Source: Planotetraspora phitsanulokensis
Lineage (GTDB): Bacteria > Actinomycetota > Actinomycetes > Streptosporangiales > Streptosporangiaceae
Length of the DNA: 64,000 nt
NCBI RefSeq assembly: GCF_016863295.1
Contig: NZ_BOOP01000028.1
Location: 62,001-126,000, forward strand
Direction of reading: 5' to 3'
In this document: in pieces, positions 1-64,000 of the stretch
Layout of the letters: each line of letters begins with the position of its first letter
Position numbering within the stretch: position 1 is the stretch's first letter
Program-made: the position numbers and the translations under genes
Notes under the pieces: generated by a model
The model's database searches: none
Told to the model about the DNA's origin: nothing
The model's input: the letters and a program-made list of their open reading frames with translations, nothing else

Positions 1-2150
1 GAGCCGGGCATGGCGGTCGCGTCGGCCTCCGACGACGACGCCCGCACAGCGGCGATCTCCAGCAACTGGGCCGTCGACTGGAAGGGCTCCCAGGAGGGGT
101 CGGTGAGGTCAGGACCCGACGCGGTCTCCCCGGGCGTGAGGGTGGCGCCGGCGACCTGTCTCAGGTCGCTCAGCTCGACGTCGGTCTTCCTCAGCGTGTC
201 GGTGAGGACCGTGTCGTACGCGGGGATCGCCGAGGCGCCGGGATCGTCGCCGAGGACGACGGGCCGGTCGTCGGGCAGCAGGCCCTGCTCCGCCAGGTCG
301 AGGACCGCCTCGGGGGCTCCTCCCACGCGCAGGGCGCCCGCCACCGGCACGGTGCCGATCAGTGGGGCCGCCTTCTCCACCCGGTAGATCTCCAGGGCGG
401 TGTAGGGCTGGTCGAGCCAGCTCGAGGCGATGGTGCCGAGCCGCTCTCCGACTGCCGGGCCGAACCGTTTGACCAGCGTGATCCCGGGTGAGTCCTCGAT
501 GGCCTGATGGACGCGCGCGGGCCAGGCCGTGCCGATGGTGCGGCGCTCGAGGTCGTTGCGCACCACCAGGTAGCCGACCCCGATCCGGCGCAGCGTCTCG
601 GTGAGCCCGGCCGAGCCCTGTCCCGAGGCGAAGCGGTCGTCGATGGCCGCCAGCAGCCTGCTGGATCCCGCCGACCCCCAGGGGACGATGGTGTGCGTCG
701 CCCATCGGGCCGTGAGTAGCGGCTGGAGGGGCTCGTCCAGCGGGCGTCCCCACTGGTACTCGCCGCGTTTGGAGCCGGGAACGGCCAGGACCATCTGGTC
801 GCCGGCGTTCTCGTCGAGCCACGTGGTCGCCTGCTTCCAGTAGCCCGGGATCTCCGTGAACGACCCGGACGGCGCGAGCCCCTCCGCGACGATCGGCACG
901 CAGGTCACCGCGACCATCGCCGCGCCGGCGGCCGTCAGCGGCAGCCGGGCGCGCGGCCTGACCAGGCAGAGCAGCCCGGCTAGCCCGAGTACGACGGGCA
1001 GCCGGATCAGCGCGTCGAACTTGTGGAGGTTGCGGAACGCCGCGAGCGGCCCGTCGAGCGCCTGCACGACGGCGTCGTTCAGCGGGCCCGCGACGGCGCT
1101 CGCGTGACCGGCCGCCACGATCGCCACGCCCACGAGAAGCGTGATGAGCAGAAAGGACCGTTCCGGCAGGCTCCGCATGGCCAGACCGGCCAGCCCGAGC
1201 CCCGCGAGCAGGACGGTGACCACGATCAGCCACGGGCTGAAGGCCTGCTGGTAGGCCCCCGCCATCCACGGCTGGCCGTCCACCGACAGGAACGCCAGCC
1301 AGCTCGAGGTGCCGCGCAGGACGTTGGTCAGCGACGTCACGCCGGTCGTCGCGGTGGCGTTCTCGATGAACGGGAGGAAGGAGAAGACGTAGCGGCCCAT
1401 GACGAGCAGCGGGACCGCCCACCAGAACGACACCGCCGCGATCAGGACGCACCACCACGCCATCAGCCGGCGGCGCAGCGGCCCGCGAGCCCGGGTCAGC
1501 AGATAGAGGGCGGGCGCGACGAGGACGGCGAGCTCCGCCGTGGCGTTGACGCCGCCGCAGAAGAGGAACGCGACAGCCGACAGCGCGGCGGCCCTGCGCG
1601 GTCCCGTCGTCCCCTCCGCGCCCCGGACCAGCGGAAGCATGATCCACGGCATCAGGGCGCTGGGCAGGAACTCGGAGGAGTTGATCCCGATCAGCGCCTG
1701 TGCGTGCGGCGCCAGCGCGTACGCGAGACCGGCGAGGATGCGTGTGTTGGGCGTGCCGATCCGCAGCGCCCGGGCGAGTTGTACCACTCCGAGGAAGGCG
1801 GCGCAGAGCACGAACGACATCCACAGCCGCTGAACGTTCCACGCGGGCATGTCGAGCTTGAGCCACAGCGCGTAGAAGGGCCCCATCGGGAACAGGTAGC
1901 CGTAGGCCTGGTTCTGCAGGTGACCGAAGTAGTCGTCGTCCCACAGGTGCAGCGCCCGGCTGAGGAAGCGCAGCGGATCGACCGCCATGTCGAGCTTGGT
2001 CTCGGCGATGATCTTCTCGGTGGCGGTGTTGAACGCGATCGCGCCGAGGAGCAGGCATCCGGCGAGCAGCCGCAGCCGATGCCGGAACCGTTCGGCGTAC
2101 GAATCCGCCTTCTCGGGCGCCAGCTGGCCGATCCAGTTGGCAACCGTCAC
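1..2150 (-). CDS. aftD: AftD-like alpha-(1->3)-arabinofuranosyltransferase (DUF3367 family), C-terminus outside window
   Basis: Polytopic GT-C type membrane glycosyltransferase; relatives transfer arabinofuranose from decaprenyl-phosphate-arabinose outside the membrane. From the GTG at 2150 the frame stays open to base 1, giving 716 codons; the stop lies outside the window. The N-terminus has the family landmarks DPLRFLSRALHLWD, QNQAYGYLFPMGPFYALW and AGLAYALAPHAQALIG between about residues 40 and 150, with many hydrophobic segments. The start overlaps the stop of the upstream GT4 gene by 4 bp (GTGA), so the two are translationally coupled. The family assignment is from remembered motif similarity; donor and acceptor are unknown, because these organisms are not known to build mycolyl-arabinogalactan. 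Confidence 0.8.
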   Translation of the reverse strand, partial: MTVANWIGQLAPEKADSYAERFRHRLRLLAGCLLLGAIAFNTATEKIIAETKLDMAVDPLRFLSRALHLWDDDYFGHLQNQAYGYLFPMGPFYALWLKLDMPAWNVQRLWMSFVLCAAFLGVVQLARALRIGTPNTRILAGLAYALAPHAQALIGINSSEFLPSALMPWIMLPLVRGAEGTTGPRRAAALSAVAFLFCGGVNATAELAVLVAPALYLLTRARGPLRRRLMAWWCVLIAAVSFWWAVPLLVMGRYVFSFLPFIENATATTGVTSLTNVLRGTSSWLAFLSVDGQPWMAGAYQQAFSPWLIVVTVLLAGLGLAGLAMRSLPERSFLLITLLVGVAIVAAGHASAVAGPLNDAVVQALDGPLAAFRNLHKFDALIRLPVVLGLAGLLCLVRPRARLPLTAAGAAMVAVTCVPIVAEGLAPSGSFTEIPGYWKQATTWLDENAGDQMVLAVPGSKRGEYQWGRPLDEPLQPLLTARWATHTIVPWGSAGSSRLLAAIDDRFASGQGSAGLTETLRRIGVGYLVVRNDLERRTIGTAWPARVHQAIEDSPGITLVKRFGPAVGERLGTIASSWLDQPYTALEIYRVEKAAPLIGTVPVAGALRVGGAPEAVLDLAEQGLLPDDRPVVLGDDPGASAIPAYDTVLTDTLRKTDVELSDLRQVAGATLTPGETASGPDLTDPSWEPFQSTAQLLEIAAVRASSSEADATAMPG

Positions 2151-3406
2151 TGGGCCGCTCCGCGGGAGGGGGGAACAGAGCCTCGTACGTCCAGCTCTGT
2201 GGCAATTAGTGCAGTCATGCTAGCGCCGGTCTTCCCCCACGTGAACTCACGCGCCCACATCCGGCATGCGGCCCCCATGCGCGCCCGCGTACGGGGGTCC
2301 TCGAGCTCCTTCAGCGCGAGCCTGACGACGTCGGCGAGGGTCTCCCCGTCGCGGACCAGCCAGCCGGTGACGCCGTGCCGCACCGAGTCGCGAAGGCCCG
2401 CGACGTCGTAGGCCACTGTGGGCACGCCGAGCGCCGCCGCCTCGATGACGGTCAGCCCCCAGCCCTCGAACTCGGACGCGGTGACGTTGAGACGGGCGCC
2501 GCTGAGCACGGCGTTCTTGTCCGCCTCGGAGAGGAAGCCGCGCAGGTGCACCCGTCCGGCCACGTCGGGCTCGTCGGCGCGGGCCGCGAGCGGGCCGGAC
2601 TCGGGACCGCGCCCGACGACGTGGACGTGCAGCCCAGGCCAGTCGCCCGCCAGGTCCGCCGCCAGCGCGACCACCCGTTCCACGCGCTTGTGGCCGACCA
2701 GCCGGCCGAGGTAGACGACGGCCGGGTCGCCCGGCACCTCGTCACGGGCGACGGGCCGGGCGACCGGGCTGCCGTTCGGGACGATCTCGATCGGCGCGAG
2801 CCAGCGCAGCCGTTCACGCAACTCGGCGGCCGACGACTCCGACACGGTGACGGTGCGGCAGCGCCGGTAGATCAGCCGGGCGATCGGCCCCTCGATGAAG
2901 CATCCGATCCGGGCGATGCGGCGGGAGAAGAACGCGTAGAACTGGCGGTCGTGCACGTGGTGGATGAGGGAGATGACCCGGGTCCGGCGCGACACCACCA
3001 CGGGGGCGAAGAACGGGATGCCGTTCATGCAGTCGATCACCAGGTCGAAGCGCCTGCGCCTCGCCAGCAGCCACAGCGGGACGAGCAGGTAGACGAGGTA
3101 GCGGTTGCCCATCCTCCGCAACTCGACGCCGTCACGGCGCTCGGAGCGCGGCTGCCCGGGCTCCCGGCTCGTCGCGAAGTGCACCTGCGCGCCCTGGCCG
3201 ACGAGATGGATGGAGATCTGCCAGGCGTACTCCTCCGCGCCGCCGGCGACCGACTGGCCCGGCTCGCGGAAGTTCAGCAGGGCGACGCGCACGCCGCGGA
3301 GCGAGGGCGCGGACTCGGATCGGCCGGCGGTCAGCTGAGGACGGTCGGACTGCGGCGGAGACGAGGCGCGCCCCACGGGCTTCGCGTTCGCCTCCTGTGC
3401 GACCAC
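2147..3406 (-). CDS. GT4-family glycosyltransferase
   Basis: Cytoplasmic retaining GT-B glycosyltransferase, 419 residues. The acceptor half opens with VRVALLNFREPGQSVAGGAE, a glycine-rich first strand/loop. The donor half contains VVYLGRLVGHKRV and SEFEGWGLTVIEAAALGVPT, the E-x7-E type motif of GT4 enzymes. GTG at 3406 was chosen because AAGGAG sits 5 bases upstream at 3412-3417; the frame extends to a TTG at 3463 without a ribosome site. It is coupled to the AftD-like gene by a 4-bp overlap and probably acts in the same envelope polysaccharide or glycolipid pathway. Substrate unknown. Confidence 0.85.
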   Translation of the reverse strand: MVAQEANAKPVGRASSPPQSDRPQLTAGRSESAPSLRGVRVALLNFREPGQSVAGGAEEYAWQISIHLVGQGAQVHFATSREPGQPRSERRDGVELRRMGNRYLVYLLVPLWLLARRRRFDLVIDCMNGIPFFAPVVVSRRTRVISLIHHVHDRQFYAFFSRRIARIGCFIEGPIARLIYRRCRTVTVSESSAAELRERLRWLAPIEIVPNGSPVARPVARDEVPGDPAVVYLGRLVGHKRVERVVALAADLAGDWPGLHVHVVGRGPESGPLAARADEPDVAGRVHLRGFLSEADKNAVLSGARLNVTASEFEGWGLTVIEAAALGVPTVAYDVAGLRDSVRHGVTGWLVRDGETLADVVRLALKELEDPRTRARMGAACRMWAREFTWGKTGASMTALIATELDVRGSVPPSRGAAQ

Positions 3407-3657
3407 TACCACTCCTTCGGGTGACACCTCGCGGGGCGATCCAGTCGTGGTCGCGGGTTGCAAGGACGCTGAAAAGGACGGAAAACGGCGGCGGCGACCC
3501 GGATCCGGGCATGACGGAATGAGGACCCGGCATGACCGGGTCCATCCGCCGGTGACTCATCGGCCGTCCGCACCGCCGCAGGGACGGCGGGCGCGGCCCG
3601 TCAGGGTGGGCCGCGGCTCAGTGAGGGAGGGCCCCCGGGGAAGGAGGGCCCGCCGGC

Positions 3658-3789
3658 TCATCTTTCGCCGTAGTTGTAAAGAGGCTTGTTCGGCGGCGCC
3701 GGGGCAGGCGAAGCCACGTTGACAACCGCCACTGAGGCGAGGCCGGCGAGCACAGCCCCGACCACCAAAGCGGCTAGCACCTTCAACAC
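3658..3789 (-). CDS. DUF2613-family small membrane/secreted protein (43 aa)
   Basis: A 43-residue protein starting at GTG 3789 with GGAGGGAG upstream. It begins VLKVLAALVVGAVLAG, a single hydrophobic helix, and ends in the family signature NKPLYNYGER. Members of this micro-protein family (mycobacterial Rv0236A as I remember it) sit next to aftD, as here, so a role with the AftD-like enzyme is likely by context. Function is unknown. The protein is short enough for automated annotation to miss. Confidence 0.8.
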   Translation of the reverse strand: MLKVLAALVVGAVLAGLASVAVVNVASPAPAPPNKPLYNYGER

Positions 3790-3904
3790 GAATGCTTCTC
3801 CCTCCACGTGCGGAATCCGCAGTGGGCCGAGACTAGAACGTGATCCAGGTCATAATCCATAGCATTCGTCAAACCGTGATGAAAAACGTTACTCACGGGT
3901 ATTG

Positions 3905-3931
3905 CACATAAAAACGGTGGGAACCGCCTCA
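3905..3931 (-). terminator. Weak Rho-independent-type terminator after the polytopic membrane protein gene
   Basis: Read on the minus strand, CGGT-TCCC-ACCG is followed by five T residues, starting in the last codons of the membrane protein gene that ends at 3929. The stem is short, so its strength is doubtful. The 139-bp gap to 3789 otherwise holds only the presumed promoter of the DUF2613 gene. Confidence 0.4.
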
Positions 3932-5488
3932 CAACCGCATCAAGAGCAGGTCGTCGTCCCGCCAGACGGGAATCGCTCCAGGTAGCCGAGATAGAAACGC
4001 GTTCTGGTTTTGTCCTTCCACCAGGACAAAACGCACGCCCTCTCCGGCGAACGCCGCGGTCAACGGACCCCGCCCGGCGACCAGGGCCCCGATTCTGCGG
4101 TTCAGCGGATCCTCCGAGTCCACCCGGATGCGCCCTCCACCGGGAAGGCCCACCACCAGCGCGTCGTCCCACACCACCCGCCGCGCGAACGACTTGGTCG
4201 CCGGGTCGAGCACCACCCGGCCGCCGTTCCAGCCGAACGCCCGGTAGGCCCCCCACGGCAGCGTCACCAGCGCGCCCGGCGCCGGATCGCGGTTGACGAT
4301 CGCCTGTACGGCCCGCCAGCCGTCCGGGTACTCGGCCGAGCCGAGCCTCCCGAAGGCCCCCAGGGCGAAGGTCGGGAGGGCGAGCACGGGCACGACGACC
4401 GCCGCCACGGCGAACCGGCCGAGCACGGCCCGGTCCAGCCAGGCCACCGCGGCGGCGAACCCGACGGCCAGCAGCAGGGCGAACGGCGCGATGTACAGCT
4501 GGCCGTCGCGGAACGGCCCGAACCCGGACCACATCCCCATCAACCCCCGGAGGACGCCCGGGGCGAACGCTCCCGTGCACGCGATGACCAGCCCGGCTGC
4601 CGCGGCGACCGCGAGGCCGCGGGCGTACGGCTCGCCTTCCTGGGCGCGGTCGCGGCGAGCCTGCCGTACGAACCCGGCGAGGGCGACGGCGGTCAGTGCG
4701 AGCCGGACGGCGGCCGTCCCCCAGGAGTCCTGCCCCGGGACTCCGGCCTCGGCGTTCCAGATGCCGCCCAGCGAGAGCAGGCTGCCCAGCGTCCCGAACG
4801 GCCCGTCCGCCCTGGGTGCGAACGCCGCGACCCCGGCCGGGTCGGCGACCGCGTCCGAGCGCAGGGCAGGCACCAGCCACGGCAGACTGAGCACCGCCAT
4901 CGTGGCCGCGCTCCCGGCGAGCCGGCGCACACGGGCCCGCCATCCGTCCGCGGTTCGGAACGCCGCCACCGGCAGCACGGCCACAGCGGTCACGAGCATG
5001 GCCTGGAAGCCCCCGACGGCGGCCGGGAGCAGCGCGGCGGCCAGGCGAAGCACCCCGCCCCGCGCCGCCGCCCGCACGGCCCAGGGAAGGCCCGCGAAGC
5101 CGAGGAGCAGCGCCCACTGCCCGAGCAGCAGGCGCTGGGCGAGGTAGGCGTTCCAGGCGTAGAACACGGCGGCCGCGAGGCGGGCGGCCGTCCTGTCCGC
5201 GGGGACGAGAGCCGCCGCCCCCGCGGCGGCCAGCACGAAGATCCCCAGCAGGACGGCCTTCTGCACGACCTGCCCGGGAAGGATCGCCGACAGGAGCGCG
5301 ACGACCTGGTCGCTCGGCACCGCCCGGGGGAACCCCCCGCCGTGGGACCCCCATACCGGGTCGGGCACGAACACCATGTCGTAGCGCAGCGTGAAGCCCG
5401 GCCCCAGCGCCGGCCCCAGCGCGAGCAGGCCGAGGACGAGCCCCAGTGCGGCCGGTGCGAGACGCACGAAAGGGGAGGACGGCCGCAT
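3929..5488 (-). CDS. Polytopic membrane protein, possible GT-C-like protein
   Basis: About 519 residues with a dozen or so hydrophobic segments (for example LAPAALGLVLGLLALGPAL near the N-terminus and PFALLLAVGFAAAVAWL in the second half), separated by a soluble loop with NAEAGVPGQDSWG and a soluble C-terminal part. This layout resembles GT-C glycosyltransferases or polymer-assembly membrane proteins. I recognise no specific family. It heads the same-strand series DUF2613-GT4-AftD, which suggests an envelope-glycan role. ATG 5488 was preferred because TAGCCT lies 7 bases upstream (leaderless pattern); ATGs at 5509 and 5527 are alternatives. Confidence 0.65.
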   Translation of the reverse strand: MRPSSPFVRLAPAALGLVLGLLALGPALGPGFTLRYDMVFVPDPVWGSHGGGFPRAVPSDQVVALLSAILPGQVVQKAVLLGIFVLAAAGAAALVPADRTAARLAAAVFYAWNAYLAQRLLLGQWALLLGFAGLPWAVRAAARGGVLRLAAALLPAAVGGFQAMLVTAVAVLPVAAFRTADGWRARVRRLAGSAATMAVLSLPWLVPALRSDAVADPAGVAAFAPRADGPFGTLGSLLSLGGIWNAEAGVPGQDSWGTAAVRLALTAVALAGFVRQARRDRAQEGEPYARGLAVAAAAGLVIACTGAFAPGVLRGLMGMWSGFGPFRDGQLYIAPFALLLAVGFAAAVAWLDRAVLGRFAVAAVVVPVLALPTFALGAFGRLGSAEYPDGWRAVQAIVNRDPAPGALVTLPWGAYRAFGWNGGRVVLDPATKSFARRVVWDDALVVGLPGGGRIRVDSEDPLNRRIGALVAGRGPLTAAFAGEGVRFVLVEGQNQNAFLSRLPGAIPVWRDDDLLLMRL

Positions 5489-5540
5489 GCCGTACAGGCT
5501 AGGGCTCATCCCCTCAGAACAGGCCATGACGGATGTATCA

Positions 5541-5587
5541 CGGCGGTCACGCGGCCGGAAGAGGGAAGACCCGCCGCGTGACCGCCG
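5541..5587 (-). terminator. Strong hairpin terminator downstream of the acyl-CoA dehydrogenase gene
   Basis: Perfect 14-bp inverted repeat: CGGCGGTCACGCGG at 5541-5554 pairs with 5574-5587, with a 19-base loop. It lies 3 bases past the stop of the acyl-CoA dehydrogenase gene. There is no T-tract, which is common for actinomycete terminators. Confidence 0.65.
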
Positions 5588-5590
5588 AGA

Positions 5591-7798
5591 CTATTTGCCG
5601 GGCTCGGGGTCGCGCGGCAGGCCCAGCATGCGCTCGCCGATGATGTTGAGCTGCACCTCGGTCGTTCCGCCGTAGATCGTCATCGCGCGGGTGGCGAGGA
5701 CGGCACGGTTCCAGTAGCCCGCGTCGCCGAGCTTCCAGTCGGCCGCGATGACCGCTCCGGAGCCGAGCAGGTCGACGGCCGTCTCCGACACGTGCTGCGC
5801 GTGGGAGGTGGACAGCAGCTTGCGCACCGACGCGTCGGCGCCGGGCTCCGCGCCCGCGAGCTGCTTGAGCGTCACACGCAGGGACAGCGCGTTGATCGAG
5901 TGCCCCTCGCACACCACGGCGGCCAGTTGCCGCCGCTCCACCGCCGTCAGCTCCCGGCCGAGCCTGCCCACCAGCCCGAGGAGGTCGGGCACCGAGGCGC
6001 CGGTCCCGCCGGAACCCGCCGACAGCGACACACGCTCGTTCGAGAGCGTGTTGCGCGCCACCTTCCAGCCTTCGTCGACGTTGCCGACCACGAGGTCGTC
6101 GGGCACGAAGACGTCGTCGAGGAAGACCTCGTTGAACAGGTTCTCCCCCGTCATCTCGGTCAGCGGCCGGACGGTGACGCCGGGCCCCTTCATGTCGACG
6201 AGGAAGTAGGTGATGCCGTCGTGCTTGGGCTTCGAGCCGTCCGACCGGGCGATGCAGATGCCCCATTCGGCCACGTGGGCGACCGACGTCCAGATCTTCT
6301 GGCCGTTGAGCTTCCAGCCGCCCTCGACCTTCTCGGCCTTCATCTGCAGCGAGGCGAGGTCGGAACCCGCGCCGGGCTCGGAGAACAGCTGGCACCAGAC
6401 CGTCTCGCCGCTCAGCGTCTTGGGCAGGAACCGCTCCTGCTGCTCCGGCGTGCCGTAGGAGACGATGGAGGGGACCACCCACGCACCGATGATCATCTGC
6501 GGCAGCTTGATCTTGGCCGCGCGGATCTCCTGGTGGATGAGCACCTGCTCCAGCGGCGTCGCGTTACGGCCCCACGGCTTCGGCAGGTGCGGCATGACGA
6601 AACCGGCGGCGGCCAGCGCCCGCTTCTGCTCGACGCCCTCCAGGGCCGCGATCTCGGCCAGCTCGGCGCGGATGTCGGCCCGCAGCGCCTCGGCCTCCTC
6701 GGGCAGGTCGATCTCCATGTCGCGCGTCACCCCGTCCAGCGCGAGCGAGGCGACGGTCTCGGCCCAGTCCGCGGACGTCCCCAGCAACGCCCGGATCGTG
6801 AGCGCCCGCCGGTAGTAGAGGTGCGCCTCGTGCTCGAAGGTGTAGCCGATGCCGCCGAAGATCTGGATGGCGTCCTTGGCGCACTGCACCGCCGCGTCGG
6901 GAGCCGTCACCCCGGCGATCGCCGCCGCGTAGGCGAGCTCGTCCCCGGTCGCCCTCGTGGCGTCCCAGACGGTCGCCCTCGCCTGCTCGAGCGCGACGAG
7001 CATCCGGGAGAGCTTGTGCTTGACACCCTGGAACTGCCCGATCGGCCGGCCGAACTGGACCCGGACCTTGGCGTAGTCGGCCGCGGCCGCCACGCACCAG
7101 GCCGCGACGCCGATCGCGTCGGCGCCGAGGACGATCGCCGCGAGGTTCAGCACGTCGGGGCCTTCGAGCCCGTCGAGGATCCGCTCCTCCGGTACGGCCA
7201 GCGCCTCGACCTCCACCTTCGCGACACCGCGGGTGAGGTCGAGAGGTCGTGCCGGAGTGACCGTCGCCTGGGCGGCGTCGATCGCCACCCACTCCTCGCC
7301 GAGGTTCGTCGAGACCGGCAGGACGAGCACGTCGGCGAGAGCCGCCCCGAGGACGGGCTCGGCGGCGCCGCTGATCGTCAGCGTGCCCCCCTCGCGCACG
7401 CCCGTCAGGGAGCCTCCCAGCGCGACCGCGCCGGTCAGCGAGCCGTCCGCGAGACCGGGGAGCAGTTCGGCGTGCGCCTTGCCGCTGGACGCGAGGATCG
7501 CCGCACCCGCCAGGACGGTCGGCACCAGCGGCCCGGGGGCCACCCGCTCGGACAGCGCCTCGATCACGACGGCGGCCTCGAGCAGGCCGTAGCCGGAGCC
7601 GCCGTGCTCCTCGGGGATGTGCAGCCCGAGCAGACCCTGGTCGGCGAGGCCCGCCCAGAAGGCCGGCCGCTCCTCGGTGCCCGAGCCGTTCAGGTCGCCG
7701 ACGGCGCCGCGGACCACCTCGACGGGAATGTTCCGTTCGGCCCATCCCGCCACCGACTCGCGGAGCGCCTCGTGCTCCTCGCTCAGCCCGATCGCCAT
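5591..7798 (-). CDS. Acyl-CoA dehydrogenase, tandem two-domain (FadE-type)
   Basis: 735 residues, about twice the size of a normal acyl-CoA dehydrogenase, as in the long mycobacterial FadE proteins. The first half (about 1-350) ends with the family segment QIFGGIGYTFEHEAHLYYRR. The second half (about 380-735) has the FAD/substrate region CQLFSEPGAGSDLASL, then KLNGQKIWTS and the C-terminal TIYGGTTEVQLNIIGERML. It should catalyse FAD-dependent alpha,beta-dehydrogenation of an acyl-CoA, possibly a sterol or branched chain, which is an inference. ATG 7798 has GGAGG 7 bases upstream. The gene stands alone with a strong terminator downstream and operator-like repeats upstream. Confidence 0.9.
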   Translation of the reverse strand: MAIGLSEEHEALRESVAGWAERNIPVEVVRGAVGDLNGSGTEERPAFWAGLADQGLLGLHIPEEHGGSGYGLLEAAVVIEALSERVAPGPLVPTVLAGAAILASSGKAHAELLPGLADGSLTGAVALGGSLTGVREGGTLTISGAAEPVLGAALADVLVLPVSTNLGEEWVAIDAAQATVTPARPLDLTRGVAKVEVEALAVPEERILDGLEGPDVLNLAAIVLGADAIGVAAWCVAAAADYAKVRVQFGRPIGQFQGVKHKLSRMLVALEQARATVWDATRATGDELAYAAAIAGVTAPDAAVQCAKDAIQIFGGIGYTFEHEAHLYYRRALTIRALLGTSADWAETVASLALDGVTRDMEIDLPEEAEALRADIRAELAEIAALEGVEQKRALAAAGFVMPHLPKPWGRNATPLEQVLIHQEIRAAKIKLPQMIIGAWVVPSIVSYGTPEQQERFLPKTLSGETVWCQLFSEPGAGSDLASLQMKAEKVEGGWKLNGQKIWTSVAHVAEWGICIARSDGSKPKHDGITYFLVDMKGPGVTVRPLTEMTGENLFNEVFLDDVFVPDDLVVGNVDEGWKVARNTLSNERVSLSAGSGGTGASVPDLLGLVGRLGRELTAVERRQLAAVVCEGHSINALSLRVTLKQLAGAEPGADASVRKLLSTSHAQHVSETAVDLLGSGAVIAADWKLGDAGYWNRAVLATRAMTIYGGTTEVQLNIIGERMLGLPRDPEPGK

Positions 7799-7824
7799 GT
7801 GATTCCTCCACCACTAGACCCTTA

Positions 7825-7850
7825 TAGAACCATATTCTAGAACTAGGTTC
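7825..7850 (-). promoter_or_regulatory. Tandem operator-like inverted repeats upstream of the acyl-CoA dehydrogenase
   Basis: TAGAA-CCATA-TTCTA (7825-7839) is a perfect 5-bp inverted repeat and GAAC-TAG-GTTC (7840-7850) a 4-bp one directly beside it. TAGAAC occurs at 7825 and 7838, 13 bp apart. The block lies 27-52 bp before the start codon, where a TetR-type fatty-acid regulator could block the promoter. The rest of the 290-bp gap to the HtrA-like gene shows no feature I can support. Confidence 0.5.
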
Positions 7851-8088
7851 GCGGGCTAGATCGAGCGGACGCTCACCCCTGAGCGTTCAGGTCGCGGAGC
7901 AGGGCCTCCCCGTGAAGGCGAGCGGATCACGTCACGAAAGGCGGCGATCGCCGGCCCCCGAGTCACGCTTCGGCCACCTTCCACCGATGTTCGCCGAATG
8001 CCCTCGCGATGGAACGGGCCAGGTCACCGCCATGTCCACCCGGGCGCGTTGCGTGGATACCCGTCGCCTGCACGGATAGACAGGGACC

Positions 8089-9162
8089 ATGGATTTCTCA
8101 CGGGGGGCCGCCCGCGTCGCGGCGGCGCTGACGATGGTCGCGATCTCCTCCTGCGGAGGCGGCACGGACAGCCTGGAAACCGCTCCCGCCGCACGGTCGA
8201 CGGCCACGTCGATTCCGCCGGGCGCCCCCAACGCGGTCGCGCTCGAAAACGCCATCGAGCAGGTGATCAAGAAGGTCCTCCCGTCCATCGTCCAGATCAC
8301 CACGGCGCAGGGTCTCGGGTCCGGGATCGTGTACGACACGAAGGGCCACATCGTGACGAACGCCCATGTCGTGGGCACGGCCCGCGAGTTCCAGGTCACG
8401 CTCGCGAGCGGCGGCCAGCCGAGGAAGGCCACCCTCGTCAACACCTTCCGCGCCGGCGACCTGGCGATGATCAGGGTCGAGGACGCCCACGGGCTGACCC
8501 CCGCGTCCTTCGGCCGCTCGGCGCACCTCCAGGTCGGCCAGATCGTGCTCGCCATGGGCAACCCGCTGGGCTTCTCCGGCAGCGTGACCCAGGGCATCGT
8601 GTCCGCCCTCGGGCGCACGGTGTCCGGCCGGGGGCCGAACGGCACGCCCGGCGCCACGATCACCAACGCCATCCAGACGTCGGCCCCCATCAACCCGGGC
8701 AACAGCGGAGGGGCGCTCGTCGACATGGCGGGTCAGGTGATCGGCATCCCGACGTTGTCGGCGGTCGATCCCGAACAGGGGGCGGCGCCCGGCATCGGGT
8801 TCGCCATCCCCAGCGACACCGCCACCGACGTCGCCGGCCAGATCATCAAGTACGGCCGGGTCGTCAACAGCCGCCGCGCCGCTCTGGGCGTCCGCGTGGG
8901 CACGGCCGTCGACACCGGCGGGAACCCGATCGGGGCCGTGGTGGGCGCGGTGACGCCGGGCAGCGGGGCGACGAAGGCCGGGATCAAGCCGGGTGACGTC
9001 ATCGTCAGCATCGACGGCACCCCCACGCCGACCTCCAACGCCCTCTCCCAGGTGCTCGCCACGCTGAAGCCGGGGAACCGGGTCAAGGTCCAACTCCTCC
9101 ACCCGACCGGTCAGATCACCACCGTCACGGTCGAGCTCAGCGAGCTGCCGTCCAGCGGCTAG
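8089..9162 (+). CDS. HtrA/DegP-like S1C serine protease lipoprotein with PDZ domain
   Basis: 357 residues. The signal peptide ends in a lipobox-like ISSC with lipidated Cys22, so it is probably membrane-anchored outside the cell. The trypsin-like domain has the full triad: His93 in VTNAHVV, Asp124 in AGDLAM and Ser206 in NPGNSGG. A single PDZ domain follows from about residue 265 (AALGVRVG to KPGDVIVSIDG). Such proteases degrade misfolded envelope proteins. It is shorter than membrane-spanning actinobacterial HtrA/PepD proteins and lacks a cytoplasmic N-terminus. It lies upstream of and codirectional with the deaminase gene, 85 bp apart, with no obvious functional link. Confidence 0.88.
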   Translation: MDFSRGAARVAAALTMVAISSCGGGTDSLETAPAARSTATSIPPGAPNAVALENAIEQVIKKVLPSIVQITTAQGLGSGIVYDTKGHIVTNAHVVGTAREFQVTLASGGQPRKATLVNTFRAGDLAMIRVEDAHGLTPASFGRSAHLQVGQIVLAMGNPLGFSGSVTQGIVSALGRTVSGRGPNGTPGATITNAIQTSAPINPGNSGGALVDMAGQVIGIPTLSAVDPEQGAAPGIGFAIPSDTATDVAGQIIKYGRVVNSRRAALGVRVGTAVDTGGNPIGAVVGAVTPGSGATKAGIKPGDVIVSIDGTPTPTSNALSQVLATLKPGNRVKVQLLHPTGQITTVTVELSELPSSG

Positions 9163-9247
9163 GCCGAACGGACAATCCTGACAAAATAGTGCGAGAAACG
9201 ACGATTTCGCTTGGTGAGGGGCCAGGCGCCCTTGTTACGGTCGTGCC

Positions 9248-10267
9248 GTGCTCACCCCTGAAATCACCCAGTTCATCGCCGGGCTGCCCAAGGCCGAACT
9301 GCACGTCCACCACGTCGGCTCCGCCTCCCCGAGGATCGTCGCCGAGCTGGCCGCACGCCACGAGGGCTCGACACCGGTTCCCGCCGACCCCGCCCTGCTG
9401 GAGAGGTTCTTCGACTTCCGCGACTTCGCCCACTTCGTCGAGATCTATCTGGCGATCGTGGACCTCATCCGGGAGCCCGACGACCTCTGGGCTCTGATCT
9501 ACGGGGTCGGCCGCGACCTGTCCGACCAGCGGGTGCGTTACGCCGAGCTCACCGTCACCCCGTACACGCACCTGCTGCGCGGTTTCGCGGACGCCGAGTT
9601 CTGCGAGATCATCGAGGACGCGCGCAGGCGGGTGGAGGCCGACTTCGGCACGGTGTTGCGCTGGTGCTTCGACATTCCCGGGGAGTCCGGCGTCCCCGGC
9701 GCCGACCGCACGCTGTCCGTCGCGCTCGACCAGCGGCCCGAAGGGCTGATTTCCTTCGGCCTCGGCGGCCCGGAGATCGGCGTGCCCCGCGGCCAGTTCG
9801 TCCCGCACTTCTCCGCCGCCAGGGCCGCCGGCCTGCACTCCGTGCCGCACGCGGGAGAGAGCACCGGCGCGCAGACGGTCTGGCACTCCATCCGCGACCT
9901 GGGCGCCGAGCGGATCGGCCACGGTGTGCACAGCGTCGAGGACCCGGCCCTGCTGGAACACCTGGTGACCAACGGCATCACGCTGGAGGTCTGCCCGACC
10001 TCCAACATCCGCACCCGGGTCGTGCCCACCCTGGCCGAGCACCCCCTGCCGGAGCTGGTCAAGGCGGGAGTCCCCATCACGATCAACTCCGACGACCCGC
10101 CGATGTTCGGCACGACCCTCAACCAGGAGTACGCGGTCGCCGCCGAACTGCTCGACCTCGACCGGGACGGGATCGCCGACCTGGCGCGGTCGGCCGTCCG
10201 CGCCTCCTTCCTCGGAGCCGAGGGGAAGTCCGCCCTCCTCGCCGAGATCGACGCGTACGCGGGTTAG
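9248..10267 (+). CDS. Adenosine-deaminase-family amidohydrolase, candidate aminodeoxyfutalosine deaminase
   Basis: 339 residues with the zinc deaminase motifs: His19-x-His21 in AELHVHHVGSAS, the catalytic HAGE (PHAGEST), VCPTSN and NSDDPPMF. It should hydrolytically deaminate an adenine-containing substrate. The HVHHVGSAS opening and overall pattern resemble the actinomycete group that includes 6-aminodeoxyfutalosine deaminases of menaquinone synthesis; that assignment is from memory, and plain adenosine deaminase remains possible. The GTG start has no ribosome site but has TACGGT 6 bases upstream, a leaderless pattern. Its end is 4 bp from the convergent UTRA gene. Confidence 0.82.
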   Translation: MLTPEITQFIAGLPKAELHVHHVGSASPRIVAELAARHEGSTPVPADPALLERFFDFRDFAHFVEIYLAIVDLIREPDDLWALIYGVGRDLSDQRVRYAELTVTPYTHLLRGFADAEFCEIIEDARRRVEADFGTVLRWCFDIPGESGVPGADRTLSVALDQRPEGLISFGLGGPEIGVPRGQFVPHFSAARAAGLHSVPHAGESTGAQTVWHSIRDLGAERIGHGVHSVEDPALLEHLVTNGITLEVCPTSNIRTRVVPTLAEHPLPELVKAGVPITINSDDPPMFGTTLNQEYAVAAELLDLDRDGIADLARSAVRASFLGAEGKSALLAEIDAYAG

Positions 10268-10271
10268 GGAG

Positions 10272-10871
10272 TCAGAACTCGTCGGCGCCGGTCACTTGGA
10301 CGATCGGGAAGACGTGGCGGGACGCGGCGCACACGGTCTCCAGGACGTGGATGGGCACGTCCTCGGCCGAATACCCCGCACGGACGATCTGCACGACCCA
10401 TTCGCCGGGGTCGAGTTCCAGGACGGCGGCCTCGGCCTCCGTGGGAGGCCGCGCGGTCAGCTGCTCCTCGGCCCGGCCGAAGCGGTGCCCGAGCGCCTCG
10501 ATCCCCGCCTGCAGGCTCGGCCGTACGAAGCCGGGCTCACAGAGCGGGGTGCCCCCGAAGACGTCCAGCCGGAAGTAGCTCGTCGCGACGCGTACGGGCA
10601 CGTCGTCGGCCAGCATCATCTTGCGCCGGGCCAGGATCTCGGTTCCGGGCTGGACGCGCAGGGCGAGGGCGACGTGCTCGGAGGCGGGCTCCGGTCCCAC
10701 GTACACCATGCGCCGGTCGGCCCGGATCCCCTGCCGCCCCGCCTCGGTCATGAACAGGGAGGCCGAGCCCCGCACCGCGGGCTCGGTGGGAAGCGCGCGT
10801 CGCACGAGGACCCGCGGCCGGCCTCCCGCCCTGTCACCTGGAACCGTCCCGCCTCGCACCCGTTCGTCCAC
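10272..10871 (-). CDS. Orphan UTRA-domain protein (GntR effector domain without a helix-turn-helix)
   Basis: 199 residues read as a UTRA ligand-binding domain: LALRVQPGTEILARRKMM, VRVATSYFRLDVF and LELDPGEWVVQIVRAGYS, as found C-terminal in HutC-type GntR regulators. The usual 70-residue winged-helix domain is missing; the first 30 residues are Arg/Gly-rich, and no frame upstream encodes one. GTG 10871 has AAGGAG 11 bases upstream, which is rather far. A TAGAGT box lies about 40 bases before the start. It may be a co-regulator, a ligand-binding enzyme homologue or a decayed regulator. Confidence 0.7.
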   Translation of the reverse strand: MDERVRGGTVPGDRAGGRPRVLVRRALPTEPAVRGSASLFMTEAGRQGIRADRRMVYVGPEPASEHVALALRVQPGTEILARRKMMLADDVPVRVATSYFRLDVFGGTPLCEPGFVRPSLQAGIEALGHRFGRAEEQLTARPPTEAEAAVLELDPGEWVVQIVRAGYSAEDVPIHVLETVCAASRHVFPIVQVTGADEF

Positions 10872-10960
10872 AGCCGCCCGGTCTCCTTCCGTCCGCGGAC
10901 CACCACAGCGACTCTAGCCAGGGGCCGGAACCCGGCCACGCACGAGGGCACGGGACCCCA

Positions 10961-11014
10961 TAAAAAGATCAAGGGCGGCCGATCCGGCGGGACATCACCG
11001 AACCGACCGCCCTT
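10961..11014 (-). terminator. Rho-independent terminator of ssrA
   Basis: On the minus strand, AAGGGCGG (11007-11014) pairs with CCGCCCTT (10971-10978), with further pairing inside the stem. TTTTTAT follows at 10961-10970. It lies 35 bases downstream of the tmRNA 3' end. Confidence 0.8.
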
Positions 11015-11048
11015 CAGGCGATCCGCACGTCTCGAAAAGACGCGCACG

Positions 11049-11431
11049 TGGAGGTGGCGGGAATCGAACCCGCGTCCTTCAACACCAAGACAAGGCTTCT
11101 CCGGGCGCAGCCTGTTACGTTTTTCTCAGCCCCGGCAATCTCACAGGCGAGTCGCCGACGGGCTCAGTCACTGTTTGGTTTCCCGCTCGACCCCGTGACC
11201 GGGTCGGTCGGTTGAGCCTCCTAGCGATGTCAGATCCGGGCCGGAGGCGCTCCCGGGCTGACAGAGGTCACTCGCTGCTTAGGCGGCGAGAGCCAGGGAG
11301 TCCTGGCCGACCTCAGTGCGCATGTTATTGGCACTTATTGGTTTGCGGTCACAGTGTTAACGAGGTTATGTCCGCAGTCCTCGGCCCGCTTCCCTTGACT
11401 TGCAATGCCGAAGTCGAAACCGATCACCCCC
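11049..11431 (-). ncRNA. ssrA: tmRNA (SsrA)
   Basis: Transfer-messenger RNA that rescues stalled ribosomes with SmpB. The 5' end GGGGGTGATCGGTTTCGAC (from 11431) and the 3' end GGTTCGATTCCCGCCACCTCCA (to 11049; the T arm and acceptor strand) form a 7-bp acceptor stem, G1-G7 with CACCTCC at 11050-11056. CCA is not encoded. The resume region reads GCC AAT AAC ATG and ends in TAA, giving the tag ANNMRTEVGQDSLALAA, with the hydrophobic LALAA degron end. Length is 383 nt, normal for the family. smpB lies about 2.2 kb upstream on the same strand. Confidence 0.95.
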
Positions 11432-11732
11432 TGTTGAGTTGTCAATCCCCCAGCTCCAAGAGCCGGGAAATGAACCCTACATTCTCAACACTCGCGGCGC
11501 GAACCGAATTCCAGCCGGTCCGGCATGGGACGGCGAAGCCCCCGGGACGCGGCATAGCACGCGCCCCGGGGGCCGACCGGCAGGGTCGAGCCGGTCCGGA
11601 CGGAAGGGCTCCCCCCGAGATGGAGCCCTGATCTCATCACGGTGACCGGGACCGCAACCCCCCAAGCGGTGCCCAGTCACTGAGAAAGACGCCACGGACG
11701 GCCTCGATGGTTGCCTGTGGGACGGAAATTTT
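11432..11732. other. Intergenic region with two strong hairpins between ssrA and the PBP-like gene
   Basis: Holds the presumed ssrA promoter (TTGAGA...TAGGGT-like sequence, weak evidence) and two inverted repeats. A 14-base arm pair with one mismatch lies at 11538-11551/11560-11573. A perfect 8-bp stem AGGGCTCC/GGAGCCCT lies at 11605-11612/11622-11629. Both lie downstream of the PBP-like gene and probably terminate it. No credible gene is seen. Confidence 0.6.
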
Positions 11733-13637
11733 TCAGGTCTGCGTCTGCGCCTGCGTCTGCCTCTGCAGATAGCTGAAGAAGTCCCCCGCGATGCCCGCGG
11801 ACGTCGTCGCGTCGGCGCTGTGGGAGAGCACGGCGACGGCCACGTCGCCCTGCCAGCCGACGAACCACGACAGGTTGGTGCGCTTCTTCTTCACGACCTG
11901 GGTCACCTCAGAGGCCACACCGTGCACGGGACCCCCCCGCGCCGCGGCGCTCTTGGCGGTGCCTTTCGTGACGCCCCAGCGCATCAGAGTGCGCAACGTC
12001 CCGACCATGGCGGGGTCGAGCACCTTCGGCGGCATCGGGGCGGCCGGAGGCGCCTCGGCCGAGGCGTCCGGCGTGGAGGGCGAGGTGACGAGCACGGGAG
12101 GCCGCCAGGTGCCGGAGTCGACCGCCGCCGCCACCAGCGCCATCGACAGGGGGCTCACCTGAACGCTCGTGCCGGCGATCAGCCTGGCCACGGCCGCGTC
12201 GGTCGTCGCCTCAGGAACCGACCCGGTGAAGGTCTTGAGCGGCAGGCCCCAGTCTCCGCCGATGCCGAACTCGGTGGCGCTGTCGGCGAGGGCGCGCCCG
12301 TCGACCCGCCTGGCCAGGGAGGCCAGCGCCGTCACGCACCCCTGCGCGAAGTCCCCCGAGAACGTGGGGGTCGCGGGCGACAGCAGTCCGGGCTGGACGA
12401 AGCGCGCGCCGCCGACCGTTCGGTCGGCGCTGCAGGGCACCTTCTGCGACGGGGTCAGGCCGTTCTCGAGGAGCGCGTCGGAGGCGATGATCGAGAACGT
12501 CGTGCCGGGCGGGTACTTCCCGGCGAGCGCGTCCTTCTCCTGGTTGAGCTGGTTCGTCGAAACCGCGAGGATCTCGCCCGTGGTCGCGTTCACGGCGACG
12601 AGGGCGGTCGGCCGGGAGCCGGCCACGGCGCCGTCGCCGGCCTTCTGGACGCGGCTGTCGATCGTCGTCCGGACGGAGTCGTTCTTCCGCCCGGGCCAGG
12701 CCTTGAGCTCCTTGACCTGGTCTGACGTCTTGGTGTCCAGGATGACGACGCGGGTCTCCGTCGAGCCCGTCAGCTGGTCCTGGTAGGCCTTCTGGAGGCC
12801 GTCGCGGCCCACGGTGTCGCCCGCCCGCTGCGGCCCGCCGAGTTGCTGCTCGGCCTCCGGCGTGATCGCCGCGACCCGGCCCACGATCTGGACGGGCGAC
12901 TTCGGGGCGACCGGCGGGGTGTCCGGCTGGATCTCGAGGTCCTTGATCACCGCCAGCTTGGCCTGGATGCTGGCGTACTTGGTGCCGCCGAAGGTCGCGA
13001 GCGGGACGAAGTCGCGCGGCGGCGAGGAGAGGATCCGGCTCAGCAGCCGGTCCTGGGCGAAGCCGGTGATCTTCGAGAGCTGGTCGCACAGCCGGCCCGG
13101 GTCCTTGACCTTCGCGGGATAGACCCCGGCCACGTAGAGCTTGGTCTCCTCCTGCAGCGGGTTGCCCTGGTTGTCGAGGATGGGCTTGCGGCCCTCCGGC
13201 ACGGTCGCCACGGCGAGCCGCTGCCCCGCGTGCAGATCAGGATGGATGATGCTCGGCGACCAGCGGACCTTCCACACGCCGTCCACCAGGTGCAGCGGCA
13301 GGGCGCCGTCGTACTCCCACAGCGGGTTGTTCTCCCCCAGGTCGACCTGGGCGTGGAACTCGGCCCGGGCGTCGTCGCCGTTGCGCTGGATGCCCTTCAT
13401 CGAGAACCGGATCGAGGCGGCGTCGAGCTGCACCTCGAAGCTCTGCAGGGCGCCGCGCACGGTGGCCGGATCGCCGTCGACCCGCTGGGCGGCGTCGGCG
13501 TAGTCACCGGTCTGCCACCCGACCAGGAAGTCCCGGACGGCCTCGTGCGGTGACGGTTCCTCGAAGCAGCCGGTGAGCATCGGCGTCACCAGGCCGATCG
13601 CCAGCGCGGCGCGCAGGACTCTCGCGTGCACGGACAC
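11733..13637 (-). CDS. PBP-like lipoprotein with degenerate transpeptidase active site
   Basis: 634 residues, secreted and lipid-anchored (lipobox LTGC, Cys24). It has an NTF2-like MecA-N type domain at about 25-145, a dimerisation-like part and a transpeptidase-fold domain at about 340-620. All three penicillin-binding motifs are lost: SxxK is TTFS at 379-382, SxN is GCV at 433-435, and KTG is VAS at 574-576. The paralogue at 33525-35090 keeps all three. It is therefore probably non-catalytic, with a structural or ligand-sensing role. The C-terminus ends in a QTQAQTQT tail. GTG 13637 lies 3 bp after the smpB stop, so they are cotranscribed. Confidence 0.85.
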   Translation of the reverse strand: MSVHARVLRAALAIGLVTPMLTGCFEEPSPHEAVRDFLVGWQTGDYADAAQRVDGDPATVRGALQSFEVQLDAASIRFSMKGIQRNGDDARAEFHAQVDLGENNPLWEYDGALPLHLVDGVWKVRWSPSIIHPDLHAGQRLAVATVPEGRKPILDNQGNPLQEETKLYVAGVYPAKVKDPGRLCDQLSKITGFAQDRLLSRILSSPPRDFVPLATFGGTKYASIQAKLAVIKDLEIQPDTPPVAPKSPVQIVGRVAAITPEAEQQLGGPQRAGDTVGRDGLQKAYQDQLTGSTETRVVILDTKTSDQVKELKAWPGRKNDSVRTTIDSRVQKAGDGAVAGSRPTALVAVNATTGEILAVSTNQLNQEKDALAGKYPPGTTFSIIASDALLENGLTPSQKVPCSADRTVGGARFVQPGLLSPATPTFSGDFAQGCVTALASLARRVDGRALADSATEFGIGGDWGLPLKTFTGSVPEATTDAAVARLIAGTSVQVSPLSMALVAAAVDSGTWRPPVLVTSPSTPDASAEAPPAAPMPPKVLDPAMVGTLRTLMRWGVTKGTAKSAAARGGPVHGVASEVTQVVKKKRTNLSWFVGWQGDVAVAVLSHSADATTSAGIAGDFFSYLQRQTQAQTQT

Positions 13638-13640
13638 GGC

Positions 13641-14123
13641 CTAGCGGCCCCCCCGGCGGCGGACCGCGTTGGACATGGCGCGGGCCATGTCCCGGTTCGC
13701 CTGCTTCTCCATCAGGGTCTGCCGTTTGTCGTAGTCCTTCTTACCCCGGGCGACGCCGATTTCGATCTTGGCCTTCCCGTCCTTGAAGTACATGGCGAGC
13801 GGGATCAGGGTCAGGCCCCGCTCCTTGAGCGTGGCGCTGATCTTGCTGATCTCCTTGCCGTGCAGCAGCAGCTTGCGCGTGCGCCGTGCGGCGTGGTTGG
13901 TCCACGTGCCCTGGCTGTACTCCGGGATGTACACGTTGATCAGCCACGCCTCGCCGTTCTCCACCGAGGCGTAGCCGTCGGTGAGGTTGGCCTTGCCCGC
14001 GCGGAGCGACTTCACCTCGGTGCCGGTCAGCACGAGCCCGGCCTCATAGGTGTCCTCGATGAAGTACTCGTGCCGGGCACGCTTGTTCTGGGCGATCAGT
14101 TTTCGCCCGATCTCACGTGGCAT
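13641..14123 (-). CDS. smpB: SsrA-binding protein SmpB
   Basis: 160 residues, normal length. It binds tmRNA and brings it to stalled ribosomes. Family landmarks are [41 protein letters not shown] and the basic C-terminal tail [23 protein letters not shown] 14123 matches the usual N-terminus ([20 protein letters not shown]). It lies between ftsX and the PBP-like gene, with its RNA partner ssrA on the same strand. Confidence 0.97.
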
Positions 14124-14192
14124 ACAGGGAGCCTACCGTTGACGCGGGGGGCGGAAACGACGTGCGCGTACGCTCGGGAGACCGCCCACCGG

Positions 14193-15092
14193 TCACACGC
14201 GCAGGTAACGACGGAGCGTGATGAACGAGGCGAGAACACAGATCACCACGCCGACGGCCATGGTGAAGGTGATCACACCCGCGACCGTGTTCCATCCGAG
14301 AGGGATGGCCATGTAGGTCTGGATGCCCTCGAACAGCAAGATCTTGGTGACGATCAGCAGGACCGCGGCGAAGACGCCGCCGATGAGGCCCGCGATCACA
14401 CCCTCCATCACGAACGGCAACTGGATGTAGATGTTCGACGCGCCGACCAGCCGCATGATGCCGGTCTCCCGTCGCCGGTTGTAGGCCGACAGGCGGACCG
14501 TGTTGCCGATCAGCAGCGTCGCCGCGAACACCATCAGGATGGCCACACCCAGGGCCATGTTCCTCAGCTTGCCCAGGAATCCGAAGTAGGTGTCCAGGAT
14601 CTGGCGCTGGTTGACGATGTTGGAGACGCCCTCTTGACCCGTGATGCTCTCGGTGACGGCGCCGGCGTTGTTGGGGTCCTTGAGCTTGACGCGGAAGGAC
14701 TCCGGCAGGTCGTCGGGCTGCACGACCGACAGCAGCAGGCTGTTGCCCTGCTGCTCCTGAAAGTTCTTGTACGCCTGGGCCTGGTCCTCGAAGTCGACCC
14801 GCTCGACCTCGGGCATGCCCGAGATCGTCTGCTTCAGCGCCGCCTTCTGCTCGTCGTTGAGCGGGGGCTTGTTCTTACAGGACGGGAAGACGTCGTCCTT
14901 CTTGCACAGGAAGACCGACAGTTCGACCTTGTCGGTCCAGTAGCTGGTCATGGACGAGACCTGAGAGTTGATCATCAGCCCGATGCCGAGCAGTGCCATG
15001 CCGACCGCGACCGTCACGATGACGGCGATGGTCATCGTGAGGTTACGGCGAAGGCCGATCCAGACCTCGGAGAAGATGAAGTTGGCCCGCAT
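14193..15092 (-). CDS. ftsX: Cell-division ABC-transporter-like permease FtsX
   Basis: 299 residues with four transmembrane segments: one near residues 20-45 (IAVIVTVAVGMALLGIGL) and three in the C-terminal 130 residues. They enclose an extracellular loop of about 120 residues that in this family activates peptidoglycan hydrolases. The start MRANFIFSEVWIGLRRNL at 15092 is the conserved actinobacterial one; AGGAG lies 11 bases upstream. It lies 14 bp after ftsE and forms the FtsEX complex with it. Confidence 0.95.
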   Translation of the reverse strand: MRANFIFSEVWIGLRRNLTMTIAVIVTVAVGMALLGIGLMINSQVSSMTSYWTDKVELSVFLCKKDDVFPSCKNKPPLNDEQKAALKQTISGMPEVERVDFEDQAQAYKNFQEQQGNSLLLSVVQPDDLPESFRVKLKDPNNAGAVTESITGQEGVSNIVNQRQILDTYFGFLGKLRNMALGVAILMVFAATLLIGNTVRLSAYNRRRETGIMRLVGASNIYIQLPFVMEGVIAGLIGGVFAAVLLIVTKILLFEGIQTYMAIPLGWNTVAGVITFTMAVGVVICVLASFITLRRYLRV

Positions 15093-15106
15093 GCTCGCAG
15101 TTACTC

Positions 15107-15796
15107 CTAATAAGCCTGACCGTAGACGCCACGCGACTGGTCGCGGACGATCTTTCCGTCCTCCAGCTCCACCACGCGCTTGCGCATGGAGTCGACGATG
15201 GCGGCATCGTGTGTGGCCATGAGGACGGTGGTGCCGGTCCTGTTGATGCGGTCGAGCACCTTCATGATGCCGATGCTCGTCGCGGGGTCGATGTTTCCGG
15301 TGGGCTCGTCGGCCAGCAGGATCATGGGCCGGTTGACGAAGGCCCGAGCCATCGCGACGCGCTGCTGCTCGCCGCCGGAGAGCTCGTCGGGCATACGGTG
15401 CGCCTTGCCCTCGAGGCCGACCAGCTCGATGACCTCCGGCACGACCTTGCGGATGAACCGCCGCGGCTTGCCGATGACCTCGAGCGCGAACGCCACGTTC
15501 TCGTAGACGTTCTTGTTGGGCAGCAGCCGGAAGTCCTGGAAGACGCATCCGATCCGGCGCCGCAGGTGGGGAACCTTGAAGTTGGACAGGCGGGAGAGGT
15601 CCTTGCCGGCGACATGGATCGCCCCGGAGTTGGGCCGCTCCTCCTTGAGGACCAGGCGAAGGAAGGTGGACTTCCCTGATCCGGAGGGACCGACGAGGAA
15701 CACGAACTCGCCCTTGTCGACGTCCACGCTCACGTGGTCGAGGGCAGGCCGGTTTTGGTTCGCGTAGACCTTGCTGACATTATCGAAATGGATCAC
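15107..15796 (-). CDS. ftsE: Cell-division ATP-binding protein FtsE
   Basis: 229 residues, the standard FtsE length from GTG 15796 ([11 protein letters not shown]). Walker [10 protein letters not shown] is at 36-44, the ABC signature LSGGEQQ at 139-145 and Walker B ILLADE at 159-164. The cytoplasmic ATPase drives FtsX and so couples division to wall hydrolysis. The frame extends upstream to 15841 without support. A TAGACT box lies about 20 bases before the GTG and may be the promoter of ftsEX-smpB. Confidence 0.95.
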
Positions 15797-15970
15797 GGGC
15801 GCATCACGGCAAGCCAGTCTAGGGGGTTGGACATCCAACACGGAGGGAGACCGTAAGTTTCGATCGACGTTCCGGTTGGCCGTACCTCAGTGTAGGGGTA
15901 ACACTGGCATGGAACGTCCATAACGGAAACAAAACGATTAGGCCTTGGATCATAGGATGGTAAGGGTGCT

Positions 15971-16159
15971 ATGAGCTGCGAACATCTGATCTGCGCGGCC
16001 TGCGCGGGCCCTGTGGTGGAGGGCCGGTGCCCCGTCTGCCGCGAAGGACGCGCCAAGCTTCACCACCACGGGTTCATGGGTCTTTCGCCCGTGCTCATCG
16101 CACTGGCCGTACTGCTCGCCGTCGCGTTGCTGGCCCTGTCCCACATCAGCGGGTACTAG
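15971..16159 (+). CDS. Small zinc-ribbon-like membrane protein (62 aa)
   Basis: The N-terminal half has cysteines 3, 8, 11, 20 and 23, arranged as CAAC and CPVC, a small zinc-ribbon pattern. After HHH comes one transmembrane helix (VLIALAVLLAVALLALS). It is a conserved-looking hypothetical protein, divergent from ftsE and convergent with prfB. A TAGGAT box lies 12 bases before the ATG, and AAGGG may be the ribosome site. A small hairpin (CCCGC-GTCA-GCGGG, 16169-16182) follows the stop. Function unknown. Confidence 0.75.
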   Translation: MSCEHLICAACAGPVVEGRCPVCREGRAKLHHHGFMGLSPVLIALAVLLAVALLALSHISGY

Positions 16160-16196
16160 ACCCGCCGACCCGCGTCAGCGGGCCGCCGGGCCCCGC

Positions 16197-17306
16197 TCAG
16201 TGCGCCTCCTGGCGGCGCATCCACCGGATCTCGCCCTCGATGAACTCGTCGAGGTCGCCGTCCAGGACGGCGCTCGGGTTGCCCGCCTCGACCCCGGAGC
16301 GCAGGTCCTTGACGATCTGGTACGGGTGCAGCACGTAGTTGCGGATCTGCGTGCCCCACGAGGTGGTGGTCTCGCCGCGAAGCTCGTTCATCGCGGCCGC
16401 CTCCTCCTGGCGCTTGCGCTCCAGCAGCTTCGCGGACAGCACGGCCATCGCGGAGGCCCGGTTCTGGAGCTGGGACCGCTCGTTCTGGCAGGACACCACG
16501 ATGCCGGTCGGGATGTGGGTGATCCGGACGGCGGAGTCGGTCGTGTTCACTCCCTGACCGCCGGGGCCCGACGACCGGTAGACATCGACGCGGAGGTCGT
16601 CCTCGTTGATGTCGATGTGGTCGGTCTGCTCCACGACCGGGACCACGTCCACTCCGGCGAAGGAGGTCTGGCGGCGGCCCTGGTTGTCGAACGGGCTGAT
16701 CCGGACCAGGCGGTGGGTCCCGTGCTCTCCCCTGAGCGTGCCGTACGCGTAGGGCGTCTTGATCACGAAGGTGGCCGACTTGATGCCGGCCTCCTCGGCG
16801 TAGGAGGTGTCGTAGACCTCGGTCGAGTACCCGTGGCGCTCCGCCCACCGCAGATACATGCGGAGCAGCATCTGCGCCCAGTCGGCCGCGTCGACGCCGC
16901 CGGCCTGGGAGTTGATCGTGACGAGCGCCTCCCGCGAGTCGTACTCGCCCGCCAGGAGGGTCCGGACCTCGAGCGCGCCGACGTCGGACTTGAGCGAGGC
17001 CAGTTCCCTCTCGGCCTCGGCCAGCGCGTCCTCGTCGCCCTCCTCGGCCGCCAGCTCGAACAGGACCGGCAGGTCCTCCAGGCGGCGGGCCAGACCCTCG
17101 ACGCGGTTGATCTCACTCTGCAGGTGGGACAGCCTGCTGGTGACCTTCTGCGCCTGTTCAGGGTCGTTCCACAGGTCAGGAGCGGCAGCCTGCGCCTCCA
17201 GATCGACGACCTGCTTGCGCAGGGCGTCGAGGTCGAGCACATCCTGGATGCCCCTGAGTGTGCCGGTAAGCTCGCCGATCTCTTCGGCCGGATCGATGAC
17301 TGCCAC
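16197..17306 (-). CDS. prfB: Peptide chain release factor 2
   Basis: 369 residues. It recognises UGA/UAA stop codons through SPF (204-206) and triggers hydrolysis with the GGQ motif (249-251, [14 protein letters not shown]). GTG 17306 ([15 protein letters not shown]) gives the family length; no ribosome site is present, but TACCCT lies 8 bases upstream, a leaderless pattern. An ATG at 17339 with GAGGTG upstream is an alternative. The gene is one uninterrupted frame, so it lacks the programmed +1 frameshift seen in many bacteria. Confidence 0.95.
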
Positions 17307-17389
17307 GTCTGTAAAGGGTACGCGAACCGAGGACGTCATCGGGTCTCGCACCTCGGCTAGCATGTGGATCCTTGTCCTAGGAGGCTGGC

Positions 17390-18433
17390 GTGAACGGGGT
17401 CGTCCGGAGTGCGCTCGCCGTGGCGCTGCTCGCCGGCACGGTTGCCGCCTGCACGAGCGCTGCGCCGCCGACGCCGTCGGCGAGCCCCGCCGCGGCCACG
17501 TCGAGCGCTCCGGCGCCGAGCCCGAGCCCCGAGCCGCAGGCCGTGACGATCAAGGATGCCGAAAAGGCGTTCGAGGGTTTCATCGCCACCGACGAGGTCC
17601 TCAGGGTGGCGGGCGCGGACAGGTGGGCGCTCTCACTCGCCCGTGACGCCCAGCGCCCCATCACGGCGGCCCAGATCCACTCCTCCGGCGCCAAGCCGCC
17701 TCGCTACACCTGGTCGCACCCCAAGGTGTTCGTGCCCCGGCAGAGCGCCAGAGCGGGCCTCCAGTGGTTCGCCGCGACGGCCCAGCGCCGCACCTCGAAG
17801 GGCGACGTCCGCATGGCCGTGTTCGCCTTCACGCGGCCGGACGCGGCCTCGCGGTGGCAGAACAGCTTCGAGTCCCTGATCTACCCGGGCGACGAGCCGC
17901 CGGCGATCGCCACGGACGCCGAGGGCTATGCGACGGCGCTCGACTCCCGTGACGGGAGCATCGCGGTCAGCCCCAACCTGATGGGTCCCCTGCACGCCAC
18001 GGTCGCCGAGGAGGGGCAGGACGGCTACGCCTCGGGGCTGATCGCTCCGGGCCCGCAGACGACCGGCTTCGCGGCGGCGATCACGGCCGACCAGGACAGG
18101 GCCAGGGACAAGGACTGCATGGACTACCGGTCCATCTTCGCCATCGCCGCGAACTATCCGATCTTCGCAATGCGCACCGTCAACGGGGGCGGCCTCGTCT
18201 TCTACACGCTGTCGCGCACCTCGACGTGGACGCCCGAGATCAAGTGCAGCGAGGGCCGCCCGGTGCTGATCCCCCCGGCGGCCCGCTGGACTCTGAAGAA
18301 CCCGTTCATCAGGAAAGAGCGCCGGATCGAGGAGACGCAGCAGTACGTGAGCGCGGTGCCGTCCAAGACGTCCACCGCGCCCGCTCGTGTCATCGCCTAC
18401 GACAGCGTCGTCACCAGGGCCACCGCGACCTGA
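17390..18433 (+). CDS. Putative secreted lipoprotein, function unknown
   Basis: 347 residues. The signal peptide ends in the lipobox TVAAC (Cys21) and is followed by a Pro/Ala/Ser-rich linker to about residue 50, then a globular domain that I do not recognise. Two Cys residues in the C-terminal third (KDCMDYRS and EIKCSEG) could form a disulfide. GTG 17390 has AGGAGG 5 bases upstream. It is divergent from prfB and converges on the glutamate dehydrogenase gene with 9 bp between stops. No function is assigned. Confidence 0.8.
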
Positions 18434-18442
18434 TCACCGGCC

Positions 18443-21400
18443 TCACGACTCGGCGTGCGGCAGGTTGCTCGTCGCGACCAGGGTCCGGACGGCCCGCAGC
18501 GCCACCGAGAGCGTCGCGAGGTCGAAGGTGTCGCTCTCCCAGATCTCCGACAACGTCTGCCTCGCCCGTTCGACGGCGGCGTTGTTCGCCTCCGACCAGC
18601 TGGCCAGCCGTTCCTCGGGCGACAGTCCGGGCTTGCTGTGGATCAGCACGTCACGGGTCAGCGTGGCGTGGGCCGCGTACAGGTCGTCCCGCAGCGCGGA
18701 CCTGGCCATCGAGTTCCACCTGCTGTCCCGCGGCAGGTGGATGACCCGCTCCCTGAGCCGCGCGAGCTGGAGCCGGTCGGCCAGGTCGAAGTAGACCTCG
18801 GCCACCTCGTCCACCGGCCGCCCCGTGAACGAGGAGATCTCCACCAGGTCGAACGTGGAGTACGCGGGCACCATCGAGGCCACCCGCTCGGCCAGGTCGT
18901 CCGGCACCCCGCGGGCCGCGAAGGAGTCCCGCCTCTCCTCGTACGCCACCAGGTCGGGGCCGGTGAGGAGCTTCGGAAGGTGCGGAAGCAGGCCGTTGGA
19001 GCCCTCGATGAACGCCTTGGCGGTGGACGCGAGGTCGAGCGGAGGCCGGCGGTTGCCGAGCAGCCAGCGGGTGCCGCGCTCGGACAGCTTCCTGGCCTCG
19101 AAGAGCATCGCGAGCTGCGTCGCCGTCTCGACCTTGTTGTCCAGCGACTCGACCTGGCGGCGGAAGGCGGCCAGGTCGAACACCTCACGGGTCACCAGGT
19201 ACGCCCGGACGACGTCGGCCGTCGAGGCGCCGGTCTCCTCCCCGAAGCGGAACACGAAGCTGGTCCCGCCCGCGTTGACCACGTCGTTCACGACGCGGGT
19301 GGTGATGATCTCCCGGCGCAGCGGGTGGGAGTCCATGTACGCGCGCAGGCGCTGCCGCAGGGCCGAGGGGAAGTAGGACACGAGCCACGACGCCAGGTAC
19401 GGATCGTCGGGGATGTCCGAGGCGAGCAGCTCGGCGTCCACCACGTGCTTGGTGTAGGCGAGCAGGACCGCGAACTCCGGCGCGGTCAGCCCCAGGCCGG
19501 CCTGCCGGCGCTCGGCCAGCATCTTGTCCGACGGCAGGAACTCCAGCTGGCGGTCGACCAGTCCCGCCCGCTCCAAGCGCCGCAGGTAGCGGGCGTGGAT
19601 GTGCAACATCGAGGACGCCTGGGCGCGCGAGGCGGCCAGCACCACGTTCTGGGCGTAGTTGTCGTCGAGCACCAGCTCGCCCACCTCGTCGGTCATCTCG
19701 AGGAAGAGCTGGTTGCGCTGCTTGTCGGTCATCTCGCCGTCGCGGACGACCTGGTTCAGCAGAATCTTGATGTTGACCTCGTGGTCGGAGGTGTCCACCC
19801 CGGCCGAGTTGTCGATGAAGTCGGTGTTGACCAGCCCGCCGCCCAGCGCGAACTCGATCCTCGCCAGCTGGGTGAGGCCGAGGTTCCCGCCCTCTCCCAC
19901 GACCTTGCAGCGCAGGTCGGCGCCGTTGATCCGGAGGGCGTCGTTGGCCTTGTCCCCCACGTCGGCGTGGGTCTCGGACGTGGCCTTGACGTAGGTGCCG
20001 ATGCCGCCGTTCCAGAGCAGGTCCACCGGGGCCTTGAGGATGGCGCTGATCAGCTCGTTGGGGGCGAGCGCGGTGACGCCCGCCGGAATGCCGAGCGCGG
20101 CCCGCATCTGCGGGGACACGGGAACGGACTTGGCGGTCCGCGGCCACACGCCGCCGCCGCTCGAGATGAGCGCCCGGTCGTAGTCGGCCCAGGAGCTGCG
20201 CGGCAACGCGAAGAGCCTGCTCCGCTCGGCGAACCCGCGGGCGGCGTCGGGCGAGGGGTCGACGAACACGTGCCGGTGGTCGAACGCGGCGACCAGCCGG
20301 ATGTGCTCCGACAACAACATGCCGTTGCCGAACACGTCGCCTGACATGTCGCCGACGCCGACGACGGTGAAGTCGGTCGTCTGGACGTCGACGCCGATCG
20401 TGCGGAAGTGGTAGCGCACCGACTCCCACGCGCCCTTGGCGGTGATGCCCATGGCCTTGTGGTCGTAGCCGACCGAACCGCCGGAGGCGAACGCGTCCCC
20501 GAGCCAGAAGGCGTACTCCTTGGACACCTCGTTGGCGATGTCGGAGAACGTCGCCGTGCCCTTGTCGGCGGCCACCACCAGGTAGGTGTCGTCGCCGTCG
20601 TGCCGTACGACGTCGGGCGGGGGCACGACCTCGCCGGCGACCAGGTTGTCGGTCAGGTCGAGCAGGCCGGAGATGAACTGGCGGTAGCAGGCGATGCCCT
20701 CGGCCAGCTGCTCGTCGCGTCCGCCCGCCGGGGGACGCTTGACGACGAACCCGCCCTTGGAGCCCGTGGGCACGATGACGGTGTTCTTCACGGTCTGGGC
20801 CTTGACGAGGCCGAGGACCTCCGTGCGGAAGTCCTCCATGCGATCGGACCAGCGCAGGCCGCCGCGGGCGACCTTGCCGAACCGCAGGTGCACGCCCTCG
20901 ACCCTCGGCGAGTAGACGAAGATCTCGTACTTCGGCCGCGGCAGCGGCAGCACGCTGATCGCCTGCGGGTCGAACTTCAGCGCCATGTACGGCTTGCGCC
21001 GGCCGGAGACGAACCGGCTGCCGCCCGCTCCGGCGTCCCTGCCCTCGGCGCCGGCGGTCTGGAAGACGTTGGTCCGCAGGGTGGCGGTGATCATCTCAAG
21101 GTAGGCCCTGAGGATGCGGTCCTCGTCGAGCGAGACCACCTCGTCGAGCGAGGCGAGGATCTCCTCCGTGAGCGCCTCGCACACCTCGGTTCTGCCGTCG
21201 TCGGGCCGCCTCGGGTCGAGGCGCGCCTCGAAGAGCCTGACCAGCAGGCGCGCCAGCCGGACGTTGCCGAGCAGCACGCGCTCGATGTAGCTCTGGCTGA
21301 ACGTGGTGCCCGCCTGGCGGAGGTACTTGGCGTAGGCCCGCAGGATCTCGGCCTGTTCCCAGGTCAGGCCGCCGGCCAGCACGAGCGCGTTGAAGCCGTC

Positions 21401-23395
21401 GTTCTCCACGTCTCCGCGCCACAGCGCGCCGAACGCGTCCTGGAACAACTGCTTGAACTCGTCGCGGTCCACGTCGTCGGCGGGCGCGTACCGCAGGCCG
21501 AAGTCGTAGATCCAGGCGTCCTGGGTGTCCTGGTCGTGGTCCCGGTCCACCTCGTACGGGCGCTCGTCGACCACCTCGACGCCCATCCGCTGGAGCAGCG
21601 GCAACACGCGGGACAGCGAGATGGGCGCGCCCATCCGGTACAGCTTGAAGCGCCGCTCGCCCTCTGCCGCGCCGTACGGCTCGTAGAGGTTCATGCCGAT
21701 CTCGGCCGGGTCCTCGGCGAGCTGCTCCAGCCTCCTGAGGTCGGCCACCGCCGTACGCGGCGGGAAGTCGGCCTTGTACCCCTCAGGGAAGGCCGTGCTG
21801 TACCGGCGGATCAGCGCGGGCGCCTCCTCCTCCGTGCACAGCTCGTTGATGGCGGCGGCCAGGTCGTCCTCCCAGGAGCGGGTGACGGCCGCGAGACGCG
21901 TCTCCAGCTCCTCGACGTCGTCGGGGAGGTCGCCGAGCGGTTTGCCGCGCTCGCCGCGGATCACCACGTGCAGCCGGGCCAGCGCCGACTCGCCGATCAT
22001 CGCGCTGTAGTCGAGCGTGGTGCCGCCGAGCGCCTTGAGCAGGAGCTGCTGCATGGCCAGGCGGACCTTGGTCGTGTAGCGGTCGCGCGGCAGGAAGATC
22101 AGGCAGGAGATGTAGCGGCCGTAGTCGTCGCGGCGCAGGAAGAGCTTGACCTGCTTGCGTTCGCGCAGCCTGAGGACGCCGAGCGCGATGCGCAGCAGCT
22201 CGTCGACGGAGGTCTGGAAGAGCTCGGCGCGGGGGTAGGTCTCCAGGATCTCGATGAGGTCCTTGCCGTCGTGGCTGTCCGGGGGAAGCCCCGCCCGGTC
22301 GAGGACCTCGCCGAGCTTGCGCCGCAGCACGGGGACCCTGGAGATCGACTCGTTGTACGCCACGTGGGTGAACAGCCCGAGGAACCGGCGCTCACCGATC
22401 ACCTCGCCGTCCTGGGAGAAGAACTTGACGCCGATGTAGTCGAGGTACTGCGGGCGGTAGACGGTCGCGCGGCTGTTGGCCTTCGTGACGATCAGGACCT
22501 GCTTCTCCCTCGCCTTCGCCCGCATCGCGGGCGGCATTGCGGCGAAGCTGTCCGACCCGGCCTTGTCGGCCCGCAGGATGCCGAGCCCGGTGCCGGGGAC
22601 GGCCCGCAGATTCTCTCCCCCCTCGGTCTCCACCAGGCGGTACTCCCGGGTGCCGAGGAAGGTGAAATGGCCGTCGGCCAGCCATCGGAGCAGCTCCTGG
22701 CTGTCCTCGACGCCGGCGGGGTCGAGCGGAGGCGGGGCGGCCGACAGCTCGTCGGCCGTCTGCACGGCCAGCGCCCGCATCTTGGCGAAGTCCTCGACGG
22801 CGCTGCGCACGTCGAGCAGGACCCGCTGCAGATCGACTTCCAGCTGCTTGAGCACGGCGGGGTCGGACTGGCGGTCGATCTCGATGTGCATCCACGACTC
22901 GCGGAGCGACTGGCCGGTGACCTCCGCCCGCCCGGCGACGTCCTCCTGGCCCGCTCCGGCCGCCAGCGCGCCGGTCACGTCACGGCGCACCTGCATCTGC
23001 GGATGGACGATCAGGTGGGTGCCCAGCTCGTGCCTGTCGATCTCGCTCGTCACCGAGTCGAGCAGGAAGGGCATGTCGTCGGTGACGATCTGGACCACGG
23101 AGCGGCCGGGATCCCAGCCGTTCTCCTCCAGCGTCGGCGTGTAGGCCCGGACCACCGCCCGGCCCTGCGGCCGGTGCTCGGCCAGGTGCCGATGGGAGAC
23201 GGCCGGTCCGAACACGTCCACGGGATCACGGTCGGCCAGGTCCTCGACGGGGACATGGAGGTAGTACCGCCGGAGGAAGGCCAGCACCTCCTCCACGTCG
23301 CCCGGCGCACCGGGTGCGTGGGCGCACCTCTCGGCTGCGGTACGGAGAAGCTCGTCCAGCGCTTCCTGCGAATTTTGCGCCATATCGAGCGGCAT
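18443..23395 (-). CDS. gdh: NAD-specific glutamate dehydrogenase, large 180-kDa type
   Basis: 1650 residues from ATG 23395, the length I recall for the Streptomyces enzyme. It oxidatively deaminates glutamate to 2-oxoglutarate and ammonia with NAD. A long N-terminal regulatory part is followed by the catalytic dehydrogenase region around KVARGGLRWSDRMEDFRTEV and VPTGSKGGFVVKRPP, then GVGDMSGDVFGNGMLLS in the nucleotide-binding domain. GTG 23407 and ATG 23383 are alternative starts. The tryptophan dioxygenase gene lies 32 bp upstream on the same strand, so both may form one amino-acid catabolic operon. Confidence 0.95.
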   Translation of the reverse strand: MPLDMAQNSQEALDELLRTAAERCAHAPGAPGDVEEVLAFLRRYYLHVPVEDLADRDPVDVFGPAVSHRHLAEHRPQGRAVVRAYTPTLEENGWDPGRSVVQIVTDDMPFLLDSVTSEIDRHELGTHLIVHPQMQVRRDVTGALAAGAGQEDVAGRAEVTGQSLRESWMHIEIDRQSDPAVLKQLEVDLQRVLLDVRSAVEDFAKMRALAVQTADELSAAPPPLDPAGVEDSQELLRWLADGHFTFLGTREYRLVETEGGENLRAVPGTGLGILRADKAGSDSFAAMPPAMRAKAREKQVLIVTKANSRATVYRPQYLDYIGVKFFSQDGEVIGERRFLGLFTHVAYNESISRVPVLRRKLGEVLDRAGLPPDSHDGKDLIEILETYPRAELFQTSVDELLRIALGVLRLRERKQVKLFLRRDDYGRYISCLIFLPRDRYTTKVRLAMQQLLLKALGGTTLDYSAMIGESALARLHVVIRGERGKPLGDLPDDVEELETRLAAVTRSWEDDLAAAINELCTEEEAPALIRRYSTAFPEGYKADFPPRTAVADLRRLEQLAEDPAEIGMNLYEPYGAAEGERRFKLYRMGAPISLSRVLPLLQRMGVEVVDERPYEVDRDHDQDTQDAWIYDFGLRYAPADDVDRDEFKQLFQDAFGALWRGDVENDGFNALVLAGGLTWEQAEILRAYAKYLRQAGTTFSQSYIERVLLGNVRLARLLVRLFEARLDPRRPDDGRTEVCEALTEEILASLDEVVSLDEDRILRAYLEMITATLRTNVFQTAGAEGRDAGAGGSRFVSGRRKPYMALKFDPQAISVLPLPRPKYEIFVYSPRVEGVHLRFGKVARGGLRWSDRMEDFRTEVLGLVKAQTVKNTVIVPTGSKGGFVVKRPPAGGRDEQLAEGIACYRQFISGLLDLTDNLVAGEVVPPPDVVRHDGDDTYLVVAADKGTATFSDIANEVSKEYAFWLGDAFASGGSVGYDHKAMGITAKGAWESVRYHFRTIGVDVQTTDFTVVGVGDMSGDVFGNGMLLSEHIRLVAAFDHRHVFVDPSPDAARGFAERSRLFALPRSSWADYDRALISSGGGVWPRTAKSVPVSPQMRAALGIPAGVTALAPNELISAILKAPVDLLWNGGIGTYVKATSETHADVGDKANDALRINGADLRCKVVGEGGNLGLTQLARIEFALGGGLVNTDFIDNSAGVDTSDHEVNIKILLNQVVRDGEMTDKQRNQLFLEMTDEVGELVLDDNYAQNVVLAASRAQASSMLHIHARYLRRLERAGLVDRQLEFLPSDKMLAERRQAGLGLTAPEFAVLLAYTKHVVDAELLASDIPDDPYLASWLVSYFPSALRQRLRAYMDSHPLRREIITTRVVNDVVNAGGTSFVFRFGEETGASTADVVRAYLVTREVFDLAAFRRQVESLDNKVETATQLAMLFEARKLSERGTRWLLGNRRPPLDLASTAKAFIEGSNGLLPHLPKLLTGPDLVAYEERRDSFAARGVPDDLAERVASMVPAYSTFDLVEISSFTGRPVDEVAEVYFDLADRLQLARLRERVIHLPRDSRWNSMARSALRDDLYAAHATLTRDVLIHSKPGLSPEERLASWSEANNAAVERARQTLSEIWESDTFDLATLSVALRAVRTLVATSNLPHAES

Positions 23396-23427
23396 GTCGC
23401 TACTCACCCCTTTGTGAGCTTTTAGGT

Positions 23428-24249
23428 TTACAGCCAGGCCCTTAATTCCCACAGGAGGGGAAAGAACTGCATTCGTGTGCGCCCGCGGAGGTACGGCGCC
23501 CCTGACGAGCCGCCCGTACCCGATTTGGTGCCGATCTGGCGCTCGACCATCTGAACGTGACGCATCCGCCAATGGGCGGTGGTCTCGTCGTGCGTCAGCA
23601 GATCTTCGGCCAGTTCCCACAGATCGTCGTACGATCCGCGGTCCCTGGCCACGGCCAGCAGGGAGTCCATGATCTCCGCATCGGAGACGGCCAGGCCACG
23701 CTGGGAGAGTGCGGTGAGGTAAGCATCCCACAGCGTGGGTTCGGCCAGCCGCCGCCTGAGCCTGGCGAGTTCCGCGTCGTCGGCGTCCCGGAGCCGGGCG
23801 AGGTAGGCCTCGTCCTTGACCCCGGAGAGGAACTCGAGCTCGCGGAACTGGACCGACTGGAACCCGCTGGCCGGCGCGAGCACCGAGCGGAACTCCAGGA
23901 AGTCCTGCGGGGTCATGGTCTCCAGCACCTGGACCTGCTCGACGAGGACCCGCTCGACGGCGTGAACCCGGCGGAACAGGTGCCTGGCGTGCCAGAGCTC
24001 ACCGCCGGCCATCGCGTCCCTGATGCGCTCCAACTCGTGCAGGAGCAGCTTGAACCACAGTTCGTAGACCTGATGGATGGTGATGAAGAGCAATTCGTCG
24101 CTGGCGCCCGACTGGGGCGCCTGCTGGGCGAGAAGATCTCTCAGTCGGAGATAGTCGCCATAGGAGAGGCGAGCGCCCTCCTCGCCGAAACTACGCGGAG
24201 GAAGCGAGGCGTCCGCGGTCCGGGCTCGTTGATCCGGCGTCGCAGCCAT
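23428..24249 (-). CDS. kynA: Tryptophan 2,3-dioxygenase
   Basis: 273 residues. A heme enzyme opening the indole ring of tryptophan to N-formylkynurenine. Landmarks are LSYGDYLRLRDLL, FITIHQVYELWFKLLLHEL (family heme/substrate pocket with the conserved His), HDETTAHWRMRHVQMVER and IGTKSGTGGSSGAPYL. ATG 24249 has AAGGAG 6 bases upstream. A good promoter lies 70 bases further up. No other kynurenine-pathway gene is in the window; glutamate dehydrogenase follows downstream. Confidence 0.95.
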   Translation of the reverse strand: MAATPDQRARTADASLPPRSFGEEGARLSYGDYLRLRDLLAQQAPQSGASDELLFITIHQVYELWFKLLLHELERIRDAMAGGELWHARHLFRRVHAVERVLVEQVQVLETMTPQDFLEFRSVLAPASGFQSVQFRELEFLSGVKDEAYLARLRDADDAELARLRRRLAEPTLWDAYLTALSQRGLAVSDAEIMDSLLAVARDRGSYDDLWELAEDLLTHDETTAHWRMRHVQMVERQIGTKSGTGGSSGAPYLRGRTRMQFFPLLWELRAWL

Positions 24250-24318
24250 GCACCACTCCTTTGGTGGCGCACCATCTCCCGGTCCCCATTGACAGGAAGA
24301 GCGGCACCACCGCACCCG

Positions 24319-24347
24319 ATATCACCCGAAAAGGCCCCATACGTCAA
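24319..24347 (-). promoter_or_regulatory. Sigma-70-type promoter of kynA
   Basis: Minus-strand TTGACG (-35, 24342-24347), a 17-bp spacer, then TGATAT (-10, 24319-24324). It predicts a 5' leader of about 60 nt before the kynA ribosome site. It lies in the only gap between kynA and the anti-sigma gene. Confidence 0.5.
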
Positions 24348-24364
24348 CTTAACGTACAGGCGAC

Positions 24365-24562
24365 TCAGGGGCGGGTCCGCTCGGGGGACACGGAGTCAGC
24401 CTTGACCGCGTCGAGCATACCGGGAACGTCCTGGCTCTCCAGCAATTCCGACCGGCACTGCGCGCAGTCGTCGAGATGGCGCTCGAACGCCTCGACGTCG
24501 TCGTCATCGAGCACTCCAAGGGCATAGGCGGCCACATCGAAGTGTTCCGACGACGCGGACAT
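24365..24562 (-). CDS. Minimal zinc-binding anti-sigma factor (ZAS domain, 65 aa)
   Basis: 65 residues with the ZAS motif His29-x3-Cys33-x2-Cys36 (ERHLDDCAQC) plus His7. This domain wraps around ECF sigma factors and often responds to thiol oxidation. Unlike most relatives it has no transmembrane helix or sensor domain after the zinc site. The ATG overlaps the sigma factor stop by one base (TGATG), so they are cotranslated. Its role as the cognate anti-sigma is inferred from domain and position. Confidence 0.8.
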   Translation of the reverse strand: MSASSEHFDVAAYALGVLDDDDVEAFERHLDDCAQCRSELLESQDVPGMLDAVKADSVSPERTRP

Positions 24563-25128
24563 CAGCTGGCCACCCCCCTTTCCTTCAGTGCCGAGCGCAG
24601 AGCGCGCAGGGCATAGAAGAGCCTCGATTTCACGGTACCCGGCGGAATGCCCAGAATCTCAGCCGCTTCGCTTACCGTACGGTCCCGTAAGTATGTCTCT
24701 TCGATAACTTCTCGGTGCTGAGTGGACAGTCCGCGTAATGCGTCGGCGACCACGATCGCCGACAGTGTGCGGTCGGAGCCGTCCGGCACGGCGATGGTGT
24801 CCTCTTCCGGGGCCTCCACCTCTCTGGGGCGGACGCCCCGGCGCCGGCGCCCGTCGATCACGATGCGACGGGCCACGGTCAAGAGCCAGGCCCACAGGAG
24901 GCCGGGTTCCCAGGTCAGCTTCGCGGAGTTACGCCACGCGCGAACAAGCGTCTCCTGGACCACGTCCTCGGCCCATTGCAGGTCGTTTCCGGTCGTCTTC
25001 CGCACCTGACGCAGTAGCGGACCGCCGAACTCCTGATACAGCTCCCTGATCAGATGATCGTCCCGATCAGGGTCGCCGTAGGAGTCCTGACGCACGAACC
25101 GGCTGTCGAGTTGTCGACGCACGGGCAC
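24562..25128 (-). CDS. ECF sigma factor (SigL/SigK-like)
   Basis: 188 residues. Region 2 spans about residues 25-95 (EDVVQETLVRAWRN, core and -10 binding) and region 4 about 125-185 (LSTQHREVIEETYLRDRTVSEAA, then ILGIPPGTVKSRLFYALRAL, the -35 helix-turn-helix). A short acidic linker lies between. GTG 25128 is the furthest start and has no clear ribosome site; a start 6 or more codons later is possible. It pairs with the ZAS protein and is divergent from the DUF4142-DUF1996-cytochrome b-NuoF genes, likely targets by position. Confidence 0.88.
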   Translation of the reverse strand: MPVRRQLDSRFVRQDSYGDPDRDDHLIRELYQEFGGPLLRQVRKTTGNDLQWAEDVVQETLVRAWRNSAKLTWEPGLLWAWLLTVARRIVIDGRRRRGVRPREVEAPEEDTIAVPDGSDRTLSAIVVADALRGLSTQHREVIEETYLRDRTVSEAAEILGIPPGTVKSRLFYALRALRSALKERGVAS

Positions 25129-25174
25129 ATGTTTGCATCAGTTTTCCTCGCCTGTACTCGACTCCGCCAACTCC

Positions 25175-25188
25175 AGTCATTTCTGACT
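25175..25188. promoter_or_regulatory. Inverted repeat in the sigma factor/DUF4142 divergent promoter region
   Basis: AGTCA-TTTC-TGACT, a perfect 5-bp inverted repeat centred in the AT-richer 123-bp gap. It is 63 bp before the DUF4142 start and 47 bp before the sigma start. It may be an operator or part of a sigma-specific promoter. Confidence 0.35.
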
Positions 25189-25251
25189 ATTTCCTGAACC
25201 TCCCGCCACACCTCCGCGTACCTCCCACCGAAGGTCACGAAAGGAGGCACG

Positions 25252-25839
25252 ATGCGGTTCCGGTTTGGGGAACTCCTGGTGTTCGGCGTCTTCCTCTTCG
25301 CCGCGGCCATCGCCGTGGTCGTGGTCGTCCCTCGAGGTGAGGCGGCCCAGGCGGGTTGGACTCAGACGCAGTGGGGCCCCCTCAGCCCGGCCGACCGCGA
25401 CCTGCTCGTGCGGGTCCGGTGGGCAGGACTCTGGGAGATCCCCGCCGGCCGATGGGCCCAGGATCGCTCGAACAGCGACAAGGTCAAGGACGTCGGCATG
25501 CACCTGGTGACCGACCACACCAAGCTCGACGCCGAGGTGCGCGCCCTGGCCGACAAGCTCGGCGTCCTGTTGCCCAACGAGCCCAACCCCGATCAGCAGG
25601 GATGGCTCGACGAGATGTCGGGAGCCAGGGGACCCCAGTTCGACCAGATCTTCGTCGACCGGCTCAGAAACGCCCACGGCAAGGTCTTCGCGGTCGTCGC
25701 CGCCGTACGGGCGGGAACCCGAAACGATCTGGTCCGCGAATTCGCCACGACGGCGGTCAACGTCGTCATGAAGCACATGTCCCTACTGGAGAGCACAGGC
25801 CTCGTGGATTACTCCACGCTTCCCACTCCTACGGTCTAG
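25252..25839 (+). CDS. DUF4142-family secreted/membrane-anchored protein
   Basis: 195 residues. One N-terminal hydrophobic segment (LLVFGVFLFAAAIAVVVVV) is followed by a helical ferritin-like DUF4142 domain: LSPADRDLLVRVRWAGLWE, VKDVGMHLVTDHTKLDAEV with a conserved His, and a C-terminal MKHMSLLES helix. The domain should lie outside the membrane. ATG 25252 has AAAGGAGG 4 bases upstream. It is the first gene of the set facing the ECF sigma gene, 22 bp before the DUF1996 gene. The biochemical function of DUF4142 is not known to me. Confidence 0.85.
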   Translation: MRFRFGELLVFGVFLFAAAIAVVVVVPRGEAAQAGWTQTQWGPLSPADRDLLVRVRWAGLWEIPAGRWAQDRSNSDKVKDVGMHLVTDHTKLDAEVRALADKLGVLLPNEPNPDQQGWLDEMSGARGPQFDQIFVDRLRNAHGKVFAVVAAVRAGTRNDLVREFATTAVNVVMKHMSLLESTGLVDYSTLPTPTV

Positions 25840-25861
25840 TCAGGTTCAGGAGCTACCAAAC

Positions 25862-27109
25862 ATGCGAAAACGGCTGATGCTTGCCGGCGCCGCCCTCCTG
25901 CTGAGCAGCACGCTCGTGGGGCTCGACGTGCCCGCCGCCTCCGCCCACTGCGACCCCACGGCGCAGGGACACGAGTGCGAGGACGTCGGCCCCTTCCTGG
26001 AGGACTTCGTCGACATCCGGAAGGTCCCCCGCGGGAACACCGGCGTCGTCGCCGGTCGCGGGTCGTTCATCTCCCGCTGCGGCCGCAACGAGAACGGCCA
26101 TCACAACTCCGACAACCACATCGTCGCCCCCGGCGTGTCGAACGGCGCACACCACATCCACGACTACGTCGGCAACCTGACGACCAACGGGTTCTCCACG
26201 GACGAGAGCCTCGCCGCGGGCGGCACCACCTGCCGCCTGGGCGACAAGTCCACCTACTTCTGGCCGGTGCTGAGGAGCAGGACCGGAGAGACGGCCATCA
26301 AGAGCCGCGCGGAGGCGGAGGCCGCGGCTGCCGCGGCTGAGGCCGCCGAGGCTGAGGAGGCCGCGGCCGACGCGCCTCCCGCCACCGAGGCTCCGGCGGA
26401 CCCCGCGGCCGTCGAGGGCGCCGAGGCCTCGGCTGACCCCGCGGCGGCCGAGCCCGGCGCTCCGGATGACGCGACGACGTCGCCGGGCACCGAGGCGGAT
26501 CCGGCCGCCCCCGCCACAGGGGACGCGGCCCCGGCCCCCACCGCGTCGGCGTCGGCCCCAGCCCCGGCGGACCCGGGGCACGGCGCGGAGGGCAACGTCG
26601 GGACGATCCTCCTGCCGAAGGTCGTGACGCTGCAGTTCCGAGGCAACCGGTTCAGCCGGGTCGTGGCCATGCCGCGGTTCCTCCGGTTGATCACCGGTGA
26701 CGCCAAGTCCGCCACCAACGGACCCGCGAACGCCCGCGCCCAGTGGACCTGCTCGGGATTCACCAACCGCACCACCACCAAGTACCCCCTCTGCCCCAGA
26801 GGCAGCATGGTGATGCGGGTCCTGGACTTCCCGAGCTGCTGGGACGGCACGAACATCGACAGCGCCAACCACCGGACCCACGTCGTCTTCCCCGCCGCCA
26901 ACGGCCGGTGCGCCGCGGGGACCAAGGCGATCCCGCAGCTGCGCATGACACTCGGCTACTCGGTGCCGCGCGGCGCGTCGTTCGCCGTCGACGCCTTCCC
27001 CGAACAGCTGCACAACCCGATCACCGACCACGCCGACTTCGAGAACGTGATGCCGGCGCGCCTGATGAACACGGTCGTCAACTGCATCAACCGCGGGCGC
27101 CGCTGCTGA
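25862..27109 (+). CDS. DUF1996-domain secreted protein with a long Ala/Pro/Glu linker
   Basis: 415 residues with a cleaved signal peptide (AASA, about residue 28). The DUF1996 domain is split. Its first part holds SRCGRNENGHHNSDNHIV and NGAHHIHDYVGN with the His cluster 97-100. After TCRLGDKSTYFWPVL comes about 95 residues of low-complexity Ala/Glu/Pro sequence (149-245). The domain then resumes at KVVTLQFRGNRF and continues with DFPSCWDGTNID to the end. The His and Cys pattern suggests metal binding and disulfides (inference). It lies 22 bp after the DUF4142 gene, so both are probably cotranscribed. Function unknown. Confidence 0.85.
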   Translation: MRKRLMLAGAALLLSSTLVGLDVPAASAHCDPTAQGHECEDVGPFLEDFVDIRKVPRGNTGVVAGRGSFISRCGRNENGHHNSDNHIVAPGVSNGAHHIHDYVGNLTTNGFSTDESLAAGGTTCRLGDKSTYFWPVLRSRTGETAIKSRAEAEAAAAAAEAAEAEEAAADAPPATEAPADPAAVEGAEASADPAAAEPGAPDDATTSPGTEADPAAPATGDAAPAPTASASAPAPADPGHGAEGNVGTILLPKVVTLQFRGNRFSRVVAMPRFLRLITGDAKSATNGPANARAQWTCSGFTNRTTTKYPLCPRGSMVMRVLDFPSCWDGTNIDSANHRTHVVFPAANGRCAAGTKAIPQLRMTLGYSVPRGASFAVDAFPEQLHNPITDHADFENVMPARLMNTVVNCINRGRRC

Positions 27110-27133
27110 TCGCGCCACCCGGGAACCCAGGAC

Positions 27134-27191
27134 GTGCCGTTCCCCGTCCGATCCCTCGCGGTCCACCCCGCGTGAGGACGGGGAGCGGCAC
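27134..27191 (+). terminator. Long hairpin between the DUF1996 and cytochrome b genes
   Basis: 16-base arms (27134-27149 and 27176-27191) pair with a single T-G wobble, and an inner CTCGCGG/CCGCG stem extends the structure. It lies 24 bp after the DUF1996 stop and 95 bp before the next start. It may be a terminator or an attenuator that lowers expression of the downstream redox pair. Confidence 0.6.
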
Positions 27192-27286
27192 CCTTCCGCG
27201 TCCTGAGCCCCGCACCCCCGCGGCGACCTCGTCCCCCACCCCGAGATCGCCGGAACACCGATCACAGTTCTCCGACGGAGGAACCC

Positions 27287-28156
27287 TTGCCCCACCGACG
27301 GGCTCCACGGCACACCCGGCCAGACGAGGGTCTGGATCTCAACAACCCGGGCGTGCGCATAGGCCTGGGCGCCGCGGTCACCGTGGTCATGACCGGTGCG
27401 CTCTTCGCCGCCTACAACGGGATCGGCACACCGCTGCTGGACGCGGCCCAGTCCTTCCTCACCTACTACGCGGGTGTCATCTCCCTGGTCGCCCTCACCA
27501 CGACAGTCGCCCTCGGGCTCGCCGCCAGCGATCGCGTGGTGCTGCCGATCCCCCACCGCGTCCGCGCCCAGCTCGTGCACCGGGCCGCCGCCCTGATCGG
27601 CGTCGGCTTCCTGGTCACCCACATCGGCATGAAGATCGCCGCCGGGCTCGTCCCCGCGTACGGCTCGGTCCTGCCCAGCACCTCGCTGTACATCGGGATG
27701 GGCGCCCTGGCGTCCGACCTCATGATCGTCATCGTCGCGACGGGCGTGATGCGCGGCCGCTTCGCCCAGGCCGAACGCCCTTGGACGTGGCGGGTCCTGC
27801 ACGACCTCGCCTACCTGGCGTGGCCGCTGTCCATCCTCCACGGCCTCATGGCCGGGCGGACCCCGGCCGCATGGGTGAGCTGGAGCTACATGATCTGTCT
27901 CGTGGCCGCCGGCTCGGCCCTGCTGATCCGGGTCATGGCCGCCTTCCGGCCCGCCCTCGAGACGGGCGTGGCCGACGCCGTCGACATGACGCAGACGCAG
28001 CCGATGCCGCGTGCCGTACCCGAGTCGTCCCCGGAGCAGACTCCCCGGACGATGCCGGAGCCGGTTCCCCTGCTCGGCCGCACCGGCACGGACGCGACGC
28101 CGATCGGACGGGCGGCGCGCCGGTCACAGGACACCAGACTCCGGAGGATCGTGTGA
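27287..28156 (+). CDS. Ferric-reductase-like di-heme b membrane protein
   Basis: 289 residues with about six transmembrane helices (30-215) and a Pro/Thr-rich cytoplasmic-looking tail. Two His pairs fit bis-His heme ligation across a four-helix bundle: His98-x13-His112 (VHRAAALIGVGFLVTH) and His172-x12-His185 (LHDLAYLAWPLSILH), the spacing of ferric-reductase/NOX-type cytochromes. TTG 27287 has GGAGG 5 bases upstream. The stop overlaps the NuoF-like GTG by 4 bp, so the two proteins are made together. It probably carries electrons across the membrane from the NuoF-like partner; the final acceptor is unknown. Confidence 0.82.
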   Translation: MPHRRAPRHTRPDEGLDLNNPGVRIGLGAAVTVVMTGALFAAYNGIGTPLLDAAQSFLTYYAGVISLVALTTTVALGLAASDRVVLPIPHRVRAQLVHRAAALIGVGFLVTHIGMKIAAGLVPAYGSVLPSTSLYIGMGALASDLMIVIVATGVMRGRFAQAERPWTWRVLHDLAYLAWPLSILHGLMAGRTPAAWVSWSYMICLVAAGSALLIRVMAAFRPALETGVADAVDMTQTQPMPRAVPESSPEQTPRTMPEPVPLLGRTGTDATPIGRAARRSQDTRLRRIV

Positions 28157-29610
28157 TTCCCTACCGCGTGTCCCAGATCAGACGGCTCGGCCCCGCACGG
28201 CTCACGGCCGGGCTCGACCAGCATCGCCGGCTCGATCTCGACGCCCACCGCTCCATCCACGGCGAGCTCGGCACCGAGTCCGTCGACACGCTCATCTCGA
28301 TGGCGGAGGACGTCGACCTACGGGGGCGCGGCGGCGCGGCCTTCCCGTTCGCGCGCAAGCTGCGCGCGGTCGCCGCCCGCGCCCGCGACTCCGAGACCGT
28401 CGTGCTGGTCAACGGCGCCGAGGGCGAGCCCGCCAGCGTGAAGGACAAGATGCTGCTCACCCGGACTCCCCACCTCGTCCTCGAGGGCGCCCTGCTGGCG
28501 GCGGGCGCGCTCAACGCACGGCAGGTCGTGGTCGCGGTGGCCGCGGGCGACATGGCGGTGGCCTCCATGACGTCCGCCGTCGCCGAGCGGGGCGCCGAGG
28601 ACTCCGTCCGCGTCGCCGCCATCCCCGAACGGTTCATCTCGGGCGAGGGCGGCGCCCTCGTCAAGGCCGTGAACGGCCAGGCGGGCATCCCGCCCGGGCG
28701 CAAGGCCCGCTCCTCCGACAGCGGCGTGGACGGCCTGCCGACCCTGCTGTCGAACACCGAGACCTTCGCCCAGCTCGCCCTCCTCGGGGAGCTGGGCCCC
28801 GAGGTGTACGGCTCGGTGGGAACCGTACAGGAGCCGGGGACGATCCTGCTGACCGTCGGCGGCTCGGCCGTCTTCCCCGCCGTCGTCGAGGTCACGCCGG
28901 GTGTTCCCCTGGCCTCCGTACTCGACCTGTGCGAGGCGGCCGTCGGTGACGGCGTGCTGGTCGGGGGGTACCACGGCGCCTGGCTGTCGGCCGCCCAGGC
29001 GTACGGGGCCGTCGTGTCCCGCCGCGGCATCTCGCAGGCCGGCGGGTCCCTGGGCGCGGGCATCGTGGTGCCGCTCGGTGGCGAGACCTGCCCTCTCGGG
29101 GAGACCCTGCGCGTCGCGAACTACCTGGCCGCGCAGTCGTCGGGCCAGTGCGGGCCCTGCCGGCTCGGCCTGCCCGACCTCGCCCGCGCCGTGGCCGAGG
29201 TGTCGGGAGGCTCGACGCACGGCATCGAGCTCGTACGGCGGGCCGCCTCGGCCGTACGAGGGCGTGGGGCGTGTTCCCACCCCGACGGCTCGGCCCGGTT
29301 CGTCCTGTCGGCGCTCGAGGCGTTCGCCGACGACGTGGAGGAGCATCGCATCCACGGGACCTGCGGACGGCCGGTGCTCGAGATGTTGCCCCTCCCGGCC
29401 GCCGAGACGCGCGAGGCCGAGCTGATGGTCGACTGGTCGCGTTGCCAGGCCCACGGGCTCTGCGCGCACGTGGCTCCCGGGCTGGTCAAGCTCGACCAGC
29501 ACGGCTTCCCCGCCATCGAGGAGGGCGGCGTCCCCCCATGGCTGCGTGCCGAGGCCCGCAGAGCCGTTGAGATGTGCCCCGCCCTTGCCCTCCGCTTCCC
29601 CCCCGCGTGA
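28153..29610 (+). CDS. NuoF-like NAD(P)H-binding flavo-iron-sulfur protein fused to a 3Fe-4S-type ferredoxin
   Basis: 485 residues from GTG 28153. The FMN/NADH region has LRGRGGAAFP (56-65) and NGAEGEPASVKDKML (88-102), followed by an SLBB-like part. The NuoF cluster region reads SSGQCGPCRLG with Cys333, Cys336 and Cys374; the usual first Cys is Ser330. Residues 425-485 form a short ferredoxin with Cys431-x5-Cys437 and Cys475-Pro. It is not part of a complex I operon; it is coupled to a di-heme cytochrome b instead. Likely role: take electrons from NAD(P)H and pass them through its clusters to the membrane heme protein. The partner is inferred from the overlap. Confidence 0.82.
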   Translation: MIPYRVSQIRRLGPARLTAGLDQHRRLDLDAHRSIHGELGTESVDTLISMAEDVDLRGRGGAAFPFARKLRAVAARARDSETVVLVNGAEGEPASVKDKMLLTRTPHLVLEGALLAAGALNARQVVVAVAAGDMAVASMTSAVAERGAEDSVRVAAIPERFISGEGGALVKAVNGQAGIPPGRKARSSDSGVDGLPTLLSNTETFAQLALLGELGPEVYGSVGTVQEPGTILLTVGGSAVFPAVVEVTPGVPLASVLDLCEAAVGDGVLVGGYHGAWLSAAQAYGAVVSRRGISQAGGSLGAGIVVPLGGETCPLGETLRVANYLAAQSSGQCGPCRLGLPDLARAVAEVSGGSTHGIELVRRAASAVRGRGACSHPDGSARFVLSALEAFADDVEEHRIHGTCGRPVLEMLPLPAAETREAELMVDWSRCQAHGLCAHVAPGLVKLDQHGFPAIEEGGVPPWLRAEARRAVEMCPALALRFPPA

Positions 29611-31530
29611 TCAATCACGCCCGACGAAGTGACGCAGGACCTCCGGGTTGGCCATGGCGTCGGGGTTGGCGGCCTGCTCGACGGGCGTGCCGAGAAGGAT
29701 CTTCCGTACCGGGATCTCCAGCTTCTTGCCGGACAACGTCCGGGGGATGCCGGGGACCTCGTGGATCTCGTCGGGCACGTGCCTGGGGGACAGCTCGCTC
29801 CGCAGGGCCGTCCGGAGCCTGCCGACGAGATCGTCGGAGAACGTGCTCCCCTCGGCCAGCGTGACGTACAGCAGAAGCCGGCCCTCCTGGCCGAGCCGGC
29901 CGGTGTCGATCACCAGGCTGTCGGCGACCTCGTCGAACCGCTCCACGACGCGGTAGAACTCGCTGGTGCCCATCCGGACGCCGCCCCGGTTGAGGGTCGA
30001 GTCGGACCGGCCGTAGATCACGCAGCTTCCGTCGGCGTCGAGCTTGATCCAGTCGCCGTGCCGCCAGACGCCCGGATAGTCGGCGAAGTACGACTCGCGG
30101 TACCGGTCGCCTGACGGGTCGTTCCAGAACATGACCGGCATCGAGGGCATGGGCTGCGTCACCACGAGCTCGCCCACCTCGCCGATCACGGACGCACCGG
30201 ACGGGTCGAACGACTCGACCTTCGCGCCGAGGCACCGGCACGGGATCACGCCCGCCCTGACCGGCAACGACGGCACCCCGCCCACGAAGCCCGTGCAGAC
30301 GTCCGTGCCGCCGGAGAACGACCCGAGCTGGACGTCGGCCTTGACGTCGGAGTAGACCCAGGCGAACCCCTCCGGGGGCAGCGGAGATCCGGTCGAGCCG
30401 ATCCCCCGCAGCCGCTCCAGGCCCGTCGGCCGCAACCCCGCCTTCATCGAGGCGACGATGTACGGCGCGCCCGTGCCGAAGTAGGTGACCCCCTCCTCGT
30501 CCGCCAGCCGCCACAGGGCGTCGGGCCCGGGATGGGCCGCGCTGCCGTCGTAAAGAACGACGGTGGCGCCCACGAGGAGGCCGCCGATGAGGTAGTTCCA
30601 CATCATCCAGCCGGTCGTGGTGTACCAGAAGAACACATCCTCGTCGCCCAGGTCCTGGTGGAAGGAGAGCGACTTCAGGTGCTCGAGCACGATCCCGCCG
30701 TGCCCGTGCACGATGGGCTTGGGCAGGCCGGTCGTCCCCGACGAGTACAGCACCCACAGCGGGTGCCCGAACGGAACCGGCTCGAACGTGAGCTCGCCGG
30801 CCTCGCCGTGGAGGTCGTCCCAGCTCAGGTCACCTTCGGGCGCGGGCGCCTCGGCGTCCAGGTAGGGGATCCACACGGTCGCGGCGAGGGTGGGCAGCTT
30901 GGCCGCGATCTCGCGGACGACGCCCGAGCGGTCGAAGGCCTTGCCGCCGTACCGGTACCCGTCGACCGCGATGAGCACCTTGGGCTCGATCTGGGTGAAC
31001 CGGTCGATGACGCTCGGCGCGCCGAAGTCCGGCGAGCACGAGGACCAGATCGCCCCCAGCGAGGCGGTGGCCAGGAAGGCGATCAGCGCCTCGGGGATGT
31101 TGGGGACGTACGCCGCCACCCGGTCGCCGCGCCCCACGCCGAGCCTCTCCAGCCCGCCGCGCACCCTGCCGACCTCGTCGCGCAGTCGCCCGCGCGTGTA
31201 CGTCCGCCGATTTCCCGCTTCATCGCGAAAAATCACGGCAAGGTGGTCGGCGTCGCCACGCAGGGCGTTTGCGGCGTAATTGACCGAGGCTCCGGCGAAC
31301 CATTGGACGTCCGGCATCGTTCCACTGATGACGGGCCCGTCACCACGCTCCCCCACGACGCCGAAGTAGTCCCACACCGACGTCCAGAAGTCGGCCGGAC
31401 GGTCGACCGACCACTTCCACACGTCCTCGTACGTCCCGGACCGGCCGAGCCAGTCCGCGAAGCGAGTCACCCGGGCGTCACGGACGATCTCCGGCGTGGG
31501 TTCCCAGAGCAGAGCGCCTTCCTCAACCAT
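29611..31530 (-). CDS. Acetoacetyl-CoA synthetase
   Basis: 639 residues. ATP-dependent adenylate-forming enzyme converting acetoacetate and CoA to acetoacetyl-CoA. Landmarks are LWEPTPEIVRDARVTRFADW at the N-terminus, the adenylation loop VLYSSGTTGLPKPIVH, FWYTTTGWMMWN, and the C-terminal RHVPDEIHEVPGIPRTLSGK with the catalytic Lys. ATG 31530 has AAGGA 7 bases upstream; an upstream in-frame extension to 31578 is not supported. Its TGA abuts the NuoF-like stop directly (TGATCA at 29608-29613). Confidence 0.93.
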   Translation of the reverse strand: MVEEGALLWEPTPEIVRDARVTRFADWLGRSGTYEDVWKWSVDRPADFWTSVWDYFGVVGERGDGPVISGTMPDVQWFAGASVNYAANALRGDADHLAVIFRDEAGNRRTYTRGRLRDEVGRVRGGLERLGVGRGDRVAAYVPNIPEALIAFLATASLGAIWSSCSPDFGAPSVIDRFTQIEPKVLIAVDGYRYGGKAFDRSGVVREIAAKLPTLAATVWIPYLDAEAPAPEGDLSWDDLHGEAGELTFEPVPFGHPLWVLYSSGTTGLPKPIVHGHGGIVLEHLKSLSFHQDLGDEDVFFWYTTTGWMMWNYLIGGLLVGATVVLYDGSAAHPGPDALWRLADEEGVTYFGTGAPYIVASMKAGLRPTGLERLRGIGSTGSPLPPEGFAWVYSDVKADVQLGSFSGGTDVCTGFVGGVPSLPVRAGVIPCRCLGAKVESFDPSGASVIGEVGELVVTQPMPSMPVMFWNDPSGDRYRESYFADYPGVWRHGDWIKLDADGSCVIYGRSDSTLNRGGVRMGTSEFYRVVERFDEVADSLVIDTGRLGQEGRLLLYVTLAEGSTFSDDLVGRLRTALRSELSPRHVPDEIHEVPGIPRTLSGKKLEIPVRKILLGTPVEQAANPDAMANPEVLRHFVGRD

Positions 31531-31594
31531 GTGTCCATCCTTACGACGCGGACGCCGGATGTCACCGTCACCGCCCACATAGAAACGGGCCCCC

Positions 31595-32470
31595 TCATGT
31601 GTGCGCCCTCAGGTGGTCGATCGCGATCCGGGCCGCGGACCCGATCGCGGCGTCGGCACGGGGCTGGTTCTGGGCCGTGCCGAGCGAGCGGGTGAAGACG
31701 GCCGCCGCGTAACGGCCGCCGTCGGGATACTCGACGACGCCGATCTCGCTGCGGATCGTGGGCAGCGTTCCGGTCTTGCCGCTGACGGCCACGTCGTCGA
31801 ACGGGAACCCGGAGGCCAGCCGGTGCGGCCACACCTGCAGGCCCATCAACCGCCGTACGGCGGCGCACGACTCGGGCCGTGCCGCCTCGTCACGCCACAC
31901 CATGCCGAGAAGCCGCGTCATCTCACGCGGGGTCCCGCGGTTGGTCCGCCCGGGGACGAGCGCGCCGAGACGGGCGACCACCTCGGGGTCGGCACACGCC
32001 TGGGTGAGCTCCGCCGGGGCGTCCACGCCGGCGTCCCTCATCATGCCGGCGAACAGTTCGCGGCAGTCGTGCACCACCTTCGTGCCGGGCAGCCCCAACT
32101 CGGCGAGCAGGGCGTTGACCGAGTCGAGCCCGACCCTGGCGAGCAGCACGTCGGCGGCAGTGTTGTCACTCACCGCCATCATCAGGTAGGCGATGTCGCG
32201 CAACGACATCGCCACCTCGTCGTTCATGGCGGAAAGCCCGGTGCCGCCCGCCGTCCTGCCGTCCGCGGGCACCCGGACGGGGTCCGACAGATCGACGACG
32301 CCGCGCTCGGCCTGCCGGTACAGCGCCAGCAGCAGCGGGAGCTTGAAGACGGACGCGAGGACCACGGACTCGTCGGCGCGGACCGCCACCTCGTTCCCCG
32401 AGTCGATGTCGGCCACGTGGATCCAGCCCATGACCCCCGCGGAGCGGAGGACCTGCTCGATCGCGTTCAT
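31595..32470 (-). CDS. Class A beta-lactamase-like serine hydrolase without signal peptide
   Basis: 291 residues with the serine beta-lactamase/DD-peptidase motifs: Ser40-x-x-Lys43 (ASVFKLPLLL), Ser101-Asp-Asn103 and Lys232-Thr-Gly234. A class A omega-loop Glu-x-x-Asn is not recognisable, so deacylation of beta-lactams may be poor. No signal peptide precedes the domain; the start ATG 32470 overlaps the LysR stop by 4 bp (ATGA). The coupling to a LysR gene recalls AmpR-type control, but there the genes are divergent. It may act on an intracellular amide or ester. Calling it a resistance enzyme would go beyond the evidence. Confidence 0.8.
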   Translation of the reverse strand: MNAIEQVLRSAGVMGWIHVADIDSGNEVAVRADESVVLASVFKLPLLLALYRQAERGVVDLSDPVRVPADGRTAGGTGLSAMNDEVAMSLRDIAYLMMAVSDNTAADVLLARVGLDSVNALLAELGLPGTKVVHDCRELFAGMMRDAGVDAPAELTQACADPEVVARLGALVPGRTNRGTPREMTRLLGMVWRDEAARPESCAAVRRLMGLQVWPHRLASGFPFDDVAVSGKTGTLPTIRSEIGVVEYPDGGRYAAAVFTRSLGTAQNQPRADAAIGSAARIAIDHLRAHT

Positions 32471-33414
32471 GCCAGGAATCCCGTCGCCGGCCGCGGAGCC
32501 ACGCGGAGTGCGGGGACCGAACCCTCGGCGACCAGTCCGGCGTCCTCGCGGAGCACCCGCAGAGCCACCGCCGCGAAATCCTCGACCTGCGGCGCGGGCT
32601 CCCCGCGCCACGCGGTGGAAAGACGCCAGGCCAGCGGCGCTCCCGCGAGCGGCCGCCACACGGTGCCCGGCGGCGCCGCCGGTGGCCCGAAGGCGACGGC
32701 CGTGCCCGACAGGACGAGTCCCAACGTGAACTCGGCGGTGCCCGCCGCGATGACGTCGGCGGGGACGAACCCGTTCCGTCTGCAGCCGGCCAGCGTCTCG
32801 TCGTACAGGCCGGGCTCCGCCTCGCGAGGGGACAGGACGAGCGCACGTCCGGCGAGGTCCGCGAGGTGGACCGTCGCCCAGGCGGCGAGTTCGTCGTCCT
32901 CCGCGAGCAGGACGCCCGGATGCTGGGTCAGGATCGCCCCGAACCCGAGCCCGGCCGCCGCGACCGGATGGCGAAGCAGCCCCACATCGAGCTCGCCCTC
33001 CAGGAGCGCCGCGACCTGCGCGGCCGTCCCCATCTCCGCCGGCGACAGCCGTACCTCGGGGAGGCGTGCCCGGTAGGCGGCGATCAGCGCGGCGAGCACG
33101 GTGCCGCCGAGGTCCGAGGGGAAGCCGATCCGGACGGTCGTCCCGTCCTCGTGAGCCGATCCCGTCATCAGGTTGCGGAGCCGCTCCACCCGGGCGACGA
33201 GGTCCTGCGCCTCCGGCACCAGCAGCCGCCCTGCCGGCGTCAGCGTCACCCGGCGGCTGGACCGCTCGAAGAGCTTGACTCCCAACTCGTCCTCCAGCCT
33301 CTTGATGCGCTGGCTGAGGGGCGGCTGTGCCAGCCCCAGCCGCGCGGCGGCATTGCCGAAGTGCAGTTCTTCAGCGAGGACCAGGAACTGGCTGAGATGC
33401 CGAATGAGGTCCAT
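32467..33414 (-). CDS. LysR-family transcriptional regulator
   Basis: 315 residues. N-terminal winged helix 1-65 ([20 protein letters not shown], then [16 protein letters not shown]) and a LysR effector domain from about 90 to 290. It is translationally coupled to the serine hydrolase gene. ATG 33414 was chosen because TATCAT lies 8 bases upstream (leaderless pattern) and the winged helix starts right after; the frame extends to 33504 without support. Probable targets are its own operon and the divergent PBP gene. Confidence 0.92.
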
Positions 33415-33454
33415 GACCAGCAATGATACGCAAATACCTATTAATCGGAGAACG

Positions 33455-33464
33455 ATATCGATAT
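33455..33464. promoter_or_regulatory. AT-rich palindrome between lysR and the PBP gene
   Basis: ATATCGATAT is a perfect 10-bp palindrome in a 110-bp AT-rich divergent gap in otherwise GC-rich DNA. It is a candidate LysR binding site controlling both directions. Confidence 0.35.
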
Positions 33465-33524
33465 TGGACATATTGGCGCGGCATCTGTTCCTCTGTTCGA
33501 GCACTCGACCACCTGGGGGAACTC

Positions 33525-35090
33525 ATGCGCCGCACACCACCACCGCACGGAGCACGGAGAAGGCGCCGCTGGCCCATCGTGGTCGCCGTCCTGCTCGTTC
33601 CGGTCCTGACCGCCGGCGGGGTGATATGGGCACTGCGGACCAAGGGCTCACCCGAAGAGACGGCGGCCCGCTTCCTGGCGGCGTGGTCGCGGTCGGACTA
33701 CTCCGCGATGCGCGCGCTCACGGTCGACCCTCCCGCCGACTTCGACAGCAGATACCGCGCGTTCCACGACGACCTGAAGCTCTCCTCGCAGCGGTTCCAG
33801 GTCACCCGCGTCTCCAAGGGAACCGTCGGATTCCACGCCACACTGACCGGCCCCGTCGGGTTCTCCTACGACGGCACCCTCCGACTGGTGGAGCGCGACC
33901 GGGCCTGGCGCGTCGCCTGGACTCCGGCCGCGATCCATCCGCTGCTCACCGACGGGCGCCGCTTCACGCTGACCACACGGCGCGCCGATCCGGCTCCCGT
34001 CACCGCCGCCGACGGGACCAGGATCGACACACCGGATTCGCCCGGTTCGGTCCAGCAGATCGTCGAGGAGCTGCGCAAGCAGTACGCCTCACGCCTCGCG
34101 GGCGGGCCGTCGTCGCAGATCGACCTGGTCGACACGGCCGCCGGCACGACAGTGTCGACGGTCGCCCGCCATGCGGAGCGCCCGGGCAAGCCGCTGACCA
34201 CCACGCTCGACCTGAAGGTCCACGAAGCCGGCGCACACGCGCTCGAAGGCGTCGACAAGCCCGCGTCGCTCGTCGCGCTGCGGCCCTCGACGGGAGAGAT
34301 CCTCGCCGTGGTCAACAAGCCCGGCGGCTACAACCGGGCACTGCTCGGGGCCTATCCCCCGGGTTCCACCTTCAAGGTCGTCACCGCGTCCGCCCTCGTC
34401 GCGGGTGGTGTCACCGCCGGGCAGACCGTGCGGTGCCCCGCCGAACAGACGATCGGCGGCTTCGCGTTCCACAACGCCGAGCACCACGACTACGGCACGC
34501 TGCGCTTCGTCGACGCCTTCGCCCACTCGTGCAACACGACGTTCGGCGCCATGGCGGTCGACCGGCTCGGCCCGAGCCGCCTGAGCAAGGTGGCCGCCGA
34601 CTTCGGCTTCGGCGCGCGTATCAAGATCGGAGTGCCGGCCGTCGACGCCGCCTTCCCCACGCCGAACGGCGCGACCGACCTCGCGTCGGCGGCCATCGGC
34701 CAGGGCCGGGTGCTCGCGAGCCCGCTCAACATGGCCGCCGTGGCCGGGGCCATCGCCGACGGCACGTGGCGGCAGCCGCGTCTCGTCCCCGCCTCCCTCG
34801 TGCCCGCCGGCGCGTCCGCTCCGCGCAGGCTCGAACCGGGCGTGGTCACGGCGCTGCGACGGCTCATGCCCGCCGTCGTCAGCGAGGGCACCGCGAGCGG
34901 CGTCGCCTTCCCCTCGGGTACGGCCGGCAAGACCGGCACCGCGGAGTACGGCTCGGGCGCGGAGCCCCCCACACACTCGTGGTTCATCGGCTATCGGAAG
35001 GATCTGGCGTTCGCCGTCATCGTCGAGGGCGCCGGCACCGGCGCGGCCGTCGCCGCACCCGCGGCGGCGCGCTTCCTCGACGCGTTGTGA
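33525..35090 (+). CDS. Penicillin-binding protein, transpeptidase with MecA-N/NTF2-like domain
   Basis: 521 residues. One N-terminal transmembrane anchor ([20 protein letters not shown]), an NTF2-like domain at about 42-140, and a transpeptidase domain with an intact active site: Ser281-x-x-Lys284 (YPPGSTFK), Ser335-Cys-Asn337 and Lys469-Thr-Gly471 ([10 protein letters not shown]). It cross-links peptidoglycan outside the membrane. ATG 33525 has GGGGGA 4 bases upstream; the frame is open to 33423. It shares architecture with the inactive paralogue at 11733-13637. It is divergent from lysR and the serine hydrolase, so it may be coregulated with them. Confidence 0.9.
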
Positions 35091-35096
35091 CCCCGC

Positions 35097-35891
35097 TCAG
35101 CCGGCCTTGCGGTCGGCGGGGCTGGTGAGGCGCGCGACGGCGGCCACGACCTCCGACGCGTTCGTCAGGTCGGGGAGCACGATGTCGGCGCCGGCCTCGT
35201 GCAACTCGGCCGCCATGGAGCGGCCGGACGCGACGGCGATCACCGCGGCCCCGCCGATCCTGGCCGCCTGCACGTCGCGGGTCGAGTCGCCGATCAGGAC
35301 GGTGTTCTGCGCGGTGAAGGGCTCGCCGTACTTGGCCTTGGCCCTTCCCTGTGCCACCTGGAGGAGGGTCGCCTTGGGATAGACCTCCTCGCCGTATCCG
35401 CCCACCTCGAAGTCGACCCACTTGTTCAGGCCGAACGCCGTCAGCTTGTGGACGGCGTTGCCCTTGATGGTCCCGGTCAGCACGGACTGGACGGCCCCGC
35501 CGAGCCGGGAGACGGCGGCGAGCGCGTCCTTGGCGCCGGGCATCATCCGCCCCTCCTTCGCCAGGCGCTTGTGCTTGGCGGCGAAGCTGACGGCGAGCGC
35601 GTCGAGGAACTCGGGCAGGTGCCGGTCCTCGACCACGATGCCGTTGATTGCCAGCGTCTCGAAGATGATCTCGGAGTCCGGACGGCCCATGGCCGGGGCG
35701 AGCTTGACCAGCGGCCGGCCGGTCACCATCCGGAACGCGTCCGCGTAGGCCTCGCGGGTGACGATGGTCGCGTCGACGAGCGTGAGATCGACGTTCCAGA
35801 GGACGAGACGGTTGATAGCGGCCTCCGTGGGGGATTCGGCATGGCTCGTGCCCAAGGGTACGACTATCACCCGGTCATGAGGACCTGTCAT
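35097..35891 (-). CDS. HAD-family protein with Asn in place of the nucleophilic Asp
   Basis: About 264 residues. HAD fold with motif [13 protein letters not shown], motif II VLTGT, a Lys in YPKATLL, and motif [13 protein letters not shown]. In motif I the first Asp, the phosphoryl-accepting residue, is Asn (codon AAC), so normal phosphatase activity is not expected unless it deamidates or acts differently. The start at ATG 35891 is uncertain, with no clear ribosome site. It is convergent with the PBP gene (6 bp) and lies upstream of nothing on its strand in that direction. Confidence 0.8.
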
Positions 35892-35987
35892 ACCGAGGTT
35901 GTAGCCACCCGGCCCGATCTCACACCCTTGGTCACGCACGAGATCGCCCAGGGGTGCGAAGGAGAACGGGCGGCGGCCCGTCGCAGG

Positions 35988-36623
35988 TCAGACGACCCTG
36001 CCGAGAGCGTCGGCGAGCGAGTCGACGACCGGGAAGCCCAGCGCCTCCAACTCCGACCGCCTGGTCATGCCGCCGGTGTAGAGGATCGCCTGCGCGCCGA
36101 CGTGCTGGGCCGCGTGCCCGTCGTCGACGCTGTCCCCGATGACCACCACGGTCTCCGGATCGAGCCCGAGAGCCCGCAGGTGGGCGACCATGTGCTCGGC
36201 CTTGGTGCCGCCCGATGCGGAGCGCAGCCCGTCGACCCGGGCGAAGTGCTCGCCGATGCCGAACTCGCCGACCTTGGGAACCAGCCGGTCGTGGGCCCAC
36301 ATGGACAGCAGCGACTGCGTCCGGCCGGAGCCCTCCCATTCCCGGAGGCAGGACTGCGCGTCCTTCGCCAGCTCACAGGCCAGCATGAGCCGGTGGTAGT
36401 GCTCGTGGAACGCGACGTCGAGCCGCTCCCACTCCCCCTCGTCGAGCGGGCGGCCGAGCATGCGCTCGTAGGCCACCCAGATCGGCCGGGTGTAGACCTC
36501 GCGGAAGGACTCCACGTCGAAGGGGGCGAGCCCGTAGGGGAGGAAGACCTCGTTCGTGGCCCCGACCACCGCGTCTATGTCGTGGAACAGCGTGCCGTTC
36601 CAGTCCCAAACTATGTGTCTCAT
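35988..36623 (-). CDS. HAD-family hydrolase (DWNGTL type)
   Basis: 211 residues. Motif I is IVWDWNGTLFHD; the acceptor Asp is kept, and the second Asp is replaced by Asn as in one known HAD subgroup. Motif IV is VVIGDSVDDGHAA. It is a probable small-molecule phosphatase of phosphoglycolate-phosphatase type; substrate unknown. ATG 36623 follows an AT-rich stretch (TTAAGCTCTAGAGCG) that may contain the promoter. The DUF6912 gene lies 51 bp upstream on the same strand. Confidence 0.88.
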   Translation of the reverse strand: MRHIVWDWNGTLFHDIDAVVGATNEVFLPYGLAPFDVESFREVYTRPIWVAYERMLGRPLDEGEWERLDVAFHEHYHRLMLACELAKDAQSCLREWEGSGRTQSLLSMWAHDRLVPKVGEFGIGEHFARVDGLRSASGGTKAEHMVAHLRALGLDPETVVVIGDSVDDGHAAQHVGAQAILYTGGMTRRSELEALGFPVVDSLADALGRVV

Positions 36624-36674
36624 ATCGCTCTAGAGCTTAAGGGCGACCTGCGACAAGTCCGTGAACGCGCGAGG

Positions 36675-37181
36675 TCAACTCAGCAAGTCGGGGATTTCCT
36701 GCGTGGCGTACCACATCAGTTCGTGGTCCTCCGCGCCGTCCACGAGGAACTGCGCGTCGTCGTCCCCGCGGTCGGCGGCGGACAGGGCGGAGATGGCCGC
36801 CTCGACGTCGGCGCCGGCGGACACGTCGTCGACGTGGATCGACGCGAGTTCGGCCATCGGCACCGACTTCAGCAGGCGTACGCGCGCGCGTTCCTCCAGG
36901 TCGGTGCCCATGTTCACGGCGCTGTCCGGAATCTCGGCCGCGACGACGACCCGCCGCGGGGCGACCTCGACGCCGTCCGCCCGGTCGGCCGCCAGCATGC
37001 GCAGGGACGCGCGGGCGGCCTCGGTCAACGCGACGTACTCGAGTTCCTCGGTGTCGCCCGAGACGTACCACTCGACGAGTGCCGGGGTCACGGCATAGCC
37101 GGTCAGCGGGGCCGGTCCCAGCTCTCCAGCGGCGACCACACGGGCCAGCGCGGGGAGCGTGCACGGCAGGTACACGCGCAT
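36675..37181 (-). CDS. DUF6912-like conserved actinobacterial protein
   Basis: 168 residues beginning MRVYLPCTLPALARVVAAGE, with LTGYAVTPALVEWYVSGDTE and the acidic end DAQFLVDGAEDHELMWYATQ. I recall this pattern as a conserved actinobacterial family of unknown function. The frame extends upstream to 37340, but that part overlaps the HAD gene and looks non-coding; ATG 37181 is supported by purine-rich GGAGGAAGTAGAG. It is sandwiched between two HAD genes, 23 bp after the upstream one. No domain suggests a reaction. Confidence 0.8.
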   Translation of the reverse strand: MRVYLPCTLPALARVVAAGELGPAPLTGYAVTPALVEWYVSGDTEELEYVALTEAARASLRMLAADRADGVEVAPRRVVVAAEIPDSAVNMGTDLEERARVRLLKSVPMAELASIHVDDVSAGADVEAAISALSAADRGDDDAQFLVDGAEDHELMWYATQEIPDLLS

Positions 37182-37204
37182 GTGTTTCTCTACTTCCTCC
37201 CGGC

Positions 37205-37852
37205 TCACGCCCGGAACGGCAGGCTGAAGAGCTTCTCCATCTCGCTGATCGTGGTGCCGGCCTCGCGGTGATGGATGCCGACGATGCCCAGGGCGCGGGC
37301 GGCCTCGATGTTGGCCTCGATGTCGTCGATGAACACGCACTGCCGAGGCTCGAGGGAGATCAGCCCGAGCGCGTGGTGGAAGATGCGCGGCTCAGGCTTG
37401 CGCATGCCGACCTCGCCGGAGATGACGACGGCGTCGAACAGCGCGTCCCAGTCGTCGCGGGGATAGTCGTTGGCCCACGAGTTCGACAGCAGGCAGGTGG
37501 CGAGCCCGGCGGCGCGGGCCAGCCGCACCATCTCGTTCATCTCCTCGACCGGCCGGAACCCGGCGAACATGCGGGTGAGCAGCCCGTCCGCCTCCGGGGG
37601 CACGCCGTCCACCGTCAGCAGCCGGGCGGCCAGGACCCGCTCGAACTCGGCCGCGGAGACCTCCCCGCGCTCCAGCGCGTGAATCGGGTTCTCCCCGTCG
37701 CCACCCGCGTTGTACGCGTGCATGACGAGCTCGCTCATGACGCCCCGATAGTGCGAGGAGTCGATCCGGTCGGCTTCGAGCCATTGCACGATGGAGTCGC
37801 CCAGGCTCGTGGTGAGGACACCGCCCCAGTCGATCAGCACGCCCTTAAGCAC
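37205..37852 (-). CDS. HAD-family hydrolase (DWGGVL type)
   Basis: 215 residues. Motif I is LIDWGGVLTT (Asp-Trp-Gly, second Asp replaced), motif II LLSNSW, motif III Lys in RKPEPRIF and motif IV VFIDDIEANIEAA. Such HAD-IA proteins include epoxide-hydrolase N-terminal-like and phosphatase enzymes; substrate unknown. GTG 37852 was chosen for GGGAGG 4 bases upstream. It is first of a three-gene run HAD-DUF6912-HAD. Confidence 0.87.
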   Translation of the reverse strand: MLKGVLIDWGGVLTTSLGDSIVQWLEADRIDSSHYRGVMSELVMHAYNAGGDGENPIHALERGEVSAAEFERVLAARLLTVDGVPPEADGLLTRMFAGFRPVEEMNEMVRLARAAGLATCLLSNSWANDYPRDDWDALFDAVVISGEVGMRKPEPRIFHHALGLISLEPRQCVFIDDIEANIEAARALGIVGIHHREAGTTISEMEKLFSLPFRA

Positions 37853-37910
37853 GGCACCTCCCGTTGACACGCGTTACAGGATATGCGGGTCACCGCCGGG
37901 AGCGAACCTT

Positions 37911-39221
37911 TCAGCGCGCGGCCGCCTTGAGCCGCTTGGCGACCCGGAGGTGTTCGCTCGACTTCAGCGCACCGGGATCGGTCTCGATCGGGCCGAACAT
38001 GCCGCGGGACTTCTTCAGCCGCAGGATGCGCAGGACCGACTCGTCGAGCCGCTGCTCGGTGATGCGCCCCGTCTGGACGGCCTTGAGCAGCGCCTTGTAC
38101 GCCGTGGGGAAGTCGGGCGGCATCAGCAGCACGTCGGCGCCGGCGAGGATCGAGCGCACGGCCACCTCGGCGTCGCCGTACTTCTTCCTGACGCCCGCCA
38201 TGTCGAGCGCGTCGGTGGTGACCACTCCGTCGAAGCCCAGCTTGTCGCGGAGCAGGCCGGTGAGGATCTTGTGCGAGAGGGTCGCGGGATCTCCGGAGGG
38301 GTCGAGCTCCGGCATCACGACGTGGGCGGTCATGATCGCGTCGACGCCGCGCTCGATGGCCTCACGGAACGGCGGCGCGTCCAGCTTCTCCCACTGCGCC
38401 GGCGAATGCTTGATCACGGGAAGCCCGGTGTGGCTGTCGACCGAGGTGTCGCCATGGCCGGGGAAGTGCTTGGCGACGGTGGCGACGCCCGCGTCGTGGA
38501 ACCCGTCCACGGCCGCCCCCACCATGGCCGCGACCTTCCGCGGGTCGGACCCGTAGGCCCGCGGCCCGATCACCGGATTGCGCGGGTTGATGTTCACGTC
38601 GGCGACCGGGGCGAAGTCGACCGAGATGCCGAGCGCCTTGAGCTCCTCGCCGGTCACCCGGGCGGCGTCACGCGCGTTGGCGGGATCGCCGGTCGAGCCG
38701 ATCTCCATGGCCCCGGGCAGTTCGGTGATGAGCGGGGACAGCCGGGACACCAGGCCGTTCTCCTGGTCGACCCCGATCATCAGAGGGGTTTCCGAGGCCT
38801 CGCGAAGCCCCGTGGTGAGCGCGGCGACCTGCTTGGCGCTGGAGACGTTGTCCGCCCAGTTGAACAGGATCACGCCGCCCGGCCGGTACTTCCGCACGAC
38901 CTCGACCGGGGTGCCGACGCCGTATCTGGCCTGGTTCTCCTTCCTGGCGGAGTCGGCCCGCTGGCCGTACACGACGGCCACCAGCAGTTGCCCGACCTTG
39001 TCCTCGTCCGTCATCGCGGCCACGGTCGCCTCGAGGTCCCCCGGTGACGGCGCGGGGCTCACGGCCGGGGACGGCGGAAGCGAAGGCGAGGGCGAGGGGG
39101 CGGCCGGAGATCCGGAGGGCGCGGCGGCCGGAGACGACGGCGCGGTGGCTCCCAGCCCGGCCGAGCACCCGGTCACCAGAAGAGCCGCCAGACCAACCGC
39201 ACCAGACCGCAGCTTTAGCAT
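37911..39221 (-). CDS. Glycoside hydrolase family 3 lipoprotein, probable beta-N-acetylglucosaminidase
   Basis: 436 residues. The lipobox LVTGC (Cys19) is followed by a Pro/Ser/Ala linker to about residue 60. The GH3 TIM barrel has IGVDQENGLVSRL, VDFAPVADVN and the NagZ-type KHFPGHGDTSVDSH loop, then the nucleophile region GVVTTDALDM. It likely releases terminal GlcNAc from peptidoglycan or chitin fragments at the cell surface. This fits the amino-sugar PTS encoded upstream on the same strand. ATG 39221 has TAACGT 6 bases upstream, a leaderless pattern. Confidence 0.9.
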   Translation of the reverse strand: MLKLRSGAVGLAALLVTGCSAGLGATAPSSPAAAPSGSPAAPSPSPSLPPSPAVSPAPSPGDLEATVAAMTDEDKVGQLLVAVVYGQRADSARKENQARYGVGTPVEVVRKYRPGGVILFNWADNVSSAKQVAALTTGLREASETPLMIGVDQENGLVSRLSPLITELPGAMEIGSTGDPANARDAARVTGEELKALGISVDFAPVADVNINPRNPVIGPRAYGSDPRKVAAMVGAAVDGFHDAGVATVAKHFPGHGDTSVDSHTGLPVIKHSPAQWEKLDAPPFREAIERGVDAIMTAHVVMPELDPSGDPATLSHKILTGLLRDKLGFDGVVTTDALDMAGVRKKYGDAEVAVRSILAGADVLLMPPDFPTAYKALLKAVQTGRITEQRLDESVLRILRLKKSRGMFGPIETDPGALKSSEHLRVAKRLKAAAR

Positions 39222-39269
39222 GTGTTTACGTTATCGGCGCTCCCGCGCCGGTCGTGCGCGAACGCACAT

Positions 39270-39294
39270 CGGGGACCCCACACGGAGGTCCCCG
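39270..39294 (-). terminator. Hairpin terminator after ptsI
   Basis: Perfect 8-bp stem CGGGGACC (39270-39277)/GGTCCCCG (39287-39294), 9-base loop, 14 bp past the ptsI stop and before the GH3 gene. No T-tract follows. Confidence 0.55.
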
Positions 39295-39308
39295 GCGTGG
39301 ATCCCGGC

Positions 39309-41042
39309 TCACAACGCCAGGGAATCGAGCTCCGGAAGCCGCTCCCGGGCGGCGGTCCTGGCCTCCGCGGGCGACGTCGCCGCCCGGGCGGCCGCGGCGG
39401 CCTGCCGGCACTGCTCACGCGTGTGCCGTGCCAGGACGGCCCGCACCGGCGGCAGCGCGGGCGCCGCCATGGACAGGGACGTCACCCCCATGCCCACCAG
39501 CACGCAGGCGAGGACCGGGTCGGCCGCCGCCTCTCCGCAGACCCCGCATCCCTTGCCCGCGTCCGCGGCCGCCGACGCCGCCATGCCGATGAGGTCGAGC
39601 ACGGCGGGATGCCATGGGTCCTGGAGCTCGGCCACCTCGCTGACCTGCCGGTCCGCGGCGAGCGCGTACTGCGTGAGGTCGTTGGTCCCGATCGAGAAGA
39701 AGTCGACCCTCTCGATCAGGTCGGCGGCCCTGATCGCCGCCGACGGCACCTCGATCATGATCCCCGCGTTCTCCAGCCCCGCCGTACGGCAGGCCTGGGC
39801 GAACCACGCGGCCTCCTCCGCGGTCGCCACCATCGGAGCCATGATCTCCACGGTGGCGGACGTGCCCGCGGCGGCGCGCGCGAGAGCGCCGAGTTGGTCG
39901 GTCATCACGTCCGGATACCGCCGGAACAGGCGGACGCCGCGCTCGCCGAGCGCCGGGTTGGGCTCCTCACCGTGCGGAGGCAGGAACGCCAGCGGCTTGT
40001 CGGCGCCGGCGTCGAGGGTCCTGACCACGACGCGTCCTCCGGGGAACGCGTCGAAGACGGCCCGGTACGCCTCCTCCTGCTCCTCGGGCGTGGGCGCCGC
40101 GTCGCGGTCCAGGAAGAGGAACTCGGTGCGGTAGAGGCCCACTCCCTCCGCGCCCGACGCCAGCGCGGCGTCGAGGTCGCGCGGGCCGCCGATGTTGGCG
40201 AGCAGGGGTACGGCATGGCCGTCCGCGGTGGCGCCGGGCCCGGTGACCGCCGACAGCACGGCCCGCCTGGCCTCGTCGGCGTTCCGCGCGGCCGCGACCT
40301 CGCCCTCGTCGGGCGAGAGCCGTACGCGCCCGGACGCGCCGTCGACGAGCACCGCCGTGCCCTGCGCGACGGCGGTCGCGCCGGCACAGCCGACGACCGC
40401 CGGCACGCCCATCGAGCGGGCGAGGATCGCGGTGTGACTCGTCGGGCCGCCCTGCTCGGTCACGAACGCGGCGACGACGTCCTTGGACAGCAGGGCCGTG
40501 TCCGCGGGGGCGAGGTCCTTGGCGATCAGCACGAACGGCTTGGCGGCGCTGGTGGGGACGCCGGGCAGCGGAAGACCGGTGAGCAGGGCGATCGCCCGGT
40601 CGCGGATGTCGTCGAGGTCGGCGACCCGCTCGCCGAGGTATCCGCCCGCCGCCGACAACAGTTCCCTGTACTTCCCGAAGGCCTCGAAGACGGCCCGGGG
40701 AGCGGCGACGCCCTCGGCGATCAGGCTGCCCACCTCTTCGGCGAGCCCGGGGTCGCGGGCCATCATGGCCTGCGCGCCGAGCACCTCCTCGGCCTCGCCG
40801 CCCGCCCGGGCGCCTCTGGACTCCAGGTCGGCGGCCACGTCGTCCAGCGCCTGTTCGGCCCGGCCCCGCTCGGCCTGCGCGTCGCCGTCGTGCCGCGATC
40901 CCGGCGCGGGCTCGGGGATGTCTCCGATCACGAGGTACGCGGGGCCGTACCCGGAGCCCGGGCTGACGCCCGTACCCGTGAGCAGCCGGGGAGCCTGCTC
41001 CTGGGACTCCGAGAGGGGGTGCCCCGTCTCGCGCCGGTCCAT
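39309..41042 (-). CDS. ptsI: PTS enzyme I, phosphoenolpyruvate-protein phosphotransferase
   Basis: 577 residues. It takes phosphate from PEP on His203 (GGPTSHTAILARS) and passes it to HPr. An HPr-interacting helical domain lies at about 25-150, and the PEP-binding barrel contains GVGLYRTEFLFLDRD, EIMAPMVATAEE and DFFSIGTNDLTQYALAADR, with the catalytic Cys near GCGVCGEAA. ATG 41042 lies 4 bp after the ptsH stop, so both form one operon under the DasR-type site at 41336. Confidence 0.96.
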   Translation of the reverse strand: MDRRETGHPLSESQEQAPRLLTGTGVSPGSGYGPAYLVIGDIPEPAPGSRHDGDAQAERGRAEQALDDVAADLESRGARAGGEAEEVLGAQAMMARDPGLAEEVGSLIAEGVAAPRAVFEAFGKYRELLSAAGGYLGERVADLDDIRDRAIALLTGLPLPGVPTSAAKPFVLIAKDLAPADTALLSKDVVAAFVTEQGGPTSHTAILARSMGVPAVVGCAGATAVAQGTAVLVDGASGRVRLSPDEGEVAAARNADEARRAVLSAVTGPGATADGHAVPLLANIGGPRDLDAALASGAEGVGLYRTEFLFLDRDAAPTPEEQEEAYRAVFDAFPGGRVVVRTLDAGADKPLAFLPPHGEEPNPALGERGVRLFRRYPDVMTDQLGALARAAAGTSATVEIMAPMVATAEEAAWFAQACRTAGLENAGIMIEVPSAAIRAADLIERVDFFSIGTNDLTQYALAADRQVSEVAELQDPWHPAVLDLIGMAASAAADAGKGCGVCGEAAADPVLACVLVGMGVTSLSMAAPALPPVRAVLARHTREQCRQAAAAARAATSPAEARTAARERLPELDSLAL

Positions 41043-41046
41043 GGGG

Positions 41047-41304
41047 TCAGGAGGCCGCGGCGATCTCGGCGAGCCGGTCGAGCACCTCGTCGGCGCCCTC
41101 CCCCTCCGCCGAGATGACGATGGACTCGCCCTGCCTGACGTCCAGCGCCAGGACGGACAGGATGCTCTTCGCGCTCACCGGGGTGCCCCCCGCCTTCGCC
41201 ACGGTCACATCGAACGGCGCCTTCGCCGCGGTCTGCACGAACGTCGCCGCGGGGCGGGCGTGCAGCCCCACCTCGGACTCCACGCTGACCTTACGCTCAG
41301 CCAC
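41047..41304 (-). CDS. ptsH: PTS phosphocarrier protein HPr
   Basis: 85 residues from GTG 41304, the usual size. The phosphorylated His15 lies in EVGLHARPAATFV; the Ser-46 region reads AKSILSVLALDVRQGE. AAGGAGGAG precedes the GTG, which rules out the TTG at 41319. It relays phosphate from enzyme I to EIIA. The promoter region holds a DasR-type palindrome 32 bp upstream. Confidence 0.95.
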   Translation of the reverse strand: MAERKVSVESEVGLHARPAATFVQTAAKAPFDVTVAKAGGTPVSAKSILSVLALDVRQGESIVISAEGEGADEVLDRLAEIAAAS

Positions 41305-41325
41305 GATCTCCTCCTTCAAACGAAC

Positions 41326-41973
41326 CTAATAACGCGGTCTAGACCAGCCTATTCCTGTCAAGGGCCAATCAATACCCGACAGATCGCTGATTACCAGATC
41401 CGCGTGCGACAGTTCATCGGGACGGTGTGTGGTGGCCACCCCGACGCATGCCATGCCGGCCGCCTGCGCGGCGGCGATCCCCGCCAGCGAGTCCTCGAAC
41501 GCGACGCACTCGCCGGGCTTGACGTCGAGGCGGAAGGCGGCCTCCAGGTAACCGGAGGGGTCCGGCTTGCCCACCACGACGTCCTCGGCGGACACGATGG
41601 TCTGGACCAGGTCGGCGACCCCCACCTGAGCGAGCCGCTCCCGCGCCCACGCTCGGCCCGCCGACGTGACGAGTCCGATCGCCGAGCCGTGGGCGGCCAC
41701 CCGGCGCACCAGTTCCGCGGCTCCGGGGACGGGAACGACGTCCGGCAGGCCCTGATGGTCGTGATAGGAGTGCACCTCGTCCAGCAGGGCGCGGACGTCT
41801 CCGTCAGGGAAGAAGTCGGGCAGCACGTCGGCGCCCCTGCGGCCCATGAACCGCCGCAGCAGCACGTGGTCGTGTTCCACACCGTGGTTGTCCAGCAACA
41901 TCGCCCACATGGCGAGGCTGCGGCGCTCGGTGTTGATCAGCGTGCCGTCCAGATCGAACAGGGCCGCCCGCAT
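41326..41973 (-). CDS. HAD hydrolase, beta-phosphoglucomutase-like
   Basis: 215 residues with a canonical motif I ALFDLDGTLINTE, motif II VTSAG, motif III GKPDPSGYL and motif IV AFEDSLAGIAAA. The pattern fits sugar-phosphate phosphatases or beta-phosphoglucomutases. The ATG overlaps the crr stop (TGATG), so it is made with EIIA and probably acts on a phosphosugar linked to the PTS substrate. Its last codons contain the palindrome that should control ptsHI. Confidence 0.9.
   Translation of the reverse strand: MRAALFDLDGTLINTERRSLAMWAMLLDNHGVEHDHVLLRRFMGRRGADVLPDFFPDGDVRALLDEVHSYHDHQGLPDVVPVPGAAELVRRVAAHGSAIGLVTSAGRAWARERLAQVGVADLVQTIVSAEDVVVGKPDPSGYLEAAFRLDVKPGECVAFEDSLAGIAAAQAAGMACVGVATTHRPDELSHADLVISDLSGIDWPLTGIGWSRPRY
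41336..41345. promoter_or_regulatory. DasR-type operator (dre) upstream of ptsHI
   Basis: GGTCTAGACC is a perfect palindrome inside CGGTCTAGACCAG, matching the core of the known DasR element (TGGTCTAGACCA). It is 32 bp before the ptsH start and inside the last codons of the upstream HAD gene. It indicates GlcNAc-6-P/GlcN-6-P-responsive repression by the DasR-like protein encoded at 43976 (inference). Confidence 0.75.
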
Positions 41974-42419
41974 CACGACCACTGGAAGAGCTCGTCGCCG
42001 GCCTCGACTCTGCCGGAGGCCACCTCGGTGATCGACTCGGCTGCGGCGTCCAGCGCCACGACGGGGCAGACGGGTGAGCGCCCGCCCGCCTCGACCACGG
42101 CCGGGTTCCAGCTCACGACGGGCTGCCCCGCCTCGACGTGGTCGCCTTCGGCGGCGAGCAGACGGAAGCCCTCGCCCTTGAGCTGCACCGTGTCAATGCC
42201 GAGATGGACGAGGACTCCTCGGCCGTCCGCGCCGACCACCACGTAGGCGTGCGGGTGCAGCTTGACGATCGTGCCGGTGATCGGGGCCACGGCCTGGCCG
42301 GGTGCCCGCTCGGGATCGATCGCGGTCCCCGGCCCCACCATGGCCTGGGAGAACACCGGGTCGGGGACGGCGGCCAGACCGATGGCCGAGCCCGGCATCG
42401 GCGCGAGAACAGTCGTCAA
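41973..42419 (-). CDS. crr: PTS glucose/GlcNAc-family EIIA component
   Basis: 148 residues. EIIA-Glc fold with the phosphorylated His72 in GVLVHLGIDTVQLKGEGF and supporting His57 in KLHPHAY. It receives phosphate from HPr and passes it to EIIB. The TTG start at 42419 follows GGAGGAAGGG 9 bases upstream. It lies 119 bp after the EIIB gene, with a strong hairpin between, and overlaps the HAD gene downstream. It may also have a regulatory role as in other actinomycetes. Confidence 0.93.
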   Translation of the reverse strand: MTTVLAPMPGSAIGLAAVPDPVFSQAMVGPGTAIDPERAPGQAVAPITGTIVKLHPHAYVVVGADGRGVLVHLGIDTVQLKGEGFRLLAAEGDHVEAGQPVVSWNPAVVEAGGRSPVCPVVALDAAAESITEVASGRVEAGDELFQWS

Positions 42420-42494
42420 GGTGAAGCGCCCTTCCTCCGGCGCGCGACGCCCGGCCCGCCATGAGCCCGATCGCCGCGACGCGGGGCCCGCGCC

Positions 42495-42528
42495 CGCGCG
42501 AGCCCGGCGATCAGCCCGGGCTCGCGCG
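42495..42528. other. Perfect 13-bp hairpin between the EIIB gene and crr
   Basis: CGCGCGAGCCCGG (42495-42507) pairs with 42516-42528 around an 8-base loop. It starts 10 bp past the EIIB stop on the minus strand and has no T-tract. It may be an attenuator or an mRNA-stabilising structure that sets the EIIB:EIIA ratio. Confidence 0.6.
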
Positions 42529-42538
42529 TACGGCGGAC

Positions 42539-42775
42539 TCAGCCGATGATGTCCTCGATGTCGCTGGCGATGGTGTCGGCCTCGGGGCCCACCACGACCT
42601 GAACGACGTTGCCCGCGGCCATCACGCCGTGCGCGCCGGCCGCCTTGAGGGCCGCCTGGTCGACCTTGGAGGCGTCATGCACCTCGGTGCGCAGCCGCGT
42701 GATGCACGGCTCGATCTCGATGATGTTGTCGGCGCCACCGAGTCCGGCGACGATCGCCTCGGCGTCTGCGGCCAT
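42539..42775 (-). CDS. PTS glucose/GlcNAc-family EIIB component
   Basis: 78-residue stand-alone EIIB domain with the phosphorylated Cys24 in IIEIEPCITRLRTEV. It takes phosphate from EIIA and transfers it to the sugar carried by EIIC. It lies 13 bp after the SIS-domain gene. The separate EIIA, EIIB and EIIC genes match the split NagE arrangement of actinomycetes. Confidence 0.92.
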   Translation of the reverse strand: MAADAEAIVAGLGGADNIIEIEPCITRLRTEVHDASKVDQAALKAAGAHGVMAAGNVVQVVVGPEADTIASDIEDIIG

Positions 42776-42788
42776 GGGGGTTCTCCGT

Positions 42789-43823
42789 TCAGTCGGTCTG
42801 GGTGACCTTGTTCAGACCACGGGGTGCGTCCGGGTCGATACCGAGCCTGCGCGCAAGCGCCTCGGTCAGCAACTGTCCCGGAACGATGAGTCCCATCGGG
42901 GCCACCCATTCCGGCAGATCGGGGCCGTTCAACGCGGCCGTGGACGCGGCGGCCAGCGCGGTGCCGCCGCCGACGCCGAAGGCCGAAGCGCCCGCGCCGG
43001 TGACGCGCTCGGCGAGGGCGACCGTGCCCGCGAGCGTCGGGCCCTCGCCCGCCGCCACCAGGATCGCCGGGGTGTCCTCGTCGACGACCGCGATCGGGCC
43101 GTGCAGCAGGTCGGCGTAGGAAAGGCCCATGGCGTGCAGGTAGCACGCCTCCTTGAGCTTGAGGGCGAGCTCCAGCGCCGTCGAGAAGGCCAGGCCACGT
43201 CCGGAGACGACCACTCCGGGCTTGTCGGCGAGCCCGTCGACGAGCGCCTGCAGGTCACCGGGGTCGGAGATCAGCTTCTCGACCGCGTCGGGCACCCGCC
43301 GCAGGTCACCGGGGTCGACGTCGGCGCCGAGGCCCAGGGCCAGCACGGCCAGGGCGGCGAGCTGGGTGGTGTAGGTCTTGGTGGCGGGAACCGCCTTCTC
43401 CTCACCGGCCAGCGTGCACAGCGCGAGATCGGCGACCTGGGCCAGCGGCGAGTCCTCGCCGCCGTTGGTGACGGCGACGGTCTTCGCCCCGCACGCCTTG
43501 GCCCACTCCATGGTCTCGACGATCTCCTCGGTGCGTCCCGACTGGGACAGCCCGACGGCCAGCACGCCCTCGAGATCGAGCTTGCGGCGGTAGGTCGTGG
43601 CGATGGAGGGAGCGCCCAGGGCCGACAGCCGTCCCGCCCGGGCCTCGATCAGGTACCGGCCGTACACCGCGGCGTTGTCCGAGGTGCCGCGTGCGACGAA
43701 CAGCGTCTGACGGGTGTCTCGCGCCAGCGCCCGGATCTCGTCGGTCCGGGGCAGCAGGGCGTCGATCGTCGCCCTCAACGCCGCCGGCTGCTCGGCGATC
43801 TCGCTGCGCATCTTCGTCGTCAT
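42789..43823 (-). CDS. SIS-domain sugar isomerase/deaminase, candidate glucosamine-6-phosphate deaminase (NagB-II type)
   Basis: 344 residues with two SIS domains like the isomerase half of GlmS: FVARGTSDNAAVYGRYLIE at about 42-60, GLSQSGRTEEIVETM near 95, SGRGLAFSTALELALKLKE near 208, and a C-terminal GLNKVTQTD close to the GlmS end. There is no glutaminase domain. With EIIB and crr downstream and a DasR site upstream, deamination of GlcN-6-P to Fru-6-P is the likely role (inference from context). Confidence 0.85.
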   Translation of the reverse strand: MTTKMRSEIAEQPAALRATIDALLPRTDEIRALARDTRQTLFVARGTSDNAAVYGRYLIEARAGRLSALGAPSIATTYRRKLDLEGVLAVGLSQSGRTEEIVETMEWAKACGAKTVAVTNGGEDSPLAQVADLALCTLAGEEKAVPATKTYTTQLAALAVLALGLGADVDPGDLRRVPDAVEKLISDPGDLQALVDGLADKPGVVVSGRGLAFSTALELALKLKEACYLHAMGLSYADLLHGPIAVVDEDTPAILVAAGEGPTLAGTVALAERVTGAGASAFGVGGGTALAAASTAALNGPDLPEWVAPMGLIVPGQLLTEALARRLGIDPDAPRGLNKVTQTD

Positions 43824-43903
43824 CCGGTGCTCATCCTCGTTGGCGAATGGGGGCCGTTATCGATCCGACGCCGGCCCGTTCATTGACACATATTTCCGGC
43901 CTA

Positions 43904-43925
43904 TGGTCTAGTCCGGACTAGACCA
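43904..43925. promoter_or_regulatory. Extended DasR-type palindrome between the SIS gene and dasR
   Basis: Perfect 22-bp inverted repeat with 11-bp arms, TGGTCTAGTCC and its complement. Each half resembles a DasR element, so it may be two overlapping operators. It lies 80 bp before the SIS gene and 50 bp before dasR. A TTGACA at 43883-43888 lies 15 bp upstream of it on the plus strand, so DasR bound here should block the dasR-EIIC promoter and probably the divergent one. Confidence 0.75.
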
Positions 43926-43975
43926 GTAAGAACCTTAACTTATTTCACATGATCAGAACGAGAGGGGAGGGATCA

Positions 43976-44716
43976 GTGGCGCAGATCGATCCGGACAGCC
44001 CGGTGCCGAAGTACTTCCAGTTGAGGGAGATCGTGCTCGACCTCATCGAAAGCAACGAGCTGCCGATCGGCGCGGCGATCCCCTCAGAGCGAGAGCTCTG
44101 CCAGCGCTTCGGCCTGTCCCGTATGACAGTACGGCAGGCCGTGGACCACCTGGTGTCGGAGGGACGCCTGCACCGGGTTCCCGGCAAGGGCACGTTCGTC
44201 GCACGCCCGAAGATCGAACTCGCACTCCAACTCACGTCCTTCAGCGATGACATGCGGGCACGCGGCATGGAGCCGGGATCCCGCGACCTGGACCGGCGTG
44301 TGGTCCGGGCCAGCGCGCATCTGGCACGGGAACTCGGCATACAACCGGGAGACCCCGTGCACTTCATCGAGCGGTTGCGCACGGCGGACGGGGAACCGCT
44401 GAGCATCGAGCGCGCCCACATCCCGGTCGTGCTCGCACCCGATCTCGATGACTATGACCTGTCCGGCCGATCCCTGTACGCCCTGCTCGAGTCCCGCTAC
44501 GGGCTCGTGCTGGACGCCGGGGAGCTCACCATCGACGGCGGAATCGCCGATCCGAGTGACGCCGACCTGCTCAAACTGCCCCGCGGGGGGGCCGTGCTGC
44601 TTCTGCAGCGCCGGTCCTACGCCGGCGGGGTCTGCGCCGAACTCGGGGTCTCCACCTACCGTGCCGACCGCTACCAGCTCCGGACTCTCCTCGAGATCCC
44701 CACCCGACGCTCTTAG
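43976..44716 (+). CDS. dasR: GntR/HutC-family regulator, DasR-like
   Basis: 246 residues. Winged helix at about 10-75 (SERELCQRFGLSRMTVRQAV, then GTFVARPKIELAL) and a UTRA effector domain to the end. DasR represses GlcNAc uptake and PTS genes and is released by GlcN-6-P. GTG 43976 was chosen for GAGGGGAGG upstream; ATG 43949 is a longer alternative. It sits beside DasR-type palindromes and is followed 36 bp later by EIIC, an arrangement that supports the name. Confidence 0.88.
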   Translation: MAQIDPDSPVPKYFQLREIVLDLIESNELPIGAAIPSERELCQRFGLSRMTVRQAVDHLVSEGRLHRVPGKGTFVARPKIELALQLTSFSDDMRARGMEPGSRDLDRRVVRASAHLARELGIQPGDPVHFIERLRTADGEPLSIERAHIPVVLAPDLDDYDLSGRSLYALLESRYGLVLDAGELTIDGGIADPSDADLLKLPRGGAVLLLQRRSYAGGVCAELGVSTYRADRYQLRTLLEIPTRRS

Positions 44717-44752
44717 CGGTCTCCTCCCGCACCCCCACTCCTGGAGGACACC

Positions 44753-46087
44753 ATGTCATCCTCGTCCGCAGACGCGGGTCTGCCCGCTGCTCCAGCGCGC
44801 CAGTCCGCCGTGATGGCCGTACTGTCCCGCATCGGCCGCTCGCTCATGCTCCCGATCGCGGCGCTTCCCGCCGCGGCCATCCTGCTCCGCATCGGACAGG
44901 ACGACCTGCTCGGCCGTACGGACAACGCGACGCTCGACAAGATCGCCCAGATGGTGGGCGGCGCCGGCGGCGCGCTCTTCGACGCCCTGCCGCTGCTGTT
45001 CGCGGTCGGTGTGGCGGTCGGCTTCGCCCGGCGCTCCGACGGCTCGACGGCGCTGGCCGCCGTGGTCGGCTACCTCGTCTGGGACCGGGTCACGCACCTG
45101 ATGTTCTTCGACGCCTCGGCCGACTCCGCGGTCCACACGAAGGTGGTCCAGAGCGTCGTCGGAGCGGACGGCAAGCCCACCGAGGCCCTCAACCTCGCCT
45201 CGGCCAACCCCACCGGGGTGCTGGGCGGCATCCTCATCGGCCTCACGGCGGCGATCCTGTGGCAGCGGTACTACCGCATCAAACTGCCGGCCTGGCTCGC
45301 CTTCTTCGGCGGCCGGCGATTCGTGCCGATCATCACCGCTCTCGCCGCGCTCATCCTCGCCGTCATCTTCGGCCTGGTCTGGCAGCCCATCGGTCAGGGT
45401 CTCAGCAGCTTCGGTGAGTGGCTGGCCGACAACTCCACCGTCGGCGCCGGCATCTACGGCGTGGTCAACCGGGCGCTGATCCCCTTCGGCCTGCACCACT
45501 TCGTCAACTCGATCGTCTGGTTCACCGTGCCCGAGTGCACCGTGGGCGCCACCCAGGCCGCGGGCGACCTTAACTGCTACTTCGCCGGCCAGGACGGCGC
45601 GGGCGCGTTCATGGCGGGCTTCTTCCCGGTCATGATGTTCGGCCTCCCGGCGGCGGCGCTGGCCATCTGGCGCACCGCCCTCCCCCACCGCCGCGCGGCG
45701 GTCGGCGGCATCATGATCTCGGCGGCGCTGATCTCCTTCGTCACCGGCATCACCGAGCCGATCGAGTTCGCGTTCATCTTCGTGGCCCCCATCCTGTTCG
45801 TCGCGCACGCCCTGCTCACCGGCATCTCGATGGCGGTGGTCGCGGCGCTCGACGGCCGGCTGGGCTTCGGCTTCTCCGCGGGCGCCATCGACGCCGGGCT
45901 CAACGCGACGAAGGACAACACGCACAACTTCATTCTGATCATGGTGATCGGCATCATCTACTTCTTCGTCTACTACGGGGTCTTCACCTTCCTGATCAAG
46001 AAGATGAACCTCAAGACCCCCGGCCGCGAGCCGGAGCCCGACGTGGACGCGGGTGAGACCGCCGAGACCACCCCCAGCCGCGCCTGA
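44753..46087 (+). CDS. PTS glucose/GlcNAc-family EIIC permease
   Basis: 444 residues with about ten transmembrane segments, no EIIB or EIIA fusion. Landmarks are GRSLMLPIAALPAAAILLRI, NRALIPFGLHHFVNSIVW and GITEPIEFAFIFVAPILF, the GITEPIEF motif being the sugar-binding region of this family. It moves and phosphorylates an amino sugar, probably GlcNAc, using the EIIA and EIIB encoded divergently. ATG 44753 has GGAGG 5 bases upstream. A strong terminator follows. Confidence 0.94.
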   Translation: MSSSSADAGLPAAPARQSAVMAVLSRIGRSLMLPIAALPAAAILLRIGQDDLLGRTDNATLDKIAQMVGGAGGALFDALPLLFAVGVAVGFARRSDGSTALAAVVGYLVWDRVTHLMFFDASADSAVHTKVVQSVVGADGKPTEALNLASANPTGVLGGILIGLTAAILWQRYYRIKLPAWLAFFGGRRFVPIITALAALILAVIFGLVWQPIGQGLSSFGEWLADNSTVGAGIYGVVNRALIPFGLHHFVNSIVWFTVPECTVGATQAAGDLNCYFAGQDGAGAFMAGFFPVMMFGLPAAALAIWRTALPHRRAAVGGIMISAALISFVTGITEPIEFAFIFVAPILFVAHALLTGISMAVVAALDGRLGFGFSAGAIDAGLNATKDNTHNFILIMVIGIIYFFVYYGVFTFLIKKMNLKTPGREPEPDVDAGETAETTPSRA

Positions 46088-46402
46088 TCCACCCTCACAG
46101 ACCCCCGCGTCATCCTCCCAGACGCGTATCGGGGAAGGGGCGCCCGGTGATCCCGGGCGCCCCTTGCGCTTTTCCGGAGCCGATCCTGTGCCCGCGGCAC
46201 CGTTCCGGCCGGTGGGAAACATCCCGCCCTTGGGTCCGTAACGGCCGGGACGCGCCCGCCGCAGGATCCAACCCGCGGGAATCTTCTCCAGCGAAGGCCC
46301 CCATAACGACCTCTTGATCGGCAAAGTTGGCGGCCGTTGTATCAGCCCGCCGGACCGGAACCTCTATTAGGGGTCAGGTCAGACGACGACAAGGGAGTCC
46401 CG
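46088..46402. other. Intergenic region between EIIC and the Rv3235-like gene
   Basis: Begins with the EIIC terminator. The rest has no credible gene. A possible promoter for the Rv3235-like gene is TTGATC (about 46314), 18 bp, then TGTATC, but this is weak. Confidence 0.5.
46137..46173 (+). terminator. Rho-independent terminator after EIIC
   Basis: Perfect 11-bp stem GGGGCGCCCGG (46137-46147)/CCGGGCGCCCC (46153-46163), 5-base loop, followed by TTGCGCTTTT. It lies 50 bp past the EIIC stop. Confidence 0.8.
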
Positions 46403-46915
46403 ATGCGCAAGCCGATCCCCCTGCCGAGGCTCGCCTCCGTCCCCCCGGCGGACCCTCCGTACGACGACGAGCGCGGCCCGTACGCGGGCCCCGCCACGTA
46501 CGGCTCGCTGGCCCTGGCGCGAGAGCCCGCGGAGCCCCGTGACACCCGTGATCCCGGAGAGGGGACGTCCGGTCCCCGCGGCGCGCTCATCCTCTCCCCG
46601 AGGGGATCCGTCCCGGACGAACGGCGGCTGCGCGGCCTGGGACAGGCGATGGCCGAGATCCTCGCCGGTCGCCGGCCGCCTGAGTCGGTCCAGAACCGGC
46701 TGTCGGAGCGGGCCTACCGCGGGCTGGTCCGGGCCGGGAAGATGATCGACACCCAGCGGCCGCCGATGGTGGGGTTGCCCCACGTCCAGCAGCCCGTCGA
46801 GGGCGTCGTCGAGATGTGCGTGCTCGTCCATTGCGGCGACCGCAGCCGCGTGCTGGCCCTGCGTCTCGAGCGCTTCGGCGTGCAGTGGCTGGTCACCGAC
46901 TTCGAGACCGCTTGA
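46403..46915 (+). CDS. Rv3235-family protein
   Basis: 170 residues. A proline-rich, disordered N-terminal 70 residues precedes a small domain with DERRLRGLGQAMAEILAGRR, GRRPPESVQNRLSERAYRGL and a C-terminal beta-rich part (VEMCVLVHCGDRSRVLALRL). This family commonly lies beside secA in actinobacteria, as here; function unknown. ATG 46403 has AAGGGAG 5 bases upstream; an upstream in-frame extension to 46337 looks non-coding. Confidence 0.8.
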   Translation: MRKPIPLPRLASVPPADPPYDDERGPYAGPATYGSLALAREPAEPRDTRDPGEGTSGPRGALILSPRGSVPDERRLRGLGQAMAEILAGRRPPESVQNRLSERAYRGLVRAGKMIDTQRPPMVGLPHVQQPVEGVVEMCVLVHCGDRSRVLALRLERFGVQWLVTDFETA

Positions 46916-46954
46916 AGCCTCCCCCGGACGCCGTGAAGGGCGCCCGGAGACGGC

Positions 46955-46987
46955 GAACCCCCGCCGGGACCGGCCCGGCGGGGGTTC
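46955..46987. terminator. Bidirectional hairpin terminator between the Rv3235-like gene and secA
   Basis: Perfect 14-bp arms, GAACCCCCGCCGGG (46955-46968) and its complement (46974-46987), 5-base loop, lying between convergent stops at 46915 and 46999. Confidence 0.75.
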
Positions 46988-46998
46988 GGCGCACTACG

Positions 46999-49800
<2,802 letters not shown>

Positions 49801-50015
49801 TTTCGTGAGCTCCTCGCAGGTCCACCCCGGCGGGTCGGCCGGGGTCTGAGGACGAGATACTTCCCCGCTGCCATCGTAGGCGGTTCCATCACCAGACACA
49901 GCCACCGGCAACCGGACGGAGCGGCGCGTCCCCGGTCGCTTGTTCTCAACGGGAAAACGGCGTCCCAGGTTCCCCCAGTGTGCGGACCGAGACGTTCATC
50001 AGGTAGAAATCGGGT

Positions 50016-50279
50016 ATGGCAGAGAGCGCACATCAAGGCAGCCACGGCGGAAGCGCCAAGTCCTGGCTGGCGGTCACCGTGATTTTGATCGGCTTCACGG
50101 TGGGCGGGGTCGCCCTCACCATCGGGCCCGACTGGTTCCTCTTCTGGGTCGGTGTGGGAGTCGTCGCGATCGGCGGCCTGCTCGCCCTGGCGTTCGACAT
50201 CTTCTCCGACGTGATCGTCGACGCCCCGCGCGACATGCCGTCTCTGGAGCACCACTCGCCCTTCGAGCAGCGGCACTGA
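50016..50279 (+). CDS. HGxxPAAW-like small membrane protein
   Basis: 87 residues. A short N-terminal HGGSAKSW is followed by two transmembrane helices (VTVILIGFTVGGVALTIG and FLFWVGVGVVAIGGLLALAF). It fits the actinobacterial HGxxPAAW family, although only HG and W of that motif remain. Function unknown. It is divergent from secA and codirectional with the YcaQ-like gene 67 bp later. Confidence 0.65.
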   Translation: MAESAHQGSHGGSAKSWLAVTVILIGFTVGGVALTIGPDWFLFWVGVGVVAIGGLLALAFDIFSDVIVDAPRDMPSLEHHSPFEQRH

Positions 50280-50346
50280 TCATCCGTTTCCAGCGGCGGA
50301 AACCGCTGTAAGCGTTTTGTCGGTCACGCCGTCTAGCATCTGCGGT

Positions 50347-51588
50347 GTGACCGACCTGACCGCCGACGAGGCCCGCCGCATCATCCTGCGCGCCCAGGGG
50401 TTCCTCGGCGCCGGCTCGCGGACAGGCGGCGTGCCCGCCATGCTCCGCCGGGTGGGCGCCGTCCAGCTCGACACCATCTCCGTGCTCGCCCGTTCGCACG
50501 AGCTGATCGCCTACGCGAGGCTCGGGGCCGTCGGCCGGGCCGCCGTCGAGCGCGCCTACTGGCGCGATCCGGCGCGCGCCTTCGAGTACTGGTGCCACGC
50601 CGCCTGCATCCTCCCGCTGGAGGACTGGCCCCTGTACGGCTTCCGCCGCCGGGCCTACCGCGATCGCCGGTACCGCTGGCACGAGGTGCCGCCCATCGTG
50701 GACAAGCTCCTCGAGCAGGTCCGCGCCGACGGTCCGCTCATGACCGGCGACATCGGCGGCGCCCGGGTCGACCTCGGCGCCTCCGGCACGACAGAGCCGG
50801 CCGGATGGTGGGACTGGTCCGACTCGAAGATCGCCATTGAGTTCCTCCTCGACATCGGCGAGGTCGTCTGCACCAGGCGGATCGGCTGGCGGCGGGTCTA
50901 CGACCTGGCCGAGCGGGTGATCCCCGAGCAGCTCCTGGCCGACGACCTTCCCGACGCCGAGGGCGTCACGGGTCTCACCTCGGTGGCCGGGCGCGCCCTC
51001 GGCGTGGCGACCCGGGCCGACCTGGTCGACTTCACCCGGGTGAAGGGCAAGTACGCCGCGCTGCTGGACGACGCCCTCCTGAGCGGGGCCGCCGGTCTGG
51101 TGCCGGTGCACGTCGCCGGGTGGCCGTCACCGCGGGCCAGGCGTGGCGAGAGCGCCTCCTCCGCGCCGAACGCGTGGGCCGACCCGGCCGCCCTGGAGTC
51201 GGAGCCCCGCGGCCGCCACCGCACGACGCTGCTGTCCCCCTTCGACTCGCTGATCTGGGAGCGGGCGCGCGCAGAGCGGATCTTCGGGCTGAACCACCGC
51301 CTGGAGGCCTACGTGCCGAAGGACAAGCGGATCCACGGCTACTTCGCGATGCCGGTGCTCGCCGGCGGGCGGATCATCGGCCGGGTCGACCCGGCACGGG
51401 AGGGGGCGACCCTGATCGCCCGTCAGGTCGGATTCGAACCGGGCAACGGCGGCCCGGCCAAGGTGGCCGCCGCGATGAGCGACGCCCTCTGGGAGGCGGC
51501 GAGCTGGGTGGGCTGCACGGACGTCCGAGTGGAGCGGGTGACCTCACCCGCGCTCGAAGGGCCCCTGCGCGCCGAGCTCGCTAGGTGA
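50347..51588 (+). CDS. Winged-helix DNA-binding/YcaQ-like DNA glycosylase family protein
   Basis: 413 residues of the HTH_42/YcaQ family. It opens LTADEARRIILRAQGFLG, then VGAVQLDTISVLARSHELI and the QLD-type motif of the family, FEYWCHAACILPLEDWPL, and a C-terminal LLSPFDSLIWERARAERIF. Relatives repair interstrand crosslinks or alkylated bases. GTG 50347 has TAGCAT 7 bases upstream, a leaderless pattern. Its end overlaps the convergent response regulator by 8 bp. Confidence 0.87.
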   Translation: MTDLTADEARRIILRAQGFLGAGSRTGGVPAMLRRVGAVQLDTISVLARSHELIAYARLGAVGRAAVERAYWRDPARAFEYWCHAACILPLEDWPLYGFRRRAYRDRRYRWHEVPPIVDKLLEQVRADGPLMTGDIGGARVDLGASGTTEPAGWWDWSDSKIAIEFLLDIGEVVCTRRIGWRRVYDLAERVIPEQLLADDLPDAEGVTGLTSVAGRALGVATRADLVDFTRVKGKYAALLDDALLSGAAGLVPVHVAGWPSPRARRGESASSAPNAWADPAALESEPRGRHRTTLLSPFDSLIWERARAERIFGLNHRLEAYVPKDKRIHGYFAMPVLAGGRIIGRVDPAREGATLIARQVGFEPGNGGPAKVAAAMSDALWEAASWVGCTDVRVERVTSPALEGPLRAELAR

Positions 51589-52282
51589 TCTCCAGAAGAC
51601 GCTCGCGCACGGCGTAGACGACCGCCTCCATGCGGGAGTGGAGCTGGAGCTTCTCGAGGATGTTGCGGACGTGGTTCTTCACCGTGTTCTCGGAGATGAA
51701 CAGGTCCTTGGCGATCTCCCGGTTGTTCATGCCCTTGGCGACCAGCCTGAGGACCTCCATCTCCCGGTCGGTCAGCCGGGGCACCGGCAGCTGCGGCGGC
51801 CGCTCCGCCTCCTTGCGGCTCATGTTGGCGAACTCGCTGATCAGCTTGGCGGCCATCGCCGGGTTGATGAGCGACTGACCCTCGTGCACGCCGCGCACGG
51901 CGTCGGGCACCTCGTCGATCTGCACATCCTTGAGCAGGTAGCCGGTCGCGCCCGCCTTGATCGCCTCGAAGAGGTCCTCCTCCTCGTCGCTGACCGTGAG
52001 CATGATGATCCGAGTGCTCGGCACAGACTCCTTGATGCTCCTGGTCGCCCCGATCCCGTCCTGCCGCGGCATCCGGACGTCCATCAGGACGACGTCCGGC
52101 AGAAGGCGGTCGGCCAGGCCGACCGCCTCCTGCCCGTCGCTCGCCTCGCCGACCACCTCGATGTCCGGCTCCGCGGCCAGTGCCAGTTCCAGGCTGCGGC
52201 GGATCAGCGCATGATCATCGACGATCATCACGCGGATCGGCTCACGACCGGATGCTCGGGCCGCCTCGTCGGGTCGGGTCAC
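51581..52282 (-). CDS. NarL/LuxR-family response regulator
   Basis: 233 residues. Receiver domain at about 15-135 with acidic pair in VMIVDDHALIRR, phospho-Asp in DVVLMDVRMPRQDG and Lys in GYLLKDV, then a LuxR helix-turn-helix (LTDREMEVLRLVAKGMNNRE, NTVKNHVRNILEKL). GTG 52282 has AAGGAGG 4 bases upstream; the frame is open to 52390. No histidine kinase lies next to it, so it is an orphan locally. Confidence 0.92.
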   Translation of the reverse strand: MTRPDEAARASGREPIRVMIVDDHALIRRSLELALAAEPDIEVVGEASDGQEAVGLADRLLPDVVLMDVRMPRQDGIGATRSIKESVPSTRIIMLTVSDEEEDLFEAIKAGATGYLLKDVQIDEVPDAVRGVHEGQSLINPAMAAKLISEFANMSRKEAERPPQLPVPRLTDREMEVLRLVAKGMNNREIAKDLFISENTVKNHVRNILEKLQLHSRMEAVVYAVRERLLEIT

Positions 52283-52411
52283 GGAACCTCCTTGCGGGGG
52301 CCAAGGACGCTGGATCGCCATCATTACACGGGTTTCGCGCTCAGTGCTGATCTTCGTCATGCCGATTGCGCAGATCCGTGGATTCCGCACGGGTGGTCTA
52401 CGGGGGGACGG

Positions 52412-53071
52412 CTAGCTCTCGATGAGCCTCAGCACACCGTAGTCGTAGCCTCGCCGCCGGTAGACGACGCTGGGCTGGCCGCCTTCCTTGTCGCGGAACA
52501 GATAGAAGTCATGACCGACGAGCTCCATCTCCAGGAGCGCCTGCTCGATCGTCATGGGATCGGCCTCGTGGAACTTCTCACGGACGACGAGCGGACCGTC
52601 ACCGTCCATCTCGATGGGAACGACGGCCTCGGCGGGGCTGCGCCGTTCCTGGGCGAACTCGACCGCGGTCGCCGGCGCCGTACGCCCGGTCGCCTCGATC
52701 GTCTCCATTCCGCCCTCGCCCATGAAGGCCGTGATCTCGGCCACGGACGGCGGGCAGCTCTTGCCATGGTGGATCTTGCGCCGGTCCCCGAGCCTGCGCA
52801 GGCGCTCGACCAGCTTCCCCAGCGCGATGTCGAGTGCGGCGAATCGATCGTCCGCCGCCGCTTCCGCGCGGATGGCGGGACCACGCGAGTGGATCGTCAG
52901 CTCCACCCGTTCTCTTTGGCCGCTCACGCGGTTGCCGGCCTCCTTGGAGACCTCGACGTCCACGCGAATGAGCTTGTTGTTCAGTCGCTCGATCCTGGCC
53001 AGCTTGGTAGTCGCATGATCGCGGAATCGGTCACTCACTCCGGTGTGCCGTCCCTTGACGATGATGTCCAC
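52412..53071 (-). CDS. hpf: Long-form ribosome hibernation promoting factor
   Basis: 219 residues from GTG 53071 (VDIIVKGRHTGVSDRFRDHA). The N-terminal HPF/RaiA domain (1-105) blocks the decoding centre. The C-terminal domain (about 160-219, EADPMTIEQALLEMELVGHD, FYLFRDKEGG) dimerises ribosomes into 100S particles. GGGGGG lies 6 bases before the start. An open extension to 53371 looks non-coding. Confidence 0.92.
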   Translation of the reverse strand: MDIIVKGRHTGVSDRFRDHATTKLARIERLNNKLIRVDVEVSKEAGNRVSGQRERVELTIHSRGPAIRAEAAADDRFAALDIALGKLVERLRRLGDRRKIHHGKSCPPSVAEITAFMGEGGMETIEATGRTAPATAVEFAQERRSPAEAVVPIEMDGDGPLVVREKFHEADPMTIEQALLEMELVGHDFYLFRDKEGGQPSVVYRRRGYDYGVLRLIES

Positions 53072-53699
53072 ACAAAGCCCCCCTTCGCATATCGACTGTG
53101 GTTCTTGCGGCACCCGCCCGTCCGACCTGGTCTTCGTCCCCACATCCGCCTGCTGAGGGGTTCGCAGCTCAGTCGCCACTACTGCCCTTCTCTCCTTGCG
53201 GGGGACATCTGGACCCCCGGGAAGGCAGGACTTACCTCTAAGCCGCACCGTGATCGGTCGACCAAGAGTCGCCTTACGTGGACCGTTTTGCCTGCGGCTG
53301 GCATCGGCTAGCCAGGCCGATCCCCCGAAGGAGAGAGGCCCGGTGCAACCACGGACCCGGACGGGTGCCATGTCTGCACGCTAGTCCTTGCGGGGCCGAA
53401 TGTCAGCCAGGAGATCCGCCAAACGATCACCGTCTGTGATGTTGTAACGGTCCCCCACTCCGCCGAAGATGATCACCCGACGATGGAATCCCCGCGCGCG
53501 GCGCGCTCCTTCCTCCTGGTGAGCTGGCTGGATCTCGAAAGAAGGTCACACAGGTGTGGCCAGGTGGTCAGCATGAGAATTGGCCAACCTTTACTCTCCG
53601 TTACAAAGAGAGACTTGACGATCCCGGCGTGTCGCCGTTCGACCCCGCCGTCGGCTCGTCGCCGGATGCGGTGCAAGCGCGGCCGCCCGACGGGGCGCG
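53072..53699. other. Long gene-poor region between comF and hpf
   Basis: 628 bp without a gene I can support. It should hold the hpf promoter and leader; a GGGGG/CCCCC stem at 53200-53218 lies in that leader. A patch around 53560-53620 is much less GC-rich than its surroundings. A minus-strand micro-frame at 53381-53476 (GTG start, 31 residues, VIIFGGVGDRYNITDGDRLA...) has plausible codon use but no good ribosome site. A plus-strand frame 53554-53805 overlaps the comF end and is doubtful. Confidence 0.45.
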
Positions 53700-54488
53700 T
53701 CAACGCCGCGGCGCCGCCGTACGAGCGGCTCCCGGCGGGGCGGACCAACCCGGTCGCGCCGCCGTACGAGCGGTTCCCGGCGGGAGCCCGCCGGCCTGTG
53801 GGTAGATCGCCGACCGGCGGGGCGTCGCGGCGACCGTGATCGCCAGAGCGGAGGGAACCCCGGCGGCCCCGAGCGCCCGCGCGGCCTCTGCCAGTGTGGC
53901 GCCCGTCGTGACGACGTCGTCGACCAGCACGACGCGAGCGTGCCCGATCAGGCCGGAGCCCCCGTCCGCGACGCCGTAGGCTCCCGACAGATTCCGGGCA
54001 CGCTGGGCGGAGCCGAGCCCCGCCTGATCGGCCACCCGCCTCTCCTGCCGCAGCACCGGCGCGGAGGTCGCCTGGATCCCCTGTTCGCGGAGCCGGACCG
54101 CGGCCGCCGAGGCGAGCGCCCTCACCGGGTCGTGCCCGCGCCTGCGTGAGGCCGCACGCGCGCTCGGGACCGGCACCAGCACCAACGGGCCCCTCCGGCC
54201 GCCGAGGGCCTCCAGGGCCGCTACGGCCACGGCGGCGAGGCTCGCCCCGAGCACGTGGGCGAGAGCCGTACGGCCGCGCTCCTTGTAGGCGAGCACCATG
54301 CGCCGGGCCGCGCCGTCGTAGCCCGTCGCCGACCAGCACTCCGGCAGCCCGGGCGGCGCCGGCGAGGGAGGGCGGGACGCGGGCGCCCTGACCAGCTCAG
54401 CGGCGCACGAACGGCACGCCATGGATCCCGGCTCGCCGCAGCCGGCGCAGCGAGCAGGAAGGATCAGGTCGAGGAGCGCCGCGAGCAC
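53700..54488 (-). CDS. comF: ComF/GntX-family phosphoribosyltransferase-like protein
   Basis: 262 residues. N-terminal zinc motif CAGCGEPGSMACRSC, then a phosphoribosyltransferase-type domain with VLAYKERGR, LVLVPVPSARAASRRRGHDP and the PRPP loop VVLVDDVVTTGATLAEAA. In competent bacteria ComF is needed for DNA uptake; in actinomycetes its role is unknown. The last 40 residues are an Arg/Ala/Pro repeat tail unlike the family, caused by a duplicated DNA unit. It lies downstream of lpqB. Confidence 0.88.
   Translation of the reverse strand: MLAALLDLILPARCAGCGEPGSMACRSCAAELVRAPASRPPSPAPPGLPECWSATGYDGAARRMVLAYKERGRTALAHVLGASLAAVAVAALEALGGRRGPLVLVPVPSARAASRRRGHDPVRALASAAAVRLREQGIQATSAPVLRQERRVADQAGLGSAQRARNLSGAYGVADGGSGLIGHARVVLVDDVVTTGATLAEAARALGAAGVPSALAITVAATPRRSAIYPQAGGLPPGTARTAARPGWSAPPGAARTAAPRR
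53711..53784. repeat. 29-bp direct repeat, two copies, in the 3' end of comF
   Basis: Copies at 53711-53739 and 53756-53784, 45 bp apart, differing at one base (C/T). They encode the repeated PPG(T/A)ARTAA segment of the ComF tail. Confidence 0.8.
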
Positions 54489-54558
54489 GGGGCAACCCTG
54501 CCAGCCGCCACCGACAACCAGCGGGCGGCCTCACCCCGGCCGGCCTCACCGGGCCCAC

Positions 54559-56379
54559 TCAGCCGAGAGGGTAGACCGGGTTGGCTGCGCCGTCCTTCGC
54601 GATGGCGATCCACGCCTTCTTGTCGACGTTGTAGGTGCGCACCTCGCCGTCGGAGTCGGCGAGCACGTGGTCGGGCGGCGCGCCGACGATAGACCCGATC
54701 GCGGCCTGCGCGTCCAGCTTGATCGCGGCGTCGGGGACCTCCATCCCCTCCATGACCGACCATGTGGACAACTCCTGGCCGGCGTTCCCCTTGGAGAGCA
54801 CGAGGAGGCTGGCCGCGTCCTGCCAGGCGATGTCCACGATGTCCTGGCCGGTGCGCGGGTCGAGCCGCTGGACGTTGGTGATCGCGGCGTCCTCTCCGGT
54901 CCTGACGATCGTCCCGATCTCGACCGCCTGACCCGCGCCGTCCTCGGTGATCATCGCCACCCGGGCCCCGTCACGGGACACCCGGAGCGCGAGGACGCGG
55001 CTGTCCTCCAGGTCCTTGCCGATGTTCACGCGACGGGCCTGGCCCGCCAGCGCCCGCCAGACCCGCGTCTCGTGGTCGCCGACCCGCTCCGCCGTCCATA
55101 CGGCGCCGTAACGATCCCACGAAGGCGGAGTCAGGTTCTTGGTCCTGCCCGCGATCCATCGTTGCCACTGGCCGTCGAGCACGGTGGTCGTCACCCAGAC
55201 CCCCTCGTCGCCGACGAGCGCGGCGACCCGGGGCGAGGGCTCGCCGGAGATCGCGGGGTCGGAGAACTTCGCGTCCGCGGTGCCCGCGGCACCGTACACG
55301 AGCTCGCCGCCCTTCTCGCCCTTCGCCCGATACAGCTTCCCGTCCTGCATGTAGTACGACTGCGGCTGGGAGGGCAGCACGTTGGGATCGAACTGCGAGT
55401 AGTCCCGGGGGTTGAAGCGCAGACCCGTCCCCCCCCGGAAGGCCTCCCCGTCGACCCGGATCTCGACGGTCCTGCCCGTCACCAGGTCGCCCAGTGTCCA
55501 GGAGAGCTGCGCCTTCATCGCGTCGATGCGGTCGGCGGCGACCGACTCCACCGGGGAGGTGAAGTCGACCACGACCGTGTCGCCCTCCACGGTGATCTGG
55601 TTGAGATCGGTCCCGTCGGGGAAGGCGGTGCTGACCGAGTTCCTGATCGACGCCGTGGGGCCGGCGAGCAGCCTGCGGACCACCGTCTCCGGCACCCCGG
55701 TGCTGGGGTTGATCGGCACCCACACGCGGTCGACGACCAGGCCCTCCGAGTGGGTGGCCGGCGGGTAGTAGAGGTCGACCTGCCGGTAGTCCCGCTTGAG
55801 GTCGTCGGTCGACAGCAGGCGGGCGTCGGGCGGGGCGTCGATACGCCACTGCGCGCCGTCCCCCCGGGCCAGGGTGAACTGCTGAGCCACCGACCCCGAG
55901 GCCGGCGTGTAGCGCCCCTCGGAGTCGATGGTCGCGACCGCCGTGCCCTTGAGGGTGACCGTGGTGTCCTTGGCGTCCTGGAGGTTCTGGCCCGAAGGTC
56001 CCTCGGGCACGAGCTTGCTCTCGAAGACCGTCGTCTGCCGCCAGGGGTCCCACTTCCGCGCCGCCGTCTCGGTGAGGTACTGCCGCGCGACGGCGAGCGT
56101 CGGATCGTCGAAGCTGGCCATCGCGGCCTGGAAGCCCTTGACGATCTCCTCCGGCGAAGCGTCCTTCAGCGGCGGCGTCGCGATCATACGGACATACGGC
56201 TGGTTGAGCGTGTCCCTGCTGTTGTCCTCCTCCGCCGCGCGCGGGCTGCCTGTCGTGGGCACGACGGCGCACGCGCCGGCCATGGCCACCAGGGCGAGCG
56301 TCATCGCCGCGAAGACCGCGGCGCGGCCGGCCACGAGACGACCGCGCCGTCCTCCCGATCCGGGGCCGTCAGTCCACAT
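54559..56379 (-). CDS. lpqB: Lipoprotein LpqB with GerMN domain
   Basis: 606 residues. Signal peptide with lipobox-like AGAC near residue 37, an LpqB N-terminal domain, a GerMN domain at about 190-330 (PETVVRRLLAGPTAS and VDFTSPVE), and a C-terminal beta-propeller-like region. In actinobacteria LpqB interacts with the MtrB sensor and tunes MtrA signalling. ATG 56379 overlaps the mtrB stop by 11 bp. Confidence 0.94.
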   Translation of the reverse strand: MWTDGPGSGGRRGRLVAGRAAVFAAMTLALVAMAGACAVVPTTGSPRAAEEDNSRDTLNQPYVRMIATPPLKDASPEEIVKGFQAAMASFDDPTLAVARQYLTETAARKWDPWRQTTVFESKLVPEGPSGQNLQDAKDTTVTLKGTAVATIDSEGRYTPASGSVAQQFTLARGDGAQWRIDAPPDARLLSTDDLKRDYRQVDLYYPPATHSEGLVVDRVWVPINPSTGVPETVVRRLLAGPTASIRNSVSTAFPDGTDLNQITVEGDTVVVDFTSPVESVAADRIDAMKAQLSWTLGDLVTGRTVEIRVDGEAFRGGTGLRFNPRDYSQFDPNVLPSQPQSYYMQDGKLYRAKGEKGGELVYGAAGTADAKFSDPAISGEPSPRVAALVGDEGVWVTTTVLDGQWQRWIAGRTKNLTPPSWDRYGAVWTAERVGDHETRVWRALAGQARRVNIGKDLEDSRVLALRVSRDGARVAMITEDGAGQAVEIGTIVRTGEDAAITNVQRLDPRTGQDIVDIAWQDAASLLVLSKGNAGQELSTWSVMEGMEVPDAAIKLDAQAAIGSIVGAPPDHVLADSDGEVRTYNVDKKAWIAIAKDGAANPVYPLG

Positions 56380-58120
56380 CGAAACCGCCCGCGTCGGCGT
56401 TCTCCAGCGACCGCGCGCCGACCTCCGCGACGGCCGGGGCCATGACCGGAGTGGCGTGGCCGCGCCAGGCGCGCCGGATCTCGACCTCGGGCGGCACCAG
56501 CGGAAGCGGCGAGCCTCGCAGCTCGGTCCCGGCCAGGCGGGGCAGGGACAGCCGGAACTGCGTGCCCTCTCCCGGCGACCCCCAGGCCTGGAGCCAACCG
56601 CCGTGCAGCATCGCGTCCTCGCGGGAGATCGCCAGGCCGAGGCCGGTGCCGCCGATCGTGCGCGCGCGTGACGGGTCGCCTCGCCAGAAGCGGTCGAAGA
56701 CCAGGTTCTCCTCCCCCGGTTTCAGCCCGACGCCGTGGTCGCGGACGGCCACGGCCACCGCGTCGCGGTCGGCGCCGAGGGTGACGACGATGTCCCTGCC
56801 CTCACCGTGCTCGATGGCGTTGAACAGGAGGTTGCGCAGGATTCGCTCGACCCTGCGGCTGTCCACCTCGGCCATGCAGTGCTCACTGGGGAGCCTGAGC
56901 TCGAACCTGGTGGCCTGGCGCTCGGCGAGCGCCTCGGAGTCCCCGACCGCGCGCAGGACGACGTCGCGCATGTCGACGGACTCGACGTCGAGGGTGGCCG
57001 CGCCCGCGTCGTACCTGCTGATCTCGAGCAGGTCGGCGAGCATCGACTCGAACCGCTCGAGCTGGTTCTGCATGAGCTCGGCGGACCTGGCCGCGGCGGG
57101 ATCGAAGTCCTCCCTGCTCTCGTAGAGCAGGTCGGCGGCCATCCGCACGGTGGTCAGCGGGGTGCGCAGCTCGTGGGACACGTCGGAGACGAACTGCCGC
57201 TGGACCTGCGACAACTCCTCGAGCTGATGGATCTTCACGGCCAGGTTGGAGGCCATCTCGTTGAACGAGGTGGCCAGCCGGGCGAGGTCGTCCTCGCCCC
57301 GGACCTTGAGCCGCTCCTCCAGCCGTCCGGCCGCCAGCCGTTCCGCGGCCTGGCGCGCGAGCCGTACGGGGGTGACCACCTGGCGGGTGACCAGGTAGGC
57401 GATCGCGGCGAGGAGCAGGACCAGCGCGACGCCGACGCCGATCAGCACCCGCTGCACGGCGAGCAGCGTCGTCTCCTCCGAGTTGAGCGGGAACAGATGG
57501 TAGATCTCGTAGGAGTCGTTGACCTTGCCACCGATGGCGAGGCCGCTCTCGGGCGCCTTGGTGCCCAGGTAGCGCAGGGTCACCGGCTGGGTGTAGAGGA
57601 CACCCTCCTCGCTCGCCTTGACCTTGTCCCGCAACCGCGCGGGGATGCTCGCGTAGTCGATCTTTCCTGAGGCCCGCCCGTCGCCGATGCCGTCCTCGTT
57701 GAAGACGACCACGTCGTAGCGGCCGCCCGACCGCTCCGTGAGCGCCGAGACGGCGGAGTCGACGGGATTGGCGGCCTGTCCGCCCGACCCGCCCTCCGGT
57801 GACGCGTCGGCCACCTCGGCGGTCTGGGGGGCGAGATATCCGCTCGCCGTGGCGATGTTGGCCCGCGACTCCTCTACCGCCGCCAGCTCGCGGCTCTTGA
57901 GCACCGACGTCGCGATCGACTGCATGAGGAAGACGCCGAGCACGGCCACCACGGCCATCGAGATCACCAGCGTGCTGGTGACCACCCTCAGCTGGAGCGA
58001 GCGCCGCCAGATCCGCCGCACCCTTCCGGCGGCGCGCCGGGCACGCCTGCGGACTCCCCGCGCTATCTGACGCGGGGTCCTGCGGCGAGGCTTCTTCTTC
58101 GCCGGGGCGGCAGCGGGCAT
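56369..58120 (-). CDS. mtrB: Sensor histidine kinase MtrB
   Basis: 583 residues. Arg-rich N-terminus, a transmembrane helix (VVTSTLVISMAVVAVLGVFL), an extracellular domain of about 170 residues, a second helix (GVGVALVLLLAAIAYLV), HAMP, the H-box FVSDVSHELRTPLTTVRMAA, and an ATPase domain with N-box NLLFNAIEHGEG and GTGLGLAISRED. It phosphorylates MtrA, which controls division and wall turnover. It lies 16 bp after mtrA and overlaps lpqB. Confidence 0.96.
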   Translation of the reverse strand: MPAAAPAKKKPRRRTPRQIARGVRRRARRAAGRVRRIWRRSLQLRVVTSTLVISMAVVAVLGVFLMQSIATSVLKSRELAAVEESRANIATASGYLAPQTAEVADASPEGGSGGQAANPVDSAVSALTERSGGRYDVVVFNEDGIGDGRASGKIDYASIPARLRDKVKASEEGVLYTQPVTLRYLGTKAPESGLAIGGKVNDSYEIYHLFPLNSEETTLLAVQRVLIGVGVALVLLLAAIAYLVTRQVVTPVRLARQAAERLAAGRLEERLKVRGEDDLARLATSFNEMASNLAVKIHQLEELSQVQRQFVSDVSHELRTPLTTVRMAADLLYESREDFDPAAARSAELMQNQLERFESMLADLLEISRYDAGAATLDVESVDMRDVVLRAVGDSEALAERQATRFELRLPSEHCMAEVDSRRVERILRNLLFNAIEHGEGRDIVVTLGADRDAVAVAVRDHGVGLKPGEENLVFDRFWRGDPSRARTIGGTGLGLAISREDAMLHGGWLQAWGSPGEGTQFRLSLPRLAGTELRGSPLPLVPPEVEIRRAWRGHATPVMAPAVAEVGARSLENADAGGFDVD

Positions 58121-58136
58121 CGTCGGCGCCCTGGCG

Positions 58137-58814
58137 TCAGGCCGGCCCGGCCTTGTAGCCCACGCCGCGGACCGTCACCACGATCTCCGGGTGCTCGGGG
58201 TCCTTCTCGATCTTGGCGCGGAGCCGCTGGACGTGCACGTTGACCAGCCGGGTGTCGGCGGCGTGCCGGTAACCCCAGACCTGCTCGAGGAGCACCTCAC
58301 GGGTGAACACCTGGCGCGGCTTGCGGGCCAGGGCGACCAGCAGGTCGAACTCGAGCGGCGTGAGGTTGATCGTCTCGTCGGCGCGCTTCACCGAGTGGCC
58401 CGCGACGTCGATGGTGATGTCGCCGATCTGGAGAATCTCGGGCGTCGGCTCGTCCGTACGGCGAAGCCGGGCGCGGACCCGGGCGACGAGTTCCTTGGGC
58501 TTGAACGGCTTGACGATGTAGTCGTCGGCGCCGGACTCCAGGCCGAGCACCACGTCGATGGTGTCGCTCTTCGCGGTCAGCATGACGATCGGCACGCCCG
58601 ACTCCGCGCGGATCCTGCGGCACACGTCGATGCCGTCGGCGCCGGGCAGCATGAGATCGAGGAGCACCAGGTCGGGCCGGGTGTCGCGGAACGCGTCAAG
58701 AGCCTTGTCCCCGTCCGCCACGAACGACGGCTCGAACCCCTCCCCGCGCAAGACGATGCCGAGCATCTCGGCGAGAGCGGCGTCGTCGTCGACGACCAGC
58801 ACACGACCTTTCAT
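58137..58814 (-). CDS. mtrA: Response regulator MtrA
   Basis: 225 residues, OmpR family. Receiver domain with VLVVDDDAALAEML, phospho-Asp in DLVLLDLMLPGADG and Lys in DDYIVKPFKP. C-terminal winged helix with NLTPLEFDLLVALARKPRQV and GYRHAADTRLVNVHVQRL. It is an essential regulator of cell division and development in many actinobacteria. First gene of mtrA-mtrB-lpqB. Confidence 0.96.
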   Translation of the reverse strand: MKGRVLVVDDDAALAEMLGIVLRGEGFEPSFVADGDKALDAFRDTRPDLVLLDLMLPGADGIDVCRRIRAESGVPIVMLTAKSDTIDVVLGLESGADDYIVKPFKPKELVARVRARLRRTDEPTPEILQIGDITIDVAGHSVKRADETINLTPLEFDLLVALARKPRQVFTREVLLEQVWGYRHAADTRLVNVHVQRLRAKIEKDPEHPEIVVTVRGVGYKAGPA

Positions 58815-59146
58815 GGGCCCTCATTCGTTTTGCACTACCGGGAGATTTGGGCGTTTGTCACGGGTTCATCCGAAGGTTACCGGTGGCTGCCACTTACGTG
58901 TTACACGACCATGACAAAGGATGCAGTTTAAGGGGCCGGGGAAGAACGCGCGATGATCTGACCAGATGCGGCCACAACGGTGGGGATCGCTTCAGAGATG
59001 ACACGTTCCAAGTCTGCGCCCGGAGAGGTCGTTTCTGCCATCCCCGTAACCGGCTGATCACCGCCCGGACACGCCGCCCCGATCGGCCGGGGGCCACTCA
59101 GGCGATCACCGTGCCATCAGTCCGTACATCATGCCAGGATTGGGAC
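58815..59146. other. Divergent promoter region between mtrA and the membrane-protein operon
   Basis: 332 bp, less GC-rich near mtrA. Three GTNAC pentamers, GTCAC (58857-58861), GTTAC (58876-58880) and GTTAC (58900-58904), lie 40-90 bp before mtrA and might be MtrA half-sites; this is a guess. No gene is supported; the frame open upstream of 59147 lacks coding character. Confidence 0.4.
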
Positions 59147-60802
59147 ATGACAGACGGCCCTGGCCCCACCCCCGACGTGCCACCCGGCTGGGCTTCCGAG
59201 CAGCCGCCACCGTACGGACAAACCGACGGGGCCTGGACCGCTCCCGGAGCCTCCGGCGGACCCCACGCCCAGGGACAGCCCGGGCAAGCCGCGCCGCCGC
59301 CCTCCGACCCGCAGTACGGCGGCCAGCAGTACGGCAGCGGCCAGTACGGCGGGCAGCAATACGGAAGCAAGCAGTACGGCGGGCAGCAGTATGGAGGGCA
59401 GCCTTCCGGCCAGCAGTACGGCGGGCAACAGGGATACGGGCCGGCGGGGCCCTACGGCGCCTATCCGCCCGCACCGTACGGCTATCGCCCGCAGGCGCCG
59501 CGCCCGGGCATCATCCCGCTGCGCCCGCTCGGCCTCGGGGACATCCTCGACGGCGCCATCAAGCTGATCCGGTCGAACCCCCGGGCCACGCTCGGCCTGT
59601 CGGCCATCATCGCGGCGATCGCCATCGTTCCCCGGACGATCGGGCAGGCCGTCTACTTCCAGTCGTTCAACGGTCTGATGTCCGATCCGGACAGCCTGGA
59701 CACTCAGTCGATGATGACCGGTCTCTTCGCACAACTCGCCGGTGCGGTCCTCTCTCTCGTCATCTCCTACGTCGCCACGACCATCCTCACCGGCATCCTG
59801 ATGCGGGTGCTCGGCAGGGCCGTCTTCGGCGGGCGCATCACGGTCGGCGAGGCCTGGCGGCTGGCGAGGTCGCGGATTCCGGCCCTGCTCGGGCTGGTGC
59901 TGCTGCAGACGCTCATCATCGTGGGGCCGCTGCTCGTGGTGATCGGGGTGTTCGTCATCGTCGGCCAGTCGGGGGGATTCGACGGTCTCGCGGACGGATC
60001 CGGCGTGGGGGCCTTCATCGGGCTCATACTGCTGCTCTTCATCGCCTGGATGGTCTACGCCGTTTTCTTCACCACCAAGTTCGCGCTGTCCGCCCCCGCC
60101 GTGGTGCTCGAGCAACGCGGGGTCACCGACGGGTTGCGCCGCTCCTGGGGACTGGTGAAGGGCGACTCGTGGCGTGTGCTCGGCATCCTGGCTCTCACCG
60201 GATTGCTCGCAGGCATCGCCGGCGCGGTGCTGTCGGTGCCGTTCACGATCGCCAGCTCGATCCTCGGGGTGGTCAGCCTGGGATCCGGCGGCGGTGCAGC
60301 AATCGGCGCGGCCGTCATCTCGTCAATCGGCGGCGTGCTCAGCGCGATGATCGTTTATCCGTTCCAGGCGGGCGTGAGCGGGCTGCTTTACGCCGACCGG
60401 CGGATGCGGGCCGAGGCGTTCGACCTCGTGCTGCAGACGGCGGCCGGGCGGAACCAGCAGCAGGGCTGGGTGCACGAGAGCGTCGACGACTACTGGCACC
60501 CCTCCTACGCGGCGTCGGAGTCCGGCGTCCAGTACGGCACGGGCACGTACGGGACGGGCGCCTACGGCGCGAGCGGGCCGCTTCCGCAGTACGGAGCGCA
60601 GCACGGAACGGGCACCACGCACCCCTACGGCACTCCGGGAACCACTCCCTACGCGGCCCCGGGCACACCTGCTCCGCCGACCACGCCCTACGAGTCTCCG
60701 GGGACGCCGTCTTCGGGGAGCGCGGCCGGGCCCGCCCCCGGAGATCCCGGGACGCCGCAGCAGGGCTCCACGGAGACCCCTCCACACGAGCCGCGGCCGT
60801 GA
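59147..60802 (+). CDS. Membrane protein with Tyr/Gly/Gln-rich N-terminus and Gly/Pro/Thr-rich C-terminus
   Basis: 551 residues. Residues 1-125 are low-complexity with repeated YGGQQ units. A six-helix membrane core follows (about 140-430), starting RPLGLGDILDGAIKLIRSNP, which resembles the membrane domain of glycerophosphodiester phosphodiesterase-like and DUF975-type proteins. The C-terminal 110 residues are again Pro/Gly/Thr-rich. ATG 59147 has AGGA 7 bases upstream. Its stop overlaps the DUF4129 GTG by 4 bp. Function unknown; its operon includes MoxR and DUF58 genes. Confidence 0.78.
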   Translation: MTDGPGPTPDVPPGWASEQPPPYGQTDGAWTAPGASGGPHAQGQPGQAAPPPSDPQYGGQQYGSGQYGGQQYGSKQYGGQQYGGQPSGQQYGGQQGYGPAGPYGAYPPAPYGYRPQAPRPGIIPLRPLGLGDILDGAIKLIRSNPRATLGLSAIIAAIAIVPRTIGQAVYFQSFNGLMSDPDSLDTQSMMTGLFAQLAGAVLSLVISYVATTILTGILMRVLGRAVFGGRITVGEAWRLARSRIPALLGLVLLQTLIIVGPLLVVIGVFVIVGQSGGFDGLADGSGVGAFIGLILLLFIAWMVYAVFFTTKFALSAPAVVLEQRGVTDGLRRSWGLVKGDSWRVLGILALTGLLAGIAGAVLSVPFTIASSILGVVSLGSGGGAAIGAAVISSIGGVLSAMIVYPFQAGVSGLLYADRRMRAEAFDLVLQTAAGRNQQQGWVHESVDDYWHPSYAASESGVQYGTGTYGTGAYGASGPLPQYGAQHGTGTTHPYGTPGTTPYAAPGTPAPPTTPYESPGTPSSGSAAGPAPGDPGTPQQGSTETPPHEPRP

Positions 60803-61446
60803 CCCTCTTCCTTTCGTCGTCCCTCGTGCTGCTCGGGGCTCCCGTCGACATCGGGCGTGACCAGGCGCAGCAGGAGGCGGCGAGGGAACTGCTCAAGCCC
60901 GGCTACCAGCAAGAGGGCTTCTTCGATCGGATCTACCGGGTCGTCAACCAGTTCATCGGCGACCTCCTGAGCGTCCGCGGGGGCGGGGCCGGCAGCGTGG
61001 TCTCTCTCGTCGTCATCGTCGTGATCCTGGCGGTCCTGGTGGCCCTCCTGGTGTGGGCGATGCGCCGCATGTCCCGTGGCCGCCGGGTCGCCGGCACGGT
61101 GTTCGGCGCCCAGGAGCGGACGGCCGAGCAACATCGAGCGGAAGCGGAGCGGCTCGCGTCGGAGGGCGACTGGACCGGAGCCGTCCAGGAACGCCTCCGG
61201 GCGATCGCCCGAGGGCTCGAAGAGCGCGCCATCGTCAGCCCGCTGCCCGGCCGCACCGCCCTCGAACTGGCCGAGAGCGCGGGACAGGCCCTGCCGTCCC
61301 ACGCCTCCGACCTGCGAGCGGCCGCCCGGGTGTTCGACGACGTGACCTACGGCGAGGTGGCGGGGACGCCGGAGGCCTACGCCGTTCTCAAGGACCTCGA
61401 CGAGAGCCTGATGGCCGCCCGCGTCGTGCTGGAGGCCTCCGCATGA
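60799..61446 (+). CDS. DUF4129-domain membrane protein
   Basis: 215 residues from GTG 60799. A hydrophobic N-terminus, one transmembrane helix (VSLVVIVVILAVLVALLVWA), then a cytoplasmic DUF4129 domain with GDWTGAVQERLRAIARGLEE and RTALELAESAG. The family accompanies transglutaminase/MoxR/DUF58 genes. Both ends overlap neighbours by 4 bp (GTGA and ATGA), so the operon is tightly coupled. Confidence 0.85.
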   Translation: MTLFLSSSLVLLGAPVDIGRDQAQQEAARELLKPGYQQEGFFDRIYRVVNQFIGDLLSVRGGGAGSVVSLVVIVVILAVLVALLVWAMRRMSRGRRVAGTVFGAQERTAEQHRAEAERLASEGDWTGAVQERLRAIARGLEERAIVSPLPGRTALELAESAGQALPSHASDLRAAARVFDDVTYGEVAGTPEAYAVLKDLDESLMAARVVLEASA

Positions 61447-62645
61447 CGCTCCAGACGGCCGAGCGGTCCTTCTCCGTCTCGCCCACGGCCCGCGGCATCT
61501 GGCGGCGGGGACGTGCGATCGTGCTGGTCGGCGTGATCGTCGTGATCGCGGCGGTCGTGCCGGTGCTGCTGCCGTCCGGGTCGTCCGGTGGCGGCGCCCT
61601 GCTCGACCCCGGCGACTCCTCCCTCGTCGGCAGCCGGGCTCTGGCCCAGGTGCTCGGCGCGCACGGAGTCGAGGTCCAGCGGGTGGACGACGTCGCGACG
61701 GCGCTCGCCGCGGCCGGCCCCGACAGCCAGTTCCTCATCACCGAGTCGGCGCTCCTTACGGAGCAACAGGCCGCCCGCATCGCCGCCGCGCCCGCCGACA
61801 GGCTGATCGTCGGGGACGTCCGGCACTTGGACGTGCTGGCCGGCGGCCTCACCGCTGAGATCGGCGGCACCCCCTCCCGCTCGCGATCGCCAGAGTGCGC
61901 GCTGCGCGAGGCGACGCTGGCAGGCGACGCCTACATGGGCGGCTCGGCGTTCACCGCACCCGCGGGATCGACCGGCTGCTACCCCTCGGGAGGCAAGCCG
62001 ACCCTCGTCCGCTACGTGGCCGACGGCCGTACGGTGACCGTGGTGGGCGACGGCCAGTTCATGACGAACCTCCGGCTGGCCGAGGACGGCAACGCCGCTC
62101 TGGCCATGAACCTCGCGGGCGCGAAGCACCGGCTCATCTGGCTGGTGCCGCCGGCCCAATCCGACGAGACCTCCGAGCCGGGCGGGTCGGGCGGGTCGGG
62201 CGGGTCGGCTTCCGAACCGAAGACCATCGGCGACCTGATCCCCCAGGGAGTGGGCTGGGCGGTCCTCGAACTCGTCATCGCGGTGGGCCTGGTCGCCCTG
62301 TGGCGCGGGCGGCGGCTCGGCCCGGTCGTCGCAGAGCGCCTCCCGGTGGTGGTGCGGGCGGCCGAGACCGTGGAGGGCAGAGGACGCCTGTACCGGGCGC
62401 GCCGCGCACGGGACCGGGCGGCCCTCGCGCTGCGCGCCGCGACGATCGACCGCATCGCCCCGCGCCTCGGGCTTCCCCGCACGGCCACGCCCGACGAGAT
62501 CGTCACGGCGGTGGCCGCGCGAACCGGAGAGGATCCGGAGCAGATACGGCCAGCGCTGTTCGGCGGCGCTCCCGCCGACGACTCCGGGCTCGTCGCCCTG
62601 GCCGGATACCTCGACACACTCGAAAGGCAGGTACAAGACTCGTGA
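61443..62645 (+). CDS. DUF4350-domain membrane protein
   Basis: 400 residues. An N-terminal helix (AIVLVGVIVVIAAVVPVLL), then a DUF4350 Rossmann-like extracytoplasmic domain with LDPGDSSLVGSRALAQVLGA, a Gly/Ser linker (GGSGGSGGS), a second helix (AVLELVIAVGLVALW) and a cytoplasmic tail. ATG 61443 overlaps the previous stop. It is part of the DUF4129-DUF4350-MoxR-DUF58 set; function unknown. Confidence 0.87.
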   Translation: MTLQTAERSFSVSPTARGIWRRGRAIVLVGVIVVIAAVVPVLLPSGSSGGGALLDPGDSSLVGSRALAQVLGAHGVEVQRVDDVATALAAAGPDSQFLITESALLTEQQAARIAAAPADRLIVGDVRHLDVLAGGLTAEIGGTPSRSRSPECALREATLAGDAYMGGSAFTAPAGSTGCYPSGGKPTLVRYVADGRTVTVVGDGQFMTNLRLAEDGNAALAMNLAGAKHRLIWLVPPAQSDETSEPGGSGGSGGSASEPKTIGDLIPQGVGWAVLELVIAVGLVALWRGRRLGPVVAERLPVVVRAAETVEGRGRLYRARRARDRAALALRAATIDRIAPRLGLPRTATPDEIVTAVAARTGEDPEQIRPALFGGAPADDSGLVALAGYLDTLERQVQDS

Positions 62646-63646
62646 CGACACCTGGATCCGGGGCCTTCGCAGCCGGAGCCCCGCAGCCGTCCACGCCGGG
62701 GGCCGACGCGGCGCGGGAGGCGCTCGCCACGTTGCGGGCCGAGGTCGGCAAGGCCGTGGTGGGGCAGGACTCCATCGTCACCGGCCTCGTGATCGCCCTG
62801 CTGTGCCGTGGGCACGTGCTGCTCGAAGGCGTCCCCGGCGTCGCCAAGACGCTCATGGTCCGCGCGCTCTCCTCCACCCTGTCGCTCGATTTCAAGCGGG
62901 TGCAGTTCACCCCCGACCTGATGCCCGGCGACGTGACCGGCTCGCTGGTCTACGACGCCAAGTCGTCGGAGTTCGAGTTCCGCGAGGGGCCGGTCTTCAC
63001 GAACCTGCTGCTCGCCGACGAGATCAACCGCACGCCGCCGAAGACCCAAGCCGCTCTGCTCGAGGCCATGGAGGAGCGCCAGATCAGCGTCGAGGGATCG
63101 GCCCGCGTGCTCCCCGACCCGTTCATCGTGGCGGCGACCCAGAACCCCATCGAGTACGAGGGCACCTACCAGCTCCCGGAAGCCCAGCTGGACCGGTTCC
63201 TGCTCAAGCTGACCGTGCCGCTGCCTCCCCGGGATCAGGAGATCGCGGTGCTCGAACGCCATGCGCTGGGCTTCGACCCCCGTGACCTGACACACCTCAA
63301 GCCCGTGGCGACCGCCGCCGACCTGGAAGCCGGGCGGCAGGCCGTCAAGCAGGTACACGTGGCCCCGGAGGTGCTCGGCTACATCGTCGACCTCGCCCGG
63401 GCGACGCGGCAGTCTCCGTCGCTGCAGCTCGGCGTCTCGCCTCGAGGCGCGACGGCCCTGCTCGCCGCCGCCCGGGCGTGGGGCTGGCTGTCCGGCCGTA
63501 CGTACGTCACCCCCGACGATGTGAAGGCCCTGGCCAGGCCGGCGCTGCGGCACCGTGTCCAGCTGCGGCCGGAGGCGGAGCTCGAGGGCGCCACTCCTGA
63601 CGGCGTCCTGGACGGCATCCTGGCCTCGGTCCCCGTCCCCCGCTGA
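62642..63646 (+). CDS. MoxR-family AAA+ ATPase
   Basis: 334 residues from GTG 62642, overlapping the previous stop by 4 bp. AAA+ core with Walker A EGVPGVAKT near 65-73, Walker B LLLADEINR, sensor 1 VAATQNPIE and sensor 2 region SPRGATALLAAARAW. MoxR ATPases act as chaperones maturing von Willebrand-type or membrane protein complexes, here probably the DUF58 and DUF4129/4350 proteins. Confidence 0.93.
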   Translation: MTTPGSGAFAAGAPQPSTPGADAAREALATLRAEVGKAVVGQDSIVTGLVIALLCRGHVLLEGVPGVAKTLMVRALSSTLSLDFKRVQFTPDLMPGDVTGSLVYDAKSSEFEFREGPVFTNLLLADEINRTPPKTQAALLEAMEERQISVEGSARVLPDPFIVAATQNPIEYEGTYQLPEAQLDRFLLKLTVPLPPRDQEIAVLERHALGFDPRDLTHLKPVATAADLEAGRQAVKQVHVAPEVLGYIVDLARATRQSPSLQLGVSPRGATALLAAARAWGWLSGRTYVTPDDVKALARPALRHRVQLRPEAELEGATPDGVLDGILASVPVPR

Positions 63647-63655
63647 CCTTCTGGC

Positions 63656-63774
63656 GTGATCATGCACAGGCTCGCGAACAGGCCGCCTGACCTGGCATCA
63701 CTCCGGGCGTGATCATGCACAAGTTCGCGATCAAGTGGGCTGACCTGGGAAGATGGAGTTCGTGATCATGCACA
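63656..63774. repeat. 53-bp-period direct repeat between moxR and the DUF58 gene
   Basis: GTGATCATGCACA occurs at 63656-63668, 63709-63721 and 63762-63774, exactly 53 bp apart each time. A second block is shared by the first two units (TCGCGA-CA then CTGACCTGG). The third unit is truncated. It fills almost the whole gap, and the last copy is 38 bp from the DUF58 start. Confidence 0.85.
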
Positions 63775-63811
63775 GTGTGGCGGGAGCCGTACGAGAAGGA
63801 AGGGCGGCACC

Positions 63812-64000
63812 ATGGCGCTGACGGGACGCGCGGGACTGCTCGCGGCCCTCGGCGCCCTCGTGGTGCTCTTCGCGCCGCGGCCGGGGCTCGCGGTGCTGGG
63901 CGTCGTGCTGCTCCTCGCCTGCCTGATCGTGGTCGACCTGATCTTCGCGGGCGGGATTCGCCCCTTGCGCTTCAGCCGTGAGGGCGAGCGGCTGGTACGG
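63812..64000 (+). CDS. DUF58-domain protein, N-terminal part (continues beyond window)
   Basis: 63 codons to the right edge: two hydrophobic helices (LLAALGALVVLFAPRP and VLGVVLLLACLIVVDLIF) followed by the start of a soluble part. DUF58 proteins normally begin this way and follow MoxR genes. The ATG has GAAGGAAGGG upstream. The family assignment rests on context and topology because the domain itself is outside the window. Confidence 0.75.
   Translation, partial: MALTGRAGLLAALGALVVLFAPRPGLAVLGVVLLLACLIVVDLIFAGGIRPLRFSREGERLVR

Follow-up and report, generated by a model that had tools for sequence, protein, structure and literature searches.

Six genes occupy positions 24365-29610 of the 64,000-nucleotide stretch of Planotetraspora phitsanulokensis DNA that was analyzed (the window); all six are genuine, and the coordinates of the initial annotation were reproduced on recheck. 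On the minus strand lie a ZAS anti-sigma factor of 65 aa (24365..24562; zf-HC2, E 8e-7) and a SigL-like ECF sigma factor of 188 aa (24562..25128; Sigma70 regions 2 and 4). On the plus strand, a predicted ECF promoter, TGAACC-N16-CGTA (25195..25220), is located 57 bp upstream of the start of a gene for a 195-aa DUF4142 protein (25252..25839; PF13628, E 2.4e-24), which is followed by genes for a 415-aa DUF1996 protein (25862..27109; PF09362, E 6.9e-22), a 289-aa membrane protein with a TTG start, resembling a short-form FRD cytochrome b (27287..28156), and a 485-aa fusion of NuoF with a CxxHxxC ferredoxin (28153..29610). The last 2 genes overlap by 4 bp, and a strong hairpin (27130..27199, plus strand) fills part of the gap in front of them. 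The set is flanked in the window by a Trp dioxygenase gene and an AMP-binding enzyme gene, and a scan of 24300-29800 detected neither sigma-70 promoters nor U-tract terminators.

The assignment of the minus-strand genes to a ZAS-type sigma/anti-sigma pair held up, as, besides the domain matches, the anti-sigma factor carries the zinc motif H...HxxxCxxC (H7, H29, C33, and C36, with Met = 1), whose ligands are invariant in 8/8 aligned homologs. It contains no hydrophobic helix (best 19-residue hydropathy 0.54); relatives at 3 loci (L045, L052, and L165) have a long additional C-terminal part. The sigma factor, to which 48 matches were found in its own genome, has M. tuberculosis SigL as its best solved-structure match (E 1.4e-29) and reached 191 bits, under the cut-off of 202, with NCBIfam PRK09645, which we take to be the SigL model. 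We also presume TGAACC to be the -35 word of M. tuberculosis SigL; it was not found as such in the SigL literature examined. Oxidized RslA loses zinc and binds SigL less, according to the part of PMC2877774 consulted, from which we infer that the pair in the window may serve as an oxidation sensor.

The DUF4142 protein begins with a hydrophobic helix (hydropathy 3.18 at residue 8), which points to its export, and its residues E62, H89, H142, H175, and E180 are invariant (10/10). The DUF1996 protein has a signal-like N-terminal stretch and an Ala/Pro-rich insert at about 145-240; 5 histidines (H98, H100, H340, H384, and H390) and 6 cysteines (C73, C124, C297, C311, C326, and C350) are listed as invariant among 24 sequences. 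Sequence searches returned no solved relative of DUF4142 and no credible one of DUF1996, for which the structure model (mean pLDDT 58.6) gave no usable fold match either and is too poor for weighing the protein as the electron acceptor suggested in the initial annotation. Downstream, the segment 27107-27290 folds at -83.8 kcal/mol (z -4.7; 0/200 shuffles as low), with -47.4 for the 70-nt folding window at 27130, and the hairpin is possibly a terminator or attenuator, albeit one with no U-tract.

The membrane protein and its NuoF-ferredoxin partner

The membrane protein looks like a short ferric-reductase-domain (FRD) cytochrome. Two histidine pairs, H98/H112 (spacing 14) and H172/H185 (spacing 13), lie in TM3 and TM5 and are invariant in 2 overlapping homolog sets (19/19 and 30/30, the larger comprising 29 of 33 proteins shorter than 420 aa plus the window protein); in the structure model, which has 6 long helices, they sit on helices 88-118 and 165-188. 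The spacing equals that of NOX2, whose heme histidines are His101/115 and His209/222 in the consulted part of PMC3591440, and by analogy with NOX2, H98/H172 should bind the inner heme and H112/H185 the outer one. The first 4 Foldseek matches of the model were S. pneumoniae NADPH oxidase (SpNOX; 8qta and 8qt6), STEAP4, and STEAP1, with a best E of 3e-3 and TM-scores of 0.27-0.41, followed by unrelated membrane proteins with probabilities up to 0.92. PF01794 was matched by 12/30 homologs (E <= 0.1, best 5.7e-5), the window protein being without a match. The initial annotation had named a di-heme-type membrane protein; a generic di-heme class was rejected, as DUF4405 remained sub-threshold (E 0.38) and FRD fits better. 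An extra TM3 histidine marks NADPH oxidases, as PMC3591440 has it; its position, 4 residues past the outer TM3 ligand, is K116 in the window and K, M, Q, or E in 30/30 homologs, and the 19-row set contains no histidine there either.

The NuoF module of the partner matches Complex1_51K (PF01512, 6e-33) and NADH_4Fe-4S (PF10589, 2e-16), and its ferredoxin part, with CxxHxxC, matches Fer4_15 (3e-13). The first of the 4 cluster cysteines usual in NuoF, 3 of which form CxxCxxC, is missing, being S330 in the window and, across 119 sequences, Ala in 100 and Ser in 17 (2 unmatched). With the complex I NuoF equivalog TIGR01959, the protein scored 162 bits against a cut-off of 559, and no further Nuo genes adjoin the set in the window. 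Ferredoxins with CxxHxxC(X)nCP have been isolated as [3Fe-4S] proteins, as stated in the consulted part of PMC6237146. Together, the FMN and NADH_4Fe-4S domains of NuoF and the 2 heme-histidine pairs render the previously suggested transmembrane path from NADH to heme plausible, and the 2 proteins probably form a two-subunit conduit passing electrons out of the cell.

Neighborhood conservation and the TGAACC-N16-CGTA motif

Neighborhoods were compared for 38 NuoF matches, taken mostly, though not strictly, by score, together with the window. In line with the expectation of conservation beyond close strains, the neighborhood recurs in 9 named genera, rearranged in gene order; our home-made gene caller misses the sigma gene in some loci, such as L044, where a separate search finds it. 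Among the best 80 named NuoF loci, 78 have the membrane gene immediately 5' of NuoF in the same orientation, and the two genes overlap in 65, while DUF4142 occurs in 24 and DUF1996 in 23 (within about 9 kb on either side, less at contig ends); in 12 of the 24 DUF4142 loci, DUF1996 is directly followed by the membrane gene. On a Streptomyces plasmid, c22, DUF1996, Lipoprotein_15, membrane, and NuoF genes form one block, in which no motif and, by profile, no sigma gene were found. Orthologs of DUF4142 (>=180 bits) are present in 15/60 genomes, its own included, all 15 belonging to the 20 genomes with a NuoF-ferredoxin of >=518 bits (Fisher 3e-10, uncorrected for kinship and with both thresholds chosen after the lists were seen). 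Furthermore, a quick NuoF tree, which has long branches and excludes L033, L035, L037, L039, and short proteins, requires 5 label changes (>=4 of them forced) versus a shuffled mean of 29.7.

The promoter motif was first seen by eye in the window and then narrowed on related loci. It precedes DUF4142 or a linked Lipoprotein_15 gene in 23 of the 24 DUF4142-bearing loci among the best 80, 3 of which (L155, L166, and L225) are contigs used earlier for the motif; the remaining 56 loci contain just 2 near-gene sites. By comparison, 40 scrambled word pairs gave no site before DUF4142 or Lipoprotein_15 and at most 2 near any gene, versus 25 for the real motif. The motif is tied to this sigma factor only by association, given the 48 sigma matches in the genome and the motif-bearing TIGR03118 genes of genomes without a DUF4142 ortholog. 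A common motif upstream of both 25252 and 27287 had been suggested as a check; it exists before 25252, but no strict site precedes 27287. A loose scan there returned GGAACC-N17-CGTC at 27122 and another loose word at 27252, both with counterparts in P. kaengkrachanensis (L155); as a shared promoter of 27287, these were taken for chance, although the one at 27122 may act as a weak site of the ECF type. In addition, no motif lies ahead of the conduit genes in loci of Actinomadura (where the conduit is upstream of the motif in 9 loci), Sphaerisporangium, Nocardiopsis, and Dactylosporangium. Thus, control of the conduit by the sigma factor, as initially proposed, is not general.

Scanning 13 genomes yielded 220 motif matches versus 48 for a reversed control; among the matches listed, 30 were obtained as loci and a further 40 or so were picked by hand. 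Matches inside genes were set aside, as was TGAACCTGTCCGG[GA]TAATGCCGGCGTA before transporters, which resembles the end of a TPP riboswitch. The genome of P. phitsanulokensis itself has 15 sites, 6 within genes and others before unrelated genes. Elsewhere, the motif precedes genes for the c22 small lipoprotein family and for DUF305/CopM-like, TIGR03118, and Rieske proteins. The strict motif stands before 15/21 c22 places found by homology, 12 of which were already found through the motif; the other 9 contribute 3, one sharing its neighbor's site. For TIGR03118, it precedes 7/12 places (2 being pieces of one gene) and 4/9 of those not previously known, with cases in 2 genomes without a DUF4142 ortholog (G017 and G040). 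A sample of 30 DUF305 loci, from which L285 was omitted for having just 18 upstream bases, showed the motif in 6/12 loci from DUF4142-ortholog genomes (5 known before) versus 0/17 from genomes without one, a contrast that is confounded, since the latter proteins are more distant and a motif search had supplied the query; a variant with any sixth base, picked after the hits were seen, covers 10/12. A DUF305 protein of the predicted regulon matches CopM structures (5ffa, E 2.7e-12), the NCBIfam CopM model below its cut-off (64.7 bits versus 90), and also DUF4142 at 1e-10. In one genome, a motif site is followed 123 bp further on by the gene of a P1B-type ATPase; as this protein has NKTGT and SPR in place of the usual DKTGT and CPC, it is probably no pump. 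Lipoprotein_15, which has no solved relative by sequence, matches, below cut-off, an NCBIfam lipoprotein model named after SCO0930; SigU of S. coelicolor was considered for this reason, as SCO0930 is listed in its regulon in the consulted part of PMC6295645.

Possible roles of the conduit

From these sequence comparisons, we lean modestly towards a model in which surface proteins are under the control of a SigL/RslA-like redox switch and accompany an MsrQ/NOX-like electron conduit powered by NuoF. The anti-sigma factor would sense oxidation and free the sigma factor, which would fire the predicted TGAACC-N16-CGTA promoters, so that exported DUF4142 and DUF1996 proteins would be made at this locus and c22, DUF305/CopM-like, Lipoprotein_15, TIGR03118, and Rieske proteins elsewhere in the genome or in relatives; in the window, the conduit may share the DUF4142-DUF1996 transcript, perhaps attenuated by the hairpin. 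NAD(P)H would reduce the FMN and Fe-S centers of the NuoF part, and the electrons may then pass, judging from the anatomy of the proteins, to the [3Fe-4S]-type ferredoxin domain and through the 2 FRD b hemes outward. There, in the least certain step, they would probably keep surface metal/thiol proteins or bound metals reduced.

A metalloreductase would be a sharper version of this best explanation, and its odds overlap with it: a Fre/STEAP-like conduit would make Cu(I) or Fe(II) from Cu(II)/Fe(III), for uptake or detoxification, with DUF4142, DUF305/CopM-like, and His-rich c22 proteins as carriers of the metal ions. We regard it as a tentative possibility, favored by the resemblance of the DUF305 member to both CopM and DUF4142, the His-rich tail of the plasmid c22 protein, the motif-linked P1B-type ATPase, and the replacement of the NOX-marking histidine. 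However, the ATPase is a single case with aberrant motifs, reading the genes of the locus revealed no recognizable metal uptake gene, and the consulted part of PMC4738358 reports no copper sensitivity for DUF1996 mutants of fungi.

An ECF-controlled DUF4142-DUF1996 unit might instead be a coincidental neighbor of an unrelated membrane-NuoF pair, the locus being shared by descent. While the 56/80 loci with the pair and no DUF4142, the differing promoter relation in Actinomadura, and the hairpin separating both units in the window agree with this, linkage persists despite altered gene order in several lineages, co-occurrence extends to 15/15 genomes, and the genes are co-located on the Streptomyces plasmid, which makes chance adjacency unlikely. 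Slightly more doubtful is a repair function, in which electrons, possibly from menaquinol instead of NADH, would reach an envelope methionine sulfoxide/disulfide reductase encoded elsewhere: a ZAS redox switch would suit oxidative damage, and MsrQ is a characterized bacterial short FRD protein (consulted part of PMC8238504), but no MsrP, Dsb, or thioredoxin gene was recognized on reading the neighbors and motif targets. Least probable is a NOX-like pair handing electrons to outside oxygen as superoxide, since the NOX-specific TM3 histidine is missing, even though all 4 heme histidines are there and SpNOX supplied the first 2 fold matches.

Returning to the conduit that travels with sigma-driven surface proteins, it is conceivable, if speculative, that it represents a flavinylation-independent class of surface redox systems, in which a complex-I-like NuoF subunit and a P450-type [3Fe-4S] ferredoxin would feed a NOX/STEAP-like conduit and, through it, DUF4142, DUF305, c22, and DUF1996 proteins under one redox-sensing ECF sigma factor. 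If true, this would provide functions for 4 unexplained families at once. The libraries searched assign no role to DUF4142, DUF1996, Lipoprotein_15, TIGR03118, or c22, and the sharp common promoter word, together with the linked source of electrons, opens their function to testing. The arrangement also suggests a way in which the NuoF component of complex I may be redeployed to power an FRD cytochrome with no fused flavodehydrogenase.

Comparison with known systems

The regulatory pair resembles SigL-RslA in the best solved-structure match and in a ZAS domain with CxxC (consulted parts of PMC2877774 and PMC6372665), and SigL, going by the title of a cited paper, governs secreted or membrane proteins. 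It differs in the missing hydrophobic helix of its anti-sigma factor, RslA being membrane-associated, in its -10 word (CGTA versus CGTG in the SigL scaffold), and in its targets. A predicted regulon member matches structures of the CopM/DUF305 metallochaperones, but such members, which are putative metal binders, are encoded only elsewhere in the genome. With NADPH oxidases and bacterial long-form FRD proteins such as SpNOX, which supplied its top, though weak, fold matches, the membrane protein shares the 4 heme histidines at NOX2 spacing, whereas its dehydrogenase is a separate NuoF-ferredoxin and not a fused FAD/NADPH domain.

The suggestion in the initial annotation that no such system had been described was too strong, since gene clusters of FRD and NuoF-like proteins are already contained in PMC8238504 (eLife 2021), the consulted part of which counts 31 flavinylation clusters with an MsrQ-like (PF01794) protein and a NuoF-like partner and proposes NAD(P)H use. 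These were gathered by flavinylation genes, and their outer partners and promoter are unlike those of the window. No ApbE was found among the window genes scanned or in 4/14 DUF4142-ortholog genomes tested (G012, G016, G025, and G034), it being present elsewhere in the other 10, including that of P. phitsanulokensis, and 8 window proteins scanned gave no match to the FMN-binding domain. What the locus has in common with these clusters is the adjacency of genes for an FRD membrane protein and a NuoF-like (PF10589) partner, an arrangement that, in that source, is wide in Actinobacteria.

The sigma factor, its predicted promoter and the surrounding gene order

All six genes listed by the initial annotation were confirmed in coordinates and family: an ECF sigma factor and a ZAS anti-sigma on the reverse strand, divergent from genes for a DUF4142 protein, a DUF1996 protein, a ferric-reductase-domain (FRD)-type membrane protein (start 27287) and a NuoF-ferredoxin protein (start 28153); the last two, whose genes overlap by 4 bp, are referred to here as the conduit. 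The genome measures 9.17 Mb, and its closest named relative is Planotetraspora kaengkrachanensis (NuoF identity 96%). The window also holds a tmRNA gene (11046-11431, reverse strand) and a raiA RNA (RF03072; 53113-53365, reverse strand; 148 bits, E 7e-37). The best solved-structure match of the sigma factor is M. tuberculosis SigL, and its score against the NCBIfam SigL-type model lies below cut-off (191 of 202 bits). The anti-sigma carries the ZAS zinc motif and has no hydrophobic helix; for RslA, the partner of SigL, PMC2877774 describes disulfide formation, loss of zinc and a drop in SigL binding upon oxidation.

The initial annotation had suggested looking for a promoter motif shared by the regions upstream of 25252 and 27287. 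The former contains TGAACC-N16-CGTA, a predicted ECF promoter (25195-25220, forward strand; 57 bp before DUF4142), while no strict motif precedes 27287. This motif was spotted by eye in the window, with its CGTA end set from related loci. Among the best 80 named NuoF loci (DUF4142 in 24, DUF1996 in 23, both in 22, sigma factor in 12), 23 of the 24 with DUF4142 have it no more than 150 bp from this gene or Lipoprotein_15; three of the 24 are contigs seen beforehand, and the sole miss belongs to Dactylosporangium. All 9 Actinomadura loci are positive, and none was used in the motif definition, although its longer spacer derives from G005, which is related to them. The 56 loci without DUF4142 hold 2 near-gene sites, one before a gene of the small lipoprotein family c22. 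Of the 37 matches to the real words, 25 lay near a gene and 23 before DUF4142 or Lipoprotein_15, compared to means of 4.6, 0.2, and 0, respectively, for 40 scrambled word pairs.

The initial annotation had made its proposal depend on conservation outside close strains, and DUF4142-bearing loci among these 80 were indeed found, rearranged, in nine genera: Planotetraspora, Acrocarpospora, Herbidospora, Nonomuraea, Sphaerisporangium, Thermocatellispora, Actinomadura, Dactylosporangium, and Nocardiopsis. In the window-type order, the sigma gene is divergent from DUF4142-DUF1996-membrane-NuoF; Actinomadura has an M23-like gene, membrane, NuoF, DUF4142, and DUF1996, with no sigma gene seen in the locus, and Dactylosporangium has NuoF, sigma, Lipoprotein_15, and DUF4142. 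Furthermore, a 223-kb Streptomyces plasmid (L235:1361-9434) carries consecutive DUF1996, Lipoprotein_15, c22, membrane, and NuoF genes, with DUF4142 starting approximately 2.6 kb further on and a histidine kinase and response regulator upstream; neither motif nor sigma gene was found in this block, and three other plasmid records gave similar matches.

Several loci show peculiarities of their own. On Streptomyces contigs L226-L234, where DUF4142 and the motif were not found, the membrane-NuoF pair adjoins a gene of approximately 930-970 codons, whose counterpart in L056, a similar locus, resembles leuS. In genome G025, an RRXRR/HNH-like gene, which we take to resemble IscB, separates the membrane gene from the NuoF gene (L055:10102-11556). 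In G016, DUF1996 matches as two overlapping pieces of an apparently broken gene (G016:C2:2280427-2280977), with a further copy at 5722377-5723261. Triple DUF4142 matches occupy single open frames of approximately 680 codons (G031:C27:121613-123295 and G016:C2:5123080-5124810), and in G034 two matches share one frame.

Extent of the predicted regulon

Control of DUF4142-DUF1996 by the sigma factor is likely. For the conduit it is plausible in window-type loci and unproven in general: the membrane gene directly follows DUF1996 on the same strand in 12 of the 24 DUF4142 loci, lies with its partner upstream of the motif in the 9 Actinomadura loci, and the conduit is apart in three others. Between DUF1996 and the conduit, the window has a strong hairpin; the corresponding 181-nt interval of P. 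kaengkrachanensis reaches a folding energy of -93.5 kcal/mol. In relatives where this interval measures 48-82 nt, the energies are -10.6 to -40.8 kcal/mol, so that their operons look closer-knit. A loose ECF-like word pair, GGAACC-N17-CGTC (27122-27148, forward strand), lies inside the hairpin region and has a counterpart in P. kaengkrachanensis.

The window's own genome contains 15 motif sites, compared to 4 with a reversed control; 6 of the 15 are intragenic. Among the remaining sites, some lie before genes for DUF4142, for lipoproteins of the DUF305 and c22 families, and for a membrane protein weakly matching Sulfatase, and some before genes without evident link, such as those for a transporter, a dehydrogenase-like protein, and, at 185 bp, an mfd-like protein. 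The genome also encodes another membrane-NuoF pair (L032; G000:C9:314364-316582; NuoF 58% identical to that of the window), which follows an M23-like gene of cluster c17 and has a motif-bearing c22 gene approximately 3.5 kb further on. Families found through the motif were then traced by homology. Members of the c22 family were found in 14 of 60 genomes, of which 13 have a DUF4142 ortholog, and the strict motif is present at 15/21 c22 places, 12 of these 15 having first been found via the motif; among the places found otherwise, the count is 3/9, one through sharing. TIGR03118 genes bear it at 7/12 places (4/9 among those not known beforehand). For DUF305, strict sites occur at 6/12 loci of DUF4142-ortholog genomes (10/12 allowing any sixth base, a variant adopted after the hits had been viewed) versus 0/17 in genomes without the ortholog (p 0.002 and 3e-6, respectively), a contrast confounded by a query found via the motif and by more distant DUF305 proteins in the latter set. 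Three genomes from the same genus as the window have a gene for a secreted Rieske protein behind a motif site. Since TIGR03118 genes bear the motif in G017 and G040, both without a DUF4142 ortholog, related sigma factors may use similar sites, which weakens the specificity of the predicted regulon to this sigma factor. Behind another site, a P1B-type ATPase (L147:1619-3499) reads NKTGT and SPR in place of the expected DKTGT and CPC, and is therefore probably not an active pump.

The conduit and its possible function

The solved relatives of the NuoF module include HydB and NuoF (63 sequences at E <=0.001, best 7e-33). The usual cluster motif is present in the module without its first cysteine, a position occupied in 119 family members by Ala (100) or Ser (17), with 2 outside the pattern. 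Its ferredoxin tail reads C431-xx-H434-xx-C437 plus C475-P; this pattern was detected in 98 of the 119, with His as the variable residue in all 98, and ferredoxins of the type CxxHxxC(X)nCP have been isolated as [3Fe-4S] proteins (PMC6237146). The modeled membrane protein is predicted to have six long helices, and H98, H112, H172, and H185 are invariant in 19/19 and 30/30 homologs (two overlapping sets). In a Foldseek comparison, the leading hits are NADPH oxidase of S. pneumoniae, STEAP4, and STEAP1 (probabilities 0.95-1.00), weak matches with E-values of 0.003-0.07 and TM-scores of 0.27-0.41, followed by unrelated oxidase subunits with probabilities of 0.92 and below. Pfam Ferric_reduct matches 12 of the 30 homologs, the window protein not among them. 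Based on this anatomy, electrons would pass from NAD(P)H via FMN/Fe-S, [3Fe-4S], and two hemes to the outside, where we infer an acceptor.

We favor, with modest confidence, a SigL/RslA-like redox switch driving surface proteins linked to this conduit. That the electrons go to metals outside is possible but doubtful: CopM-like DUF305 proteins, a tail rich in His on the c22 protein of the plasmid, and the absence of the NOX-specific histidine from the membrane protein speak for it, whereas fungal DUF1996 mutants, although sensitive to several other metals and to several stresses, showed no copper sensitivity (PMC4738358).

DUF4142 orthologs (at least 180 bits) were detected in 15 of the 60 genomes, counting the window's own, and every one of the 15 belongs to the 20 whose NuoF-ferredoxin scores 518 bits or higher (Fisher 3e-10, uncorrected for kinship, both thresholds having been set after viewing the lists). 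On a quick NuoF tree the DUF4142 link takes 5 changes (4 forced) versus 29.7 in shuffles. It is improbable that the DUF4142-DUF1996 unit and the conduit are chance neighbors, although the odds for this rise, and those for the redox switch and conduit fall slightly, because the c22 and DUF305 support is largely motif-found.

Relation to described FRD systems

A literature search covering few subscription journals yielded no paper recognized as describing the window's combination. However, the statement that no such system had been described needs revision, as clusters of FRD and NuoF-like proteins are already published: PMC8238504 reports 31 flavinylation clusters with this pairing. They differ from the window locus, where ApbE is absent. 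The survey for ApbE covered 14 of the 15 DUF4142-ortholog genomes: 10 of the 14, including the window's own, encode it elsewhere, and no match was found in G012, G016, G025, and G034. Some distant membrane-NuoF pairs adjoin an eight-member cluster (c9) read as ApbE, which the ApbE profile confirms in L057 and L061. The membrane protein shares its histidine spacings of 14 and 13 with NOX2 (His101/115 and His209/222; PMC3591440). Moreover, it retains all four histidines, whereas according to the same source only two or three are conserved in the majority of short FRD proteins.
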